The translations under genes and the position numbers were made by a program. DNA of 64,000 nucleotides from Chthonomonadales bacterium (GTDB lineage Bacteria; Armatimonadota; Chthonomonadetes; Chthonomonadales; CAJBBX01): contig JADLGO010000024.1 of assembly GCA_020849275.1 (NCBI GenBank), forward strand, positions 1-64,000, written 5' to 3'. How positions within the stretch are numbered: the stretch's first letter is position 1; every line of letters starts with the position of its first letter. The notes under the pieces are model-generated. The model had not been told where the DNA came from. It saw nothing but the letters and a program-made list of their open reading frames with translations, and ran no database searches. This document shows positions 1 to 64,000 of the stretch, one piece after another.

Positions 1-37
1 CGCCGAAGTGCTCGTTCAGCGAGGGAGATAACGCCAT
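1..37 (-). CDS. Start of an unknown gene, truncated by the window edge
   Basis: An ATG at 37-35 on the minus strand opens a frame that stays open to the window edge (MALSPSLNEHFG, 12 codons). A well-placed ribosome binding site, TGGAGG, lies five bases upstream. Only the start is visible, so no function can be given. It lies downstream of the hydantoinase B gene on the same strand, so it could be a further gene of that operon. The support is the ribosome binding site and start codon only. Confidence 0.4.
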   Translation of the reverse strand, partial: MALSPSLNEHFG

Positions 38-105
38 GGCGGCCTCCAGACTGGCAGATTGTCTCTCCAAACATACGCCGCGAAGCGGACGCGACTACTC
101 CCTCG

Positions 106-1713
106 TTATGATGCAATCGCCCTGGGGGCCGGCGGCCCCCAGCCCCCGCCGCCGGGCGTCTCCACGATCAGCACCGCGCCTGTCGGCAGGTCGAGGCTGA
201 GCTTGCCCGGCAACTCCTCTACGCGCCCGTCTGGCCAGACCACCGCGTTGCGGCCCGGCGCGCCGCCCTCCCCGCCGTCGACGCCGGGTGGGGCGTGGCG
301 GCGCCGCTCCGAGAGCACGGAGACGCGGGCCGGCGCCAGCAACTCCAGCGACCGGCGCACGCCGTCGCCGCCGGGGTGCACGCCCCGGCCGCCGGAGCCG
401 CGGCGCACGGAGAGTTCCCGCACCCGCAGCGGATAGTGCATCTCGAGCGCCTCGACGGGCGTGTTGCGCGTGTTGGTCATGTGCGTGTGGATGGCCGAGG
501 CGCCGGGGCCGCGCGCGCCCGCGCCGCCGCCGCCGCACACCGTCTCGTAGTAGGCGAATGCGCCGCCGCGAGCCGGGTCGCTCCCGCCAACCGCCACGTT
601 GTTCATCGTGCCCTGGCTTGCCGCCGGGATCCGGTCGCCGAAGGCCGGGCGTAGCGCGGCGAGCACCACGTCCACGATGCGCTGCGAGGTCTCGACGTTT
701 CCGGCGGCGACGGCGCTGGAGGGGGGCGCGTTGACCAGCGTTCCGGGCGGCGCGACGACGCTGACCGGCCGGAACGCGCCGTCGTTGGCCGGCGCGTCGG
801 GGCCGGCCAGGCAGCGCACCACGTAGTAGCAGGCCGAGCGCGTCACCGCCTCGGTCGCGTTCATGGGACCGGTGACGGCCGGGTCCGTGCCGGCGAAGTC
901 GAGCGTGAGGGCGCCCGCGCGCAGCCTGGCCTCGACCCGGATGGTCAGGTTCGTGGCGCCCAGGCCGTCGTCGTCGAGCACGTCGGAGGCGCGGAACGCC
1001 CCCTCGGGGGCGGCGCGCAGGGCCGCGCGGACGGTCGCCTCCGCGTGGGCGCACAGGGCGCGCGCCTGCCGCGCCACCTCCCTGGCGCCGTGGTGCGCGG
1101 CCAGGTCGCGCAGGCGCAACGCGCCGGTGCGATTGGCGGAAACCTGGGCGTCGAGGTCGCCCCGACGCTCTGCCGGCGTGCGGGAGTTGGCGCGGATGAC
1201 GGCGAGGATGTCCGCGCGCGGGCGGCCGCCGGCCACCAGCCGGACGGGGGGCAGGATGAGCCCTTCCTGATACAGGTCGGTGCTGAGGGCCAGCGAGCCG
1301 GGAGCGAGGCCCGCCACGTCCGCGTGGTGCGCGCGGTTCGCCACGAACCCGAGCAGCTCGCGGCCCGGCGCCGGCTCGAACACGGGCGCGACAACGGTGA
1401 GGTCCGGCAGGTGCGTCCCGCCGTGCGCGGGATCGTTGCAGATCCACATGTCACCGGGCCGCCACCGGATCGCGCCGCGCAGGCTCTCCATCATCGTCGG
1501 CATGGCGCCGAGGTGCACGGGAATGTGGGCAGCCTGGGTGACGAGCAGGCCCTCGGCGTCGAACAGCGCGCACGAGTAGTCGCGCCGCTCCTTGAGGTTG
1601 GGGGAGTAGCCCGTGTGCTCCAGCGTCGCGCCCATCTCCTCGGCGATGGAGGCGAAGAGGTGGCGCCAGACCTCGACGCGCACCGGATCGAAGGGCAGGT
1701 GAGCCCCGGTCAA
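106..1713 (-). CDS. Hydantoinase B / 5-oxoprolinase family protein
   Basis: This 535-residue protein belongs to the HyuB/oxoprolinase-beta family, whose members perform ATP-dependent or ATP-independent hydrolysis of hydantoins, N-methylhydantoin, 5-oxoproline or acetone-type substrates together with a HyuA partner. The N-terminus shows the family signature: a segment near residues 20-45 with EHTGYSPNLKERRDYSCALF, then HIPVHLGAMP and the NDPAHGGTHLPD motif near residues 92-103. A glycine-rich stretch near 385-405 and the C-terminal GGGGWGPP also fit. Length is normal for HyuB. The start ATG overlaps the stop of the upstream PEP carboxylase gene by four bases, which suggests translational coupling. 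No HyuA gene is visible, but the truncated gene at the window edge lies in the right position. The substrate cannot be told from sequence. Confidence 0.88.
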   Translation of the reverse strand: MTGAHLPFDPVRVEVWRHLFASIAEEMGATLEHTGYSPNLKERRDYSCALFDAEGLLVTQAAHIPVHLGAMPTMMESLRGAIRWRPGDMWICNDPAHGGTHLPDLTVVAPVFEPAPGRELLGFVANRAHHADVAGLAPGSLALSTDLYQEGLILPPVRLVAGGRPRADILAVIRANSRTPAERRGDLDAQVSANRTGALRLRDLAAHHGAREVARQARALCAHAEATVRAALRAAPEGAFRASDVLDDDGLGATNLTIRVEARLRAGALTLDFAGTDPAVTGPMNATEAVTRSACYYVVRCLAGPDAPANDGAFRPVSVVAPPGTLVNAPPSSAVAAGNVETSQRIVDVVLAALRPAFGDRIPAASQGTMNNVAVGGSDPARGGAFAYYETVCGGGGAGARGPGASAIHTHMTNTRNTPVEALEMHYPLRVRELSVRRGSGGRGVHPGGDGVRRSLELLAPARVSVLSERRRHAPPGVDGGEGGAPGRNAVVWPDGRVEELPGKLSLDLPTGAVLIVETPGGGGWGPPAPRAIAS

Positions 1714-4517
1714 CCGGTGTTCCTCATCCCCGCCGCGATCCCGTTGATGCTGAGCCGCAGCGCCTCGTCGAGCCTGGCTCGCTCCGGCGAGTCGTGCGGG
1801 AGGTCGCGCCGCCGGCGCAGCAACTCGACCTGGAGGAAGTTGAGCGGGTCGATGTACGGGTCACGAAGGCGCAAGGAGCGCTGCAGGTCGGGCTGATGGT
1901 CAAGGGGCTCGCGCGCGCCGGTGATGGCCAGCGTCCAGGTGGCTGTGCAGCGCAGTTCCTCGGCGATCATGCCGAACACGCGCTCACGCACGTCGGCGTC
2001 CTCAACGAGCCCCGCGTAGCGCGAGCCGATGGCCAGGTCGGACTTGGCGACCGCGACCTCCGCATTGTCGATGAGCGACGCGAAGAAGGGCCACTCCGTG
2101 TACATGGCCTGCAACATGCTCAGGCGCTCCTGGGACTCGCCGGCCCAGCGGTCGAGCGCCGTGCCCAGGCCGTACCAGCCCGGCACGATCATCCGGCACT
2201 GCGTCCAAGCGAACACCCAGGGGATGGCGCGCAGGTCCTCCACGCGCCGGGTGTCGCGCCTTCGGGCGGGCCGCGAGCCGATGTTGAGCGCGCTGAGCGC
2301 GTCGATGGGGGTCGCCTCGAAGAAGAAGGGCAGGAAGGCGTCGCACCCATAGACCAGCGCACGGTAGTGCTCGAAGGCCAGCGCGGCCATCTCGTCGATC
2401 GCCTGCTCCCACTGCGGAAGCACGTCGACCTCGATCGGGCATGGGCGCGCGCCGCAGCCGGTGGTGGCGGAGGCGAGGAGCACTGCGTGGACCACCTGCT
2501 CCAGATAGCGATGCGCGATGGACGGCTCGGCGTACTTGTAGAAGAGCACCTCGCCCTGCTCGGTGATCTTCAGTTCGCCCTCCAGGGTGCCCGCCGGCTG
2601 CGCCAGAATGGCCTGATGGGTGGGCCCGCCGCCGCGGCCGATGGAGCCTCCGCGGCCATGGAAGAAGCGCAGCCGGATGCCGGCATCGCGGGCGACGCGC
2701 ATCAACTCACGCTGCGCGCGGTAGAGCCACCAGGTCGAGGCGACGTACCCGCCGTCCTTGTTGCTGTCCGAGTAGCCGATCATCACCTCCTGCACATCGC
2801 CGCGGGCGCGCAGGTGCCGGCGATAGGTCGGGTCCGCCAGCAGCGCGGAGAGCGTATCGGGCGCTTGCTGAAGGTCCTCGATCGTCTCGAAGAGGGGAAC
2901 GATGTCCAGCCGGCTGACGTCCTGGCCGTGCGGGCCGGGTCGGTAGAGGCCCGTGGCGCGGGCCAGCCAGAGAACGACCAGCAAGTCGTCGGGACCCGTG
3001 GCCATGCTGACGAGATAGGTCGAGACGGCCTTGCGGCCCATGGTCTGCTGGGTCTCGCGGATCATGGCAAACGTGTCGAGCACGTCGCGCGTGGCCTCGG
3101 TGGTGCCGTGCCGCAGAAGGTTCGGGAAGTCGGGCGCCACGATCTGCTCGGCGAGGAGCGCGGCGCGCTCGGCGGCGGGCAGGGAGGCAAAGGCGTCCGG
3201 CAGCCCGACGGAGGGCGCGAGCTCGGCCACGGCGGCGCGCTGCACGGCGGCGTGCTGGCGGATCTCGACCGGGACGAAGTAGAAGCCGAACAGCCGGGCC
3301 TGCCTCCGCAAGACGGCCAGATCGCCGTCCGCCACGACGCGGCCGTGATGGCGTGACAGGCTCTCGGCGATCAGGTCGAGATCGGCGCGGAAGGCGTCGG
3401 CGGACGCGTAGCCCTCGCCGGGCCGCTCGCCCGTCTGCGTCGCCCGGCGAGTTCGCGCAAGCCGGTGGGCTATAAAGGAGAGCTTCTCGCGATAGGTCTC
3501 CAGCGGGTTGCGACGACTGAGGGCGGCGCCGACCGAGCGGCACTCGATGCGATCGCGCGCCAGGGAGTCCGCGAGCTCCGGGGTCACGCCGACGAGCGTG
3601 GACGACTGACTGAAGACGGGGATCAGGTCGGCGACGGCCTGCTCGTAGCGCTCAAGAACGTGGAGCCGGTGCTGCCGCAGCGTGTCGCGGGTGACGTCCG
3701 GCGTGACGAACGGGTTGCCGTCGCGGTCGCCGCCGCGCCACGAGGTGAGGCGCAGGAACTCCGGGACGTCGCCCGGCGCGTCGGGGTAGTAGCGGTGCAG
3801 CGCGCCTCGCACGTCGTCATAGAGCGTGGGCAGCGTGCCGAAGAGCACCGTCTCCAGGAAATAGAGCCCCTGGTCCACCTCGTCGAGCACGGTGGGCTGC
3901 GCGCGGCTGACCAGATCGGTCTGCCAGAGGATGACGACGCGGCGCCGGAGCTCGTTGGTCAGGGCGCTGCGCTCACCGGGGAGCAGGTCAGGGCGCTCAA
4001 GGTCGGTCAGGAGCTCCCCGACGGCCGCCAGGGCCTCCAGGACGGTGCGCCGGCGGGCCTCGGTCGGATGCGCCGTGAAGACGAGGGTGATCGCGGTGTG
4101 GGACAACAGATCGCCCACGTCGGCCGCGGACCAGCCCAGGGCGTGCAGGCGCCCGATGGCGGCCGCCGGAGACTCGGGATGGGGCGCGTCGCCGAGCAGG
4201 CGCTGCTGCTCGCGGCTCCGGCGGACGATCTCGCGCTGCTCGGCGCTGTTGACCAGCTGGAACCAGAGGCTGAACGCGCGCAGCACGAGCCAGATGGCAT
4301 CCGGTGTCAGCGCCGCGCACTCCTCGGAGAGCTGCGCGAGGGCCGGCGAGGGCTGGGCGGCGCGCATGGCCTTGGACCTCTGGCGGATGCGCTCGACGCG
4401 TTCCAGCACGTCGGGGCCGGCCTGCAGCGCGATTGCCTCCCCCAACAGGTCGCCCAGAAGATGCACCGTCTGGCTGATCGGCGCGCGGGCACTGATGGTA
4501 GGGAGGAGCTTCTGCAT
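1710..4517 (-). CDS. ppc: Phosphoenolpyruvate carboxylase
   Basis: Phosphoenolpyruvate carboxylase (935 residues) makes oxaloacetate from PEP and bicarbonate, an anaplerotic cytosolic reaction. The family's catalytic motifs are all present: [12 protein letters not shown] near residue 150 (active-site His), [13 protein letters not shown] near 258, [12 protein letters not shown] near 585, and the glycine-rich [17 protein letters not shown] near 625, which is the PEP-binding hallmark. The C-terminus ends in NTG, the usual PEPC ending being QNTG. Length is typical. It lies 63 bases downstream of a membrane protein gene and overlaps the hydantoinase B gene downstream by four bases. The AAGGA ahead of the ATG is very close to the start, so initiation may be weak or slightly displaced. 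Confidence 0.97.
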
Positions 4518-4580
4518 GTCCTTTTGCGTGACCCCCGGCGTGTGGAGTGGCCCGGCCCCGGCATGGGGGCGGGCTTGCCG

Positions 4581-5237
4581 TCAGAGACTCTTGGACAGCT
4601 TCTCGGCGGCATCCTTCCACTCGCGCGACGCCAGGGCCTCGGCGCGCTGCCGTTGGGACTCTCTCATCGCGGCGATGTCCGGCTCTAGGGGCGCCTCGTC
4701 CTCCTCGCGCGCGACGATCTGCCCGGCGGTGAAGACGCCGACGCCACTGGCGATGCCCGTGACCAGGAGCACGGCCGAGGCCACGTCCACGCGCGCGAGC
4801 AGCCCGAGGGCGCCGTGGCCGGCCAGATACAGCGCGGCCGTCCCGAAATAGCAGCGGCGGGCGAGCACGGTGCCCGGTCGCAGCGCCTCGACGGCGCCGG
4901 CCGCGCCGGCCAGAAGGGCGACCAGCCCCCAGATGACCGGGCTGAGTGGCCCCAGGATGGCGCCGTAGTCGTAGTCGAGCTCGGCGGGAAGGCGCACCGG
5001 GCCAGCGGCGTCGCGCAGCGCGAGAAGCGCCACGCCGAAGCAGAGCGTGACGATGAGCCAGCGCCGAACGCGGGTGACGAGGATGGCGCCGACCAGTGAG
5101 AACATCGCGAGCGGCAGCACGCCCTGGTGGCTCGCCGCGAAGCGCGTGAGGTAGGGCTCGGTGTAGATGAGCGTGAGCGCGGCCCCGAGAGGGACGAGGA
5201 GCCGCAGGGCACTGACCACCCAGCCACGCGTTGGCAC
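4581..5237 (-). CDS. Multi-pass membrane protein of unknown function
   Basis: I do not recognise the family. The 218-residue product has about six or seven hydrophobic segments spread from residue 6 to about 185, followed by a charged, probably cytosolic tail rich in Glu, Arg and Lys (REEDEAPLEPDIAAMRESQ). I chose the GTG at 5237 because GGAAG lies seven bases upstream and the first membrane segment starts just after it. Upstream extensions in this frame run into the divergent gene at 5381 and look like non-coding Arg/Gly/Ser-rich sequence. It is the first gene of a minus-strand group leading into ppc and hydantoinase B. Confidence 0.7.
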   Translation of the reverse strand: MPTRGWVVSALRLLVPLGAALTLIYTEPYLTRFAASHQGVLPLAMFSLVGAILVTRVRRWLIVTLCFGVALLALRDAAGPVRLPAELDYDYGAILGPLSPVIWGLVALLAGAAGAVEALRPGTVLARRCYFGTAALYLAGHGALGLLARVDVASAVLLVTGIASGVGVFTAGQIVAREEDEAPLEPDIAAMRESQRQRAEALASREWKDAAEKLSKSL

Positions 5238-5300
5238 GGTGTCACTTCCGACTACCGGGGCCAGCGCGGCCGGCCCGCCCGCCGCGCCGCCGCCGGTCGA

Positions 5301-5330
5301 TTGACGCCCGACGCCGGCCGCTGGTATACT
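5301..5330 (+). promoter_or_regulatory. Sigma70-type promoter for the gene at 5381
   Basis: TTGACG at 5301-5306 and TATACT at 5325-5330 are separated by 18 bases, giving a predicted start near 5337, about 44 bases upstream of the ATG at 5381. The same hexamer pair with a 17-base spacer recurs on the minus strand at 23395-23423. Confidence 0.7.
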
Positions 5331-5380
5331 TCCCCCAGAGACGACGCAAGGCGCATGGATCGTGCACGATCCGGAGTGCG

Positions 5381-5761
5381 ATGACCGAGCAGACCGATCA
5401 AGCGAACGATGCGTTCGCGCATCCAACCGAGGTAGAGATCGCGCGCCTCCTGGACTACTACGGCGTGCGGTGGGAGTACGAGCCTCGCTCGTTCGTGCTG
5501 TCGCGGAGCCCCGCCGGCCTTCCCACCATGCAGTTCACCCCGGACTTCTACCTTCCCGACCACGACCTCTACCTGGAGATCACCACGGTCCGCCCTTCGC
5601 TACTCCGCCGCAAGAAGCTCAGACTGCGCCGAATGCAGGAACTATACCCCGATGTGCGCGTGAAGCTGTTCGGCCTGCGCGACCTCGAGGCCCTGCTGCT
5701 CAAGTACGATCGGAGCGAACCGACGGCCGGGGGAGCGGTGGGTGGAAAAGCGAAAGCCTGA
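5381..5761 (+). CDS. PD-(D/E)XK nuclease-like small protein
   Basis: A 126-residue protein of unproven function that looks like a single-domain restriction-endonuclease-like fold. Residues 10-35 are an alpha helix followed by YYGVRWEYEP. Then come FTPDFYLPDHDLYLEITT near 50-67 and a basic helix RRKKLRLRRMQELYP near 73-87, then VRVKLFGL. The D-F-Y-L-P ... L-E-I-T arrangement matches the order of PD-(D/E)XK proteins (Asp, then E-x-K), but the usual Lys after Glu is Thr here and KK follows on the next helix. That is my inference from motif order, not a proven assignment. The gene has its own promoter at 5301-5330. Its last codons overlap, antisense, the 3' end of the candidate ncRNA. The C-terminal 20 residues are low-complexity. 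Confidence 0.75.
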   Translation: MTEQTDQANDAFAHPTEVEIARLLDYYGVRWEYEPRSFVLSRSPAGLPTMQFTPDFYLPDHDLYLEITTVRPSLLRRKKLRLRRMQELYPDVRVKLFGLRDLEALLLKYDRSEPTAGGAVGGKAKA

Positions 5762-6079
5762 GCGCGCCCCACCGGCCGCTGCCTTCGCCATCGAACCGCC
5801 GAAGATCCTCGTCGCGCTTCGCTCCAACAGACCTTGCGACCCATCGGAGCCTCACCCGCCGATCGTCCCCGTTGCGGCAACCGTGGCGAATGCCCTTACG
5901 GGCAACTCTCCGCTCGTCCGCGCGGCCTCTGGAAGCTCGCACCCGCCGACGTACCTTTCGGCATCTCAACGGTCGTACGAGCCCATCGGCGACGCGCCAC
6001 GTACGCGGCGAGCGTGCAGCATTGAGCAGGTAACTGCGCTCAGGCTTTCCGCTGTCCGGCCTTCCAACCGGAGCAGCGT
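5744..6079 (-). ncRNA. Candidate structured non-coding RNA of unknown family
   Basis: A perfect-consensus promoter (6086-6114) fires into 338 bases with no convincing protein gene. The only long frame there gives an Arg-rich, non-protein-like product. From the predicted start near 6079 the RNA opens with a hairpin (6077-6051, nine pairs, one bulge). Bases 6052-6036 then pair with 5765-5749: 14 contiguous pairs plus a bulged base and further pairs, joining the two ends of the RNA. Interior hairpins include UGCCC-GUAA-GGGCA (GNRA loop, around 5905-5890), AUCGG/CCGAU (around 5862-5842), UCGCCGA/UCGGCGG (5992-5942) and CUUCG/CGAAG (5804-5783). CUUUU follows the closing helix at 5750-5746, a weak terminator-like end. 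I looked for hallmarks of RNase P RNA (GAGGAAAGTCC), tmRNA (tag frame, CCA end), SRP RNA (GGAAG/GCAGC loop) and 6S RNA and found none. Confidence 0.6.
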
Positions 6080-6085
6080 ACACGC

Positions 6086-6114
6086 ATTATAGGGTAATCG
6101 TGCCCGATTGTCAA
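6086..6114 (-). promoter_or_regulatory. Perfect-consensus sigma70 promoter of the candidate ncRNA
   Basis: On the minus strand TTGACA (6114-6109) and TATAAT (6091-6086) are separated by exactly 17 bases. Both hexamers match the consensus at every position, which no other promoter in the window does. The predicted start is near 6079. The site overlaps the start of the hpt gene, which is read the other way. Confidence 0.9.
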
Positions 6115-6687
6115 GGGCGGCGAGGCACCATTTTGCCAGGATCTTCGGGCATCCCGGCGGACCAACCGGTTGACCGCGTCGTCGTCAGCGCGGCCCGCCT
6201 CCGAGCGCGCGTCCGCGCGCTCGGAGTGCGCATCTCCCGCGACTACGCCGGCCGCGAGGTGCGCCTCGTCACCGTCCTGCGCGGCGGCCTCTTCTTCCTG
6301 GCCGATCTGGCCCGCGCCATCGATCGGCCCGTCACCATCGACTGCCTGGCCATCTCAAGCTACCGCGGGGGGACGGGCGGGTCCGTGCGTATCACCAAGG
6401 ACCTGGACGACAGTATTCGGGGCGAGCACGTGCTGCTCGTCGAGGATATCATCGACACGGGCCTAACGCTTTCATACATAGGGCGCTATCTGAGCGTGCG
6501 CGAGCCGGCCTCGCTCACCATCTGCACGCTCCTCGACCGGCCATACCGTCGCATCGTCGATGTCCCGGTCGCCTACACCGGCTTCGAGGCGCCGGATGAG
6601 TTCGTGGTGGGCTACGGTCTGGACTGGCGGGGGCGCTACCGCAACCTGCCTTACGTCGGCGTGCTGAGCCCGGAGGCCATGCGGTGA
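6100..6687 (+). CDS. hpt: Hypoxanthine phosphoribosyltransferase
   Basis: Purine salvage enzyme that converts hypoxanthine or guanine and PRPP to IMP or GMP in the cytosol. The PRPP-binding signature is clear: VLLVEDIIDTGLTL near residues 110-123. The N-terminal VTVLRGGLFFLADLAR and SSYRGGTGGS loop are typical of bacterial Hpt, as is the C-terminal PDEFVVGYGLDWRGRYRNLP. I used the GTG at 6100, which has AGGG five bases upstream. A TTG at 6133 with CGAGG upstream would give a product closer to the usual N-terminus. The start overlaps the divergent ncRNA promoter (6086-6114), so initiation complexes for the RNA and transcripts through hpt may interfere. The lptD-like gene follows after 131 bases. 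Confidence 0.93.
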   Translation: MPDCQGRRGTILPGSSGIPADQPVDRVVVSAARLRARVRALGVRISRDYAGREVRLVTVLRGGLFFLADLARAIDRPVTIDCLAISSYRGGTGGSVRITKDLDDSIRGEHVLLVEDIIDTGLTLSYIGRYLSVREPASLTICTLLDRPYRRIVDVPVAYTGFEAPDEFVVGYGLDWRGRYRNLPYVGVLSPEAMR

Positions 6688-6818
6688 GGCGGGCCGGAGC
6701 GCTCGGCCCGAGCTCGACGAAGGAATGGGCGCGCCCGGCACCTAACCTGCGGAGGCGCCGCGAGCCCGGCCCCGCGCTCGGGCAGTACCCGCGCGAGCGT
6801 GCCGCAGGCAAGAGGGCG

Positions 6819-8498
6819 ATGAACCAACGTTCGGGCATGGTCCCGCGACGGCTGCTGAGCGCCGCGGTCGCCGGCATAGGACTCCTCGGCGCGATGCCGG
6901 CCCGCGGTCAGAGCGCACAGCCCGTCCCCCCGAGGCGTCTCAGCGAGGTCACCATCGAGCGCTTTGCCGAGCTCGAATGGCGGCCCGAGACCAACTACTT
7001 TCGCTCGCCCGGGCCCGTGCGGATCACGCTCCGTGATGCGGGCGGCGACGAGGTCGTTCTCGTGGCGGATGACGCGGAGGGCAGCCCGGAGACCGCCATC
7101 ACGGTGCGGGGCCGCCTGACGCTGCGCCGTCCCGAGGGAACACTCACCGGCAAGTCACTCGTCTACGACCCGCGAACCGAGACCGGCTCGGTGGAGGACG
7201 CGTACGCGCTCGCCTCGGGTATCCGGCTGAGGGGCAGGCGGCTGGAGCTCCTGCCGCGCCAGACGCTGCGCGCCACTCAGGCCAGTTTCACCACGTGTGA
7301 GCGGGCGCGCCCCGATTACCACATCACCGCGCAGAGCCTGCGGGTCACGGCGGAGGGGCGGGTGGTGGCGCGCAACGTGACGCTCTGGCTTGGCCGAACT
7401 CCGATCTTCGTGCTGCCCACATTCGAGCACAGCTTTCGGCGCCGCGTGGAGAACCCGATCCCCCTGCCGGCCTTCTCCAAGGAGACCGGCCTGCAGATGC
7501 GCTTCCGCAACGACGTGGTTGCCGACGCCGGCACCGCGTTCGGCTATGACCTGCGCGTCTCGCTGAAGCGGACGCCCGAGGGCAGCGTCATCTACGAGCA
7601 TGATCTGTCCCATGTCTCGCCGAACGCGCCGCCGCCCCGGTCGGCCCGCCTCGCACTCGACGATCCGCTGCGACCGGCGCTCGAGCCCGTCGAGGGGCTG
7701 GGGAGCGATGAGGCGACCGACGATGAGGGTGGCGAGCGCCGCGCCGTGGTGAGCGCTGTCCTGAGCGCCAATCGCTTCGTCTACAACCGGCGCCGGACCG
7801 ATCTGCGCGTGAGCCGGTTGCCGGAGTTGGGGCTCGCCATGGTCGAGCCCGCCAGCGCGCGCGCTCGCACCGACCCTGGCGAGCCGGCCGCGCTGCGGTC
7901 CACGTTCGGCTCGGCGGTCCTCGGCACGGGGCGCTGGGCCTGGTCGGCGCGCGCCGCGGGGGGCTACTACCGCGAGCGGCCAACCGGCGCGGAGACGTCG
8001 CGCTTCTCGCTGCGGACGGCGGCGGCCAGTCCGTACGCTCCGCTCGCGCCGCGCGTCTACCTGCGCTATGGCGCCACGGTGACCGGCAGTGGCTACGGCG
8101 ACGGTGAGGCGCACGCGCTGGTGGCTCCGGAGGCCGAGGCAGCCTATCTGCTGGGGCGCAGCGCGCTGTTGGGCGCCGCCTACCGCTACCAGGAGGAGGT
8201 CGGCACCAGCCCGTTCGAGTTCGACCGGCGCGACGTGCGCCATGAGCTGCGCCTGCAGTACGGTTACCTCGGCGGCGCCTGGGCGTACGGCCTATCGGTC
8301 AACTACGACCTCGAGCGCAAGCGCGCCTACGATACGGTCTTCTCGCTGCGCCGGCGGTTGGACTGCATGGAGATCGGTTTCACGTACCAGGCGCGTTCGC
8401 AGGGGTTCGGCGTGGTCCTGAACCTGCTGCCGGGTACGCCCGCCGCGTCCGCCACGGGCGAGCCGGTCCTGCTGCCGGGCGGAGGGGGCTCGTTCTGA
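6819..8498 (+). CDS. LptD/OstA-like outer-membrane protein
   Basis: A secreted 559-residue protein resembling LptD, the outer-membrane barrel that inserts lipopolysaccharide. The ATG at 6819 has AGAGGG just upstream and begins a signal peptide (LLSAAVAGIGLLGAMPARG). Residues about 60-210 are an OstA-like beta-jellyroll region (TGKSLVYDPRTETGSVEDAYA; later VTLWLGRTPIFVLPTFEHSF). From about 235 on, alternating strands such as FGYDLRVSLK, YGLSVNYDLERKR and MEIGFTYQARSQGFGVVLNL fit a beta-barrel. It is shorter than proteobacterial LptD. The downstream VCBS gene starts within its stop codon (TGATG), so the two are coupled. Whether the organism makes LPS is not shown here. Confidence 0.75.
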   Translation: MNQRSGMVPRRLLSAAVAGIGLLGAMPARGQSAQPVPPRRLSEVTIERFAELEWRPETNYFRSPGPVRITLRDAGGDEVVLVADDAEGSPETAITVRGRLTLRRPEGTLTGKSLVYDPRTETGSVEDAYALASGIRLRGRRLELLPRQTLRATQASFTTCERARPDYHITAQSLRVTAEGRVVARNVTLWLGRTPIFVLPTFEHSFRRRVENPIPLPAFSKETGLQMRFRNDVVADAGTAFGYDLRVSLKRTPEGSVIYEHDLSHVSPNAPPPRSARLALDDPLRPALEPVEGLGSDEATDDEGGERRAVVSAVLSANRFVYNRRRTDLRVSRLPELGLAMVEPASARARTDPGEPAALRSTFGSAVLGTGRWAWSARAAGGYYRERPTGAETSRFSLRTAAASPYAPLAPRVYLRYGATVTGSGYGDGEAHALVAPEAEAAYLLGRSALLGAAYRYQEEVGTSPFEFDRRDVRHELRLQYGYLGGAWAYGLSVNYDLERKRAYDTVFSLRRRLDCMEIGFTYQARSQGFGVVLNLLPGTPAASATGEPVLLPGGGGSF

Positions 8499-9679
8499 TG
8501 GCAAAGGGAAGAAGCAACGTGCGCATCGCCCTGCTCGCCGCGCTCGTCGCGGCCGTCGGCTTGTGCGCCGTCCAGGCGGCGCCATCGTCCGGCGCGCCGC
8601 GCGAGGTGCGATTTCGTAGGGTTGTGCTCGACAAGGAGTTCCGCGCCGAGGGCGCCGCCGTCGCCGACGTGAACCGCGACGGCAAGCTCGACGTGCTCGC
8701 CGGCAACCTCTGGTACGAGGCCCCGGATTGGGCGCCCCACGAGATCGCGCCGGTAAAGCGGTACGACGGAGCCACCGGCTACAGCAACTGCTTCGCGTGC
8801 TTCGCGATAGATGTGGATCGCGACAGCTGGCCCGACCAGGTGGTCCTCGGGATGCCGGGCGACCCGGCGGTGTGGCGGCGCAACCCGGGCAGGGCGTCGG
8901 GGCACTGGCAGGAGTTCCCGGTGTGTCGGTCGGCGTGCAACGAGACGCCGCTCTCCGTGCGTGTCGGGAGCTCGCCTCGCCTGCTCCTCGCGTGCGATGA
9001 GAGGCAGATGGCCTGGCTGGAGCCCGGCGGCAGGCCGGAGCAGGGCTTCGCGGTCACGCCGATCGGTGAGGCGGATGGCCCCGGTGTGCAGCGCTTCTCG
9101 CACGGCCTGGGCCTCGGCGATCTGAACGGCGACCGCCGCCCCGACGTGCTGACCTCGGAGGGCTACTACCTGGCGCCCGCGCGCGTGGACGGCGAATGGC
9201 AGACCGTTCGCCGCGCGATCTCGCCGCCCTGCGCCAACATGCACGCGCTCGATGTGAACGGCGACGGCCTGGCGGACGTCCTGTGCTCATCGGCGCACGG
9301 CTACGGCGTCTGGTGGCTCGAGCAGCGTCGTGGCGGCGGAGGGCCGGAGTTCGTCCAGCATGTCATCGACGATACGATCTCGCAGACGCACGCGCTCATG
9401 CTGGCCGACATCGACGGGGACGGTCGGAAGGACCTGGTCACCGGCAAGCGCTTCTGGGCGCACGGCCCCAAGGGCGATCCCGGCTCGGACGAGCCGGCGA
9501 TCCTCTGCTGGTACCGCTCGACTCGTGTGGACGGCGGCGTCGCGTGGGAGCGTCACGACATTGACGGCGACTCGGGTGTCGGCACCCAGTTCGAGGTAAC
9601 CGACGTGAACGGCGACCGGCGTCCAGACATCGTGGTGGCCAACAAGAAGGGCGTGTTCGTGTTCCTCCAGGAGCGTTAG
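8498..9679 (+). CDS. Secreted VCBS/FG-GAP repeat protein
   Basis: A 393-residue protein with a signal peptide (residues 9-27, IALLAALVAAVGLCAVQAA). It carries at least five Asp-rich calcium-binding repeats of the FG-GAP/VCBS type: VNRDGKLDVL, LNGDRRPDVL, VNGDGLADVL, IDGDGRKDLV and VNGDRRPDIV, spread from about residue 55 to 385. Such repeats build a beta-propeller that binds calcium and is found in extracellular adhesins and carbohydrate-associated proteins. The substrate is unknown. It is translationally coupled to the LptD-like gene upstream, and pdxT starts 14 bases downstream. Confidence 0.85.
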   Translation: MAKGRSNVRIALLAALVAAVGLCAVQAAPSSGAPREVRFRRVVLDKEFRAEGAAVADVNRDGKLDVLAGNLWYEAPDWAPHEIAPVKRYDGATGYSNCFACFAIDVDRDSWPDQVVLGMPGDPAVWRRNPGRASGHWQEFPVCRSACNETPLSVRVGSSPRLLLACDERQMAWLEPGGRPEQGFAVTPIGEADGPGVQRFSHGLGLGDLNGDRRPDVLTSEGYYLAPARVDGEWQTVRRAISPPCANMHALDVNGDGLADVLCSSAHGYGVWWLEQRRGGGGPEFVQHVIDDTISQTHALMLADIDGDGRKDLVTGKRFWAHGPKGDPGSDEPAILCWYRSTRVDGGVAWERHDIDGDSGVGTQFEVTDVNGDRRPDIVVANKKGVFVFLQER

Positions 9680-9693
9680 CGCGGAGCGGCGGC

Positions 9694-10299
9694 ATGGGGG
9701 CACCCAGGGCGACGATCGGCATACTCGCGCTGCAGGGCGCGATCGGGCCCCACCGGAAGATGCTGGAGCGCGGCGTGGGAGCGGCCGTCCAGCTCGTGCG
9801 GAGCGTTGATGAGCTTGCGCGCGTCGACGGCCTGGTGCTCCCCGGCGGCGAGAGCACCACGATCGGCAAGCTCTTGCAGCGCCACAGGCTGGACGTTGCA
9901 CTGCGCGCTCGGGCAGCGGAGGGCATGCCGATCTTCGGCACCTGCGCCGGCATGATCTTGCTGGCGCGCGACGTGCTCGGCAGCGACCAGATGCGCCTGG
10001 GGCTGCTGGACATCGCGGTGGAGCGCAACGCCTTCGGCCGACAGGTGGACAGCTTCGAGGCCGACATCGCGGTGCCGGAGCTCGGCAAGCCCCCTGTGTC
10101 GGGTGTCTTCATCCGGGCGCCGGCCGTGGAGAGCGCGGGCGAGGGGGTGCAGATCCTGGGTCGGTACCGCGGGCGCGTGGTGGCGGTGCGGCAGGGAGCC
10201 GTGCTGGCGACGGCCTTCCACCCCGAGCTAACGGAGGACACCCGCTTCCACGCCTGGTTCACCCGGATGGTGACGGAGGCGCGGCCAAGGGAGCGATAG
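9694..10299 (+). CDS. pdxT: Pyridoxal 5'-phosphate synthase glutaminase subunit PdxT
   Basis: PdxT hydrolyses glutamine and passes ammonia to PdxS for ribose-5-phosphate-dependent synthesis of PLP. The class-I amidotransferase signature is present: LVLPGGESTTIGKLL near residues 46-60, the nucleophile Cys in FGTCAGMILLA near 85-95, and the distal His-Glu in TAFHPELTEDTRFH near 172-185. The N-terminus IGILALQGAIGPH is typical. Length (201) is normal. The usual partner pdxS is not adjacent and no pdxS is in the window, so the subunits are encoded apart. A strong hairpin follows at 10323-10362. Confidence 0.95.
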   Translation: MGAPRATIGILALQGAIGPHRKMLERGVGAAVQLVRSVDELARVDGLVLPGGESTTIGKLLQRHRLDVALRARAAEGMPIFGTCAGMILLARDVLGSDQMRLGLLDIAVERNAFGRQVDSFEADIAVPELGKPPVSGVFIRAPAVESAGEGVQILGRYRGRVVAVRQGAVLATAFHPELTEDTRFHAWFTRMVTEARPRER

Positions 10300-10322
10300 C
10301 CGCGGCCGCCTCCCTGCGACTC

Positions 10323-10362
10323 GAGGCCGCCCGCGCCAACATTGATCGGTGCGGGCGGCCTC
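10323..10362. terminator. Long hairpin between convergent genes
   Basis: A 15-bp stem (10323-10337 with 10348-10362, one G-U pair) with a 10-base loop lies between pdxT and the convergent HTH gene. No U-tract follows on either strand, so the type of terminator is uncertain, but the position fits a bidirectional terminator. Confidence 0.65.
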
Positions 10363-10391
10363 GCCGGCGGATGGCGCGTTGGGGCGCGCGA

Positions 10392-10655
10392 TCACGAGTC
10401 GCCGAAGTGCGGGTCGAACGGGATGAGGCCTAGCCGGGCCGCCCGCCGGAACGCCTGAACGCGGTTGGACACCTGCAGTTTCTCATAGATGTTCGCGAGG
10501 TGGAAGTCGACAGTGCGCTTGCTCACATAGAGCATGTCCGCGACTTCCTTGCTAGACCTTCCCTCGATTACGAGAGTCAGCACCTCGATCTCGCGCTTCG
10601 TGAGCTTGACGGGCTCGTCGTCCGCCCGCCGGTCATGCATGGCCATGCTGCTCAC
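10392..10655 (-). CDS. Stand-alone LuxR-type HTH regulator
   Basis: An 87-residue protein that is little more than a LuxR/GerE DNA-binding domain: LTKREIEVLTLVIEGRSSKE, then VADMLYVSKRTVDFHLANIYEKL and NRVQAFRRAARLGLI. No receiver or autoinducer-binding domain precedes it. I chose the GTG at 10655 because AAAGGAGG sits six bases upstream. An ATG 12 bases further in is possible. Gfo/Idh/MocA starts divergently 240 bases away, so this is a candidate regulator of it. The shared intergenic region holds direct repeats. Confidence 0.85.
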   Translation of the reverse strand: MSSMAMHDRRADDEPVKLTKREIEVLTLVIEGRSSKEVADMLYVSKRTVDFHLANIYEKLQVSNRVQAFRRAARLGLIPFDPHFGDS

Positions 10656-10744
10656 ATGCAGCCTCCTTTCCCGGTTGGGAAGCCGCGCCAGGTCGCTTCC
10701 TGGTCGGCACAGGTATTCTTCCATAGCGGCGGCGGGATTCCACA

Positions 10745-10820
10745 GCTTTGCCGTCAGTGGCTTTGCCGGGTGCTCCAGCCGGTCACCGATGAGTCTGGCA
10801 TTCCGTCTGGCAGGATTCCG
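10745..10820. repeat. Two sets of short direct repeats in a divergent promoter region
   Basis: GCTTTGCCG occurs at 10745-10753 and 10760-10768 (15-base period). TCTGGCATTCCG at 10794-10805 is followed at once by a related copy with two inserted bases, 10806-10820. They lie between the divergent HTH regulator and Gfo/Idh/MocA genes, where tandem operator copies would be expected. Function is not shown. Confidence 0.45.
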
Positions 10821-10895
10821 CCGCGCCGGGCAGAACACCTCCCTACGGCCGCCCGGTCGGCACCAGGACGGGCGACATTCGCGGAGGAGACCAGC

Positions 10896-11891
10896 GTGGT
10901 ACGTGTTGGTTTGGTGGGTTGCGGGGGAATCATGGGGGCGCACCTGCCCGGCTGGAAGGCCGTGGCGGACCGCGCTTTGGTGACGGCGGCATGCGATGTG
11001 TCGGTGGAGGGCGCCCGTAAGCGCGCGGACGAACTCGGCGTGGACGCGCGCATCTACTCGGACTGGAAGCGCATGCTTGCCGACGACGTGGTGGACGCGG
11101 TTGACCTTGCGCTGCCGCACCGACTGCATCGCGACGCCATCGTCGACGCCGCGGAGGCCGGCAAGGACATCATCACCGAGAAGCCCCTCTGCACGTCGCT
11201 CGATGACGCGCGCGACATCGAGAGCGCCGTGCGCGCCAACAACGTCGTGTTGATGTGCGCGCACAACCAGATGTTCGAGCCGGCGCCGCGCCTGGCCCGC
11301 CAGTGGGTCCGCGACGGGCGCATCGGCCGTGTGTTCAGCCTGCGCACCGTGGACTGCTTCCACATCAACTCACGCCTGGACAGGAGCGCGTGGGCCTGGC
11401 GCGGGTCGGCGGCGGAGGCCGGCGGCGGCTGCGCCCTCGATACCGGCTACCACCCCGCCTACCTGCTGATCTCCATCGCCAACTCGGAGCCCACCGAGGT
11501 CGTGAGCTTCAGCGCCAACTACAACCAGCCGTCACTGGACGCCGAGGACACGGCGCAGACCATGGTGCGGTTTGCCAGCGGCGCGGTCGGCACGCTCCAG
11601 ACATCCTGGGGCCACCACGCGCCCAACGGCCACTGGCAGTTTCACGCCATCGGTGAGCTCGGGCAGATCTTCGGCCGCGGCACCGACCTCTACTTTCAGC
11701 CGGAGGCCGGTCAGCCCGAGAAGCACCCTCTCCAGGCGCAGAACGGCTTCGTGGCAGAGATCGAGCACTACGTGCAGTGCATCGAGACGCGCGCTACCCC
11801 CGAGCAGGGGTTGCACGAGGGCATCACCGTGCTCAAGGTGATCCTCGGCGGTTACCAGTCGGAGCGCGAGCGCCGCGTCATCTCCCTCTGA
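10896..11891 (+). CDS. Gfo/Idh/MocA family oxidoreductase
   Basis: A 331-residue NAD(P)-dependent oxidoreductase of the family that includes glucose-fructose oxidoreductase and myo-inositol dehydrogenase. The N-terminal Rossmann motif is VGLVGCGGIMGAHLPGW, followed by IITEKPLCTSLDDA near residues 90-105, which is the family's conserved EKP signature. The C-terminal alpha/beta domain includes GGGCALDTGYHPAYLLI. I used the GTG at 10896 with GGAGGA eight bases upstream. The gene is divergent from the HTH regulator and ends ahead of a hairpin at 11902-11936. The sugar substrate is unknown. A second, distantly related family member lies at 52432. Confidence 0.9.
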   Translation: MVRVGLVGCGGIMGAHLPGWKAVADRALVTAACDVSVEGARKRADELGVDARIYSDWKRMLADDVVDAVDLALPHRLHRDAIVDAAEAGKDIITEKPLCTSLDDARDIESAVRANNVVLMCAHNQMFEPAPRLARQWVRDGRIGRVFSLRTVDCFHINSRLDRSAWAWRGSAAEAGGGCALDTGYHPAYLLISIANSEPTEVVSFSANYNQPSLDAEDTAQTMVRFASGAVGTLQTSWGHHAPNGHWQFHAIGELGQIFGRGTDLYFQPEAGQPEKHPLQAQNGFVAEIEHYVQCIETRATPEQGLHEGITVLKVILGGYQSERERRVISL

Positions 11892-11901
11892 TCGTGCGTT
11901 C

Positions 11902-11936
11902 GGGCCAGCGCGCCGCCCCCGCGATCGCGCTGGCCC
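11902..11936 (+). terminator. Hairpin after the Gfo/Idh/MocA gene
   Basis: A perfect 10-bp stem (GGGCCAGCGC at 11902-11911 with GCGCTGGCCC at 11927-11936) stands 10 bases past the stop codon. No U-tract follows. Confidence 0.55.
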
Positions 11937-12204
11937 GCCTCGTGGCTCCGCCCACCCGCCGGTGGGGTATAGTGTGGTGGGGTGGGGCATCGCCATCCGA
12001 TCGCTCCACCCTCGTTCCCGCGCGGCCGTGCCGTCCTCGCTGCCTGCGGTCCCATCATTTCGGCATAGGCCCCCTTGTCGATCCTTGAGGGTGACCGCGT
12101 GGCGCACGCCATGCCTGTACGCCTTCCGCTTCGCGGGGAGAGCGCGCTGAGGCGACCGCCGCGCGCCGCCACGATCGTCCGGGGCTGACGCCCGGGAGAT
12201 GCCC
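11937..12204. other. Intergenic region without a recognised gene
   Basis: About 270 bases between the terminator and proline dehydrogenase. It holds a TATAGT at 11968-11973 with no matching -35, a purine-rich tract, and several small hairpins such as GCGT/ACGC near 12098 and CCGC/GCGG near 12128. It could be a long structured leader of the proline dehydrogenase gene, but I recognise no riboswitch class. Confidence 0.3.
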
Positions 12205-13119
12205 GTGCTACTGCGATCCGTTCTGCTGCGGATGGCCGACTCGCCGGCCGTCGAGCGAGTCGTTCGGGGGAGCCCGCTCTCGGGCCGGCTCGTGCGGCGC
12301 TTCGTCGCCGGCGACACGATGGAGCAGGCGCTTGACCCCGTTCGCGCCCTCAATGCGGCCGGGATGAGCGTCTCGCTGGACTTCCTCGGCGAGAACACCC
12401 ACACGCGCGAGGACGCCGCGCGGTCGATGGGTTACTACCGTGCGCTGCTGTGCTTCATCAAGGAGCGCCATCTCAACGCGAACGTGTCGCTGAAGCTTAC
12501 GCAACTCGGCCTGGACATCGACGAGGAGCTGGCGATCGAGCACATGCGCGCCATCCTCGTGGGCGCGCGCGAGGGCGGCCAGTTCGTGCGGATCGACATG
12601 GAGGGCTCGCCCTACACCGCTGCCACGCTCCGTCTCTTCGCCGCGCTTCGGAGCGACTTCGACAACGTCGGGGTCGTGATCCAGTCGTACCTGAAGCGCA
12701 GCGCCAGCGACCTTGAGGCGCTCATCGCGCACGGCGCCGGCGTTCGGCTCGTGAAGGGGGCGTACCAGGAGCCGCCGAGCATCGCCTTTCAGCGCAAGGC
12801 CGACGTGGATCGGAGCTTCGCGGAGCTTGCCGAGACCCTGCTTCTGCGCGGCGAGAACCCCGCCATCGCGACGCACGACGAGCGCCTGATCGAGCACGCG
12901 CGCTCGTTTGCCGCCGCGCACGCCATCCCCCCGGAGCGGTACGAGTTCCAGATGCTCTTCGGCATTCGCCGCGACCTTCAGGAGCGACTGGTGGGGCAAG
13001 GCCACCGGGTGCGCGTGTACACGCCGTTCGGCACGCAGTGGTACGGCTACCTGATGCGCCGCCTCGCGGAGCGGCCGGCGAACCTCTGGTTCTTCGCCCG
13101 CAACCTGGTGCGCCGCTAG
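12205..13119 (+). CDS. Proline dehydrogenase (monofunctional)
   Basis: FAD enzyme that oxidises proline to pyrroline-5-carboxylate. At 304 residues it is the stand-alone catalytic barrel of Thermus type, without the P5C dehydrogenase half of PutA. Family features include the VSLDFLGENTHTREDA strand near residue 55, VRLVKGAYQEP near 180, ATHDERLIEHA near 220, FQMLFGIRRDLQERL near 246, and the C-terminal VYTPFGTQWYGYLMRRLAER. GGGAG immediately precedes an ATG at 12199 and lies six bases before the GTG at 12205, so I prefer the GTG. No P5C dehydrogenase gene is visible. A convergent hairpin follows. Confidence 0.92.
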   Translation: MLLRSVLLRMADSPAVERVVRGSPLSGRLVRRFVAGDTMEQALDPVRALNAAGMSVSLDFLGENTHTREDAARSMGYYRALLCFIKERHLNANVSLKLTQLGLDIDEELAIEHMRAILVGAREGGQFVRIDMEGSPYTAATLRLFAALRSDFDNVGVVIQSYLKRSASDLEALIAHGAGVRLVKGAYQEPPSIAFQRKADVDRSFAELAETLLLRGENPAIATHDERLIEHARSFAAAHAIPPERYEFQMLFGIRRDLQERLVGQGHRVRVYTPFGTQWYGYLMRRLAERPANLWFFARNLVRR

Positions 13120-13184
13120 CCTGCAGCGCCGCCTCTGGAGGTCGAGGGCGCTGCCTGGACCGTTCACGCCGGCCCCGACGCGGC

Positions 13185-13214
13185 GGTGGGGGGCGCGGCG
13201 GCGCGCCCCCCACC
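13185..13214. terminator. GC-rich hairpin between convergent genes
   Basis: A perfect 12-bp stem (13185-13196 with 13203-13214) with a six-base loop sits between the proline dehydrogenase stop at 13119 and the convergent pilin stop at 13231. There is no U-tract. Confidence 0.6.
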
Positions 13215-13230
13215 AGATCGCCGCCGCGCG

Positions 13231-13632
13231 CTACTCGGTGTCGATGCCGGGAGCGAACGTCCCGTGCCCGCTTGCGTCACAGGCGATGATGGGCACGCCC
13301 GCCGGGATCGGCTTACCCGTGTACGAGGTCTCGTTCCCGGTGGCCAGGGTAACCGAGTACTCGCCGCCGCGCGGGCAGACCGGGATCGAGCCCAGGTCCA
13401 CCGGCAGGTCGGCGAGCACGGTCGTGTAGTTGTGGGCATCGTCCCGTGCCCGATAGGCCTGCTCCGCGTTGGCGATCGACTGCATGTTGGCGCGGCAGGT
13501 AGTCACCTCGGCGTTGGTGACCGCTCCCAGGTAGAGCGGCATGGCGACAGCCATCAAGATCGCGATCATCAGGACCACTGTTAGCAGCTCGATCAGCGTG
13601 AACCCGCGCTGCCTCCGCGCCCCATTGCTCAT
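13231..13632 (-). CDS. Type IV pilin-like / pseudopilin protein
   Basis: A 133-residue protein with a class III signal: short basic leader then [21 protein letters not shown], where cleavage would follow the Gly before Phe and Glu5 is kept. The hydrophobic N-terminal helix is followed by a small globular domain with AEQAYRARDDAHNYTTVLADL, typical of type II secretion or type IVa minor pilins. Two Cys (near residues 48 and 86, and again near 119) could form disulfides. GGAGGAA lies seven bases ahead of the ATG at 13632. No assembly genes are adjacent. It differs from the DUF1559 pilin at 18263. Confidence 0.88.
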   Translation of the reverse strand: MSNGARRQRGFTLIELLTVVLMIAILMAVAMPLYLGAVTNAEVTTCRANMQSIANAEQAYRARDDAHNYTTVLADLPVDLGSIPVCPRGGEYSVTLATGNETSYTGKPIPAGVPIIACDASGHGTFAPGIDTE

Positions 13633-13967
13633 CGTCGTTCCTCCGGACCCCTGCGTGTGCCACGACGCATGGGCAATCGTTCCACAGACCTGCCCGCGCA
13701 TAACACGTCCGCTGCCGGATCGCCGCGCATCCGGTCCGTTGCGGCCGTCTTCTGGCATTGGTGCGGAGCGCTGCGGGCAACGGCGGACGGACGTGGCCCG
13801 GAGAGGAGATGCCCGTGGCTTTGTGTAATTGACAGGTGCTGGGCAGAAGCGAGTGCGCCCATGGGCTCGCGTGGCCGGGCAGACGACGATCGGCGGCGCA
13901 GCGGCAGCGGGGCGAGGCCGGCAAGGTCCGCCCGCCAGCGAACGGCGGCGCTCGAGTGAGGTGAGGC
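13633..13967. other. Intergenic region between divergent genes
   Basis: About 335 bases with no gene I can support. A TTGACA at 13829-13834 on the plus strand has no -10 at the expected distance. The frames that run through it look like non-coding sequence, rich in Arg and Gly. Confidence 0.3.
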
Positions 13968-14423
13968 TTGGAGCCAGGAGCGACGCGGGAGCAGCCGTCC
14001 GGGCCCCTCGGAGACGGTTCGAGGCGAAGCTGGCTCTCGCGCGGCGAGTGGGCAACCCTGTTGGGGATGGCGCTGTGCGTGCTGGGCAGCGCGCTCACGT
14101 GGGAGAAGCGGCCGCCGTTGGCGCTGGGCTCGATCGGGACCATCTACCTGCAGCGCGGCCCGGCGTACGTGACGGGATACGACGTGATGATGGGCCGGCT
14201 TTCGGCCGGTTGGCTTGTTGTTCTGGCGGCGACGACGTGCGCCGCCTTCCTGCTATGGGAACCCTCGGGCCGAACACGGCCCGTCGTCAAGGCTGTTCGG
14301 ATCGCGCTCTCGGCCGGGATTTGCGCCGTGGCATTGCTGAATGTGGGCCCATACCCGGGCCCGATCGCCGCCCTGATCGGCGGCATTCTGCTGTGTGTGG
14401 GAGCCCTGCTGCGCGAGCGCTGA
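13968..14423 (+). CDS. Small four-helix membrane protein
   Basis: Not a family I recognise. The 151-residue product begins with TTG after a strong GAGGTGAGG ribosome binding site. It has a polar N-terminus of about 28 residues and then four likely membrane helices: WATLLGMALCVLGSAL, AGWLVVLAATTCAAFLLW, VRIALSAGICAVALL, and PIAALIGGILLCVGALL. The gene ends 65 bases ahead of the mannose-1-phosphate guanylyltransferase fusion and may share its transcript. No catalytic motif is evident. Confidence 0.7.
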   Translation: MEPGATREQPSGPLGDGSRRSWLSRGEWATLLGMALCVLGSALTWEKRPPLALGSIGTIYLQRGPAYVTGYDVMMGRLSAGWLVVLAATTCAAFLLWEPSGRTRPVVKAVRIALSAGICAVALLNVGPYPGPIAALIGGILLCVGALLRER

Positions 14424-14488
14424 TGCCCTCGCGACCGGGCCGTCGCCGCGGCGGCCCCGCACCCCGGGCCACGGGAGGAGGCACTGGC

Positions 14489-17002
14489 ATGAAGGCAGTT
14501 GTGATGGCGGGAGGCGAAGGGACCCGGCTGCGCCCGATCACCGCGCACCGGCCGAAACCGCTCGCCCCCGTGCTCAACCGGCCCATCATGGAGCACATCA
14601 TCTACCTCCTTCGCGAGCACGGAGTCCGCGACATTGTCGTCACGCTGCACTATCTCGCTGACGAGATCGAGGGGCACTTCGGCAACGGTTCGGAGTTCGG
14701 AGTTCGGCTCTTCTACTCGGTGGAGGACACGCCCCTCGGCACCGCGGGCAGCGTCAAGCAGGCCGAGGAGCACCTGCGCGACGACACCTTCCTGATCGTG
14801 AGCGGAGACGCGCTCACCGACGTGAACCTCACGCGCGCCTTCGAGTACCACCGGTCGAAGGACGCCGAGGCCACCATCATCCTCTCGCACGTGCCCAATC
14901 CCCTCGAGTTCGGAGTCGTCATCACGGATGAGCAGGGGCGCATTCGGCGCTTCCTGGAGAAGCCGAGCTGGGGCGAGGTCTTCTCGGACACCGTGAACAC
15001 CGGGATGTATGTTCTGGATCCCAGCGTCTTCCGATACATGGAGCCTGGCGGCAACTACGACTGGAGCCAGGACGTGTTCCCGCGCATGCTCGAGGAGGGC
15101 AAGCCGCTCTTCGGCTACGTGATGGAGGACTACTGGTGCGACGTAGGCAACCTCAACCAGTATCGGGAGGCGCAGTACACGGTGCTCGACGGCCGCACGC
15201 GCGTGCGCATCGAGGGTGAGGAGCACACCGGCGTCTGGGTCGGCGAAGGCAGCCGAATCGCTCCGGACGCGCAGGTGCATCCCCCGACGATGATCGGTCG
15301 CAACGTTAAGGTGAAGTCGGGAGCGCAGGTTGGGCCCTACACCGTCATCGGCGACAACACGATCATCGAGGACGGCGCGACGGTGCACCGCAGCGTGCTG
15401 TGGGACAACGTCTACGTCGGCACGAACACGCGACTGCTGTCGTGCACCGTCTGCTCGCACGTCGTGATGCAGCGCGACTGCGACGTGCAGGAGGGGGTCG
15501 TGATCGGCGAGCGGTGCCGCATCGAGCGCGAGAGCACCATCCGCACGCAGATCAAGCTGTGGCCGGACAAGATCATCGAGGCGGGATCGACCGTCACGAT
15601 GTCGCTCATCTGGGGGCAGAAGTGGCTGGGCGCGCTGTTCCGCGACCTGGGCGTGTCCGGCATTGCCAACATCGAGATCACCCCGGACTTCGCCACCAAG
15701 CTCGGCGCGGCCTATGGCGCCTACCTGAAGCCGGGCTCCACGGTCATCACGGCGCGCGACTCGGGCCTCGCCGCGCGGATGACCAAGCGCGCGATCATCG
15801 CCGGGCTCATGTCGGTGGGCTGCCACGTGCTGGACATGCGCTCCATGCCGCTGCCCATCATGCGCCACACGGTGCGCGGCTCCGCGGCCGCCGGTGGCAT
15901 GTATGTGCGCACGTCCCCCGAGAGCAGCCGGCAGTTGCTCGTGGAGTTCCTGGACCCGGACGGCATCTATCTCTCCAAGGCGGCCGAGCGCAAGGTGGAG
16001 ACCATCTTCTTCCGCGAGGATTTCGGCCGCGCCGACGTGGAGCAGATCGGCACGCTTGAGTTCGCGTCGCGCAGCATCGAGGAGTACCAGGAGGACTACG
16101 CGCGCCACGTCGGCAAGGAGGCGATCGCCGGCCGCGGCTTCAAGGTGGTTGCCGACTTCGCGTTCGGGCGCGTGGCAAGCGTCTTCCCGATGATCCTGGG
16201 CCGGTTGGGGTGCGACATCGTCGCGCTCAACGCCTTCGTCGACGTCTCGCGCACACCGCGGACCGCCGACGCGCGTCAGGCGCTCCTGCCGAACCTTGTG
16301 CAGATCGTGCGAACGCTGCGGGCCGACATGGGCGTGATGTTCGACAACGAGGGGGAGCGGCTCGTGATCGTTGACGAGCGCGGCGAGGTGATCGGCGGCA
16401 ACGACCTGCTGATGCTTTTCGCGGTGATGGTGGCGCGCACGCGCCCCGACGCGCACGTCGCGGTGCCCGTAACGGCCCCGGGGCGCATCGAGCACCTCGT
16501 CGGGCTTCACGGCGGGCAGGTACACCGCACAAAGACCGACGTGCGCTCGCTCATGGCAACGGGGAGCCGCCGCGACAACAAGGAGCCGCAGGCCGACTTC
16601 GCCGGCGATACATCCGGCGGCTTCATCTTCCCGGAGTTCCAGACGGTCTTCGACTCGATGTACGCCTTCGGGAAGCTGCTGGAGATGCTGGCCGTCACCG
16701 GCCTGAGTCTCTCCGAGATCGCCGGGCAGATCCCGCCGGTCCACATCGCGGAGGCGACGGTGCGCTGTCCCTGGGAAGTGAAGGGACGCATCATGCGCGA
16801 GCTCACGCGCGAGGCCGAGAGCCGCGGCGACGTGGAGCTGGTGGACGGCATCAAGGTGTGCACCGACACGTCCTGGGCGCTCGTCCTGCCGGACGCTTCG
16901 GAGCCCTACTTCCACGTCTATGCCGAGGGGACGAGCGAGGAAGGGGCCGGGGAGCTCCTGTCGACCTACGTGCAGCGCATCGAGCAGTTGCGAGGGAGCT
17001 AA
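14489..17002 (+). CDS. Mannose-1-phosphate guanylyltransferase fused to a phosphomannomutase-like domain
   Basis: An 837-residue cytosolic protein for GDP-mannose supply. Residues 1-235 are a nucleotidyltransferase: VMAGGEGTRLRPIT, KPLAPVLNRPIMEHI, VSGDALTDV, and EDYWCDVGNLNQYREAQ. Residues about 250-370 form left-handed beta-helix hexapeptide repeats. The rest resembles phosphomannomutase/phosphoglucomutase, but the motifs are eroded. The phosphoserine loop, normally TASHNP, reads RTSPES near 475, and the metal loop, normally DGDGDR, reads DNEGER near 617. The mutase activity is therefore doubtful. GGGAGGAG precedes the ATG at 14489. The small zinc-ribbon gene follows with two bases between. 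Confidence 0.9.
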   Translation: MKAVVMAGGEGTRLRPITAHRPKPLAPVLNRPIMEHIIYLLREHGVRDIVVTLHYLADEIEGHFGNGSEFGVRLFYSVEDTPLGTAGSVKQAEEHLRDDTFLIVSGDALTDVNLTRAFEYHRSKDAEATIILSHVPNPLEFGVVITDEQGRIRRFLEKPSWGEVFSDTVNTGMYVLDPSVFRYMEPGGNYDWSQDVFPRMLEEGKPLFGYVMEDYWCDVGNLNQYREAQYTVLDGRTRVRIEGEEHTGVWVGEGSRIAPDAQVHPPTMIGRNVKVKSGAQVGPYTVIGDNTIIEDGATVHRSVLWDNVYVGTNTRLLSCTVCSHVVMQRDCDVQEGVVIGERCRIERESTIRTQIKLWPDKIIEAGSTVTMSLIWGQKWLGALFRDLGVSGIANIEITPDFATKLGAAYGAYLKPGSTVITARDSGLAARMTKRAIIAGLMSVGCHVLDMRSMPLPIMRHTVRGSAAAGGMYVRTSPESSRQLLVEFLDPDGIYLSKAAERKVETIFFREDFGRADVEQIGTLEFASRSIEEYQEDYARHVGKEAIAGRGFKVVADFAFGRVASVFPMILGRLGCDIVALNAFVDVSRTPRTADARQALLPNLVQIVRTLRADMGVMFDNEGERLVIVDERGEVIGGNDLLMLFAVMVARTRPDAHVAVPVTAPGRIEHLVGLHGGQVHRTKTDVRSLMATGSRRDNKEPQADFAGDTSGGFIFPEFQTVFDSMYAFGKLLEMLAVTGLSLSEIAGQIPPVHIAEATVRCPWEVKGRIMRELTREAESRGDVELVDGIKVCTDTSWALVLPDASEPYFHVYAEGTSEEGAGELLSTYVQRIEQLRGS

Positions 17003-17004
17003 CG

Positions 17005-17208
17005 ATGCCCGAGGACGCCGAGGCCGACGTCGCCCTCTGCTGCGAGGGCCTGGAGGATGCCCTCTCGCGAGGGGGGATCGAGCTCGTCGAGGTGGAGCCG
17101 GGCATCTACCGCGAGGTCATCCCCGACCGCAGGCGCAAGTCCGGGGTGGCCATCAACTTCTGCCCGTTCTGCGGCGCTCGCCGCGGGGTGGAGGCGGACG
17201 CCGGGTAG
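17005..17208 (+). CDS. Small CxxC zinc-ribbon-like protein
   Basis: A 67-residue protein with a CC pair near residue 13 (ALCCEGLEDALSRG) and a C-terminal INFCPFCG knuckle near 53. Together these resemble the small CC ... CPFCG proteins annotated as DUF6980-like, from my memory of that family. The four cysteines could bind one zinc ion. The ATG at 17005 follows the mutase fusion's stop after two bases, with GGGAG upstream, so it is cotranscribed. Its role is unknown; a structural or regulatory helper of the enzyme upstream is a guess. Confidence 0.7.
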   Translation: MPEDAEADVALCCEGLEDALSRGGIELVEVEPGIYREVIPDRRRKSGVAINFCPFCGARRGVEADAG

Positions 17209-17245
17209 GGCGGTGGAGCGCGCGGCGCTCGCCGCGGAGGTGCGT

Positions 17246-18187
17246 ATGCTCGCTTCATTGGCGTGCATGGCTGCGGCGGGCCTGGCTCTCACCGCCACCG
17301 GCGCCCGCGCCGAGACGCTGGCGGAGCGGCTGGGGTACCGAGCCACCGATCGGCTGCTCATCATCAACGGCGACGACACGGGCATGTGCCACGCCGCCAA
17401 CGCGGCGACCTTCGACTGCCTCGACCACGGGCTGATGACCTCGGCTACCATCATGGTGCCCTGTCCGTGGTTCCCCGAGGTCGTTCGCTACGCGCGCGAA
17501 CACCCAACCGCGGATCTCGGAGTCCATTTGTGCCACACAAGCGAGTGGACGCTCTACCGCTGGGGCCCGGTCGCGCCACGCGCCGAGGTGCCCGGGCTCG
17601 TGGACCCCGAAGGCTATCTGTGGCGCCAGGAACAGGACGTCTTCCGCCACGCCACACCGGAGCAAGCGGTGACCGAGGCGCGCGCGCAGGTCCGCCGCGC
17701 CCTGGACGCGGGGATCGACGTCACTCATCTCGACTCGCACATGGGCGCGATGCAGTATGACCCGGCATACCATCGCGCCTACCTCAAGCTCGCGCGCGAG
17801 TTGCGTCTGCCCGTCCGCATGGCCTCCGCGTCGACCTACGAGCGCCTGGGCTTTGGCCATATCCGCGCCGAGGCGGCCGCGGCCGCGCTCGTGTTCCCGG
17901 ACTACCTGATTCACGAGGAGGAGCCGGCCCCCGGGGAGTCGCGCAAGAGCTTCTGGATGCGCATCCTGCGCGAGCTCAAGCCCGGCGTCACGGAGCTCTA
18001 CATCCACGCCTCCGTACCAGACGACGAGGCCCGCGCCATCGCCAACACCTGGAAGGAGCGCGGCGAGGACTACGCCGTCTTCACGCACGATCCCGACGTT
18101 CGCCGCCTCATCGCCGACAGCGGCATCATTCGCATCGGCTACCGCCCGTTGCGCGACCTGCAGCGCAAGGGCGCGCCCGGCCGCTGA
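17246..18187 (+). CDS. Secreted ChbG/HpnK (YdjC) family carbohydrate deacetylase
   Basis: A 313-residue YdjC-family protein. These proteins remove N-acetyl groups from chitooligosaccharides or related sugars at a divalent metal. The NGDDTGMCHAAN motif (metal-binding Asp) lies near residue 40, GVHLCHTSEW near 92, and THLDSHMGAM near 162. The latter two supply the His ligands. Unlike most cytosolic YdjC proteins it starts with a signal-like segment (MAAAGLALTATGARAETLAE), so it probably acts outside the membrane. The ATG at 17246 has GGAGG four or five bases upstream. Confidence 0.88.
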   Translation: MLASLACMAAAGLALTATGARAETLAERLGYRATDRLLIINGDDTGMCHAANAATFDCLDHGLMTSATIMVPCPWFPEVVRYAREHPTADLGVHLCHTSEWTLYRWGPVAPRAEVPGLVDPEGYLWRQEQDVFRHATPEQAVTEARAQVRRALDAGIDVTHLDSHMGAMQYDPAYHRAYLKLARELRLPVRMASASTYERLGFGHIRAEAAAAALVFPDYLIHEEEPAPGESRKSFWMRILRELKPGVTELYIHASVPDDEARAIANTWKERGEDYAVFTHDPDVRRLIADSGIIRIGYRPLRDLQRKGAPGR

Positions 18188-18262
18188 GGCGCCGCCCGGC
18201 GCGGCGCTCGCGCCGGCCTTCACCGGGCCCCCGCCCGGCCCGCACCCGCACAGGAGGTCACC

Positions 18263-19030
18263 TTGAAGCGATCTACCGCACGTGCCGGCTTCACGCTGAT
18301 CGAGTTGCTTGTGGTCATCGCGATCATCGCGATTCTTGCCGCCATCTTGTTCCCCGTCTTCGCGCAGGCCCGCGAGAAGGCCCGCGCGGCATCGTGCCTC
18401 TCGAGCCTCAAGCAGTTCGCGCTGTCGACCCTGATGTACGTTCAGGACTACGACGAGACCTTCCCGCAGAGCGTCTACAGCATGGATCACGCGATCCTGG
18501 TTCCGGGCACCGGCGATCGGGTCTTCACGGTCTACGAGGCCACGATGCCCTACATCAAGAACGTCGAGATCCTCGTGTGTCCGTCCAACCGGCCGGGGAT
18601 CGACTTCGTGGCCATCCTCCAGAGCCTGGGTCTCGACGGCTCCGGCGTGTTTCGCTACTCGTCGTACGCACTCAACTTTGCCGTGTTCCAGGACCCGGCG
18701 CTGCCGCCCGGGCTCTTCGATCAGGACCCCGTGCTCGGGCTCGGGGCCGTGCAGGAGCCGGCGAACACCACGCTTTACTACGACTCACTCTACGTGCCGA
18801 TGGGCTCGCGGGCCGATGTTCTGTGCCCGTCCCCGGGTAGCCCCTTCGGGTGGGACAGCTTCTCGGGGCATACGCGGCACTCCGAGGGGTTCAACCTGAA
18901 CTTCGTGGACGGCCACGCGAAGCACTATCATCGCACCGGAACGATCCCGGGCGTGTCGAGCGGAGGCGTGCAGACCTACACGCTCCCGTGCGATCTCTCC
19001 GGCGTGCCCGGCGGTACCCCGGACACATAG
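18263..19030 (+). CDS. DUF1559 prepilin-like protein
   Basis: A 255-residue protein with a class III pilin signal ([20 protein letters not shown]), followed by the [20 protein letters not shown] region and, near the C-terminus, [16 protein letters not shown]. That combination defines the DUF1559 pseudopilins, which are expanded in Armatimonadota and Planctomycetes, often by tens of copies, and are thought to be exported or surface-displayed. The start is TTG at 18263 with CAGGAGG upstream. Its role in the cell is unknown. It ends before a strong hairpin at 19041. Confidence 0.93.
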
Positions 19031-19040
19031 AGCGGGCGCT

Positions 19041-19076
19041 CGCTCGTGCCCCGGCCGCCCGGCCGGGGCACGAGCG
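19041..19076. terminator. Perfect 16-bp hairpin between convergent genes
   Basis: CGCTCGTGCCCCGGCC (19041-19056) pairs fully with 19061-19076 around a four-base loop. It lies between the stop of the DUF1559 gene and the stop of the convergent DUF885 gene and should end transcription from both sides. There is no U-tract. Confidence 0.7.
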
Positions 19077-19078
19077 CG

Positions 19079-20707
19079 TCAGGGGTTCAGGAGGGAATCG
19101 CGGAGCAGGCGCGGCGGGACGGCGCCGAGGTCAAGGACGTTGTCGTGGAAGCGGCGCAGGTCGAAGCGCGCGCCCTGCCGCCGCTCCAGCTCGGCGCGGA
19201 TCTCGTGGAGCGCGCGACGCCCCAGCCAGGCGTGCGCGGCCTCCATCGGCTGCACGGCGATGCGGCGGACCTCCGCGGCGGCACCGGCTTCCGCAATGGC
19301 GGCGCGGTCAGCGAGCTGCCGCGCCGCCTCGCACGCGCTCAGGAGGCCGGTGTGGAAGGCGAGGTCCGTCGCGGCGCGGGCGGCCTGCCGCATGTGATCG
19401 CGCAGGATGGTCATTCGGACGCGCGGGGCCGGGTAGTAGCCTGCCTCGGCCATCAGGTCCGCGGCATAGCGGGGCCAGCCCTCGCGAATGAGCGGATTGC
19501 GGCCGAAGTGGGCGCGCACGCGCGACGGCACGGCGTTGGCGCGAAGCGTCTGCAGGTGGCGACCCGGATAGGCCTCCGCGACGACGCGCACGGGGATGCG
19601 AAAGCGCGAGTGGCCGGCCATGTCAGCGAGCGTGGCGCCCTCTGGTTCTGGGCGGACCCAGAGCTGCGCGGCCTGGCGCTCCTCGAACGGGCCCGGCGCC
19701 TGATAACCGACGGGGGAGACCTGATCTGCCGCCCAGACCGGCGCGGCGAGCACGGCGAGCGTGCCGGCGGCGGGCGGGTCCAGCAACCGTCGTAGTGCGA
19801 CGTATGAGCGGGCTCGCTCGACCTCGCGGGAGTAGTCGGCGAGCAGGTCGGCGGGGCGGGGCGCCAGCGCGTCGGCCTCCTCGAGCAGCGCGCGCCAGGT
19901 CCTGCCGCTGCGCGTTCCGGTCGCCTCGTCCTTCAGGCTCGCGAGCGCACCCGCCGCGTCAGCGAGCGCGGCCTCCAGCAGGGCGTCGGACCCCTCCTCG
20001 AGCAAGTGGCAGGTGTGCAGGCGGTAGTCGTAGACCTCCCTGCCAAGCGGGGAGTCCGGCGACGCGGCGGGCAGCGCCTCCGCGCGCACCCAGGCGGCGA
20101 GCTCTTCCACGGCTCGAGCTGCCGCCGCGGCGGCGGACCGGAGCTCATCGGCCAGCGCACCATCCCGCGATGGGGCGGCTGCCGCGGCGGCGCCCTGCAC
20201 AAGCATCGCCGCGACGCGCGGAGCGAGCGCGAGCCCGGCGCCGCAGGCGTCGATCGTCGGGTGCGTCAGGCAGGCGCGCGCCTGCTCGAGGAGCGAGGGG
20301 ACGCCGCGCATGCGCGCCGCCCCGGCGGCAGCCGCGCCGTCATCGCCGCGCTCAGCGGACGCCAGCAGCGGCAGCAGGCCGGCGGTAATATCGCGGAGAA
20401 CGGCCGATGGGTCGCGCTCCTGCTCGCGCCAGTGCTCGATGCGCGAGATCTCCAGTTGCGTGACGGCGCGGGCAAGCCGCGTGTCCAGACGGGGCTCGGG
20501 CGGCATCGTGGCGAGAGACAGATGGTCGATGCGGTGGAGGTAGGCGCGCGCCTGTCGCAGCCGCTCGTCGGTCGCGTAGCGCGATCGGTTGGGCAGGCGG
20601 TCGTCCAGGTCATGAACGCCCATCCGGGTGGCCATCACAGGCTCGGCAGCGTAGAGGTCGCCGAGATACTCGGCGGTCGCTTGCCAGAACGCTTCGCTGG
20701 GGTCCAC
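19079..20707 (-). CDS. DUF885 family protein
   Basis: A 542-residue protein that matches the DUF885 family, which is distantly related to zinc metallopeptidases. The C-terminal half shows the family-typical YPGRHLQ near residue 380, REGWPRYAADLMAEAGYY near 415 and a downstream TDLAFHTG, which fit the conserved PGH and EGW elements. The classic HExxH is not present in this form. The enzyme activity is unproven. The start is GTG at 20707 with AGGAGA nine bases upstream. Long upstream extensions in this frame overlap the GH2 gene and are not credible. The GH2 gene ends 74 bases upstream, so they may be cotranscribed. Confidence 0.82.
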   Translation of the reverse strand: MDPSEAFWQATAEYLGDLYAAEPVMATRMGVHDLDDRLPNRSRYATDERLRQARAYLHRIDHLSLATMPPEPRLDTRLARAVTQLEISRIEHWREQERDPSAVLRDITAGLLPLLASAERGDDGAAAAGAARMRGVPSLLEQARACLTHPTIDACGAGLALAPRVAAMLVQGAAAAAAPSRDGALADELRSAAAAAARAVEELAAWVRAEALPAASPDSPLGREVYDYRLHTCHLLEEGSDALLEAALADAAGALASLKDEATGTRSGRTWRALLEEADALAPRPADLLADYSREVERARSYVALRRLLDPPAAGTLAVLAAPVWAADQVSPVGYQAPGPFEERQAAQLWVRPEPEGATLADMAGHSRFRIPVRVVAEAYPGRHLQTLRANAVPSRVRAHFGRNPLIREGWPRYAADLMAEAGYYPAPRVRMTILRDHMRQAARAATDLAFHTGLLSACEAARQLADRAAIAEAGAAAEVRRIAVQPMEAAHAWLGRRALHEIRAELERRQGARFDLRRFHDNVLDLGAVPPRLLRDSLLNP

Positions 20708-20781
20708 GGCTCGTGATCTCCTGGGGAGCGGTGGCGCGGCCAAGGGGCTGGCGGGCTCCGCGCCCTGCCGTTGGCCGGCGG

Positions 20782-23337
20782 TCAGGGGGCGGGGAAGGCG
20801 ATCGTCGTCTCGGGCTGGCCCAGAGCCGACACCGCCACGACCCCATCGCCTCCCACGGAGACGCGGCGCGCTTCGCCCGGAAGCAGCACCTGCCAGTAGC
20901 CCTCGGACAGGTAAGGCCCCGACCAGTCGGCCTTCGCGCTGGCCGCCGTGCCGAACACGGGCGCCCCGCCGTCCGCCTCCAGGCGCAGCGCGGAGCCCTC
21001 GGCGCTGACCGCTAGCCTGCCGGCCGCAGCCTCCAGAAGTGGCGCGAACGGGCGCTCGCCGGCAGTGGAGAACAGGTACTCGTTGTCGGCCAGAGAGCGG
21101 CCCTGCCCATCGCGCAGATCCAGGCGCAGCAGCACGATGCCGGGGCGCTCCGGCAGAGCGGCCTCGATGCGCGCAACGGGCACCGCGCCACCCACGCCGC
21201 CCCCCGCCGTCACGGCGATGGCGCCAGACGCGATCTCGCCGCCGGCCAACTCGATCAGCGTCCAGTGCACCGTCAGTCGCTCCTCCTCCTGGCCGGAGAC
21301 GTTCACCCACACGAAGGCGTGCCACGGCTCGCCGGGCTTCCACACGAGGCCGTCGTAGGCCGCGCTCACCAGGCGGTGAGCGTAGGCGCGGCGCATCACC
21401 CAGTAGGCCGGGCGGGGCATCCCGTAGTAGTCGAGCGAGTTCGTGCAGCTTGCGTTCGGCCAGGACTCGTTGTACTGCCAGGGCATCGACCCCGACGTGC
21501 GCCACTTGCGCCGTCGGCTGGCCTCCACCGCGTAGCGCAAGCCCTCGGCCTGGAGCCACTGGCTGGCTGGCACAAACGTTTCGATGTCCTCGATCCGGCC
21601 GAAGAGACCCTCGACGCGCGGCCGGTTGAGCCACCACGAGCCGTGATGCACCCAGCCGGCGTTGGTGGCATCGGGCGGCCAGAGGTAGCGCTCGGAGAAG
21701 GTACGCCGCAGCGTGGGCAGGTTGGCGGCGCCCTCAACCCCGAACTCCGAGTGCAGCAGCGGGTCGATCTCGTTGTAGAAGCCGTAGTGCTCCGGGTTAC
21801 CCATGTAGAGCCAGTGGCCATGCACGTCGTGCATCCGGCCGCGGAGTCCCGGCGACGCGCTGAACTCGGGACCGGAGGGCGAGCTAGGCAAGAAGATGCG
21901 GTCCGGGTCGAGCCGCTCGACGATCTCGCGCATGGCGGCGATGGTCGGATGGTCCATCGTCACCGGCCTCTGGTCGGAGGCGGTCGTCAGCTCGTTGCCG
22001 CCGCACCATATCACCAGCGACGGGTGGTTGGCGCGGCGCGGCACGATCTGCTCGGTCTGCTCGCGGGCGTACGCGATGTACCCAAGATCCGTGGGTGGCT
22101 CGTTGTCGATGCCAGAGCTGGAGTGGAACAACTCCTGCCAGACCATGATGCCGGCCTCGTCGCACAGGTCGTAGAAGAGCTCGCGCTCCAGCAGTCCGCC
22201 GCCCCACACGCGCAGGAGGTTGCAGTTGGCGTCGCGCGCCATGCGAATGGCGTGGCGGTACTGCTGCTCGTGCGCGCGGCCGTAGAGCTGGTCGATCGGA
22301 GCCCAGTTCCACCCCTTGATGAAGGTGCGTACGCCGTTCACCTCGAGCACATAGGGCAGGGCGTCGGGCGGCGCGCCGTCGTTCGCTACCGCGTGCACGG
22401 TGCGAAACCCGAACCTGCGCTCCTCGGTGTCGACGACGCGCCCCTCCTCATCGAGCAGTTCTGCCAGGGCGTGGTAGAGTGGCTGCGAGCCCGCGCCGTT
22501 CGGGAACCAGCGCCGTACCGCGTCGATCGTTACCCCGACGTCGATGTCAAGCATCTCGCTCTCGACGCCCACTCCCTGCTGAACCGCCGCGGCCACGGTG
22601 CCGTCCGGCGCGGTCACGCACAGGCGCAGGCGGCCGGTGAACGCGCGGATCCCCTCGACGCGCACGCGCGCGTGCACCTGCCCGTTCTCCTCGCCGTCGT
22701 CCGCGCGTGGATGAACCTGGAGCCCCACGATGCGCGCCGCGTCGAACGTCACGAGATCGACATCCTCCCATATCCCGAGCGGCACGAGGCGCGTGCACCA
22801 GTCCCACTGGTACGCGAAGCGCGGCTTCCAGATGCGGATCCGGCTGGTCCAACCGATCTGGCCGTGAGTCAGGTCCTCGGAAGGCGCGTGGTCGACGACG
22901 ATGACGAGGCGGTTGGGCCCCTCCGCGGTCAGCTTGCCCGTGGCGTCGAGCTCGAACGGCGTGTAGGTTCCCGCATGGTCGCCCAGGTGGTGACCGTTGA
23001 GGAACACGTGGCAGCCGTAGTCGACGCCCTCGAAACGCAGCCGGGCCGCCGCGGCAGCCTGCTCGGGGCTGCAGGCGAACTCCTTGCGGTAGACCCAGTC
23101 GCGCTGGCTCACCCATTCGCAGGCGCGGCTCTGCAAGTCGTGGCGCCAGTCCGGCAGCTCGCCGGCGTCGAGCAGGTCACTCTGCACGTCGCCGGGCACC
23201 GTCGCCGGGAGCCAGGGCGGGCATGCGGGCGCGATCGCGTCCAGGTTCGTCTCTGGCTTGCCCACGCCGCGCCACACCCATTCGGTGGGCACGAGCCCCA
23301 GGATCCTCCAGTCACTTCCGTTCAGCGAGATGCGCAT
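20782..23337 (-). CDS. Glycoside hydrolase family 2 beta-mannosidase
   Basis: An 851-residue GH2-type enzyme, probably beta-mannosidase, cleaving terminal beta-mannosides. It has the GH2 order: an N-terminal sugar-binding jellyroll (residues 1-180), an Ig-like domain, then a TIM barrel with NWAPIDQLYGR, LRVWGGGLLERELFYDLCDE and MVWQELFHSS. The acid/base Glu is in LVIWCGGNELTTAS near 430, and the nucleophile Glu in LLHSEFGVEGAANLPTLR near 535. No signal peptide is seen at the ATG at 23337 (GAGGAGG lies 12 bases upstream). An upstream ATG at 23373 lacks a ribosome binding site. A promoter at 23395-23423 drives it. Confidence 0.9.
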   Translation of the reverse strand: MRISLNGSDWRILGLVPTEWVWRGVGKPETNLDAIAPACPPWLPATVPGDVQSDLLDAGELPDWRHDLQSRACEWVSQRDWVYRKEFACSPEQAAAAARLRFEGVDYGCHVFLNGHHLGDHAGTYTPFELDATGKLTAEGPNRLVIVVDHAPSEDLTHGQIGWTSRIRIWKPRFAYQWDWCTRLVPLGIWEDVDLVTFDAARIVGLQVHPRADDGEENGQVHARVRVEGIRAFTGRLRLCVTAPDGTVAAAVQQGVGVESEMLDIDVGVTIDAVRRWFPNGAGSQPLYHALAELLDEEGRVVDTEERRFGFRTVHAVANDGAPPDALPYVLEVNGVRTFIKGWNWAPIDQLYGRAHEQQYRHAIRMARDANCNLLRVWGGGLLERELFYDLCDEAGIMVWQELFHSSSGIDNEPPTDLGYIAYAREQTEQIVPRRANHPSLVIWCGGNELTTASDQRPVTMDHPTIAAMREIVERLDPDRIFLPSSPSGPEFSASPGLRGRMHDVHGHWLYMGNPEHYGFYNEIDPLLHSEFGVEGAANLPTLRRTFSERYLWPPDATNAGWVHHGSWWLNRPRVEGLFGRIEDIETFVPASQWLQAEGLRYAVEASRRRKWRTSGSMPWQYNESWPNASCTNSLDYYGMPRPAYWVMRRAYAHRLVSAAYDGLVWKPGEPWHAFVWVNVSGQEEERLTVHWTLIELAGGEIASGAIAVTAGGGVGGAVPVARIEAALPERPGIVLLRLDLRDGQGRSLADNEYLFSTAGERPFAPLLEAAAGRLAVSAEGSALRLEADGGAPVFGTAASAKADWSGPYLSEGYWQVLLPGEARRVSVGGDGVVAVSALGQPETTIAFPAP

Positions 23338-23394
23338 GTCGTCGTTCGTCGGCCTCCTCGATAGCTGGCCCATCGTCCGGGCGCTGCAGCAACC

Positions 23395-23423
23395 AGTATA
23401 GGCCTCGGGCCAGTGCGCGTCAA
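23395..23423 (-). promoter_or_regulatory. Sigma70-type promoter for the GH2 gene
   Basis: On the minus strand TTGACG (23423-23418) and TATACT (23400-23395) are separated by exactly 17 bases. Transcription would start near 23388, about 50 bases upstream of the ATG at 23337. It lies just past the stop of the competence metallohydrolase gene at 23420. Confidence 0.75.
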
Positions 23424-24310
23424 GGGACCCGCCGAGGCCGCTCGAGGGCCGTCCGGATGCGCAGGCGCACGCCGTCGGACTCGACGCTCACCGTTCCGTC
23501 AAGATCCGTGCGGAACACGCGCGCGCCGCCGCGCCGCAGCGCGTCGAGCACGGCGGGGTGCGGGTGGCCGTAGACGTTGCCGCGCCCGACGGAGACTACC
23601 GCCGCGCCAGGGCGGCAGACCTCCAGCAGGGCGGGCGGCAGGCCACTGCGGCTGCCGTGGTGCGAGACCTTCAGCACGTCGGCGCGCAGGTCGAGGCGCG
23701 CGCGGAGCATGCACGCGATCGCTGCCTCCTGGGCGTCGCCCAACAGCAACAGCGCGGTAGATCCATAGCGGACTCGCGCCACCACGCAGCCGTCGTTGTC
23801 CGCCAGGGGCCCATCCGAGGGCCAATCGGCGGGCGGGTGCAGCACTTCGACCGTCACGCCGTCGTGGAATCTCAGTGACATCCCGCGCCCCACCGCTCGG
23901 ATCGGTACGCGCCCCGACCGGCAGCGTTCCAGGGCCTCGCGGGCGGCCTGCTCGTGGTCGCCGGGTGGCGAGACGAGAAGGCGGGGCGGCACCAGCAGCG
24001 ATGCCGGCCGCAGCCGGCGCACGAGCGTGGGAGCGCCGCCGGCGTGATCGTCGTCCGCGTGCGTGATGAGCAGGCCGTCGAGCGAGTCAATCATGCGCGC
24101 CCGGGCATACGGCACCACAGCGCGCCTGGCCGCGTCATCGCCGCCATCCCCGCGCCGGCCCGCGTCGACGGCGAGCGTGCCGCCGGAGGGGGTCTGGATC
24201 ACGATGGCATCGCCCTGTCCCACGTCCACGAACGTGACCGTGAGGGGCCGCCGCGCGCATCCGGCGAGCGCGCACGCGAGCACGGCAGCCGCCGCGGCCC
24301 GTCGCCTCAT
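23420..24310 (-). CDS. ComEC-type metallo-beta-lactamase domain, stand-alone lipoprotein
   Basis: A 296-residue protein corresponding to the C-terminal metallo-beta-lactamase-fold domain of ComEC. The start has a lipoprotein signal (AAAVLACALAGC, Cys near residue 18). Core motifs are TVTFVDVGQGDAIVIQTP, LLITHADDDHAGGAPTLV, LLGDAQEAAI and VLKVSHHGSRSGLP. These metal-binding elements are intact. It starts within the stop of the ComEC membrane gene (ATGA overlap), so the two halves of ComEC are adjacent but separate proteins. The separation suggests that the hydrolase is anchored to the membrane by lipid instead of being fused. Confidence 0.88.
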   Translation of the reverse strand: MRRRAAAAAVLACALAGCARRPLTVTFVDVGQGDAIVIQTPSGGTLAVDAGRRGDGGDDAARRAVVPYARARMIDSLDGLLITHADDDHAGGAPTLVRRLRPASLLVPPRLLVSPPGDHEQAAREALERCRSGRVPIRAVGRGMSLRFHDGVTVEVLHPPADWPSDGPLADNDGCVVARVRYGSTALLLLGDAQEAAIACMLRARLDLRADVLKVSHHGSRSGLPPALLEVCRPGAAVVSVGRGNVYGHPHPAVLDALRRGGARVFRTDLDGTVSVESDGVRLRIRTALERPRRVP

Positions 24311-25917
24311 CGTGGCTTGTTCCGGCGGCGCGCCCGCGACGCCACGGCCAGCGTGGCCGCCATCGCCGCGTACGCGCTCCAGAGGGTTGCCCAGCCAGGG
24401 CTGCCGGCTGGCACGGCGCCCGGGAGCGACGCACACGCCCGCACGACGCACACGAGGTAGCCGACAAGCGGCGCGAGCAGTTGACGCGCGAGGAGGTCGC
24501 CGGCCCACGGGCTCGCGAGACCGACGGCATAGGCCGCGAGTGCGGCGAGCGTGAGCGCGGGCACTGCCGGGGCTGCGAGCAGCGTCGCGAAGGCGCCCAG
24601 CAGAGGTACCTGGTGGAAGTGAAGGGCCGTGAGCGGCCAGGCCGTGGCCTGGGCCGCTACCGCCACGGTCAGCGCCGCGCCCAGCCGGCTACCCACCGGG
24701 CGGGCAAGGCGCCGCCACCGCGTGTCGCCCGGGCGCCGCGCGCGCGCGGAGCGCCACAGGTCCTCGGCGAGCGGCGCCGCCGCCACGATGCCCGCCACCA
24801 CGACGAACGAGAGCTGGAACGCCGGGTCGTGCAGGTTGGCCGGGTTGGCGACGACCAGGGCGATGGCCGCCGCGGCCAGCGCGTTCCAGGTGTCGCAGTG
24901 TCTGCTGAGGAGCCTCCCGGCGAGCAGCGCGGTGGCCATCACGTCGGCGCGAATGACGGCGGGGCGAGCGCCGGTCGCCAGCGTGTAGGCGGCCAGCACT
25001 CCGGCGGCAGCCAGCGTGGAGTCGCGCCGGCCCAGGCGCGCGAGCCGGCAGAGGAACAGGGTGCCGAGGGCGACCAGTCCAACGTTGAGGCCGGACGCTG
25101 CGAGCAGGTGCGCGGTGCCGGTCTCCGCGAAGTCGTCGGCGAGGTCCGGAGGCAGCGCGGCGCTCCCGCCGAAGACGAGGCCGGCGAGGAGGGCCGCGTC
25201 GGCGGGCGGGAGAGCGCGCTCCATGGCGCGCCCGAGGCCGCGCCGGCAGCGCAGGGCGAGGCGCGTGGGGCGATCGGCCAGCGAGGCCGAGGGCGGCAGG
25301 ACGCGCCATGCGCCGGCGGAACGTGGTGTGAGAACGGCGGCGATGCCGCGTCGCGCGAGGTGAGCCGCGTCGTCGTAGCCGCCTGGAACCCGGGCGGGCC
25401 GCGGGGCCTCCAGGCGGCCCACCGCCTGAAGGGTGTCGCCGTATTCGGGCGCGCGGGTACCGGGCACGGCGCGCAGGCGGAGCCTGATCAGGCCGCTAGC
25501 GGCCGCCGGCGCGCCGGCCACCTCGGGAGTCCAGGCGCGGCGCACGAGCAGGTCGCAGGCGATGGACCCGCCGCGCCGGACGTCCGCATCGCTCGCCACA
25601 ATCCCGGCCACGCCAACCGTCGGGAGCCCGGCCAGTCGGCCCACGTCGTCGGGGGAGGGCGCCCGCGCGGCCCAGGCGCGCAGGGCGCCGGCCGCCGCGA
25701 CGGCCATCAGGATCGCCGCCCAACCCGCCCGGCGCCCGCGCGCCAGCAGGACGGATGCCGTGGCGGCGCACGCGAGGGCGACGAGTGGGGCGGTACCGTG
25801 GGCGCCGGCCAGCGAGCCGGCGATCAGGAAGCCGACGACGAGGACGAGGGGCCGTCGGCGCCAGGCGGCGTCGAGCGAGGACGCGCAGCGACCGACGGCG
25901 ATGGCAGGCGCCGGCAT
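24307..25917 (-). CDS. comEC: ComEC/Rec2 family competence membrane channel
   Basis: DNA uptake channel of natural transformation. Residues 20-75 hold membrane helices, followed by a DUF4131-like soluble domain, then the competence domain with ETGTAHLLAASGLNVGLVAL near residues 270-290, the ComEC signature, and about eight helices to the end. The product is 536 residues; typical ComEC is about 700-800 because its beta-lactamase-like domain is fused, while here that domain is the next gene. GGAGGAG stands seven bases upstream of the ATG at 25917. The other competence genes are not in this window, though pilin-like genes occur at 13231 and 18263. Confidence 0.9.
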   Translation of the reverse strand: MPAPAIAVGRCASSLDAAWRRRPLVLVVGFLIAGSLAGAHGTAPLVALACAATASVLLARGRRAGWAAILMAVAAAGALRAWAARAPSPDDVGRLAGLPTVGVAGIVASDADVRRGGSIACDLLVRRAWTPEVAGAPAAASGLIRLRLRAVPGTRAPEYGDTLQAVGRLEAPRPARVPGGYDDAAHLARRGIAAVLTPRSAGAWRVLPPSASLADRPTRLALRCRRGLGRAMERALPPADAALLAGLVFGGSAALPPDLADDFAETGTAHLLAASGLNVGLVALGTLFLCRLARLGRRDSTLAAAGVLAAYTLATGARPAVIRADVMATALLAGRLLSRHCDTWNALAAAAIALVVANPANLHDPAFQLSFVVVAGIVAAAPLAEDLWRSARARRPGDTRWRRLARPVGSRLGAALTVAVAAQATAWPLTALHFHQVPLLGAFATLLAAPAVPALTLAALAAYAVGLASPWAGDLLARQLLAPLVGYLVCVVRACASLPGAVPAGSPGWATLWSAYAAMAATLAVASRARRRNKPR

Positions 25918-25965
25918 GGCGACGCTCCTCCGGGCGATGCCCGGGACGCGGCCAACGACGGCCGA

Positions 25966-27990
25966 TCAGATGAAGATCTTGTAGACCTGCAGGCCGTTGA
26001 GCGGGCCGTAGATGGCCCACAGCGACCCGGCCACGTAGTCTCCCAGGATGAGGCCCAGGAAGAACGGCACGCCGGCGTTGTGCGCCTTCATGCCACCGAA
26101 GCGCACGATGATGAACTTCAGGAGCCAGCTGACGAAGAAGGCGAACCAGAAGTAGTCCATCGCGAACGAGACGGCGAGCGCGTAACCGGCCGGGTGGAAC
26201 GGCCACCATAGGAGCGCACCTCGCAGGACACGCAGGCCCAGGACCATGAGCGCGCCGCCGACCACGTACGCGATCTGCGTACGGTCGGGCCGCGTGGGCG
26301 TCTGGAGCCATCCGTTCAGGCGATCATAGGACTCGAAGCCGACCCACTGCTTGAACCCGACCGCCTTGCCAGTCGCTCCCGCCGAGTACGTGACGTTGAG
26401 GTTCGCCCAGCAGGCGCAGATCGTCGCAAAGACGGTGGCGCCCACGATCAGCAGCACGAGCCGATTGATCTGCATCCGGCCGCCCTCCGCCATCTTGAAC
26501 GCCTCGATGTGGTTGGGCATCGGGTGGCAGCGGTAGCAGCGGTTGTACCAGTAGAGCACCGACATCGTCGTCAGGCTCTGAGCCCCGACGGCGTTCACGC
26601 CGAAGAGGGTAACCAGCACCGTCCGCGGGTTCACGAAGAAGATCTCGTGCGGGCTGCCGAACTCGGCGCGCACGCGGGTGATGGCGACCGCCAGCAGGAA
26701 GAAGAGGCCAAAGAAGATGATGGCCACCCATGCGGACATCGCGGTGCGCCACGTGAACCACGACAGGAAGAGGACTCCCGCGGCCAGGCCGGCGTAGGCG
26801 CCGCGGTAGCGCCGACGCTCGTCGCTGTCGCCCGCGCTCTCGCCTGCCGCCAGGCGGTCGCGGGAGAAGGCGATCTGCCAGGTGCGGACGACGTGGCCGC
26901 GCAGGGACCACACGATGACGGCCCCGAGCGCGATCCAGGCGCCGCTCGACTGCTGCTCGAAGAACGGAAAGCCCACATTGGACGGCGCGTCCCAGCCCGC
27001 CATCGCGCCGACCACCTGGAAGCCCTTGCGCGCCACGTAGAAGAACCAGCACGAGAAGGCCAGATCGAGGGGAAGAAAGTAGGCCAGGCCGATCGCGAAC
27101 GGATACATCGAGATCGGCGTCCAGCCCATCGCGTTCCAGGGCCGCTGCGTGAAGTACGGAGCCAGATCAAAGAGCTTCACCTGCGCCAGATAGGGCCAGG
27201 AGGGATAGAGGTAGTGCATCCCGTTGACGAAGTCGATGGTCGCCGCCACCGCGAACCCGCCCCACATGATCCGGCTGCGCCAGAATGGCTGCGAGCGCGC
27301 CTCCGGGTTGGTCATCGCCAGCGGAAGCTGTACGATGGGGAAGGCGAGCTTCTCGTTCTCCGTCCACGCCTTGCGGATCAGGATGCTCAAGCAGAGGCAC
27401 ATGCCGATGAGGACGCCCAGGAACAGCGTCCACCAGAGCAGGGGCGCCAGAAAGGGGTAGAGGTACCGGGGATCAGACCAGTGCACGCCGCCCTGGTAGA
27501 AGGCCTTGATGGCCTGCGGGTCGCGGACGAGAAGGAAGCTCGATGGCTTCAGATAGGCGAAGAAGGTGCGCTCGTAGCCCCGCTCCGGGGTGTTGAACCG
27601 CTCGGCGTGGGCGATACTGCCGAACAGGTTCTGAATCAGGTCGTGGCCGGCCAACACACAACCGATGACGAGCATCACGTAGACGGTCAGCAGCTCGCCC
27701 TGGTCGAACGCAGCGCGCCGGCTGAAGCGGCGTAGCGCGAAGTTGGCCCCACACAGAAGGAACAGGAAGAAGACGGGAGTGATGAACAGCGGCAGGCAGG
27801 TTCCGTCCAGCGTGTACCAGCGGACCTCGACGACCGTGATCCAGTAGGCATTAACGATCATGAGGAGCATGCCGAGCAGGACCGCGCGCGCGGTGACCCC
27901 TCGGGATGCGTGCGGCGCCGGGTGGGGAGCGTCTTCGTGAATCCCGTCTTCGCGAGCGGGTGGGGTGGGGACGGGCGTGGCCATGTGCAT
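25966..27990 (-). CDS. Multi-pass membrane protein, DUF6785-like
   Basis: A 674-residue integral membrane protein with about 13-15 hydrophobic segments. It resembles the DUF6785/DUF6784 proteins of Planctomycetes, Verrucomicrobia and Armatimonadota, which I place from memory of their conserved sequence (RWYTLDGTCLPLFITPVFF near residue 55, and WRTAMSAWVAIIFFGLFFL). It may be related to oligopeptide transporters, but no substrate can be named. The N-terminus of about 30 residues is charged and Pro-rich. Promoter -10 element ends six bases before the ATG, so the transcript would carry almost no leader. A second ATG lies two codons further in (27984). Confidence 0.75.
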   Translation of the reverse strand: MHMATPVPTPPAREDGIHEDAPHPAPHASRGVTARAVLLGMLLMIVNAYWITVVEVRWYTLDGTCLPLFITPVFFLFLLCGANFALRRFSRRAAFDQGELLTVYVMLVIGCVLAGHDLIQNLFGSIAHAERFNTPERGYERTFFAYLKPSSFLLVRDPQAIKAFYQGGVHWSDPRYLYPFLAPLLWWTLFLGVLIGMCLCLSILIRKAWTENEKLAFPIVQLPLAMTNPEARSQPFWRSRIMWGGFAVAATIDFVNGMHYLYPSWPYLAQVKLFDLAPYFTQRPWNAMGWTPISMYPFAIGLAYFLPLDLAFSCWFFYVARKGFQVVGAMAGWDAPSNVGFPFFEQQSSGAWIALGAVIVWSLRGHVVRTWQIAFSRDRLAAGESAGDSDERRRYRGAYAGLAAGVLFLSWFTWRTAMSAWVAIIFFGLFFLLAVAITRVRAEFGSPHEIFFVNPRTVLVTLFGVNAVGAQSLTTMSVLYWYNRCYRCHPMPNHIEAFKMAEGGRMQINRLVLLIVGATVFATICACWANLNVTYSAGATGKAVGFKQWVGFESYDRLNGWLQTPTRPDRTQIAYVVGGALMVLGLRVLRGALLWWPFHPAGYALAVSFAMDYFWFAFFVSWLLKFIIVRFGGMKAHNAGVPFFLGLILGDYVAGSLWAIYGPLNGLQVYKIFI

Positions 27991-27995
27991 GCGCC

Positions 27996-28024
27996 ATCAT
28001 AGCACGCGGCCGGGGGGTTGACAA
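27996..28024 (-). promoter_or_regulatory. Promoter for the membrane protein gene, apparently leaderless
   Basis: TTGTCA (28024-28019) and TATGAT (28001-27996) are separated by 17 bases on the minus strand. The predicted start, near 27989, coincides with the ATG at 27990-27988, so translation probably begins at or just past the 5' end. Confidence 0.65.
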
Positions 28025-28030
28025 GCGGCG

Positions 28031-28062
28031 GCTGCGTCCGCCGGACCGGCGGCGGACGCAGC
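28031..28062. promoter_or_regulatory. Perfect inverted repeat between divergent promoters
   Basis: A 13-bp perfect inverted repeat (GCTGCGTCCGCCG at 28031-28043 with 28050-28062, six-base spacer) lies just upstream of the glnD -10 element and near the -35 of the divergent promoter. It could be an operator or, if transcribed, a hairpin. Confidence 0.5.
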
Positions 28063-28065
28063 GGG

Positions 28066-28071
28066 TACAAT
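28066..28071 (+). promoter_or_regulatory. -10 element for glnD, apparently leaderless
   Basis: TACAAT ends eight bases upstream of the ATG at 28080, giving a start at about 28078. No consensus -35 precedes it, and no ribosome binding site fits between. Confidence 0.45.
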
Positions 28072-28079
28072 AGGTCACC

Positions 28080-30722
28080 ATGGATCTGATCGTGGCACAA
28101 CCGACGGCGGACGCTCGGCTCGAGGCGGTCGCCGACCTGGAGGGCATGGCCTCCTACATCCGCCAGCGGCGCGAGGAGCTCGACGCGCGGGTGCGTTCCG
28201 GCGCGCCCGGTCTGGCGGTGGCGCGCGCGCACAGCGACATCGTGGACGCCGTCGTGCGGCGCATGTTCGCGCTTGCGTGCACGCGAGCCGGCGGACCCGG
28301 GCCGGAATCGGTGCCGCTGTGCATAGTGGCCACCGGCGGCTACGGCAGGCGCGAGCTATGCCCGCATTCGGACATCGACATCACCTTCATCCCGCACCGC
28401 GACGGAGACCCGGCGGTCGACCGCATCGTCAAGGAGATGTTCACGCTCGTCATGCGCGTGTTCATCGACGCCGCCGGCATCGAGGTCGGCTACGCTTACC
28501 GTCTGCTGGAGGACTGCGACGCGCTGGACCACCAGACCATCTCCGGGCTCATGGACGCGCGCCTGGTGGCGGGCAGCGACCGGCTGTTCATCCAGTTCGA
28601 GCACGAGTTCTGGCTGCACTTCAACTCGGCGGAGTTCATCTTCACCAAGCTGGAGGAGCGCCGGCGCCAGCAGGCCGAGGCCGGCGGCACGGCGCGCGTG
28701 GTGGAGCCCAACCTGAAGAGCGGGGTGGGGGGACTGCGCGACCTGCAGGCCGCCGTGTGGGTGGCGCAGGCTCGCAAGGCCCTGACCGCGGCGCGCGTGC
28801 GCGGTGAACGGTGGATGGAGGTACTGCGGAAGGTCGGCGGCATCTCCGCGGAGGAGGCGGACGCGCTTGCCGATGCCCGCGAGTTCCTGTTCCGCATGCG
28901 CAACGCGATGCACACGCTGACGGGCGCCGAGCGCGACTCGCTGGTGGTGACCCGGCAGGAGGAGATCGCCCCGCTCCTCGGCTACGAGGCGGCCGCCGAC
29001 GGGGTCGCCGCGCCCCCGCCCGTCGTGACGATGATGCGCGACTACTATCGCCACGCCGCCGCGCTCCATCGCATCTGCTCCGACGTGATGCGCGGCGCCG
29101 AGCACAGCCGGTTGTTCATGGGCATCGGGCTCGACTGTAAGCGCCGGCAACTGACGCCGGCCAACCCGGTCCTCGCGTCCGACGACCCGATCTGGATGCT
29201 CTGGGCATGCGAGCTGGCCCAGCGGTTCGACCTCGACTTCAGCGACGCCCTGGAGCGTGCGGTCGTCGAGCTCGTGCAGACGCGGCCCGTGATTCAGGAT
29301 GAGACCCGCGCGGCCGAGATCCTGACGCGCATCCTGGCCTCGCCGCGCGGCGCCTACCCCGTGCTGCAGCGGATGGCCGACCTGGGCGTGCTGGACTGGG
29401 TCTTGCCGGAGGTCGGAGCCATTCTGGACCTGATCCCGTACGACCCTTCGCACGACTTCACGGTGGGCCAGCACACGCTGCACGTCGTGCGCGCCCTCGA
29501 CGCGCTGCGCACGGCCGAGGGCCCCGAGGAGACGCGCGACTTTCGGAACCTGATCGCCGAGATGCCGCACCCCGCGGAGCTGTACCTGGCAGCTCTCCTG
29601 CACGACGCCGGCAAGGTAAGCGACGAACGCCCTCATTCGGAGACCGGCGCGGAGATCGCCGTGGACGTGTGTCGGCGGCTGCGCTGGTCGGAGCGCGCCA
29701 CGGCCAACGTGAGCTTCCTGGTGCGCCACCACCTGTTGATGGCCGAGACGTCGCGCCTTCGAGACCTCACCCTGGAGGAGACGATCCGCGATTTCGCGGC
29801 GGTGGTCGACGACCCGGACCGGCTGCACATGCTCTACCTGCTCACCTACGCCGATACGTCGGCGGTGGGCCAGGGCGTGTGGACGCAGGTCAAGGCGCGC
29901 TTCCTGCGCGACCTTCACCGCCGCGCCGACCGGGCGCTGGCGGCCGCGCACGACGAGGAGCATGGCGAACCGGACCTTAACCGCACGCGGCGCCGGCTGC
30001 TGAAAGACCTGGCGGTCGAGAACCTGCCGCTCGATGAGGTGGCCGAGCACCTCGAGGGGATGCCCGCGCCGTACATCCTGAACACGTCGCAGGAAGAGAT
30101 CGCGCTGCACATCGGCTTTGCCCGTCGCGTGCGCGCCGGCCAGCCCGTGGTGGCGTTCCACGATGAACGCAACGCCACCTTCACCGAGGTGACGGTCTGC
30201 GCGCTTGACGATCCCGAGCCCGGCCTCCTCTCCAAGATCGCCGGCGTGCTCTACGCGGCTGACCTGGTTGTCCATAGCGCGCAGGTCTTCACGCGCGTGG
30301 CGCGTGGGGAGCGCGTCGCCATCGACACGCTCTTCGTGGACTACCGCGGACGGCAGCTCACATCGGGCAAGCGCCGCGAGCTCTCGACGGTGCTCGGGGA
30401 GGTCCTGACCGGCAAGACGACCGTCGCCGACTACCTGAGCAAGCGCCGCAAGCCGGCGCAGATCGGCGGCCCCGTGGAGCGCGTGAGCGTGAGCAACCAG
30501 GTCTCCGAGCAGTTCACGGTGATCGAGGTAACCTCCGCGGATCCGCAGTCCACTCTCTACCGCGTGAGCGGGGCCCTGTCGGCGCTCGGTTGGGACATCC
30601 ACAGCGCGCGGCTCTCGCACTTTCGCGGGCGGTTGGTGGCCAGCTTTTACGTCAAGGGAGCCCGCGAGCTTGGTGAGCCGATCGCCCGCCGCAAGCTTCT
30701 CGAGCTGATGCCCCTGAGTTGA
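28080..30722 (+). CDS. glnD: Bifunctional [PII] uridylyltransferase / uridylyl-removing enzyme
   Basis: GlnD senses glutamine and (de)uridylylates the PII protein, thus controlling nitrogen assimilation. The nucleotidyltransferase motif GGYGRRELCPHSDIDITF lies near residues 85-102. Then follow a GlnE/GlnD-type linker with VVEPNLKSGVGGLRDLQA (near 210), the HD domain with LYLAALLHDAGKVSDERPHS near 500 and FLVRHHLLM near 545, and two C-terminal ACT domains. Length (880) is normal. The gene has no ribosome binding site and starts at or near the predicted transcript end. hisS follows after 100 bases. No glnB/glnK or glnA is in the window. Confidence 0.95.
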   Translation: MDLIVAQPTADARLEAVADLEGMASYIRQRREELDARVRSGAPGLAVARAHSDIVDAVVRRMFALACTRAGGPGPESVPLCIVATGGYGRRELCPHSDIDITFIPHRDGDPAVDRIVKEMFTLVMRVFIDAAGIEVGYAYRLLEDCDALDHQTISGLMDARLVAGSDRLFIQFEHEFWLHFNSAEFIFTKLEERRRQQAEAGGTARVVEPNLKSGVGGLRDLQAAVWVAQARKALTAARVRGERWMEVLRKVGGISAEEADALADAREFLFRMRNAMHTLTGAERDSLVVTRQEEIAPLLGYEAAADGVAAPPPVVTMMRDYYRHAAALHRICSDVMRGAEHSRLFMGIGLDCKRRQLTPANPVLASDDPIWMLWACELAQRFDLDFSDALERAVVELVQTRPVIQDETRAAEILTRILASPRGAYPVLQRMADLGVLDWVLPEVGAILDLIPYDPSHDFTVGQHTLHVVRALDALRTAEGPEETRDFRNLIAEMPHPAELYLAALLHDAGKVSDERPHSETGAEIAVDVCRRLRWSERATANVSFLVRHHLLMAETSRLRDLTLEETIRDFAAVVDDPDRLHMLYLLTYADTSAVGQGVWTQVKARFLRDLHRRADRALAAAHDEEHGEPDLNRTRRRLLKDLAVENLPLDEVAEHLEGMPAPYILNTSQEEIALHIGFARRVRAGQPVVAFHDERNATFTEVTVCALDDPEPGLLSKIAGVLYAADLVVHSAQVFTRVARGERVAIDTLFVDYRGRQLTSGKRRELSTVLGEVLTGKTTVADYLSKRRKPAQIGGPVERVSVSNQVSEQFTVIEVTSADPQSTLYRVSGALSALGWDIHSARLSHFRGRLVASFYVKGARELGEPIARRKLLELMPLS

Positions 30723-30822
30723 CGCCCCTGATCGGTGGCAACCCCGCGCCGCGGGCGCACGGTCGGGTAGAATCGTCGCACGCGCACCCACGCTCCGTTT
30801 CGTTCAGGGGATTCCATTCGCG

Positions 30823-32115
30823 ATGCACTACGCCGCGCCGCCCTATATGCATGACGTTCTGCCGCACGAGCCCGCGCGGGACCCGTGGCTGCACGCGGCC
30901 CGCTGGCGCGCCGTCGAGCGCATCTTTCGGCGGGTCTGCTGCGACTACGGGTATCGCGAGATCCGCACGCCCGTGATGGAGCAGACGGAGCTGTTCACTC
31001 GCTCCATCGGCCAGGGAACCGACATCGTCGGCAAGGAGATGTTCACCTTCGAGGACCGGGGCGGCCGCGGCATGACGCTGCGCCCCGAGGGGACCGCCCC
31101 GGTGGTCCGCGCCTACCTCGAGCACCATCTTGCGGCCGAGGCGCCCATCGCCAAGCTCTACTACATCGCGACGATCTACCGGTACGAGCATGGACAGCGC
31201 GGACGCTATCGCGAGCACCAGCAGACGGGCGTGGAGATGCTCGGGAGCGCAGACCCTGCCGCCGACGCGGAGGTGATCGGCCTGGCGCTCGAGTTCTACC
31301 GGCGCCTCGGGATCACCGACGCTGAGCTGCGAGTCAACACGGTCGGCTGCCCGGCGTGTCGGCCGGCCTACCGCGAGCGCCTGCTCGAGTACGCGCGGCC
31401 CCGGCTGGAGGCGATGAGCGCCGACAACCGCGCGCGCTTCGAGACCAACCCGCTGCGGATGCTCGACAGCAAGGACGATCGCGATCGCGCGGCGCTAGCC
31501 GACGCGCCACGGCTGATCGACTGCGTATGCGACGAGTGCCGCGACCACTTCGCGGCGGTTCGCAGGCATCTGGAGGCGATCGGCACGCGCTACACGGTCG
31601 ACCCGCACCTTGTGCGTGGCTTCGACTACTACACGAAGACCGCCTTTGAGCTCATCAGCCCTGCCCTGGGCGCGCAGAACTCGATCGGCGGCGGCGGTCG
31701 CTATGACGGCCTGGTGGAGGAACTGGGCGGACCGCCGACGCCCGGCATCGGGTTTGGCATCGGCACGGAGCGCTGCCTGATCGTGCTGGAGGAGCTCGGC
31801 GTCACGCTGCCGCTCGACGATGAGGCGCCCCGCGTGTGGGTCGCGACACTCGGAGCGGCGGCGCACGACCGGGGCGTCATGCTGCTGGAGGCCCTTCGGC
31901 GCGCCGGCATCGCCGCGGACATGGACTACCAGGGACGAAGCCTGAAGGCGCAGATGCGGCACGCCGGCAAGGCCGGCGCGCGGTTCGCGCTGATCGTGGG
32001 CGACGAGGAGATGGCAAGCGGCGTGGGTACGCTGCGCGACATGAGGGAGGGCGCGCAGGAGCCGGTGCCGCTTGGCGAGTTGGCGGCGGCAGTGCGGCAG
32101 CGGCTCGGCGGATAG
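30823..32115 (+). CDS. hisS: Histidyl-tRNA synthetase
   Basis: Class II aminoacyl-tRNA synthetase charging tRNA-His. Class II motif 2 (TLRPEGTAPVVRAYLE near residue 85 and YRYEHGQRGRYREHQQTGVE near 120) and the His-specific motifs LVRGFDYYTKTAFE near 265 and SIGGGGRYDGLVEELGG near 285 are present, as is the C-terminal anticodon-binding domain (VWVATLGAAAHDRG onward). Length 430 is normal. GGGGA lies about 11 bases upstream. aspS follows after 39 bases, giving the hisS-aspS pair that is common in many bacteria. Confidence 0.97.
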   Translation: MHYAAPPYMHDVLPHEPARDPWLHAARWRAVERIFRRVCCDYGYREIRTPVMEQTELFTRSIGQGTDIVGKEMFTFEDRGGRGMTLRPEGTAPVVRAYLEHHLAAEAPIAKLYYIATIYRYEHGQRGRYREHQQTGVEMLGSADPAADAEVIGLALEFYRRLGITDAELRVNTVGCPACRPAYRERLLEYARPRLEAMSADNRARFETNPLRMLDSKDDRDRAALADAPRLIDCVCDECRDHFAAVRRHLEAIGTRYTVDPHLVRGFDYYTKTAFELISPALGAQNSIGGGGRYDGLVEELGGPPTPGIGFGIGTERCLIVLEELGVTLPLDDEAPRVWVATLGAAAHDRGVMLLEALRRAGIAADMDYQGRSLKAQMRHAGKAGARFALIVGDEEMASGVGTLRDMREGAQEPVPLGELAAAVRQRLGG

Positions 32116-32154
32116 AGCCGCTCGGGTGAACCGAGCACGGGAGGGGGGTAGCGA

Positions 32155-33951
<1,797 letters not shown>

Positions 33952-33978
33952 CGAGCCGGGCTGCGTCCGAGGCCTCGC

Positions 33979-34006
33979 GGGGTACCTCTCCTCGGAGAGG
34001 TACCCC
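33979..34006. terminator. Hairpin between convergent aspS and pckA
   Basis: A 12-bp perfect stem (GGGGTACCTCTC at 33979-33990 with 33995-34006) and a CTCG loop separate the stop codons of aspS and pckA. The inverted repeat works from both strands; no U-tract follows. Confidence 0.7.
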
Positions 34007-34033
34007 GTGGCGCGTGTGGCCGGCGGCGCTCCG

Positions 34034-35635
34034 TCACTCGACGCGCGGGCCGGCGGCGGCCGTCTCCGGCAGCGCGTGCTCGGCGAACTGCTCGAAGTTC
34101 CTCACGAAGAGCGAGGCAAGCTGCCGCGCCGCGCGGTCATAGGCATCCCTGTCGTTCCAGGTGTCGCGGGGGGTGAGCACCTCGCGTGGCACCCCGGGGC
34201 ATTCGCGGGGCACGAGCACGCCGAAGATCGGATCCGGGTCGGTGGGCACGTCGCTGAGCGCGCCGGTGAGCGCGGCGGTGATGAGGGCGCGCGTGTGCTG
34301 AATGCTCATGCGCCGGCCGACTCCGTAGGGGCCGCCGGTCCAGCCGGTGTTGACGAGCCACGCGCGCGCGGCGTGGCGGTCGAGCTTGTCGCCGAGAAGC
34401 CGTGAGTAGACGGTTGGGTGCCGGGGCAGGAAGGGCGCGCCGAAGCACGTGCTGAAGGTGGCCTCCGGCTCCTTCACGCCGGCCTCGGTGCCGGCCACCT
34501 TGGCCGTGTAGCCAGAGAGGAAGTGGTAGCGCGCCTGCTCGCCGGTCAGTCGTGAGATCGGCGGCAGCACCCCGAAGGCGTCGGCGGTGAGGAAGAAGAC
34601 GTTGTCGGGATGGCCGGCCACGCTGGGAACCACCGCGTTGTCGATGAACGTGAGCGGGTAGGCGACGCGCGTGTTCTCGGTCAGGCTGTCGTCGTCGAAA
34701 TCCAGCAGCCGCGTCTCCAGGTTGATCGAGACGTTCTCCAGCACGCTTCCAAACCGGATCGCGTTCCATATCTGGGGCTCGGCCTCGCGGGAGAGATGGA
34801 TGCACTTGGCATAGCATCCGCCCTCGAAGTTGAAGACCCCATCGTCGCTCCAGCCGTGCTCATCATCACCGATCAGGCGGCGATTCGGGTCGGCGGAGAG
34901 GGTCGTCTTGCCGGTCCCGCTCAGGCCGAAGAAGAGCGCCACGTCGCCGCCGTGGCCCATGTTGGCCGCGCAGTGCATCGAGAGCACCCCCTGCTCGGGG
35001 AGCAGGTAGTTCATGATGGTGAAGATGCTCTTCTTCATCTCGCCGGCATACTCGGTCCCGCCGATCAGGATGATGCGGCGTCCGAAGTGGACGATGATGA
35101 AGGCCTCGGATCGCGTGCCGTCGATGTCCGGGTCGGCGTGGAAATCGGGCGCGCCGATGATGACAAACTGGGGCACGTGGTCTCCGGTGCGCGTCCAGTC
35201 CGGCCGGACGAAGAGCTGCCGGGCGAAGAGGTTGTGCCAGGCGTGCTGGGAGATCACGCGGATCGGGATGCGGAAACGCTCGTCCGCCCCGGCGTAGCAG
35301 TCCTGCACGTAGAGGCGCTTGTCCTGAAGGTACGCGAGCACGCGGCGGTAGAGCGCGTCGAAGCGGTCCTCCGGCATGGGCTGGTTCACGCTGCCCCACC
35401 AGATCTTGTCTTCGATGTCCGGCGTCCGCACGACGAATTTGTCCCTGGGCGATCGTCCCGTATGCCTTCCCGTTCGGACCACCAGCGCGCCCCGGGCGGC
35501 GAGCAGACCTTCACGGTGGCTAAGCGCCGCCTCGATCAGCGCGGCGCTTCCCAGGTTCCATCGCACCAACAGGGCGTCCTTGATACCGTGGTTCTCCAGG
35601 CCGTAGCGGCTCGGATTGACGCCAAGATTCTGCAT
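34034..35635 (-). CDS. pckA: ATP-dependent phosphoenolpyruvate carboxykinase
   Basis: Gluconeogenic enzyme converting oxaloacetate and ATP to PEP, CO2 and ADP. The kinase loop [20 protein letters not shown] is near residues 235-255, followed by [22 protein letters not shown], and [16 protein letters not shown] lies near 55-70. Length (533) is normal for the ATP type. I chose the ATG at 35635, ten bases after GGAGGG. A GTG nine bases earlier would sit on the ribosome binding site. PEP carboxylase is encoded at 1710, so opposing enzymes of the PEP-oxaloacetate node occur in the window. flgF is divergent. Confidence 0.96.
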
Positions 35636-35940
35636 GATCGTCACACCCTCCGGTTCCTCGGTCCGCGTCCACGCCGCCGCGCGCCGACACGGTGACCAGA
35701 TTGTACCCCGCGCGCGTTGGGCTCCGGCCGCTGGCGCCCGGCGCCCCCGGGCCCCGGATCGCGCCCCGGCCGCCCGGCCGCCTCATCGGTACGCGGCGGG
35801 GGCCGCGAGATGCCCGCGCACCCGGGAAATACGCTGCCGGCGCCGCGCGCGTTCGCTCCCTGCGGATCCCGTGGCAGGCTGCCGATAATGCCGCTGAGGC
35901 GCCTCTTCCGACGCCTCGGGGAGGTGACCACACAGAAGCC
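35636..35940. other. Divergent intergenic region between pckA and flgF
   Basis: About 305 bases with no gene. On the minus strand TACAAT (35705-35700) would suit pckA but lacks a good -35. On the plus strand GCCGATAA at 35881-35888 matches the flagellar sigma28 -10 box and lies ahead of flgF. The rest is GC-rich sequence with no clear structure. Confidence 0.4.
35881..35888 (+). promoter_or_regulatory. Sigma28-like -10 box ahead of flgF
   Basis: GCCGATAA equals the FliA (sigma28) -10 consensus and lies about 52 bases upstream of the flgF ATG, the first gene of the flagellar run. The usual TAAA at -35 is not seen 14-16 bases upstream, so this is only tentative. Confidence 0.35.
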
Positions 35941-36711
35941 ATGGTACGTGGGATCCATACAGCCGCGAGCGGCATGACGGCCCAGCAGGCGATGCTGGAC
36001 ACCCTCGCCAACAACCTGGCCAATGCCGACACGATCGGCTACAAGCAGGACCTCTCGACCTTTCGCTCCCTACGCGACCTGGCGCTGCGCCGCTACGAGC
36101 GCGGCGATCGCGGGCACGGTGCGCCCGTGGGGGCTCTCTCGACAGGCGCCTCCTTCGACTCGGCCGCGCCGGACCTTGCCCCGGGCACGTTGACGCGCAC
36201 GGGCGAGCCTCTGGACGCCGCGATCGTTGGGGACGGCCTCTTCTGCGTGCAGACCCCGAACGGTGAGCGGTACACGCGCGCCGGGCACTTCGAGCTCACG
36301 CCGGCGCCGGCGAAGGCCGGGGCGGCTCCGGCGGCCTTCCTGACGGACACGCAGGGCAATCGCCTGCTCGGCGCGCGCGGCGCCATCGACGTCGGCGCGG
36401 CGCGCACGGTGACGATCGAGCCCTCGGGCGCCGTGGTGGCCGACGGCCGGACCCTCGACACGCTGAGGGTGGTGAAGGCTCCGGCGAGCGCGCTCCGGCA
36501 CGAGGGAAGTAACCTTCTCGCGTCGTCCGCTCTCGTGACGCCGGCACTGCCGACGCTGCGGCCGGGCTACGTCGAGCGCTCCAACGTCGGCGTCGTCGGA
36601 TCGATGGTGCGGATGATCACGGTTCAGCGGGCGTACGAGGCCGCGCAGCGGACCGTGACTGCCCAGGACGAGACGCTGGGCAAGCTGGTGAACGAGGCCG
36701 GCCGCTTCTAG
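35941..36711 (+). CDS. flgF: Flagellar basal-body rod protein FlgF
   Basis: A 256-residue rod protein. The N-terminus (GIHTAASGMTAQQAMLDTLA, then LANNLANADTIGYKQDLSTF) and the C-terminus (VGSMVRMITVQRAYEAAQRT) are the paired coiled-coil signatures of the FlgF/FlgG family. The middle has a hypervariable loop with Ala-rich sequence. It lies just upstream of flgG, as in most bacteria, and I call it FlgF because FlgG follows and is more canonical. The ATG at 35941 has only a distant GGAGGT, so start strength may be low. It acts in the distal rod outside the inner membrane. Confidence 0.9.
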   Translation: MVRGIHTAASGMTAQQAMLDTLANNLANADTIGYKQDLSTFRSLRDLALRRYERGDRGHGAPVGALSTGASFDSAAPDLAPGTLTRTGEPLDAAIVGDGLFCVQTPNGERYTRAGHFELTPAPAKAGAAPAAFLTDTQGNRLLGARGAIDVGAARTVTIEPSGAVVADGRTLDTLRVVKAPASALRHEGSNLLASSALVTPALPTLRPGYVERSNVGVVGSMVRMITVQRAYEAAQRTVTAQDETLGKLVNEAGRF

Positions 36712-36876
36712 CGGGGCCGGTGACCCATAGCATTCGGCTGGACCGAGCCCGGCTGGCGCCGGGGCGGAGGCCGAAGCGGACCCCCGAATGACCGAGGGGG
36801 TATCACGCAGGGGACGGCGGCGGCGCGCGACGCGCCGCGGCAGCCGCGCGTTCGGCCGTTCGTCCCGGAGAGAACC

Positions 36877-37662
36877 ATGCGGGCTCTGTACACTTCGGCT
36901 ACGGGCATGATGGCGCAGCAGCTTAACCTCGACGTCATCGCCAACAACCTCGCCAACGTCAACACGCACGGGTACAAGCGCTCCACCGTCCACTTTAAGG
37001 ACCTGCTCTACCAGACGATGCTGGCGCCCGGCGCCACCGCGGCCGGCGGCGGCCAGGTGCCGACCGGCACGCAGGTCGGCCTCGGGGTGGCGGACGCCGG
37101 CACGAGCCGCGTCTTCACCCAGGGAACCCTCCAACTCACCGGCAGCGACACCGACGTCGCGATCCGCGGCCAGGGCTTCCTTCGTGTGCTGATGCCCGAC
37201 GGCTCCACGGCCTACACGCGTGACGGCACCCTCAGCGTCGACTCCCAGGGGCGCCTGGTCACGGCGGACGGGTACGCCATCCAGCCCGAGGTGACGCTGC
37301 CGGCGGACCGCGAGACGCTCACCATCTCGCCGAACGGCACCGTGAGCGTCAAGCGGCAGGGGCAGACCGCCGAGGAGACGGTGGGCCAGCTCCAGCTCAC
37401 GCGTTTCATGAACCCGGCCGGGCTCAACAGCCTTGGCGACAACCTGTACGCGCCGACGGCCGCTTCGGGTGAGCCGCAGGACGGCTCGCCGGGCGAGAAC
37501 GGGTTGGGCGTGCTCGTGCAGAAGGCGCTCGAGATGCCCAACGTCGAGGTGGTCGAGGAGATGATCCGCATGATCACCGTGCAGCGCGCGTACGAGACCA
37601 ACTCGAAGGCCATTCAGGCGGCCGACGAGATGCTCCAGGGCGCCAACAACCTCAAGCGCTGA
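36877..37662 (+). CDS. flgG: Flagellar distal rod protein FlgG
   Basis: Distal rod subunit of 261 residues, the standard length. The N-terminus has YTSATGMMAQQLNLDVIANN and NVNTHGYKRSTVHFKDLLYQ; the latter is the FlgG-specific DLLYQ region. Near 135 lies QPEVTLP. The C-terminus is VEVVEEMIRMITVQRAYETN, typical for FlgG. GGAGAG precedes the ATG by three or four bases. The gap to flgF is 165 bases with no gene seen; it contains a short CCCCC/GGGGG inverted repeat. flgA follows after 47 bases. Confidence 0.96.
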   Translation: MRALYTSATGMMAQQLNLDVIANNLANVNTHGYKRSTVHFKDLLYQTMLAPGATAAGGGQVPTGTQVGLGVADAGTSRVFTQGTLQLTGSDTDVAIRGQGFLRVLMPDGSTAYTRDGTLSVDSQGRLVTADGYAIQPEVTLPADRETLTISPNGTVSVKRQGQTAEETVGQLQLTRFMNPAGLNSLGDNLYAPTAASGEPQDGSPGENGLGVLVQKALEMPNVEVVEEMIRMITVQRAYETNSKAIQAADEMLQGANNLKR

Positions 37663-37709
37663 GGCGCAGGCCGCGCCGGCGCTTCTCAGCACGGCACGGG
37701 GGAGTCATC

Positions 37710-38672
37710 ATGCCCATGCACGCGCTTCTCGTGCTCATCATCGCCCTGGCCGCGTCGTCGCCGACGACGCGCTCCGCCACGGTCACCGTTCGCGCGGCCT
37801 CCGAGGTGGCGGGCCGCACGTTCACGCTTGGCGAGATCGCCGACATCCGGAGCGCGGACGCCGCCCTGGCCCGGCGTCTGGCAGCCGTGGAGGTCGGCGC
37901 GTCGCCCCTGCCGGGGCTCAGTCGCCCCGTGGGCTCGGCGGACATCCTGGTCCGCCTCCGGCAGCGCAAGATCGATCCGCGTACGCTCGCGCTGGCATTC
38001 CCGCCAGCGATCCGCGTCACTCGCGGCGGCGACCCCGTACCGGATGGCGAGCTCATCGAGGCCGCGCGCCGCGCGCTTCTGGCTGCGCGCGGCGACCTCA
38101 GCGACGGTGCGGAGGTCATCCCGCTCCCGCTCGCCGGCACGTTCGTCGTGCCGCCGGGGAAGCGGGAGTACCGGCCCGGCGCCGTGCGCTGCGCCGTATG
38201 GTCGACCACGGCGACGATCCCTGTGACGATCCTGGTGGACGGGGCACCGCTGAGGACCCTCGACGTGGGCTTTCGGATCGCCCGCTACGTCGACGCCGTC
38301 GTGGCGGCCCGCGACCTGGAGGCCGGCGCTGAGTTGACGGGCGCCGACCTGAGCGTGGCCCGCGTCTGTGCGGCGCCCGGTTCCGCCGCACCGCTTGCCG
38401 ACATCGCCCAGGCGATCGGCAAGCGCCTGAGGCGGCGGCTGGCCGCGGGTCGGCCCATCGCCGCCAGCGACCTGCGGGCGGTCAACGCAATCACCGCCGG
38501 CAGGCCGGTGCGTGTGGAGACCGTCGTCGGCGCGGTGCGCGTGACCGTCGACGGCGTCGCGCGCTCCGCCGGGGCGGTCGGCGACCGCGTCCGCGTCTAT
38601 CTGCCTCGAACACGTGCCGAGGTGGCCGGCATCCTCGGCGATGACGGCACCGTGCGACTGGAGGTGAACTGA
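37710..38672 (+). CDS. flgA: Flagellar P-ring assembly chaperone FlgA
   Basis: A periplasmic chaperone needed for P-ring assembly. It has a short N-terminal signal segment (ALLVLIIALAASSPT), an N-terminal domain, and a C-terminal SAF domain from about residue 190 (YVDAVVAARDLEAGAELTGA, then VNAITAGRPVRVETVVGAVR). Length is 320, slightly longer than typical FlgA. GGGGGAG is upstream of the ATG. The stop codon shares a base with the flgH start (TGATG), which shows translational coupling. Confidence 0.88.
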   Translation: MPMHALLVLIIALAASSPTTRSATVTVRAASEVAGRTFTLGEIADIRSADAALARRLAAVEVGASPLPGLSRPVGSADILVRLRQRKIDPRTLALAFPPAIRVTRGGDPVPDGELIEAARRALLAARGDLSDGAEVIPLPLAGTFVVPPGKREYRPGAVRCAVWSTTATIPVTILVDGAPLRTLDVGFRIARYVDAVVAARDLEAGAELTGADLSVARVCAAPGSAAPLADIAQAIGKRLRRRLAAGRPIAASDLRAVNAITAGRPVRVETVVGAVRVTVDGVARSAGAVGDRVRVYLPRTRAEVAGILGDDGTVRLEVN

Positions 38673-39295
38673 TGAAGCAGGTCCTGCTGGCGACATGCGC
38701 CGTTCTCGCCGCAACCCTTGCGGCGCCGGCGCGCGCCGCCGATCGCCCGACCGGGTCGCTGTGGGGCGCGCGCGGCGCCTCCATGTTCGCCGACATCCGA
38801 GCGCGCAAGGCGGGCGACACCCTGACCATCATCGTGCAGGAGACCGCGACAGCGTCCTCGTCGGCGAGCACGAAGACCTCTCGCGACGACAAGGTGGCCT
38901 TCGGCGGGGTCACGGGCGCGCTGAGCGGCCTGTTCCGGCCGCTGGGCATCACCAGGGACCTGCTCGGGCCGTTCGGCGTCTCCGACAGCGCCTCGACGTC
39001 GGGCCAGGGCCAGACGAACCGGTCGGGCTCGCTCGTCACCAGGATCACGGTGATGGTGAAGGAGGTCCTGCCGAACGGGAACCTGATGGTGGAGGGCTCT
39101 CGCGCCGTGGGCGTCAACGCGGAGAAGCAGCGGGTAACGCTGCGCGGCGTGGTCCGTCCGCAGGACATCGGGCCGGAGAACACGGTGTCGTCGATCGCGG
39201 TGGCAGATGCGGCGATCGAGTACGAGGGCAAGGGCCCCGTGGGCGCCAGGCAGCGGAAGGGACTCCTGACCACCATCTTCGGGTGGCTGTTCTAG
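38672..39295 (+). CDS. flgH: Flagellar L-ring protein FlgH
   Basis: A 207-residue L-ring subunit. Hallmarks are SLWGARGASMFADIRARKAG, DTLTIIVQETATASSSASTK near residue 48, NRSGSLVTRITVMVKEVLPN, and GNLMVEGSRAVGVNAEKQ near 135. The leader MKQVLLATCAVLAATLAAPARA lacks a proper lipobox: its one Cys is at residue 9 with Thr before it. FlgH is usually a lipoprotein, so this one may be cleaved by ordinary signal peptidase I after ARA. GGAGGTG precedes the start, and flgI follows after 22 bases. Confidence 0.94.
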   Translation: MKQVLLATCAVLAATLAAPARAADRPTGSLWGARGASMFADIRARKAGDTLTIIVQETATASSSASTKTSRDDKVAFGGVTGALSGLFRPLGITRDLLGPFGVSDSASTSGQGQTNRSGSLVTRITVMVKEVLPNGNLMVEGSRAVGVNAEKQRVTLRGVVRPQDIGPENTVSSIAVADAAIEYEGKGPVGARQRKGLLTTIFGWLF

Positions 39296-39317
39296 CCGGG
39301 GCGAAAGGAGGGCTATC

Positions 39318-40439
39318 ATGCGAAGGATCACCTTTCCGCGCGCATCGTGGGCGGCGCTTGCGGCGGCTGGCCTCTGGATCGCCGCGGCGGCGGCGCACGG
39401 ACAGGCACGGATCAAGGATATCGCGGACGTGCAGGGCGCCCGCGGGAACCAACTCGTCGGCTATGGTCTCGTGGTAGGCCTCGATGGCACGGGCGACAGC
39501 AACAGCACGCTCTTCACGGCCCAGAGCGTGGTGAACGCGCTGCAGCGGCAGGGCCTCAACCTGCCACAGGGCGCGATCAAGGTCAAGAACGTGGCGGCCG
39601 TCTTCGTCACGGCGATGCTGCCGGCCTTCACCCGCAACGGCGCGGCCATCGATGTAACGGTCAGCTCCATCGGCGATGCACGCTCGCTGCAGGGTGGCAC
39701 GCTTCTTACCACACCGCTGCAGGGCGCGGACGGCGAGGTGTACGCCGTGGCGCAGGGCAACCTGTCCATCGGTGGCTTTAACTTCTCGGCGGGCGGCTCG
39801 CAGACGCAGAAGAACCACGTGAACGCCGGTCGCATTCCCGGAGGGGCCACTGTGGAGCGTGAGGTGCCCACGCAGATCACGGACGGCCAGACGGTGGAGA
39901 TTCGGCTGAAGGAAGCCGACTTCACGACGGCCGCGCGGGTGGCGGAGGCCGTCAACGCGGCCGTGCCGGAGGCCGCCGCGGTCGCGCTCGACCCCTACAC
40001 CGTGCGCGTGAACCTCCCGCTCGCCTATCGCGACCGACCGGTGAGCTTCATCGCCAGTGTCGAGTCGCTGTCGGTAACGCCGGACACGGCGGCCCGCATC
40101 GTGGTCAACGAGCGAACGGGCACCATCGTGATCGGTGGCGATGTTCGCGTCTCGCCCTGCGCCATCGCGCACGGCGGGATCCAGGTGAAGATCGAGAACG
40201 CGCCCATCGTGGCGATCCCGGCGCCGTTCAGCGAGGACGGCCGGCCCGTGGTGGTGCCGCTGAAGGAGGTGACGGCGAAGGAGAAGGTCGCGCGGCTTGC
40301 GACCATCCCGGCCACGACCTCCGTTGGCCAGCTCGTCAAGGCGCTCAGCGGCCTGGGCCTGACGCCTCGCGACCTGATCGCCATCCTCCAGGCGATGCGC
40401 GCGGCGGGGCACATCTCCGCCCCAATCGAGGTGCAGTGA
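39318..40439 (+). CDS. flgI: Flagellar P-ring protein FlgI
   Basis: P-ring subunit of 373 residues with a signal peptide (LAAAGLWIAAAAAHGQARI). Family signatures include RIKDIADVQGARGNQLVGYG, LVVGLDGTGDSNSTLFTAQS near residue 55, TAMLPAFTRNGAAIDVTVSS near 100, and C-terminal LSGLGLTPRDLIAILQAM. AAAGGAGG precedes the ATG. The presence of L- and P-ring genes implies a diderm envelope. The stop overlaps the start of flgJ (TGATG). Confidence 0.96.
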   Translation: MRRITFPRASWAALAAAGLWIAAAAAHGQARIKDIADVQGARGNQLVGYGLVVGLDGTGDSNSTLFTAQSVVNALQRQGLNLPQGAIKVKNVAAVFVTAMLPAFTRNGAAIDVTVSSIGDARSLQGGTLLTTPLQGADGEVYAVAQGNLSIGGFNFSAGGSQTQKNHVNAGRIPGGATVEREVPTQITDGQTVEIRLKEADFTTAARVAEAVNAAVPEAAAVALDPYTVRVNLPLAYRDRPVSFIASVESLSVTPDTAARIVVNERTGTIVIGGDVRVSPCAIAHGGIQVKIENAPIVAIPAPFSEDGRPVVVPLKEVTAKEKVARLATIPATTSVGQLVKALSGLGLTPRDLIAILQAMRAAGHISAPIEVQ

Positions 40440-40750
40440 TGAGCACGCTCGCACCGATGTCACGGGAAGCGGCGCCGACCTCCGCCCCCGCTCGCCCGGC
40501 CGGCTCCGACGCGAGGCTGCATCAGGCCGCGCGGGGCATGGAGACGCTCTTTGCGAGCATGCTCCTGCGTCAGATGCACTCCAGCGCCGCCGCGGCGATG
40601 GGCGCCGAGGAGAGCAGCGCCGCGGGCACCTACCGCGAGATGCTCGATGACGCGCTCGCGGGCGCCATCGGCCGCTCTGGCGCGCTCGGCATCGGCGACA
40701 CGCTCTACCGGTCGCTGAGTTCCGCGGCCGTCCACGAGGTGAAGCCATGA
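40439..40750 (+). CDS. flgJ: FlgJ-type rod-binding protein without hydrolase domain
   Basis: A 103-residue protein with the rod-binding domain only (RLHQAARGMETLFASMLLRQ, then TYREMLDDALAGAIGRSGAL), the N-terminal part of FlgJ. The C-terminal muramidase domain found in gamma- and beta-proteobacterial FlgJ is absent, which is common outside those groups. A separate muramidase must then open the cell wall, and none is in the window. GAGGTG precedes the ATG at 40439, which overlaps the flgI stop. Its own stop overlaps the flgN start. Confidence 0.85.
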   Translation: MSTLAPMSREAAPTSAPARPAGSDARLHQAARGMETLFASMLLRQMHSSAAAAMGAEESSAAGTYREMLDDALAGAIGRSGALGIGDTLYRSLSSAAVHEVKP

Positions 40751-41244
40751 GCCATCGTGGACTGGTCGGGGCGCTCGTCCGGGCGCTCCAACAGGAGCTC
40801 GACGCGGCCGAGCGCGTGCACGCCGCGGTCACGGCGATGACCGGGGCGCTCGTGGCGAATGACGGCGCGCGCGTCGGCGGCCTGTGCGCCACGCTGGACG
40901 CGACGGCGTCCGCCGCGCCGGCGCTGGAGCGGCGGCGCGTGACGGCGGCGGTGGCGCTGGCCGTGGAGGTCGACCTGCCGCCGACGGCCACGCTCGCCGC
41001 CGTCGCCGCGCGGCTCGGCCGAGGGGACGAGCGGCGTCTGCTTGCGCTCCGCGAGAAGATCCTGGCCGCACATGCCGATATCATGGCTGGAAATGAGCGC
41101 AACCGCGCGCTACTCGCCACGGCGATCGAGTATACGCAGGTCTCGCTCGAGGCGATCGCGGGGGTCATCGCCCGGGCGAGCGCCTACGGCGGCGGGCGGG
41201 CGGCCTCCGAGCCCATGTCCCTTTGCCTGGACCACCGGGCGTGA
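40747..41244 (+). CDS. flgN: Flagellar export chaperone FlgN
   Basis: A helical protein of 165 residues that fits FlgN, the chaperone holding FlgK and FlgL for export. The evidence is the helical, charged sequence (LVRALQQELDAAERVHAAVT) with AGNERNRALLATAIEYTQVS near residue 115, and position directly ahead of flgK and flgL. Sequence conservation in this family is low. GAGGTG is upstream of the ATG, which overlaps the flgJ stop by four bases. Confidence 0.8.
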   Translation: MSHRGLVGALVRALQQELDAAERVHAAVTAMTGALVANDGARVGGLCATLDATASAAPALERRRVTAAVALAVEVDLPPTATLAAVAARLGRGDERRLLALREKILAAHADIMAGNERNRALLATAIEYTQVSLEAIAGVIARASAYGGGRAASEPMSLCLDHRA

Positions 41245-41277
41245 GCCGCGCAGGCCGCGCCAGGCAGGGAGCCAATC

Positions 41278-42690
41278 GTGGCTAGCACCTTCGGCACGTT
41301 CGAGATCGCCCGCGGCGCCATGCGGACGAGCCAGACGGCGATGACGGTGATCGGACACAACATCGCCAACATCAACACGCCGGGCTACTCGCGCCAGACG
41401 GTGGAGATCGTCGCCACCGAGCCCTACACCGTGCCGGGCCTCGACCACGGCCGCCCGGGGCAGGTGGGCACCGGCGTGGACGTGGCCAGCATCCGGCGCG
41501 TCCGCGATGTGTTCGTCGATCAGCGCCTGCAGGCCGCCGGCGCCGAGCGGGCCGAGGTCAGTCAGCTCGCCGAGTTGCTCGACCGGGTTCAGTCCCTCTA
41601 CATGGAGCCCGGCGCCGGTGGCATCGGCATACGGACCACCGCGTTCTTCAGCGCCTTCCACGACCTGGCGGGGAACCCGGAGCGTGCCGAGCTACGCGCG
41701 GCGGCACGGCAGTCGGGCGTGAGCCTCGCCTCGCAGATTCGGGCGGTCCACGGCGCGCTTGAGGGCGTGGAGGGCGACATCGCCGACCAGGTGCGCGCGA
41801 ACATCTTGGACGCCAACAGCCTGGCTGGCCAGGTGGCCGAGCTGAACACGCAGATCGCCAACAGTCTCGCCGTGGGCGACCACCCGAACGACCTGCAGGA
41901 CCGGCGCGACGAGATCATCCGGCGTCTGGGCGCGCTGGCCGGCGTCGACAGCACGGTGGAACTCGACGCCGGAGGCAAGCCGACCGGGCACGTGAGCGTG
42001 TTCGTGGCGGGTTTCGCACTGGTGCAGGGAGGCCACGCCGCCGAGTTGCCAGAGCGTTTCCAGTTCTCCGGCGGCACGCCCTACCTCGTCGACGGCGACG
42101 AGCGCATCGAGTTGCGCGGCGGGTCCCTGGCGGGCATGGCGCGCGCCTCGGAGCACATCGCGGCGTACAAGAGCGATCTGGACGCGCTCGCCTCGACCCT
42201 GATCGGCAGCGTGAACGCGCTTCACAGCACCGGGTACGGCCAGGACGGCCAGACTGGCATCGCCTTCTTCACCGGCGCCGGCGCGGCGGACATCGCCGTG
42301 AGCCCTGAGGTGCAGACCGACGCAGGGGCCATCGCGGCCGGCGCCGCGCTCCCTGGCGGTGGCGCTCCCCCGCCAGGAAACGGCGAGGCGGCCCGCGCCA
42401 TCGCCGACCTGGCCGACGCGCGCCTGATCGGCCAGCAGACGCTTGGCGAGAGCTACGCTACCTCCGTCGCGCTCGTCGGAGCCGACGCCCGCACCTACGC
42501 CGAGCGCACCGACAGCCTGGACCTGCTCGTGGAGCAGCTTCAGAGCCTGCGTAGCTCCGTCTCCGGCGTGTCGCTGAATGAGGAGCTCACCATGATGCTG
42601 CAGCATCAGCGCTCCTACCAGGCCGCCGCTCGCCTGCTCAACACGTTCGACGACGCGCTCAAGACGCTGATCGACACGCTCGGGCGCTAG
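41278..42690 (+). CDS. flgK: Flagellar hook-associated protein FlgK (HAP1)
   Basis: Hook-filament junction protein of 470 residues. The N-terminus IARGAMRTSQTAMTVIGHNI and ANINTPGYSRQTVEIV is the FlgK rod-family signature, and the C-terminus (SLNEELTMMLQHQRSYQAAA, RLLNTFDDALKTLIDTLGR) is the matching coiled coil. The central region includes LQDRRDEIIRRLGALAGVD. The start is GTG at 41278 with GGGAG upstream. flgL follows after 11 bases. Confidence 0.95.
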   Translation: MASTFGTFEIARGAMRTSQTAMTVIGHNIANINTPGYSRQTVEIVATEPYTVPGLDHGRPGQVGTGVDVASIRRVRDVFVDQRLQAAGAERAEVSQLAELLDRVQSLYMEPGAGGIGIRTTAFFSAFHDLAGNPERAELRAAARQSGVSLASQIRAVHGALEGVEGDIADQVRANILDANSLAGQVAELNTQIANSLAVGDHPNDLQDRRDEIIRRLGALAGVDSTVELDAGGKPTGHVSVFVAGFALVQGGHAAELPERFQFSGGTPYLVDGDERIELRGGSLAGMARASEHIAAYKSDLDALASTLIGSVNALHSTGYGQDGQTGIAFFTGAGAADIAVSPEVQTDAGAIAAGAALPGGGAPPPGNGEAARAIADLADARLIGQQTLGESYATSVALVGADARTYAERTDSLDLLVEQLQSLRSSVSGVSLNEELTMMLQHQRSYQAAARLLNTFDDALKTLIDTLGR

Positions 42691-42701
42691 GAGGCGACAC
42701 G

Positions 42702-43595
42702 ATGCGTATCAGCACCGATATGCTGCTGCGGAACTCGCTTTCGGGCATCAACCGCTCCTACGAGCGCTTCTCGGCTGCCCAGCAGCAGCTTGGCACTGGT
42801 AAGCGCATCACGAAGCCGTCGGACGACCCGCAGGGGCTCGGACTCGCGATCAACATGCGCGAGGTGCAGGACCGTATCGCCCAGTACCAGCGCAACATAA
42901 ACGACGCCCGCGGGTTCATGGCCACGAGCGATGCGGCGCTGGGGCAGGCGGTCACGCTTGTGCGGCAGGCCAGGACCCTCGGCATCGAGACGGTCAATGG
43001 CAGCATCGACCCGGACGAACGGGCGATCATCGCGCAACAAGTGAACGACATCATCCGCGCCGTCGGCAACCTGGGGAACGCCACCTATGGATCGCGGTAC
43101 GTGTTCGGCGGCCAGGAGACGCGCAAGCCGCCAATGGAGTCACGGAGCAACCGCTACGTGTACGTTGGGGCGGCGGATGGCGGCGGCGCCGATGCGCTGA
43201 CCACGGAGCTCGGCTCGGGCGACTACATGCGGATCAACGGCACGGCCGATCGGCTCTTCATACCGGCGATCGACGCGCTGTCGAGCTTGCGCGACAGCAT
43301 TGCCAACGGCAGCCAGGACCACATCTCGCGAGAGGACCTGACGGCGATCGACGCGCAGCTGGGGGTGCTGCTCGGGGCTCGCGCCGACATCGGCGCCAAG
43401 GTGCAGCGCCTCGACCAGGCGAGATCGCGGCACGAACAGACGACGCTCACCGTGACCGCGCTGATCTCCAGCATCGAGGACGCGGACATCCCGAAGGTCG
43501 TCGTGGACATGACCACGGCGGAGCTAACCTACCAGGCGGCGCTCGCGTCCGCCGCGCGCGGGCTCTCCCAGAGCCTGCTGGACTACCTGCGATGA
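42702..43595 (+). CDS. flgL: Flagellar hook-associated protein FlgL (HAP3)
   Basis: A 297-residue flagellin-like junction protein. The N-terminus RISTDMLLRNSLSGINRSYE, AAQQQLGTGKRITKPSDDPQ and the later NINDARGFMATSDAALGQAV are typical, as is the C-terminal AELTYQAALASAARGLSQSL. AGGAGG is six bases upstream of the ATG. The stop overlaps the possible upstream start of fliW. Flagellin itself (fliC) is not in the window. Confidence 0.94.
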   Translation: MRISTDMLLRNSLSGINRSYERFSAAQQQLGTGKRITKPSDDPQGLGLAINMREVQDRIAQYQRNINDARGFMATSDAALGQAVTLVRQARTLGIETVNGSIDPDERAIIAQQVNDIIRAVGNLGNATYGSRYVFGGQETRKPPMESRSNRYVYVGAADGGGADALTTELGSGDYMRINGTADRLFIPAIDALSSLRDSIANGSQDHISREDLTAIDAQLGVLLGARADIGAKVQRLDQARSRHEQTTLTVTALISSIEDADIPKVVVDMTTAELTYQAALASAARGLSQSLLDYLR

Positions 43596-43684
43596 CAGCG
43601 CGACACGAACCTCGGTCCGGGGCCGCGGGCAACGGCCGGGCCACGCGCCCGGCCGCCGCGGGAACAGGCCGCAGCGAGGAGCAG

Positions 43685-44143
43685 ATGACCACTACGCAGA
43701 CCGCCTGGACGGCGCGCACCACGCGCTTCGGACCCATCGAGGTGAGCGACGACCTGGTGATCACGATCTTGGGCGGGCTGATCGGATTTGAGGCGTGCGA
43801 GCGGTTCGTCGTGCTGCGCAACGACGACGCAAGCCCGCTGCGTTGGCTTCAGTCGCTGGACGACGGCTCCGTCGCCTTTCCCGCAATGGACCCCCGGACC
43901 TTTATGCCGGAGTACTCGCCGAGCATTCCGGGCGCCGACGCGGCACAATTGGAGTTGACGGCCGACACGCCGCGGTTGCTGCTGACCATCGTCACGATCC
44001 CGCGCGACAACCCGCGCGGCATGACGGCCAACCTGCTGGGGCCGGTCGTGGTGAACGCGCAAACCCGCCGCGGGCGCCAGGTGATCGCGCTGAACGACTC
44101 GTACCCCATACGGTACCGTATCCTCGCCGATACGGCCGGGTGA
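43685..44143 (+). CDS. fliW: Flagellar assembly factor FliW
   Basis: FliW binds CsrA and flagellin and so ties flagellin translation to filament export. The 152-residue protein shows the FliW pattern: RFGPIEVSDDLVITILGGLI, FEACERFVVLRNDDASPLRW, QSLDDGSVAFPAMDP, and LLTIVTIPRDNPRGMTANLL, then GPVVVNAQTRRGRQVIALND. I chose the ATG at 43685 with GAGGAG just upstream. A longer form from the ATG at 43592 overlaps the flgL stop, and its 31 extra residues look low-complexity. csrA follows after 67 bases. Confidence 0.92.
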   Translation: MTTTQTAWTARTTRFGPIEVSDDLVITILGGLIGFEACERFVVLRNDDASPLRWLQSLDDGSVAFPAMDPRTFMPEYSPSIPGADAAQLELTADTPRLLLTIVTIPRDNPRGMTANLLGPVVVNAQTRRGRQVIALNDSYPIRYRILADTAG

Positions 44144-44210
44144 GCCGGAGGCCACGGCTCGCGTCGGGGCGCCACCGGGCGCCGGGTCCGCACGCCATGG
44201 AGGGCAGGAC

Positions 44211-44438
44211 ATGCTGGTTCTGACACGCAAGCCCGACCAGAGCATCATGGTCGGCAACGAGATCGAGATCACCATCCTGGAGGTGCGCGGCGAGCAGGTG
44301 CGCATGGGCATCCGAGCGCCGCGCGCGGTGTCGGTGCACCGCAAGGAGGTTTTCGACCAGATCCGGGAGGAGAACCGGGCCGCGCGCACGGCGCCGGCCG
44401 AGCGCCTCGATGGGCTGGGCGAGCTCTTCGGCGGCTGA
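44211..44438 (+). CDS. csrA: Carbon storage regulator / translational repressor CsrA
   Basis: RNA-binding dimer that blocks translation at GGA motifs. The 75-residue protein has the CsrA core MLVLTRKPDQSIMVGNEIEI, TILEVRGEQVRMGIRAPRAV and SVHRKEVFDQIREEN, plus a short extension. Next to fliW, it forms the FliW-CsrA module. The leader has ATGGA at 44197-44201 (an ANGGA-type CsrA site) overlapping the ribosome binding region; autoregulation is thus possible but not shown. The stop lies six bases from the stop of the convergent PfkB gene with no terminator hairpin between. Confidence 0.95.
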   Translation: MLVLTRKPDQSIMVGNEIEITILEVRGEQVRMGIRAPRAVSVHRKEVFDQIREENRAARTAPAERLDGLGELFGG

Positions 44439-44443
44439 GCGAC

Positions 44444-45472
44444 TCACATGAGGGGCGCGGCCGTCCGGCGAACCTCGTCGGGCGAGGCCGTGCCGGTCGT
44501 GCCGAGCTTGCGGATGGTGACGGCCGCGCACAGGTTGCCGAGCAGCGCGGCCTCCTCCGGGGTCGCGCCCGCGCACAGGCCGCAGACGATGCCGGCCGTC
44601 GCGCTATCGCCGGCGCCCACGATGTCGATGGGCTCCGGGACCGGGACGGACGGCACGCGCGTCGCGCGCTCGGCATCGCAGACCATGATCCCCGCGGCGC
44701 CCATCGTCACGAACACGGGCCGGCCGCAGAGCGTGGCGAGTGTCTTCCCACATGCGCCGGCGCCCTCGGGCGTCTCCGCCGTCGAGGGATCGCTCCCGAG
44801 CGCGCGGGCGGCCTCGTGATGGTTCGGCTTGGTGACCACGTGGCGGTACTCGCCGATGCGGCGCCGCGAGTCCGCGAAGATCAACACGCCGGGCACGCGT
44901 CGGCCGAGGTCGGCCAGCATCCCCCGGATCCGGTCGGTGACCGCACCGCAGTTGCGTTCCTCCACCTGGTCCATTACCACGATCGCATCCACCCGGCGCT
45001 CCGCCACGCGCTGCGCGACGGCGGCGGCCAGGCGCTCCTCAAGGTCCGGGCCGAGTGGGGCCCGGTTCTTGGTGTCGAGCCGCTCCATCTCGCGCTCGCC
45101 CGATGCGGTGCGGAGCATCGGCTTGGTATAGGTGGGGGTGAAGCGCGCCGCCGCGTGCGCGAGCGGGGCCGTGTCGACCCCGGTGCGTTGCAGGCCGCGC
45201 ACCAGCTCGTACCCTTCCCCGTCGTCCCCGATCACGCCGATCGCCTCCAGCGAGCGAACGCCGAGCGCGGCAAGATTGCTCGTCACAGTCCCGGCGGCGC
45301 CCGGGCTGCAGCGGACCTCAACCACCTGGCGCGCCTCCAGGCCCGTCTCGATGGATCGCTCCGCGAGCGCGGGATCGATCACGAGATAGCGGTCGAGGAA
45401 GAAGTCGCCAAGCACGGCGACCCGGATCGTCGGGATTCGGTCGAGCAACTCCTCCAGCCGCTCTCGGGTCAC
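44444..45472 (-). CDS. PfkB-family carbohydrate kinase (RfaE1/HldE-like)
   Basis: A 342-residue PfkB-type sugar kinase resembling the kinase half of HldE/RfaE, which phosphorylates D-glycero-D-manno-heptose 7-phosphate. Supporting features are VAVLGDFFLDRYLVID near residue 17, CSPGAAGTVTSNLAALGVRS near 58, VTKPNHHEAARALG, and the catalytic GAGDSATAGIVCGL near 292. The heptose assignment is inference; ribokinase-like relatives are possible. The start is GTG at 45472 with GGGAGG about ten bases upstream, and the promoter lies at 45517-45546. Confidence 0.85.
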   Translation of the reverse strand: MTRERLEELLDRIPTIRVAVLGDFFLDRYLVIDPALAERSIETGLEARQVVEVRCSPGAAGTVTSNLAALGVRSLEAIGVIGDDGEGYELVRGLQRTGVDTAPLAHAAARFTPTYTKPMLRTASGEREMERLDTKNRAPLGPDLEERLAAAVAQRVAERRVDAIVVMDQVEERNCGAVTDRIRGMLADLGRRVPGVLIFADSRRRIGEYRHVVTKPNHHEAARALGSDPSTAETPEGAGACGKTLATLCGRPVFVTMGAAGIMVCDAERATRVPSVPVPEPIDIVGAGDSATAGIVCGLCAGATPEEAALLGNLCAAVTIRKLGTTGTASPDEVRRTAAPLM

Positions 45473-45516
45473 TGCGCGCGCTCCTCCCTGCCGGCGCTTG
45501 CAGGCCCGGCTACAGC

Positions 45517-45546
45517 AGGATAGGGCACGGCCCGGCCTCCTGTCAA
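45517..45546 (-). promoter_or_regulatory. Promoter for the PfkB kinase gene
   Basis: On the minus strand TTGACA (45546-45541) and TATCCT (45522-45517) are 18 bases apart. The start would be near 45510, about 38 bases upstream of the GTG. Confidence 0.65.
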
Positions 45547-45593
45547 GCGCCGCCGCGCGGCTGAGCCGGCGAGCAGGATCGGGCGCTCGCCTG

Positions 45594-45599
45594 TATAAT
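45594..45599 (+). promoter_or_regulatory. Exact -10 hexamer ahead of the large GH-like gene
   Basis: TATAAT at 45594-45599 on the plus strand is an exact -10 consensus, but no -35 match is seen 16-18 bases upstream. It would give a leader of about 100 bases before the ATG at 45709. Confidence 0.4.
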
Positions 45600-45708
45600 G
45601 TGAGCACGTCATGGCGGCGGCGTCTTCGGTCCGGCGGCGGTCCTGGCGCGCATTGCGTGGGCCGCGCGCCCCGGTCGCGGTTCCGTTCGCCGCCGATGGA
45701 GGACCCGG

Positions 45709-48700
45709 ATGCGTCGATCGGCGCTACTCGTCACCACCCTCGTAGCCCTCGTGGCGGCCTCCGCGACGCTCTGCGCGCAGGGTGGCCGTAAGCCGGGGCG
45801 TCGCCCCAACGCGAAGCCGCCCTCCGCAAAGCCGGTGAACCGCGCGCGACTGCTGATCCCGGGCGTCGGCGGGTCGACCCCGCGCAAGCCGGGGCCGCCG
45901 AAGCCTTCCGCGCCCGAGGTCCTGCTCGGTCTTCCCGGCCCGCTGCCCGCGCTTCCGGGCCCCGCGCAGATGCCGAGGCCAGGAGCGGGGGCGGACCTCG
46001 GTGGGCTCGAGCTGCGAGCCGCCGGCCCAGCGCTCTACGGCCTCAGCGTTGCCTGGGGGCCGGATGGCGGCATCGCGGGGTGGGACCGCGACGGTGGCAA
46101 ACGCGCACGGCGTCTGGCGCAGCTTCTGCGCTCGGCGGGGGCCACGGGCCTGCGCGTCCCGCTCTCGTGGGCGCAAGTGGAGCCCAGGCGCGGGCAGATG
46201 GACTGGCGGGCCACGGATCGCTTCATGCGTTTCGCGCGCGAGCTGGGAGTCCCGCTGACCTGCACGCTCGCCGGCACGCCGTCCTGGGCGACGGAGAGCC
46301 CCGCCGCCGCGGCGCCACTGCTGCGCCTGAAGGGGCTACGCACGGCCGATCGGCCGCCGTCGCCCGCGTACTACGACGACCTGGGCCGGTTCGCCCGCTC
46401 GGCGGCCGGCCGCTACCGGGGCCTCGTGCGGAGCTGGGAGTTCTGGAGCGAGCCGGATGGCCGCGGCATGGTCACCGTGGTGGCGGACGCGGCCGGCAAG
46501 CCGGTGGACGCGCGCCCCGGTGTCGAGCCGAAGGTCTACGCAGCGCTTCTGAGCGTGTTTGCGCGCGCCGTCAGGGCATCGAACCCCGCGGCGATGGTGG
46601 CCGTCGGCGGCCTCTCGGATCAGCACACCGATTTCCTGCAGGGCCTGTATGCCGCGGGCGCCTCCAGCGTCTTCGACGCGGTCGCCCTGCACCCGTACCG
46701 TGACCGCGGCCTCGTGGCGCTCGAGTGGGTGGACGCGTGCCGCGACGTGATGCTCCGCAGTGGCGACGCCGCCAAGCCCATCTGGATTACGGCGTGGGGA
46801 TGGCCGACCTCCTCGAGCGCGCCGCATGGCGTGCTGCCCCTGCACCAGGCGCGGCTGGTGCGCGAAAGCCTGGAGGCGATGCGTCGGCGGCCCTTCATCG
46901 GGGCGGCCTTCTACGAGAGCCTCAATGACTGGCGGGGCTCCTCCGCGCTCCGGACGGCCGGGCTGTGCACCGATGACCTTCGCGCCAAGGCCGGCTTCGC
47001 GGCCTTCCGCGAGGCCGTGACGGGCCGCCTACCCGGCCCGGTCATGGCCTTTCGTCGCGTTCCGCTGATGGCGGGTGGGCCGACCGGTGACGAGCCCGGC
47101 ATGCGCTGTCCGCCCGTCGCCGTCACGGTCGACGCGGCGAAGCCTGGCGGCCCCGTTCCGCGCGTGTGGGAGGGCTACGCCCAGGGCAGCGAGCCCGGGG
47201 GGGCCAGCGTGGCTCAGGGCCTGGCCGGACGCCTGCGCGGCCTGTCGGCGCGCCTCGTTCGGTTCGACCCATTCCCGGATCCCGGCGCCGTGCGTGCCGC
47301 CGCCGGCGGCGTCCGGTTGGCGTCAACGGCCGGTGCCGCCGCCTTCGACCCCGGCCGTGTGGACTGGGCCTATGCCGACCGCATGATGGAGGCCGTAACG
47401 CAGTCGGGCGCTCGCCCGATGCTGACGTTCGGCACGATGCCCACCGCCCTCTCGTCGCCGCACTCCGACGCGTGGCTGCCGCGCCAACACGAGGAGTACG
47501 CCGCCTTCGTGCGCTCCGTCGTGGCGCGATTCAGCGGCGAGCAGAGGCGCGCGGTCGGCTACTGGGAACTGGCCGCTCCGCGCCTGGAGGGCCATGCCGC
47601 GCTGGCCGCCTGGCTTCGGCTCTACGAGACGTTCGCCGGCGCCGTTCTGGCGGTCGATCCGACGGCCAAGGTGGGCGGGCCCGCCGGGGCCGGGCCGGAC
47701 TCGCCGGCCATACCCGCGCTCCTGGCCTACTGCGAGGAGCGGCGCGTGCCGCTGCATTTCGTCTCGTGGTCCTCCTACCGCGCACAGCCGGCGGCGCTGG
47801 GCGAGGACATCGCCGCCGTGCGGCGAATGGTGGCGGCGCACCCTGGCCTGAAGGGCGTGGAGGTCGTCCTCGGCGAATGGGCCGCGAGCCCGCGCGTCAC
47901 GCCGGCCAACGACGGCCTGGAGGCCTCTTCGTACGTGCTGGCCTCCGCCGAGGTCCTCATGCAGGCGCAGCCGGATCGCGCGCTCTTCTTCGAGGCGAAG
48001 GACGGGGTGAGCTTCCGCGACCCGACGGACCGGTTCTGGGGGCGCTGGGGCCTGGTGACCAGCGATGGTCAGCCCAAGCCCTCCTACAACGCCTTCCTGA
48101 TGCTCAGCCGGCTGGAGGGTGTGCGCTTGCCGGTTGCGTCCGAGGATACCGACGTACGCGCCGTGGCGAGCACCGGCCGCGACGAAGTTCACGTGCTCGT
48201 GTGGTACCGCCCGGGGAGCGGCGGAGAGCACGCCCCCGATGGCGATACGCCCGTTTTGGTGCGAGTGACGGGGCTGCCCTGGAGCCGGCCGACGGTGGGG
48301 CGTCAGTGGCTGCTGGACGGCACGCACGGCAACGCGATGGCCGGCCCGGGCCGCGGGGAGTTGCCGCAAGTTGCCGCGTTCCAGGTGGGCCCCGGGGCGC
48401 TCGAGGTGCCCGTCGTGTTGTCGCCCAATGGGGCGACGCTCGTCGAGTTGCGGCCGGGAGCGCCAACGCGCACCGAACTGAGCCTCCGTACGAGCCAGTA
48501 CGTGGTGCGCAACGGCGAGCCGTTCACCGTCACCGCGACGGTGCGTAACGCGGGGAGCCGGCCGGAGCGCGTGACCGTGGTCGTGGGCAGCGCGGACCCG
48601 GCGCTGATCTCGCCCGGCTCTGGCCGGCTCGGGCCCGTCCGGCTGGCCCCTGGCGCCACGCAGACGCTGCGATTGCGCGTGAAGGCGCCGGCGCGCGACG

Positions 48701-49677
48701 ACGGCGGCGCGTTCCTGATGGCGAAGGCGGGCGATACTGTGGCGTCGGCGGCCATCCGCTACGCCCCCGCCTTGGTCGCGCGGCTGGAGCCCTCCCGCGT
48801 CGACATCGCGCGGCCCGGGGCTGCGGCCGACAGCCTGGAGGCGACGGCGCGCTTCCGCGTGGTGCTGGAGAACCGATCGCCGGAGCCCGTGGCCGCATCG
48901 GTGGTCGGGGGCACGATCGCGCATCGGGTCAACCTGGGGCCGCGCGCGAGTGTGACGGACGCCCTGAGCCTGACCGCACCGACGGCCTCTCCGTCCAACA
49001 CGGAGGTGCCGATCCGCGTGACCGTGGGCGAGCGCGTGGTGGCGACGCTGCGCGCCGTTGTCGGGGTGCCCGGGCTGTGTCGGCACGTCACGCGCCCGGT
49101 GCGCGTGAACGGCGACCTCTCCGAGTGGACCGAGGCCTACCCGTTGGCGCTCGAGCCGCTCGCGCCGGGCGGCCAGGTCACCGCCGGCGCGGGCGTTCAG
49201 GTGATGACGATGTGGGATGAGCAGAGCCTCTACCTGGCGGCCAGTCTCGCGGACGACACCGAATACCAGCCCCATGCCGCGGCAGACATCGTCCGCGGCG
49301 ATTCCGTGCTCCTTGGCGTCGACGCGCGGCGCAACGCGGTGCCCGGCAGGGGCTTCGATTCGGACGACTACGTGTTCGCCGTGGCGCCGGGTCGGCTGCG
49401 CGCGCAGGTCTACCGGCTACGCGGTGGACGCGGCGGAGCCGGCCCGGCGCCCGAGATCGCCGCGGCGGTGCGTCGCGCGGGGGGACGCACCGTCTACGAG
49501 GTCGCGGTGCCCTGGTCGAGCCTGGCGCCCATGCGTCCGCGCGATGGCGCCATCATCGGCACGGCCATCCTGACCAACGACAGCGACGGGCGTTCGCGGC
49601 GCTCGGCGGTATGGGGCGGCGGTCTGACGGGAGCCGGCGACCCCACGCGGTTCCTCGGGCTGCGGCTGGCACGATAG
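45709..49677 (+). CDS. Large secreted glycosidase-like protein with two TIM barrels and a CBM9-like domain
   Basis: A 1322-residue exported protein. Order of parts: signal peptide (LLVTTLVALVAASATLCAQ), a basic Pro-rich stretch (residues 25-75), barrel 1 (about 100-440; LRVPLSWAQVEPRRGQMDWR, SWEFWSEPDG, WITAWGWPTS), barrel 2 (about 475-815; WAYADRMMEAVTQSGARPML, GYWELAAPRLEGHAALAAWL, VVLGEWAASPRV), beta-sandwich domains, and a C-terminal CBM9-like region (GDLSEWTEAYPLALEPLAPG onward). Both barrels read like clan GH-A, GH39-like enzymes. Barrel 1 keeps WEFWSEPDG (acid/base candidate Glu). In barrel 2 the equivalent is WELAAPRLEG, without the usual NEP/SEP, while GEWA supplies a nucleophile candidate. 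The substrate is unknown. GGAGG precedes the ATG. Confidence 0.8.
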   Translation: MRRSALLVTTLVALVAASATLCAQGGRKPGRRPNAKPPSAKPVNRARLLIPGVGGSTPRKPGPPKPSAPEVLLGLPGPLPALPGPAQMPRPGAGADLGGLELRAAGPALYGLSVAWGPDGGIAGWDRDGGKRARRLAQLLRSAGATGLRVPLSWAQVEPRRGQMDWRATDRFMRFARELGVPLTCTLAGTPSWATESPAAAAPLLRLKGLRTADRPPSPAYYDDLGRFARSAAGRYRGLVRSWEFWSEPDGRGMVTVVADAAGKPVDARPGVEPKVYAALLSVFARAVRASNPAAMVAVGGLSDQHTDFLQGLYAAGASSVFDAVALHPYRDRGLVALEWVDACRDVMLRSGDAAKPIWITAWGWPTSSSAPHGVLPLHQARLVRESLEAMRRRPFIGAAFYESLNDWRGSSALRTAGLCTDDLRAKAGFAAFREAVTGRLPGPVMAFRRVPLMAGGPTGDEPGMRCPPVAVTVDAAKPGGPVPRVWEGYAQGSEPGGASVAQGLAGRLRGLSARLVRFDPFPDPGAVRAAAGGVRLASTAGAAAFDPGRVDWAYADRMMEAVTQSGARPMLTFGTMPTALSSPHSDAWLPRQHEEYAAFVRSVVARFSGEQRRAVGYWELAAPRLEGHAALAAWLRLYETFAGAVLAVDPTAKVGGPAGAGPDSPAIPALLAYCEERRVPLHFVSWSSYRAQPAALGEDIAAVRRMVAAHPGLKGVEVVLGEWAASPRVTPANDGLEASSYVLASAEVLMQAQPDRALFFEAKDGVSFRDPTDRFWGRWGLVTSDGQPKPSYNAFLMLSRLEGVRLPVASEDTDVRAVASTGRDEVHVLVWYRPGSGGEHAPDGDTPVLVRVTGLPWSRPTVGRQWLLDGTHGNAMAGPGRGELPQVAAFQVGPGALEVPVVLSPNGATLVELRPGAPTRTELSLRTSQYVVRNGEPFTVTATVRNAGSRPERVTVVVGSADPALISPGSGRLGPVRLAPGATQTLRLRVKAPARDDGGAFLMAKAGDTVASAAIRYAPALVARLEPSRVDIARPGAAADSLEATARFRVVLENRSPEPVAASVVGGTIAHRVNLGPRASVTDALSLTAPTASPSNTEVPIRVTVGERVVATLRAVVGVPGLCRHVTRPVRVNGDLSEWTEAYPLALEPLAPGGQVTAGAGVQVMTMWDEQSLYLAASLADDTEYQPHAAADIVRGDSVLLGVDARRNAVPGRGFDSDDYVFAVAPGRLRAQVYRLRGGRGGAGPAPEIAAAVRRAGGRTVYEVAVPWSSLAPMRPRDGAIIGTAILTNDSDGRSRRSAVWGGGLTGAGDPTRFLGLRLAR

Positions 49678-49707
49678 GCGGGCCCTACGCGACAAGGGAG
49701 CGGCACG

Positions 49708-50757
49708 ATGGCTGAGCTCGAGGATGCCCGCATCGCGGCGCGCGAGGCGGGCGACCGCCACCGCGTGGCGCAGGCCGAGCTCCTGCAGCGGCAGGCGGAG
49801 GTCTCCCGCCTGGAGAAGGAGCACCTCGCCGCCACGGCTGCCTACACGCGGCTGCTCGAGGCCGAGGTCGCCCGCGGCGGGGTTCGGAAGGAGACCCCGC
49901 GGGCCGATCTGAGCCAGTGGCTCGACCCCGGCACCGACTTCGAGGATCTGGTGGTTCAGGCCGGGAGCAGGGCATCGGTCCAGCGGCTCGAGGCGGGGCG
50001 CATGCTGGAGCGCATGGGCCCCAAGGCCGTGGAGCCACTCGTGGCGATGGTACGCCGGGAGAACCGCCTGCGCTGGGCCCGACTGCGCACCGTGGCCGCG
50101 ATCGCCGTCGGCGCCGCCGCGGCGGCGCTGGGCGAGATCGCGCTCGGCCTGGCCGGCACGGCCGGCGCGGCCGCCGCCAACCTGCTGCTACTCGCGATCG
50201 TTATCGGCTCAACGATCGCCATGCGCGCGACGCTGCGCCACCGGCGAGCGGCCGAGGCGCTGGCGCGCATCAAGGACGAGCGCGTCGCCGGGACGCTGGC
50301 GCAGATGTTAGAGCTCGGCGATTGGAGCGTCTACGGGAGCGTCCGCGATGCCCTGCGAAGCTTGCTCCCGCGCCTGCACGCGCGCGACGCCGAGCACTTC
50401 ACCGCCGAGCAGCTCGACTGTCTCTATCGCGTGCTGAGCGGCTCCGACGTCACCCTGATCATCGCCGTCCTGCGCGGCCTCGAGCAGGTCGGTGACGAGC
50501 GAGCGGCCCCGGTTGTCGCGCGGCTGGCGGAGGGCAAGACGCCGGCGTCACGAGACATCCGAGTACAGGAGGCGGCGGCTGCCTGTCTGCCCGTGCTTCT
50601 GGATCGCACGCTGGATGCTCGGCCGGGCCGCTCGCTGCTGCGGCCGGCCACGGCGCCCGCGGGCGGCGAGGCGCTCTTGAGGCCGGCATCTGGCGTGGGC
50701 GATGCGGACCCGGATTTGCTGCTGCGCGCGGCCCGGCCGGCCGAAGGGGGTTCCTGA
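49708..50757 (+). CDS. Membrane HEAT-like protein with C-terminal LLRP motifs
   Basis: I do not recognise a named family. The 349-residue product has an N-terminal coiled coil (residues 1-50, LEDARIAAREAGDRHRVAQA and on), two membrane helices (about 131-175), and HEAT-like helical repeats (VLRGLEQVGDERAAPVVARL near 256). The C-terminus has three LLR motifs: SLLRPA, ALLRPA and LLLRAA. The protein is clearly related to the product of 54984 (same helix pair, LEQVGDxRAA, same LLRP tail). HEAT repeats usually mediate protein contacts. It starts after GGGAG and ends four bases before the convergent TPR-like gene. Confidence 0.78.
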   Translation: MAELEDARIAAREAGDRHRVAQAELLQRQAEVSRLEKEHLAATAAYTRLLEAEVARGGVRKETPRADLSQWLDPGTDFEDLVVQAGSRASVQRLEAGRMLERMGPKAVEPLVAMVRRENRLRWARLRTVAAIAVGAAAAALGEIALGLAGTAGAAAANLLLLAIVIGSTIAMRATLRHRRAAEALARIKDERVAGTLAQMLELGDWSVYGSVRDALRSLLPRLHARDAEHFTAEQLDCLYRVLSGSDVTLIIAVLRGLEQVGDERAAPVVARLAEGKTPASRDIRVQEAAAACLPVLLDRTLDARPGRSLLRPATAPAGGEALLRPASGVGDADPDLLLRAARPAEGGS

Positions 50758-50760
50758 GCG

Positions 50761-51396
50761 CTACCGCGCGTCGGCGTTGCGGGTCGGCCGGCCCTCCTCG
50801 TCCAGGCCAAGCGACCGGTACAGGACGCGCGCGGCCCGGTGGTGGCGGCGCGCGCGCACCGCATTATTCATGTCATAGGCGTAGAGATAGGCGAGCCTCC
50901 GATGGCAGCGGGCGCGGCCGAGCGCGTCGCCGGCGCGGCCGAATAGCCCGAGCGCCTCTCGGTAGCGGATCGCCGCCTCGGCCCAGCGCTCGCGGCGCTG
51001 GAAGACCCGGCCCAGCGCGAACAGGCGTTCCGCGCGTTCGCCCTCGGTCCCCGGCCGCGCCTCGAGTTGGCGGAGATCGCGCTCGTGGCGAGCAACCAGC
51101 AGGTAGAGTCGCTCGGAGGGGCGTCGCCAGAGTGCCCGTACGCCCGCCACGATCCGCCGCGCGCACTCGCCGGCCCTCTGCGCTCCCTCCGGCACGCCCG
51201 CGTACGAGTCGGCCGCCTCCTGAAGCGCCTGCATGGCCTCCGGCATCCGGTCGAGGCCTTCGAGCAGGTCGGCAAGCAGCAGGCAGGCGTCCGCGTGGGC
51301 CTGGCGCTCAGCGTCCGCGACGCCGACGGCCGCCGTGAACGCGGTCACCGCCTCCTGCAGCAGGGCGACGGCGCGCTCGCTCTCGCCGCCCTGCAT
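50761..51396 (-). CDS. TPR-like protein, start uncertain
   Basis: A helical-repeat protein of 211 residues from the ATG at 51396. The repeat pattern AMQGGESERAVALLQEAVTA, ADLLEGLDRMPEAMQALQEA and AEAAIRYREALGLFGRAGDA is that of tetratricopeptide repeats, which mediate protein contacts. The repeat reads on upstream (SAALARRLVEQARAA), but there is no good start codon there, only CTG, and the ATG at 51396 lacks a ribosome binding site. Longer frames overlap ThuA by about 140 bases and look non-coding. The true start may be a non-standard codon or use coupling from the ThuA stop at 51479. Confidence 0.65.
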   Translation of the reverse strand: MQGGESERAVALLQEAVTAFTAAVGVADAERQAHADACLLLADLLEGLDRMPEAMQALQEAADSYAGVPEGAQRAGECARRIVAGVRALWRRPSERLYLLVARHERDLRQLEARPGTEGERAERLFALGRVFQRRERWAEAAIRYREALGLFGRAGDALGRARCHRRLAYLYAYDMNNAVRARRHHRAARVLYRSLGLDEEGRPTRNADAR

Positions 51397-51478
51397 GGCG
51401 GCTCGGGCTTGTTCGACGAGCCGGCGTGCCAGCGCCGCCGATCGGTCCGCCTCGGCGCCGCTCTCCGGCGGTTGGGCG

Positions 51479-52234
51479 TCAGGCGCGATGGGCGCACCAG
51501 ATGACGGCGTTCGCCAGGACGCGCTGCACGATCGGGTTGTGGTAGGTCGGCAGCGTCTCGTGGCCGGGACGGAAGTAGAACACACGCGCCGCGCCGAGCC
51601 CTTCGCCCACGCCGCCACCGGGACCGGACGTGAACCCCTCCGCCTTGCCGGCGCCCACGCTCCAGCAGAGGCCCGATGGGAAGGTCTTGCCGTCGAGCGG
51701 GAAGTGGGACTGGAACACGGTCACGAGCGCGGGCGGAACGTCGAATGGCGCGCCGTACATCTCCTCGCCATCGAGCGCGAAGTCCTCGATGCCGGCGGCG
51801 ATCGGGTGCCAGGGAGCGCAGACGCGGATCTCCTCGCGCTCCGGCGGGTCGTTCTCGCGCCAGCCGCCCTTCAGGTGCCCCTGAGCCCCCAGAATGGCGC
51901 GGAACGGCCGGGCGTAGTGCGCCGAGTGAAGCGCGATGAAGCCCATGCCGCCCTCGACGACGCGGCGCGCCACGCGGGCCGTCGTCTCGTCGCTCACCTC
52001 GCCGTGACGGGCGTGGCCCCACCACAGGAGGACGTCGGCCTGGGCGAGCGCCGACTCGGCGCAGCCCTGCTCGGGCTCATCGAGGTTCGCGGTGGTCGCC
52101 GCGATGCGTCCCTCGCGGTGCTCCGCGAGGCCCTCGGCGACGGCGCCGTTGATGCTACGGGGGTAGACGGACTTCGGAGCGTGGCGGGGAGCCTCGTCCC
52201 ACACCAGCGCCCGAACGAGACCGGCCGCGGCCAT
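51479..52234 (-). CDS. ThuA-like protein
   Basis: A 251-residue protein of the ThuA (trehalose utilization) family, which has a class-I glutamine-amidotransferase-like fold but no known catalysis in most members. Typical parts are VLLWWGHARHGEVSDETTAR near residue 67, GGMGFIALHSAHYARPFRAI near 92, and HPIAAGIEDFALDGEEMYGA near 140, with VFYFRPGHETLPTYHNPIVQ near the end. The ATG at 52234 has GGAGG five bases upstream; an earlier ATG at 52246 does not. It is divergent from the second Gfo/Idh/MocA gene, a partnership often seen in sugar clusters. Confidence 0.9.
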   Translation of the reverse strand: MAAAGLVRALVWDEAPRHAPKSVYPRSINGAVAEGLAEHREGRIAATTANLDEPEQGCAESALAQADVLLWWGHARHGEVSDETTARVARRVVEGGMGFIALHSAHYARPFRAILGAQGHLKGGWRENDPPEREEIRVCAPWHPIAAGIEDFALDGEEMYGAPFDVPPALVTVFQSHFPLDGKTFPSGLCWSVGAGKAEGFTSGPGGGVGEGLGAARVFYFRPGHETLPTYHNPIVQRVLANAVIWCAHRA

Positions 52235-52431
52235 GGTCGCCTCCATTCATACGCCTCGGCGGCATGTCGTCCGCCGCACCGGCTCGTTCGACGCGCCCGG
52301 GCGGCATCCCTTCCGCGCAGGAGTCGGGCCTCGGGCGCCGAATGCTCGGGTGGCGCTGCACCGGCAGGGCCGGGACGAGCGGCGCTCGAGCGTGCCGGGC
52401 GGGCAAGCACAGCCTGCGACAGGAGGACTCG

Positions 52432-53478
52432 ATGGCGGGCAAGATCGGCATTGGCGTGCTGAGCTGGGCGCACGGCCACGTGAACGCGTACGCGGATCGC
52501 ATCCGGGGATTCGACGACGCCCGGATGGTGGCGTGCTGGGACGATAACGAGGAGCGGGGGAGGGCGAACGCGGCCAGTTTCGGGATGCGGTTCAGCCCGC
52601 ACCTTGAGGACGTGCTGGGCGACCCGGAGGTGGAGTGCGTCGTGGTGGCCTCCGAGACCAGCAGGCACGCGGACCTGTGCGTGGCCGCGGCCGGGGCGGG
52701 CAAGGCCATCCTGCTGCAGAAGCCGATGGCGCTCACGCTGATCGACTGCGACCGCGTGATCGAGGCCGTCGACCGGGCGGGGGTGTGGTTCTCCCTGGCC
52801 TTCCAGATGCGCCATGACCCGCAGAACATCCACATGAAGCGACTGGTGGACCAGGGCGCCGTTGGGCGTGTGGGCATCGTCCGGCGGCGGCACTGCATCG
52901 GCGTCTGCCTGAGCCCGGCGTTCGTGAGCGGGCCGAGCCGGTGGCACGTGAGCCGCGAGGCGAACCGTGGCATGTGGATGGACGATGCCTCCCACCCATT
53001 CGATTGGCTCAACTGGATGTGCGGGAGACCGGCGTCGGTGATCGCCGAGATCGACAACGTGTTGACGGACTGCGCGCCCGATGACGCCGGGTTCGCCGTG
53101 TTCCGGTACGAGAACGGCATGATGGCAGAGGTCCACAACTCAAGCATCGCGCTGGCCGGCGAGAACACGACGGAGATCTATGGCGACTGCGGCGTGATCG
53201 TGCAGAACTACGGCGACGGGCCGTCGAGCGCTCTGCAGCCCGCCAGCCCGGTGGGAGTGAGGCTCTTCCAGGCCGACCGTGCCGACCTGGGCTGGCAGGA
53301 CCAGGGGATCCCCGTTCCGGCCAGCCACGGCGAGCGCATCGCGGGCGTCGCGCGCCCGTTCGTCGATGCGCTGAGGGCCGGCGCGCCGATGTGCTCGGCG
53401 CGCGAGGGGCGCGTCGCGGTCGAGATGATCCTGGCCTCCTACGAGTCGGCCGAGACCGGCCATCGCGTGATCCTGTAG
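52432..53478 (+). CDS. Gfo/Idh/MocA family oxidoreductase (second)
   Basis: A 348-residue protein of the same broad family as that at 10896. The N-terminal Rossmann region is GIGVLSWAHGHVNAYADRIR, where the usual G-x-G-x-x-G is loosened to G-V-L-S-W-A-H-G. Then come VVVASETSRHADLCVAAAGA and AILLQKPMALTLIDCDRVIE near residue 95; the EKP motif is QKP here. The C-terminal part includes RGMWMDDASHPFDWLNWMCG. The changed dinucleotide loop may alter cofactor binding. AGGAGGA lies upstream of the ATG. The RNase gene follows after 33 bases. A sugar role is likely from the ThuA neighbour. Confidence 0.88.
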   Translation: MAGKIGIGVLSWAHGHVNAYADRIRGFDDARMVACWDDNEERGRANAASFGMRFSPHLEDVLGDPEVECVVVASETSRHADLCVAAAGAGKAILLQKPMALTLIDCDRVIEAVDRAGVWFSLAFQMRHDPQNIHMKRLVDQGAVGRVGIVRRRHCIGVCLSPAFVSGPSRWHVSREANRGMWMDDASHPFDWLNWMCGRPASVIAEIDNVLTDCAPDDAGFAVFRYENGMMAEVHNSSIALAGENTTEIYGDCGVIVQNYGDGPSSALQPASPVGVRLFQADRADLGWQDQGIPVPASHGERIAGVARPFVDALRAGAPMCSAREGRVAVEMILASYESAETGHRVIL

Positions 53479-53511
53479 GCGATGCGCCGGGGCGAGGAGA
53501 GGGGAGCACGC

Positions 53512-54987
53512 ATGGGGCAGCGGAACCACTCCGACGAAGTCGACCTGATCGAGCTTGCGCGGCAGGCGATGCGCGAGCGCGGCCTGGAACCCGACTACTC
53601 GCCCGAGGCGATCCGACAGGTGCTCCGCCTAGAGGGGCCCGCCACCGCCGACGGGGACGGCACGCGCGACCTGACTTCGCTACCCTGGGCCTCCATCGAC
53701 AACGACGACTCGCGCGATCTCGACCAGCTCACGCTGGCCGAGGACCTCGGCGATGGGAACGCGCGCGTGCTCGTCGCGGTGGCGGACGTCGATGCGGCGG
53801 TGCGTGCCGGCAGCGCGGTCGACTCGCACGCCGCGGTCAACACGACGTCGGTCTACACTCCCGCCATCGTTTTCCACATGCTGCCAGAGCGGCTCTCGAC
53901 CGACCTGACCTCGCTCGTGCAGGGCGAGGAGCGGTTGGCGGTGGTCGCCGCCTACGAGGTCGCGGCCTCGGGCCTGGTCGGGCAATCGGAGGTGTACCGC
54001 GCGCGCGTGGTCAATCACGCGAAGCTGGCCTACCGAGGCGTCTCGGCCTGGCTGGACGGCGAGAGCGAGACCCCGGACGCGCTGGCCGCCGCGCCCGGCG
54101 TAGCCGAGCAGCTTCGCCTTCAGGACGCCATCGCGGCCCGCCTGCGCAAGCGGCGACACGAGCATGGCGCGCTGGACCTCGAGACCATCGAGCCGCGCGC
54201 CGAGATGCGGGCGGGGCGAACGGTGGCCCTGGCCGCCGAGGCGAAGACGCGGGCGCACGGCATCATCGAGGACTTCATGATCGCCGCTAACGGCGTCACC
54301 GCGCGGTTCCTCTCGGAGCGCGGCTTCCCCACCTTTCGCCGCGTCGTGCGCTCGCCGGAGCGGTGGGACCGGCTGGAGGAGCTGGCCGCCGAGTACGGGG
54401 TGAGCCTGCCGCCCGACCCTGACCCCCTCGCCCTCAACCGTTTTCTCGTCCGCCGGCGCGAGGCGGACCCGCTGCGGTTTCCCGATCTCTCGCTCACCGT
54501 CGTGAAGCTGATGGGCGCCGGCGAGTACGCGGTTCAGGCGCCCGACGCGGAGGCGGTCGGCCACTTCGGTCTCGCCGTCCGCGATTACGCCCACTCGACC
54601 GCGCCCAACCGCCGCTACCCGGACGTCATCACGCAGCGGCTTCTGAAGGCGGCCATCGCCGGTCTTCGCTGCCCGCTAGCGCTTGCGGACCTGGAGTACC
54701 TGGCTGGCCACTGCACACAACAGGAGGACGCCGCGAAGAAGGTCGAACGGCGGATGCGCAAGTCGGCGGCCGCCCAGGTGTTGGAGGACCGAATTGGTGA
54801 GCACTTCGACGCGCTCGTCACGGGCAGCGCGGACAAGGGCACGTGGGTGCGGCTGCTCGACCTGCCCGTGGAGGGCCGGCTTGTCACGGGTGAGCGGCGC
54901 GTGGACGTGGGCGATCGGATCCGCGTGAAGCTCTTGTCGACCGACGTGCGGCGCGGCTACATCGACTTCGGCTACGTCGCGGGTTAG
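53512..54987 (+). CDS. RNase II/R family (RNB domain) exoribonuclease
   Basis: A 491-residue RNB-domain protein. The catalytic region reads LPWASIDNDDSRDLDQLTLA near residues 60-80, where D-x-x-x-S-x-D-L-D supplies the metal-binding Asp cluster. Then come VAVADVDAAVRAGSAVDSHA and ARRNRRYPD-type RNB end VRDYAHSTAPNRRYPDVITQ near 360. It is shorter than RNase II or R (650-800) and lacks N-terminal cold-shock domains, with only a short S1-like tail (GRLVTGERRVDVGDRIRVKL). It resembles the short RNB proteins of other phyla. The stop overlaps the stop of the convergent HEAT-like gene. Confidence 0.9.
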   Translation: MGQRNHSDEVDLIELARQAMRERGLEPDYSPEAIRQVLRLEGPATADGDGTRDLTSLPWASIDNDDSRDLDQLTLAEDLGDGNARVLVAVADVDAAVRAGSAVDSHAAVNTTSVYTPAIVFHMLPERLSTDLTSLVQGEERLAVVAAYEVAASGLVGQSEVYRARVVNHAKLAYRGVSAWLDGESETPDALAAAPGVAEQLRLQDAIAARLRKRRHEHGALDLETIEPRAEMRAGRTVALAAEAKTRAHGIIEDFMIAANGVTARFLSERGFPTFRRVVRSPERWDRLEELAAEYGVSLPPDPDPLALNRFLVRRREADPLRFPDLSLTVVKLMGAGEYAVQAPDAEAVGHFGLAVRDYAHSTAPNRRYPDVITQRLLKAAIAGLRCPLALADLEYLAGHCTQQEDAAKKVERRMRKSAAAQVLEDRIGEHFDALVTGSADKGTWVRLLDLPVEGRLVTGERRVDVGDRIRVKLLSTDVRRGYIDFGYVAG

Positions 54988-55835
54988 CCCGCGTCCGATT
55001 GCGATCCGCCGCGCGGCGGCTCGCCGGGGCGCAGCAGGTTGCCGCTCGGCGTTCCGGCGGGCCCCGCCGGCCGGAGCAGGCTCGCCGCGCCCGGCGGGGC
55101 CGCCGCGGCTCGCAGCAGCGTGCGCCCCAACCGGCGCCTCTCCCAGGCCGTCCGGACCGCCGGCAGCGACGCGGCCGCCTGCGCCCGGACGGCCGGGTCG
55201 GCGCCGGCGACCTTGCCGTCCGCCAACTCGGTCACGAGCGCGGCGGCTCTGTCGTCGCCGACCTGCTCGAGCGCGCGCAGCGCCGCGAGCTTGAGGTCGG
55301 TGCCGCACCATCGGCGGTGGCTCGTCCGGGCGCGGAGGATCGCGGCGATGCGCTGGTGGTGCGACCCCGTCAGGAGGGGTGCATCCGTGGCGCGCAACTC
55401 CGGCAGCAGGCGCACCAGGGCGGCGACGACGGGGCCGCGCACGGCGCGTTGCTCGATGGCCAGCAGGCCCAGCAGTTCCGGCACGGCGCGCCGGTCCTCC
55501 CAGCCGGCGAGTCGCCGGGCCATCTCGCGGTACCGCCGGGACGGCGCCGCCAACCGCACGGCCAGGGCGACCAGCCCCACGATCAGGACCAGCCCGGCGG
55601 GCGCGCCGAGCGCTTCGGTGGCGGCCGTCCCCGCAAGCGACGCGGCATACCCCAGGGCAACGGCGAGCGCCAGGCGGTAGGCGCGCCAGCGGCCCTCGCG
55701 GCGGACCTCGCCGGCGAGGGTCGCGAGCAGGCCGGCATCCTCGGCGGTGTCCCGCGCAGCCTCAGGCGTCTCGCGGGCGATCAGGCTTGGGCGCGCCGGC
55801 TCCTCGTCGCGCGTCTCCTGCTGCCCATGCTGCAT
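54984..55835 (-). CDS. Membrane HEAT-like protein with C-terminal LLRP motifs (paralogue)
   Basis: A 283-residue relative of the 49708 product. It has a charged N-terminus, two membrane helices (about 55-100, LALAVALGYAASLAGTAATE and LVLIVGLVALAVRLA), HEAT-like helices (VPELLGLLAIEQRAVRGPVV; LAALRALEQVGDDRAAALVT) and a tail with TLLRAA, SLLRPA and NLLRPG. The tail and helix order are the same as in the paralogue, which suggests a conserved binding function. The gene begins four bases after the DUF6259-like stop, so it is cotranscribed with it. No role is known. Confidence 0.78.
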   Translation of the reverse strand: MQHGQQETRDEEPARPSLIARETPEAARDTAEDAGLLATLAGEVRREGRWRAYRLALAVALGYAASLAGTAATEALGAPAGLVLIVGLVALAVRLAAPSRRYREMARRLAGWEDRRAVPELLGLLAIEQRAVRGPVVAALVRLLPELRATDAPLLTGSHHQRIAAILRARTSHRRWCGTDLKLAALRALEQVGDDRAAALVTELADGKVAGADPAVRAQAAASLPAVRTAWERRRLGRTLLRAAAAPPGAASLLRPAGPAGTPSGNLLRPGEPPRGGSQSDAG

Positions 55836-55839
55836 CGCA

Positions 55840-58800
55840 TCACCACCCGATCTCGAGGGCGCGCACGCTGCGTGCGGGGAACTCCATGCGCCGTCTGAAC
55901 CGCGCGGGCAGCGTGGCTTGCGCGGCGCGGGCGTCAGGGTCATCGACCACCGCCACGCGCACACGGTCCGCCGCGATGCCGGCCGCGCGCGCATCGAACG
56001 CGAGCTCCGCGCGGACCGGCCGGTCGGAGGTGTTCGCGAAGAGCAGCACCATGCGCCGCTCGGCGGGCAGCCGCCAGGCGCCGGTAAGCACGGCGTCCGT
56101 CGTCACCCAGGTCTCGCCGTACCAGGCCCAGTCCGAGCGCACGCGCGGCATCTCCCCGCGCAGCGCGGGCTGGCGCGCCATCTCGCCCGCGTAGAAGAAG
56201 CGGCGATACCGGTTGCGCATCCGCGCCACGGCGTGCAGGAAGGCCCCGGCCACCGGCTCGCGCGCTATCGCGGGGTCGAGCCACCCGATCTGCTCGCCGA
56301 ACACGAGCTGCTGGCCCATCTTTGCGCAGAGGGCCAGGTCGCGCGTGCCGGCGCCGGCATTGTAGGCGCGGCCGAACATCTGGATCGCGCCGCCATAGAC
56401 GGCGGGAAAGGCGGGCACCATGCCATCGCTCTGCCAGTGCCAGGTCAGGTAGCCGTCCATCCACCGGATGTAGGGCTCCGCGTTGCACTCGGTCGTGAGC
56501 ACGTGCCCGGGCGGCATCGCGCGTCGCAGCGCCGCCAGGAGCGGCCAGTAGCCTTTCTCCGTCCACCAGTGCCCGCCGCCGAGGGGATGGCCGTGGGACG
56601 CGTCCATGCAGAGCACGGGGGCGGCGGCGGCGATCTGATCAATGTAGACCCCGCGCGTGCCGATCTCGGTCATCAAGCGCAGCGCCGTCTCGCGCACGGT
56701 GCGCTGCCAGAGCGCCGTCGTCGGGCACATCGCGGCGAGGCTCACGGGAGTCCCGTCGGTCTCCTTGCTGCCGTAGGTCTCAACGAACGGCTTGCCGTCG
56801 TCCTGCTTCGTGGCCGCTGGCAGCGCCATCGCCGTGAACTTCCAGTCCTCGGCTCCGCGGTCGTGCGTATCCCAGAGGCGACCGTTGATGTACGGCATCA
56901 CGTAGACGTGCGCGGCCTGCAGCTCGCGGACGGCCTCGGCCACGCCTAGCTTCGTCGGAAAGTAGTGCGGGTAGTCGTTGTCGAAGGGAATCTCGTGCCA
57001 GTTGTACCAGTGGAAGCCGATCGGGAGGTCCAGCGCCTCCGCCATCGCGGTGACGGGGCCCTGGCAGTCGGCCGGCGCGCCTCCCGTCTGCGCCCAGACG
57101 TTCAGCTCTCGCATCCACAGCGGCGAGTCCTCACGGCCGTCGCGACCGAGATCCGGCCACCAGCGGGCCGAGCGCCGCGCCCATGCCCGGTAGATCCTCG
57201 CCGCGTCGAACCAGTCGCCCCGAAAGAGCTGCCATATCGCCTCGCCGCTCAGGGAGAAGCCCGTTCCGGGCCGCCGCATGTCCGGCGCGGGCATCTCGAA
57301 GGCGAAGCGGGCGGCCCCCTCGGCGGGCCGGCCCTCCAGCACGATCTCCTTAGCGCCGCCGAGGGGGTCGTGCATGGCCATGTAGAGCCCGGCGCCGCCT
57401 CCCGTCAGCAGCGCCATGTACTGCATGGTGCACCAGCCGTTGGGGTACATGGAGCGCTGCGAATAGGCCGTGCTCCAGGGCGCGCCGGTCACGATCCCCG
57501 GGCCCGAGGGGTAGAACGCGGCGGTTGCCGGCCCCACGCGCCGTAGGGCGACCTGCGGGAAGGCGACCTTTGCCGCGCCCGCTCGCCGCCCGACGCCAAC
57601 CACTCGCAAGCTCCAGCGCCAACGATGGGTTGCCGGCTCCGGCGTGGCGACCGCGAGGACGCGCACCCCGCGCGCCGCCTCGGCCTCCGGGTCGGCCCAC
57701 TCCAGGCGCAGGCCCTCCCCGACGCGCAACACGGACGCGCGGCCCCAACCGGTCTCGGAGGTCAGCACGACCTCGCGGCGCCCCTCGCCGGCCTCGCTGA
57801 GCGTGACGGCGAACAGCGGAGGCGCCTCGGTCGCCAGCAACTCGACCCCGTTGACCAGGTCATGGAGGCTGGCCAGGGCGATTCCGCCGTCGCCGGAGCG
57901 CAGCGCGATGCCCAGGTCCCCGGCGCGCGCCAGCATCCATCGTCGCGGGGCAACCCCGTCGGCGAGTGCGCCGGCCTCGCCGAGCCGCCCGCGCGCTTCC
58001 TCGCTTTCGGCAAGCGAGGCGCGCCAGCGCGCCTCCTGGCCGGCCCGGCCCTTCGTTCTGCCCGCGCGTTCGCGCATGGCGGCGATCCTCCTGCGCAGAT
58101 CCCGCGTCGTCATCACCGCGCTCGTGGGCAGGGACACGCGCCCGGCGGCCTCGCGGACGGCAGGGACGGGATCCGGCGCGGCTCCCAGCCAGAGCCAGGA
58201 GCCGAACCGGCGTTCCGTGCCGCTCCACGGCTCCCACGTGGAGTGCAGATACGTGCCGTAGTGGCCCCGGCCGTCGTGGAGGCGAATCGACTCCCCGAGC
58301 ATCGCCACGGCGTCGTGCCCGTCCGTCACGAGCGCCCAGCGCCCGAACATCCGCGTCGTCTGGTCCGCCTGGAGCTTCCCGGTCTCGGCGGGGTCGCCCC
58401 CCGCCCACGACGTGAACCGGTCATCGGGGTAGTTCAGCTCGAGGAAGTGTGCCTCGGCCCAGGCGCGCGGCGCGTCCTGGCGCACGGCGGCGGCGACGTG
58501 GACGAGCGGCGCGCCGTGGAACACGTACCAGTCGTAGACGGCGCGCGGGGCCGTCGGCGGGCGGGCCCCGCCCGACGCGGTGTAGTGCGCCGCCACGCGC
58601 ACCACGGTGCAGATCGGTCCCTCGGAGACCACCTCGAGGCGTGGAGCCGGGTCGGCTCGAAGCAGGAAGCCGCCCGCCGACGGATCGTGCAGGCGGTCGT
58701 TCCAGGCGAAGCTCCGGAACCGCCGGTCGCCGGCGAACTCGACGGCCGAGGGGAGCCCGGCCATCGATGCACGGTCGAACCGGATCCGGAAGCCGCCGCC

Positions 58801-59145
58801 GCGCACACTGACTGACTCGACGGGGCGCGCCGCCTGCCCTCCCGGGCGAAAGCGCAACGTGAGTTCGCGCTCCGGCGCGTCTGGCAGAACCATCGTGCCG
58901 GAACGCACGCGCGCGCCGGGTGGCGCGGCGTCCGGAGCCCATTGCGCGTCGACGCGGCCGGTGGGTCCGCGCACCTCGACGGCGGCATTCGCCAGCACGG
59001 GTTCCGGCAGGCGCAGGCGCGCGACTACCGGCACGCCACGCGGGGCCGACGAGACCCGAACCATCCACTCTGAAGGAGAGTCGGCTCGCGCGGGCGCGGC
59101 GGTGGCGAGCGCCGCGGCAGCGGCCGCAAGCCTCAGTCGGGTCAT
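55840..59145 (-). CDS. Large secreted DUF6259-like glycosidase-fold protein
   Basis: An 1101-residue protein with a signal peptide (LRLAAAAAALATAAPARADS). The C-terminal half matches, from memory, DUF6259-type alpha-glycosidase-like barrels: IGFHWYNWHEIPFDNDYPHY near residue 683, YVMPYINGRLWDTHDRGAED, GTRGVYIDQIAAAAPVLCMD and TTECNAEPYIRWMDGYLTWH. Candidate catalytic acids are the Asp in VYIDQ and Glu in TTECN. The N-terminal half is a beta-sandwich. No substrate can be stated. I chose the ATG at 59145 with GAGGTGGT upstream. The nicotinamidase-like gene ends 13 bases upstream, so the two are probably one transcript. Confidence 0.78.
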   Translation of the reverse strand: MTRLRLAAAAAALATAAPARADSPSEWMVRVSSAPRGVPVVARLRLPEPVLANAAVEVRGPTGRVDAQWAPDAAPPGARVRSGTMVLPDAPERELTLRFRPGGQAARPVESVSVRGGGFRIRFDRASMAGLPSAVEFAGDRRFRSFAWNDRLHDPSAGGFLLRADPAPRLEVVSEGPICTVVRVAAHYTASGGARPPTAPRAVYDWYVFHGAPLVHVAAAVRQDAPRAWAEAHFLELNYPDDRFTSWAGGDPAETGKLQADQTTRMFGRWALVTDGHDAVAMLGESIRLHDGRGHYGTYLHSTWEPWSGTERRFGSWLWLGAAPDPVPAVREAAGRVSLPTSAVMTTRDLRRRIAAMRERAGRTKGRAGQEARWRASLAESEEARGRLGEAGALADGVAPRRWMLARAGDLGIALRSGDGGIALASLHDLVNGVELLATEAPPLFAVTLSEAGEGRREVVLTSETGWGRASVLRVGEGLRLEWADPEAEAARGVRVLAVATPEPATHRWRWSLRVVGVGRRAGAAKVAFPQVALRRVGPATAAFYPSGPGIVTGAPWSTAYSQRSMYPNGWCTMQYMALLTGGGAGLYMAMHDPLGGAKEIVLEGRPAEGAARFAFEMPAPDMRRPGTGFSLSGEAIWQLFRGDWFDAARIYRAWARRSARWWPDLGRDGREDSPLWMRELNVWAQTGGAPADCQGPVTAMAEALDLPIGFHWYNWHEIPFDNDYPHYFPTKLGVAEAVRELQAAHVYVMPYINGRLWDTHDRGAEDWKFTAMALPAATKQDDGKPFVETYGSKETDGTPVSLAAMCPTTALWQRTVRETALRLMTEIGTRGVYIDQIAAAAPVLCMDASHGHPLGGGHWWTEKGYWPLLAALRRAMPPGHVLTTECNAEPYIRWMDGYLTWHWQSDGMVPAFPAVYGGAIQMFGRAYNAGAGTRDLALCAKMGQQLVFGEQIGWLDPAIAREPVAGAFLHAVARMRNRYRRFFYAGEMARQPALRGEMPRVRSDWAWYGETWVTTDAVLTGAWRLPAERRMVLLFANTSDRPVRAELAFDARAAGIAADRVRVAVVDDPDARAAQATLPARFRRRMEFPARSVRALEIGW

Positions 59146-59158
59146 CCGGACCACCTCG

Positions 59159-59893
59159 TCATGCGGCGCCCGGAATGGAGCGGACGACGTTCACGCCGTT
59201 CAGCGCCATGTGGTAGAGGAAGACGCGATGCAGGTGGCGAGCGGGGTGCGCGTATGCGCCCACCTCGGCCGCGTCGTCGATGGGCAGGTCGTACGTCGCC
59301 ACGCAGTCCTCCGGGACGATCACGGGCCGGTCCACGTTCTCGGCGTTGGCGCTCAGTTTCAGGTGCATGGCCAGCTGGTAGACGCACAGGTCGGTGCAGT
59401 CGCCCACGACGATGCGGTGCGTCACCTCGGGGTGATCGGCCAGCCACGCGGCCAGCCCGGTGCCGATGGCGGGATGAAGAGAGCGCTTCGGCAGCACGGT
59501 GAAGCGGTCGGCGAAGGGCAGGGTGGCAAGCTCCGGCACGGTGTCGGCCTCCGCCGTGCCGCGAATGCAGTGGGGCGGGAAGGCGGTGAACTCGACGGCG
59601 TCGGGCGGATGACAGTCCTGCGGCAGCACGAAGTGGCGGACGCCCTCGGCGTAGGCGCCGCGAAAGAGCGAGACGATGGCGGGTATGATTGCGCGTACCC
59701 CGTCGCTCCGCAGGAGGCCCTCGTGGCAGAAGCCGTTGAGCAGGTCGACGCAGAAGACGCCGATGCGCTCGGCGCCGCCTGCCTTGCGGACGATCTCCGG
59801 CATGGGCCGCGAGGTCAGGCTGGCCTCCCACTCGTCGAGGTGGCGGTCAAAGGCGGCGGCGTCGGCGGCACTCCGGCTCTCGGTCCGTATCAT
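59159..59893 (-). CDS. Nicotinamidase-like cysteine hydrolase
   Basis: A 244-residue isochorismatase-fold hydrolase, closest in motifs to nicotinamidase, which makes nicotinate for NAD salvage. The catalytic triad is visible: Asp in IGVFCVDLLNGFCHE near residue 49, Lys in VLPKRSLHP near 135, and Cys in IVVGDCTDLCVYQLA near 163. The metal-site pattern QDCHPPDAVEFTAFPPHCIR near 92 is typical of nicotinamidases. The start is the ATG at 59893 with GAGGAA upstream; a longer frame overlaps the promoter at 59931-59959. Confidence 0.88.
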   Translation of the reverse strand: MIRTESRSAADAAAFDRHLDEWEASLTSRPMPEIVRKAGGAERIGVFCVDLLNGFCHEGLLRSDGVRAIIPAIVSLFRGAYAEGVRHFVLPQDCHPPDAVEFTAFPPHCIRGTAEADTVPELATLPFADRFTVLPKRSLHPAIGTGLAAWLADHPEVTHRIVVGDCTDLCVYQLAMHLKLSANAENVDRPVIVPEDCVATYDLPIDDAAEVGAYAHPARHLHRVFLYHMALNGVNVVRSIPGAA

Positions 59894-59930
59894 GACATTC
59901 CTCGCGCGCGATGGCGTGACGCGCACCACA

Positions 59931-59959
59931 ATTGTAAGCGCGTGTGGCCCGCATGTCAA
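59931..59959 (-). promoter_or_regulatory. Promoter for the nicotinamidase-like operon
   Basis: On the minus strand TTGACA (59959-59954) and TACAAT (59936-59931) are 17 bases apart. The predicted start is about 59924, 31 bases upstream of the ATG at 59893. Confidence 0.8.
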
Positions 59960-60096
59960 GGTGCCGAGAGCGTGGGAGTCTCCGAGAGCGTGGGAGCGGC
60001 GGGAGCCACGCCGGCGGCGCGACGGGCATCGGCGAGCTCGGGTGAGACCGGGTGGCAGCGCGATGGCTGCCTCGGGCGCACGGAGATCGGCAGCGG

Positions 60097-60125
60097 TTGT
60101 GCCGGGACCGCTCGTATGCTATGAT
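60097..60125 (+). promoter_or_regulatory. Promoter for the GT4 glycosyltransferase gene
   Basis: TTGTGC (60097-60102) and TATGAT (60120-60125) are separated by 17 bases. Transcription would start near 60132, about 65 bases upstream of the TTG at 60198. Confidence 0.6.
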
Positions 60126-60197
60126 TGGGGACCGGCGAGGTTCCTCCATATCCAATCTGCCGGGGCCGCTCGCTTGCGGTCGCCAGGAGAAGAGCGC

Positions 60198-61424
60198 TTG
60201 CGCGTCCTCATGCTCTCTTGGGAGTACCCGCCTCGGATCGTCGGCGGCATCGCCCGCCATGTGGAGGAGCTTGCCTGGGCGCTCGCGGACCGGGGCGACG
60301 AGGTGCACGTGGTGACGTGCGACTTCCCGGGCGCTCCCACGGAGGAGATCTTTCACGGGGTCCACATCCACCGCGTCACGCCCTACTCGCCGGTTGACAA
60401 CTTCTTCCATTGGGTTCATCAGCTCAACGCGGCCATGCGTGACCGCGCCGACGCGTTGCTGCGCGAGTGGACGGCGGGCGTCGCCGACCCGAAGGCCCTC
60501 CCGCCGGAGCGCGGCATCGTGCTGCACGCGCACGACTGGCTCGCCGACTTCTCGGGGTCCGCGCTCAAGCACGCCTTCACCTTGCCGCTCGTCGCCACCG
60601 TGCACGCCACCGAGTTCGGGCGCAACAACGGCATTCACACGGATGGCCAGCGCTACATCAGCGGGGTGGAGTGGCACCTTACGTATGAGGCGTGGCGAGT
60701 CATCGTCTGCTCGGGGTTCATGAAGGGCGAGGTGGAGTTCGCACTCGGCGTCCCGGCCGATAAGATCGACGTTATCCCGAACGGGGTGGAGACGGCCAAG
60801 TTCGACTTCCCGTTCCCCGCCGACGAGGCACGCGACTTCCGGGCCCGGTACGCCGCGCCCAACGAGAAGATTATCCTTTTCGTGGGCCGCATGGTGCGGG
60901 AGAAGGGAGCGCACCTGCTCGTGTCGGCCCTCCCGGGCGTGCGCGCGCGCTACAACGACGCCAAGCTCGTGATCGTCGGGGGCGGCTATCGCGACCACCT
61001 GGTCGGCCTTGCGCACTCGCTCGGGATCGACCGCCATGTCTACTTCACCGGGTTCGTGCACGACGATGTCCTTGTGCGCCTCTACCGCATCGCGGATGTC
61101 GCCTGCTACCCGAGCCTCTATGAGCCGTTCGGGATCGTTGCGCTCGAGGCGATGGCGGCCGGGGTGCCCGTGGTCGTGTCGGAGGCCGGCGGACTGCGCG
61201 AGGTGGTGGAGCACGACGTGACGGGAACGGTCGCCTGGCTCGATAACGTGGACAGCCTCGCCTGGGGGATCTCCAGGGTGCTGCTGAACCCCGCCCATGC
61301 GCGCTGGATGGCCGACAACGCGCGGCGCACCGTGCGCGACCTCTACAACTGGGACCGCATCGCGGGGATGACTCAGACCGTGTACCGCCGCGTATGGCAC
61401 GAGTACTCCACGTCCGCGTGGTGA
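60198..61424 (+). CDS. GT4-family glycosyltransferase
   Basis: A 408-residue GT-B glycosyltransferase of family 4, with glycogen-synthase-like N-terminus (VLMLSWEYPPRIVGGIARHV) and the E-x7-E motif in YEPFGIVALEAMAAGVPVVV near residues 310-330. The nucleotide-binding half also has ILFVGRMVREKGAHLLVSAL near 230. The start is TTG at 60198 with AGGAGA upstream, giving the usual MRVLMLSWE N-terminus. A later ATG at 60210 would cut into the first strand. Donor and acceptor sugars are unknown; maltose-1-phosphate, sucrose or exopolysaccharide roles are possible. Confidence 0.9.
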   Translation: MRVLMLSWEYPPRIVGGIARHVEELAWALADRGDEVHVVTCDFPGAPTEEIFHGVHIHRVTPYSPVDNFFHWVHQLNAAMRDRADALLREWTAGVADPKALPPERGIVLHAHDWLADFSGSALKHAFTLPLVATVHATEFGRNNGIHTDGQRYISGVEWHLTYEAWRVIVCSGFMKGEVEFALGVPADKIDVIPNGVETAKFDFPFPADEARDFRARYAAPNEKIILFVGRMVREKGAHLLVSALPGVRARYNDAKLVIVGGGYRDHLVGLAHSLGIDRHVYFTGFVHDDVLVRLYRIADVACYPSLYEPFGIVALEAMAAGVPVVVSEAGGLREVVEHDVTGTVAWLDNVDSLAWGISRVLLNPAHARWMADNARRTVRDLYNWDRIAGMTQTVYRRVWHEYSTSAW

Positions 61425-61480
61425 CGCGCTCGCCCGCGCCGCCGGTCGCTGCCGGCCGGCGGCCCCGAAAGGTGCTCTCG

Positions 61481-64000
61481 ATGAGGCTGCTCCCCGCCGT
61501 CGTCGCGGCGGCCTTCTGCGCGATGGCGAGCGGCGCCCTCGCGCAGGGCGACCTGCTGCCGGTGCCCTCGCCCTCGCCCGCGGTGGGCATGAACACGCCC
61601 GCGCTCTCGCCGGACGGCTCCACCATCTGCTTCAGCTACCTGGGCGACCTCTGGACGGTTCCGCGCGCGGGCGGCACGGCCACGCGTCTGACGGTCCACG
61701 ACGCGCACGATGCGTTCCCCCGCTGGTCGCCGGACGGCCGGTGGATCGCGTTCGCCTCCGACCGCGTCCCGTCCTCGGGGCTGAACTACGACATCTACCT
61801 GATGCCCTCAACGGGTGGCGAGCCCCGCCGGCTCACGTTTCACACGAGCAACGACTACCCGATGGACTGGTACCCGGACGGGTCGCGGATCCTCTTCATG
61901 GGCGTGCGCGACGCGCGGACGTGGCAGCTCTACGCCATCGACGTTAATACCGGCGTCGTGCGCACCGTAGCTTCGGATGAGATGCCGCTCCGCTATGGCG
62001 TCGTGTCGCCCGACGGGCGCCGCATTGCCTACGACCGCTCCGGCGCCATCGCTACCTGGTGGCGGCCGCGCTATCACGGCTCCGCCAACGCGGATATCTA
62101 CGTGGCGCTCGAGGGCGCGAGGACGCCCGAGCGCCTCACCACCTACGATGGCATGGACCAGTGGCCGATGTGGTCGGCGGACGGCCGCGCGCTGTACTAC
62201 GTCACCGACCAACTCTCACCCGGCACGCCGAACGTGGTCTCGGTGCCGATGCCGGGCGGCAGGCCCTCGCTGCTGACGCATCACACGCGCGGCGCCGTCG
62301 CCTGGCCGGCCATCTCGCGCGACGGCCGCGCCATCGTCTACACGCACGAGGGCGCGCTCTACGTTGCGCCGACCGGCGGAGGCGACCCGGCCCGCGTGGC
62401 CGTGCTCGCCCCGAGTGATGACAAGCGCAACAACACGGTCCGCGCGACGCTCACCAACGGCGCCACCGAGGTGGAGGTCGCCCCGGACGGCAAGACGCTC
62501 GCCATCGTGGCGCGCGGCGACATCTGGACGCTCCCGGTGAAGGGCGGAGACGCGCGGCGCCTCACCACGCAGCCCTCTAACGACTATGACATCTGGTGGG
62601 CGCCGTCCGGCGACCGGATGGCCTTCATCTCCGATCGGGCCGGCAACTTCGACGTGTACACCGTTGACGTCAAGAGCGGTGAGGTGCATACCGTCTCCAG
62701 CGATCCGAACGATGAGAACATGCCGATGTGGTCGCCGAACGGCAAGAGCATCGCCTTCCTCAGGAGCGGACCGCAGGCCGGGCTCTACGTGGCCTCCGCG
62801 ACCGGAGACGCGCCGCCTCGCCGCGTGGCGGAGTCGGAGGGCAACAACATCTTCGGGGTGGGCATCAACAGCTACGCGTGGTCGCCCGACAGCCAGTGGC
62901 TCGCCTTCAGTCGGCGCGACTCCACGAACACCACCGACGTGTGGGTGGTGCCGGCCGCCGGCGGCGCCTCGTCCAATGTGACCCGGTATCCGGGCTCCAA
63001 CGCCGACCCGCGCTGGACGGCCGACGGGCAATACCTGGTCTTCCTGTCGGACCGTGACCGGCAGGGCGGCGCCGACGTCTATGCCCTACCGCTGGAGCGC
63101 CAGCGTGCCGAGCAGGAGGACGATGAGAAGGCCGGTGGCGGCGCGCCGCCATCCCCAAAGCCCGCCGAGCCAGGGGAGCGCAAGCCGCCGGTCGTCAAAA
63201 TCGACATGGCCGACATCGAGGACCGTGCCTCGCGGCTCACCACGCTCGGGGTCGGCGGGTTCGACATCACGCCGGACGGCAAGACCGTGGTGGGCGTCGC
63301 GCCGTTCGGCGGCCAGCCCGACTACTTCGCCGTGCCGGTCAAGGGCGGCGCGGCGCAGCGCCTCACGGGGCTCTCGGACGCGGTCGGGGTTCCGAGATTC
63401 TCGGGCGACCCGTCGCGCTTTCACGCGCTTGGCCCGGGCGGCATCCTCCGCACCGCGGAGCGCAGCCCGCGCGGCTGGCAGGTGAACACGGTAGGCTTCG
63501 CCGCGCGTACCGTTTTCGACCGCAGGGCCGAGATCACCCAGGCGTTCAACGAGTTCTGGCGCCGGCTCAACACGGGGTTCTACGACCCGATGCACCACGG
63601 CGTCGACTGGGCCGCAGTCAAGCGTCGCTATGAGCCGCTGCTCGGCGGCGTGGCAACCCGGGAGGAGTTCGCGCTGTTCCTGCTCTGCCCGATGGTGGGC
63701 GAGCTGAACGCCTCGCATTCCGAGGTGGGCCCCGCGCCAGGCCCGGGCGGCCCGGACGTCGCCGAGCTTGGCATGACGTTCGACGAGAGCTACGCGGGGC
63801 CGGGCCTGCGGATGACCTCTTATCTGCCCGGTGGGCCGAACGACGACCTGGGCCCGCTTGTGAAGCCCGGCGAGTACGTGATGGCCATCGACGGCGAGCC
63901 CGTCGCCTGGAACGAGGAGCTCAACGGTCGGCTCCTCGACAAGGCCGGCAAGACGATCGAGTTGGAGGTGAGCGCGACGGCGAAGCGCGAGGGCGCCCGC
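61481..64000 (+). CDS. Tricorn-type protease (TolB propeller, partial)
   Basis: At least 840 codons, running off the window end. A signal peptide (LLPAVVAAAFCAMASGALAQ) is followed by many WD/TolB-like propeller blades: MNTPALSPDGSTICFSYLGD, TRLTVHDAHDAFPRWSPDG, DEMPLRYGVVSPDGRRIAYD and DIWWAPSGDRMAFISDRAGN. After a Pro/Lys-rich linker near 540-565 a second propeller part and then a Tricorn C1-like helical domain (FNEFWRRLNTGFYDPMHHGV) and a PDZ domain (GPLVKPGEYVMAIDGEPVAW) appear. The catalytic serine region would lie past the window. Tricorn homologues cut peptides; here it is exported. AAAGG precedes the ATG. Confidence 0.88.
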   Translation, partial: MRLLPAVVAAAFCAMASGALAQGDLLPVPSPSPAVGMNTPALSPDGSTICFSYLGDLWTVPRAGGTATRLTVHDAHDAFPRWSPDGRWIAFASDRVPSSGLNYDIYLMPSTGGEPRRLTFHTSNDYPMDWYPDGSRILFMGVRDARTWQLYAIDVNTGVVRTVASDEMPLRYGVVSPDGRRIAYDRSGAIATWWRPRYHGSANADIYVALEGARTPERLTTYDGMDQWPMWSADGRALYYVTDQLSPGTPNVVSVPMPGGRPSLLTHHTRGAVAWPAISRDGRAIVYTHEGALYVAPTGGGDPARVAVLAPSDDKRNNTVRATLTNGATEVEVAPDGKTLAIVARGDIWTLPVKGGDARRLTTQPSNDYDIWWAPSGDRMAFISDRAGNFDVYTVDVKSGEVHTVSSDPNDENMPMWSPNGKSIAFLRSGPQAGLYVASATGDAPPRRVAESEGNNIFGVGINSYAWSPDSQWLAFSRRDSTNTTDVWVVPAAGGASSNVTRYPGSNADPRWTADGQYLVFLSDRDRQGGADVYALPLERQRAEQEDDEKAGGGAPPSPKPAEPGERKPPVVKIDMADIEDRASRLTTLGVGGFDITPDGKTVVGVAPFGGQPDYFAVPVKGGAAQRLTGLSDAVGVPRFSGDPSRFHALGPGGILRTAERSPRGWQVNTVGFAARTVFDRRAEITQAFNEFWRRLNTGFYDPMHHGVDWAAVKRRYEPLLGGVATREEFALFLLCPMVGELNASHSEVGPAPGPGGPDVAELGMTFDESYAGPGLRMTSYLPGGPNDDLGPLVKPGEYVMAIDGEPVAWNEELNGRLLDKAGKTIELEVSATAKREGAR

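Follow-up and report, generated by a model that had tools for sequence, protein, structure and literature searches.

ComEC/Rec2, as defined by TIGR00361, carries an OB fold, a Competence domain and a metallo-beta-lactamase-like (MBL) domain with HxDxDH and HHGS motifs. The locus described here has all of these in common with it, as well as the best matches of both its halves, but here they are divided between two polypeptides and the putative nuclease is anchored independently. EndA, a pneumococcal nuclease, is not known to be related to the MBL fold. According to excerpts of PMC8579336, EndA of Streptococcus pneumoniae is likewise a nuclease on its own, anchored to the membrane, and breaks down the non-transforming strand. 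The S. pneumoniae ComEC, unlike the one considered here, nevertheless retains an MBL domain of its own. As reported in the accessible parts of PMC12455585, the MBL domain of ComEC acts as a Mn-dependent exonuclease (5'-3') and as an endonuclease, transformation depends on a loop next to it, and the nuclease of M. glycerini works about seven-fold faster in vitro when its chain also carries the OB fold. When the motif II aspartates are lost in B. subtilis, transformation falls 10- to 100-fold (PMC8579336, in excerpt).

The accessible text of PMC6299819, which counts domains within one protein, reports that 2,583 of 4,935 proteins with a Competence domain also have Lactamase_B in their chain. The sequence-only reading from which our analysis set out had held the two domains to be one protein in most bacteria; the fused form is indeed known, but on these figures its share is closer to half. 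A ComEC profile designated 'DC' in the same text is without the C-terminal nuclease domain, and the channel half of our locus, taken alone, likewise scores DUF4131 plus Competence without Lactamase_B; in our case, the putative nuclease is present in trans, where a one-protein domain count would miss it. Surveys such as this one count domains per protein, so that a nuclease made in trans would be read as a loss. The words separate, split, adjacent, standalone and lipoprotein were not found in PMC6299819, and no description of a ComEC split with its nuclease in trans was found in those portions of the open-licence full-text literature that were accessible. Hvo_1477 of Haloferax, considered as a precedent, is not a ComEC homologue according to excerpts of PMC3929857. 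How the non-transforming strand is degraded when ComEC lacks the nuclease domain is an open question in the excerpted text of PMC8579336.

The window, by which we mean the whole stretch of 64,000 nucleotides analysed from a Chthonomonadales bacterium (Armatimonadota), contains the following features.

24307..25917, minus strand: comEC channel half (DUF4131/OB fold and Competence domain), 536 aa, with an ATG start; from Pfam and an AlphaFold model
23420..24310, minus strand: free ComEC-type MBL (nuclease-like) protein, 296 aa; from the ORF, Pfam, and sequence and structure matches
24307..24310, minus strand: ATGA stop/start overlap of the channel and MBL genes, 4 bases, from the sequence
24257..24310, minus strand: signal sequence of the MBL protein, ending in the lipobox LAGC (Cys18 codon at 24257-24259)
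25315..25785, minus strand: DUF4131 (OB fold) part of the channel half; Pfam, residues 45-201, with model strands at 101-207
24343..25179, minus strand: Competence (channel) domain; Pfam
24044..24061, minus strand: HADDDH metal-binding motif (HxDxDH), MBL residues 84-89, from the alignment
23651..23662, minus strand: HHGS motif, MBL residues 217-220, from the alignment
23561..23578, minus strand: NVYGHP, equivalent of the strand-separating 'pin' loop, from the alignment; equivalence to the loop in the excerpted PMC12455585 counted by hand
25925..25931, minus strand: Shine-Dalgarno-like GGAGGAG ahead of comEC, read from the sequence

Two separate genes of 536 and 296 residues overlapping by ATGA, the second with its own lipobox, had been proposed from the sequence alone. 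Both ORFs were recovered exactly as placed, and the MBL N-terminus does read ...ACALAGC, with the cysteine at residue 18. The MBL start has a weak Shine-Dalgarno-like site and none comparable in strength to the good GGAGGAG of comEC, which fits translational coupling and suggests that the MBL gene is translated by coupling to comEC. The MBL ORF stays open further upstream and would reach 362 aa if counted from a GTG; we prefer the ATG start (296 aa) because relatives start at the same position. On the upstream side (25966-27990, minus strand) lies a gene for a DUF6785/DUF6784 membrane protein, which adjoins comEC also in G004, G007 and G010 and, from a sister family, in G012; on the downstream side (20782-23373, minus strand) lies a glycosyl hydrolase family 2 gene, which adjoins the MBL gene also in G007 and G010. 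For neither neighbour is a link to DNA uptake known.

In Pfam searches, the channel half scored 72.2 bits for DUF4131 and 165.7 bits for Competence (PF03772, cut-off 23), and the MBL protein 52 bits for Lactamase_B. The nearest solved sequences to the MBL protein are ComEC chains (30bt, E 7e-47; 9ic4, E 2.6e-46), and its AlphaFold-type model (pLDDT 91.2) finds its best structural match in 9ic4, a ComEC MBL domain (E 3e-29, TM 0.83, 36% identity). The channel half aligns in the sequence search with residues 11-485 of the 801-residue ComEC chain 30bt. A fold search with its AlphaFold model (mean pLDDT 88.1) returned OB-domain-sized matches only, none under E 0.001, the OB part matching best the ComEC OB NMR structure 9iew (E 6.5e-3); the full-length ComEC chains 30bt and 9vc6, both matched by sequence, were not among the best 50 fold-search matches listed. 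With 89.7 and 126.7 bits, neither half reaches the TIGR00361 (ComEC/Rec2) cut-off of 190.05 bits, and since no single polypeptide does so, we file the locus as a split variant rather than as a canonical ComEC/Rec2.

The C-terminal nuclease-type MBL domain is present as a separate protein with the metal ligands of ComEC, and its motif residues are conserved. H84, D88 and H89 of HADDDH are invariant in the MBL alignment, as are HHG of HHGS, its serine being nearly so, and N, G, H and P of NVYGHP, the hexapeptide that by hand count corresponds to the loop described in the accessible parts of PMC12455585. The HHGS serine aligns with position 728 of chain 30bt_A, the number given in the same excerpts to the substrate serine of M. 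glycerini ComEC. An antibiotic-hydrolysing B3 metallo-beta-lactamase was rejected as an identity (52 bits against the blaAHM cut-off of 590), and so was membership of a defence system, matches to MBL-containing defence proteins being weak and partial.

Ahead of DVGQGD, fused relatives have a hydrophobic segment with a short linker. Where the genes are split, the channel stops short of this segment, the last hydrophobic helix of the fused protein, and the free MBL begins with it; the helix has thus turned into the N-terminal anchor of a separate MBL. Most free MBLs keep an ordinary N-terminal hydrophobic (transmembrane) anchor. By the positive-inside rule, N-terminal positive charge is related to topology. 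A net positive charge lies ahead of the hydrophobic segment in 54 of 58 adjacent anchors, which predicts that the MBL domain is exported and lies outside the inner membrane. The topology check suggested beforehand thus yields a hydrolase predicted to face the periplasm.

In the window's genome, the anchor may be a lipid. The window MBL conforms to a strict lipobox rule that we take to be like PS51257: an n-region beginning MRRR, an h-region, and LAGC with its cysteine at residue 18 (allowed range 15-35). Its hydrophobic core is short (13 residues), and the genome has the signal peptidase II gene LspA (PF01252, 130 bits). Under the same rule, the window protein is the only one to fit among 64 adjacent or near split proteins, 63 failing, and 4 of 20 unlinked orthologues fit (G029, G042, G064 and G070), 16 failing; one further adjacent row, whose N-terminus was very short, had been removed by a length filter. 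LTGC of G068, missed by the strict rule owing to a proline, was counted by eye, which makes six proteins in four lineages: the window, G029, family f15 and G070. In all six, the cysteine stands 12-17 residues ahead of VGQG. The distance is only 12 in the window, so that the MBL domain would have to sit at the membrane surface, as in fused ComEC. Of the two placements offered by the sequence-only reading, the outer face of the inner membrane fits this geometry, but a site 'elsewhere in the envelope' is unlikely.

Could the window's lipobox be a chance resemblance, in a protein held by a short helix or else cleaved and released? Fused proteins, in which no lipid anchor is possible, serve as a control for the motif. 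Lipobox-like motifs occur in 6 of 85 split proteins and in one of 73 fused controls (L046, at a comparable place), an excess that is not significant (Fisher p 0.12); two of the 17 fused rows, those without a VGQG match, were dropped from this control. Ala/Leu/Gly-rich helices readily give such motifs, and the window's solitary fit among the 64 proteins also agrees with chance. Against this stand the recurrence of a cysteine at the helix end, 12-17 residues before VGQG, in G029, G042, G064, G068 and G070, the short hydrophobic core in the window and the presence of LspA, and we regard chance resemblance as less likely than not. The motif is commoner in unlinked than in adjacent copies (4/20 versus 2/65, p 0.025, which is not a fair probability as the loci were chosen by state), a small-number hint that unlinked copies may favour a lipobox. 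Lipid anchoring of the free MBL is plausible as a predicted minority variant; as a general rule it was rejected, most free MBLs carrying transmembrane anchors. The emphasis first put on the lipid anchor should therefore be reduced: the motif is present in the window's MBL, but with 63 of 64 and 16 of 20 proteins failing the strict rule, the anchor does not make the arrangement.

To survey the phylum, we searched 205 genomes, at least 90% complete, with Competence and MBL profiles. Competence was found in at least 201 of the 205 and the MBL profile, at E <= 1e-45, in at least 158. Using the matches listed, together with seven Competence rows and a few MBL rows added from separate searches, 157 genomes were classified. 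The two genes are adjacent in 58, the MBL lies elsewhere in the genome in 33, the protein is fused in 24 and fused by length in 5 more, and the MBL lies 1.1 kb on in one. The other 36 have no listed MBL row (14 with no match at E <= 1e-45, 22 not among the matches listed), absence there being unproven. Among the 33 genomes with the MBL elsewhere, f28 (10), f32 (2) and G165 belong by tree or family to a paralogue clade, which leaves about 20 orthologues. Unlinked MBL and comEC genes were found on the same long contig in G002 (194 kb apart), G017 (27 kb), G042 (about 498 kb), G070 (33 kb) and G167 (about 488 kb), and the unlinked state is thus not merely an effect of contig ends. The loci analysed in detail (64 adjacent, 17 fused, 12 unlinked) were chosen by state and do not represent frequencies.

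Not every unlinked MBL is part of a split ComEC. Those of f28, f32, G050 and G165, and extra copies in G024, G036, G040 and G046, form a separate clade of ComEC-like MBLs, mostly long-linker lipoproteins, that occur beside fused or split ComEC; in f28 and f32, the accompanying ComEC has no MBL domain. The clade comprises loci L108, L109, L110, L112, L113, L239, L241, L244, L247-L250 and L252-L254. Its members share the ComEC type and an anchor with the window MBL, but differ in their mostly long linker and their separate position. The window MBL is not one of them, as it groups with the adjacent-split copies of its own family in the MBL tree, and the channel tree agrees. We also excluded by hand from the orthologues a second MBL in G035 (L115), which sits on a long branch.

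In the MBL tree (115 rows), copies group by taxonomic family and not by architecture, and in family f3 fused, adjacent and unlinked genes are intermixed in one group. Once the paralogues are taken out (99 rows), the tree requires 7 switches between fused and split and 17 between any of the three states, and the hypothesis that all fused copies form one clade is rejected (p-AU 0.0009); the Competence tree (118 rows) has 7 fused/not-fused changes. These are quick LG+G4 trees supported by SH-aLRT only, and we assign no direction, fission or re-fusion, to the changes. Named relatives of the window MBL are themselves Armatimonadota (uncultured Chthonomonas and Armatimonadetes MAGs, L117-L119). Judged from these genomes and trees, the two-gene ComEC is a real, recurrent form in the phylum. 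No second orthologous MBL was found in genomes with fused ComEC (0/17), the extra MBLs of G036 and G046 falling in the separate paralogue clade. A ComEC-type MBL was absent at E <= 1e-15, despite the presence of the channel, in G033, G047, G060 (f6), G043, G056 (f16) and G041 (f14), and the nuclease may thus be dispensable for the role of the channel in several lineages.

We consider it probable that the locus encodes a ComEC of two subunits, with the nuclease acting in trans at the periplasmic surface of the inner membrane. Gene structure, conservation of the catalytic residues, orthology with the fused domain, the position of the break, purifying selection in relatives and the presence of other competence genes are established at the level of sequence. 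The first gene would supply the channel for DNA in the inner membrane, together with its periplasmic OB fold, and the second the ComEC nuclease as a protein of its own, which an N-terminal signal stemming from the final transmembrane helix of fused ComEC would presumably export. On the periplasmic face, a lipid on Cys18 would anchor the nuclease in the window's genome, and a transmembrane helix would do so in most relatives. The ATGA overlap may couple translation of the two proteins. The free MBL might then re-associate with the channel mouth, taking the same place in trans, and there would degrade the non-imported strand as the attached domain does elsewhere.

Several lines of evidence support the two-subunit ComEC. 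The closest relatives of each half are the matching ComEC parts, at least seven changes between fused and split forms accompany the rejection of a single fused clade, and fused genomes have no second orthologue. The window's genome also has DprA, a ComEA-type protein and five PilT-family genes over the cut-off (G000:C1, C11, C22; three side by side on C11), in addition to LspA. Several points count against this reading: the split gives up the gain in rate provided by an OB fold on the same chain, the lineages named above keep a channel with no ComEC-type MBL found at E <= 1e-15, and ComEC-like MBL paralogues exist that have no known link to transformation. Indeed, such lipoprotein paralogues adjoin fused or split ComEC in G036, G046, G040 and G024, and the gene is unlinked in 33 of the 157 genomes classified from the matches listed (about 20 of them with orthologues), as might be expected if the MBL were functionally detached from ComEC, a membrane-anchored nuclease or phosphodiesterase feeding on extracellular DNA or nucleotides and lying beside comEC by history. 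We find such detachment rather improbable, given that the active-site, HHGS and pin-loop residues stay conserved, that fused and free copies interconvert on the tree, and that a genome with fused ComEC keeps no orthologous copy besides.

Within the window's own family (12 genomes, the window included), the split is adjacent in 11 and no genome is fused; in G002, the MBL gene lies 194 kb from comEC on the same contig. The 4-base overlap is common to 9 of the 11 adjacent splits and occurs at 16 of the 64 adjacent-split loci of the phylum. In six close pairs of adjacent-split relatives, dN/dS is about 0.05-0.24 for the MBL gene and about 0.09-0.28 for the channel gene, values which place both under purifying selection. 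A small frame change would join both halves in one frame, but with separate adjacent genes in 11 of 12 family genomes and at 64 loci of the phylum (window included), and with selection acting on both halves, the relatives rule out a sequencing error or a recent frameshift pseudogene of a fused comEC, whose probability we regard as negligible. The sequence-only reading had named fused orthologues in all close relatives as a result that would refute the split; with none of the 12 family genomes fused, the split is borne out.

Outside the phylum, the 80 named loci found with the window MBL comprised 58 fused, 14 with the MBL alone and 8 adjacent, the last being L117-L119, from within the phylum, and five Clostridia loci (L134, L140, L146, L149 and L163). 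We rejected L134, L146, L149 and L163 as further splits, since their channel gene appears to contain a +1 frameshift. At these four loci, from uncultured Clostridia, and also at L140, comEC is read as two ORFs that share 71-131 nt where the frame shifts by +1. The four shift at one and the same position, where CTT CGG precedes GCC or ACC, and CGG is in-frame nowhere else in their 12,498 ORF residues; in L140, the shift lies elsewhere, at ATT CGG CAT. Frameshifting at a rare or unassigned Arg codon is a candidate explanation.

The genomes of the 14 loci with the MBL alone were searched for Competence, and two gave no match (L125, L188). Nine have a Competence frame of 685-786 aa, and their free MBL is probably a paralogue. 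The other three combine a ComEC of 524-561 aa, a length that fits the two-protein form, with a free anchored MBL (L184; L191, an Erysipelotrichaceae MAG; L195, a Nealsonbacteria MAG). Free MBLs of Lederbergia, Kurthia and Chloroflexi are also of the ComEC type with a lipid or transmembrane anchor, but their genomes, unlike that of the window, additionally hold a ComEC frame of 702-786 aa.

In conclusion, one phylum shows the same orthologous putative nuclease fused to its channel, adjacent to it or unlinked, with repeated switching between these states, and this switching provides natural experiments on the question of whether the channel and its nuclease need to share a chain. We tentatively propose that two-subunit DNA uptake channels with a free anchored nuclease exist, that the gene and its anchor, whether helix or lipid, are free to move, and that part of the ComEC proteins regarded as 'CTD-less' may represent this form. 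A free ComEC-type MBL would then be predicted in other 'CTD-less' transformable bacteria, and some bacteria thought to be without the nuclease part of ComEC may make it as a separate protein.
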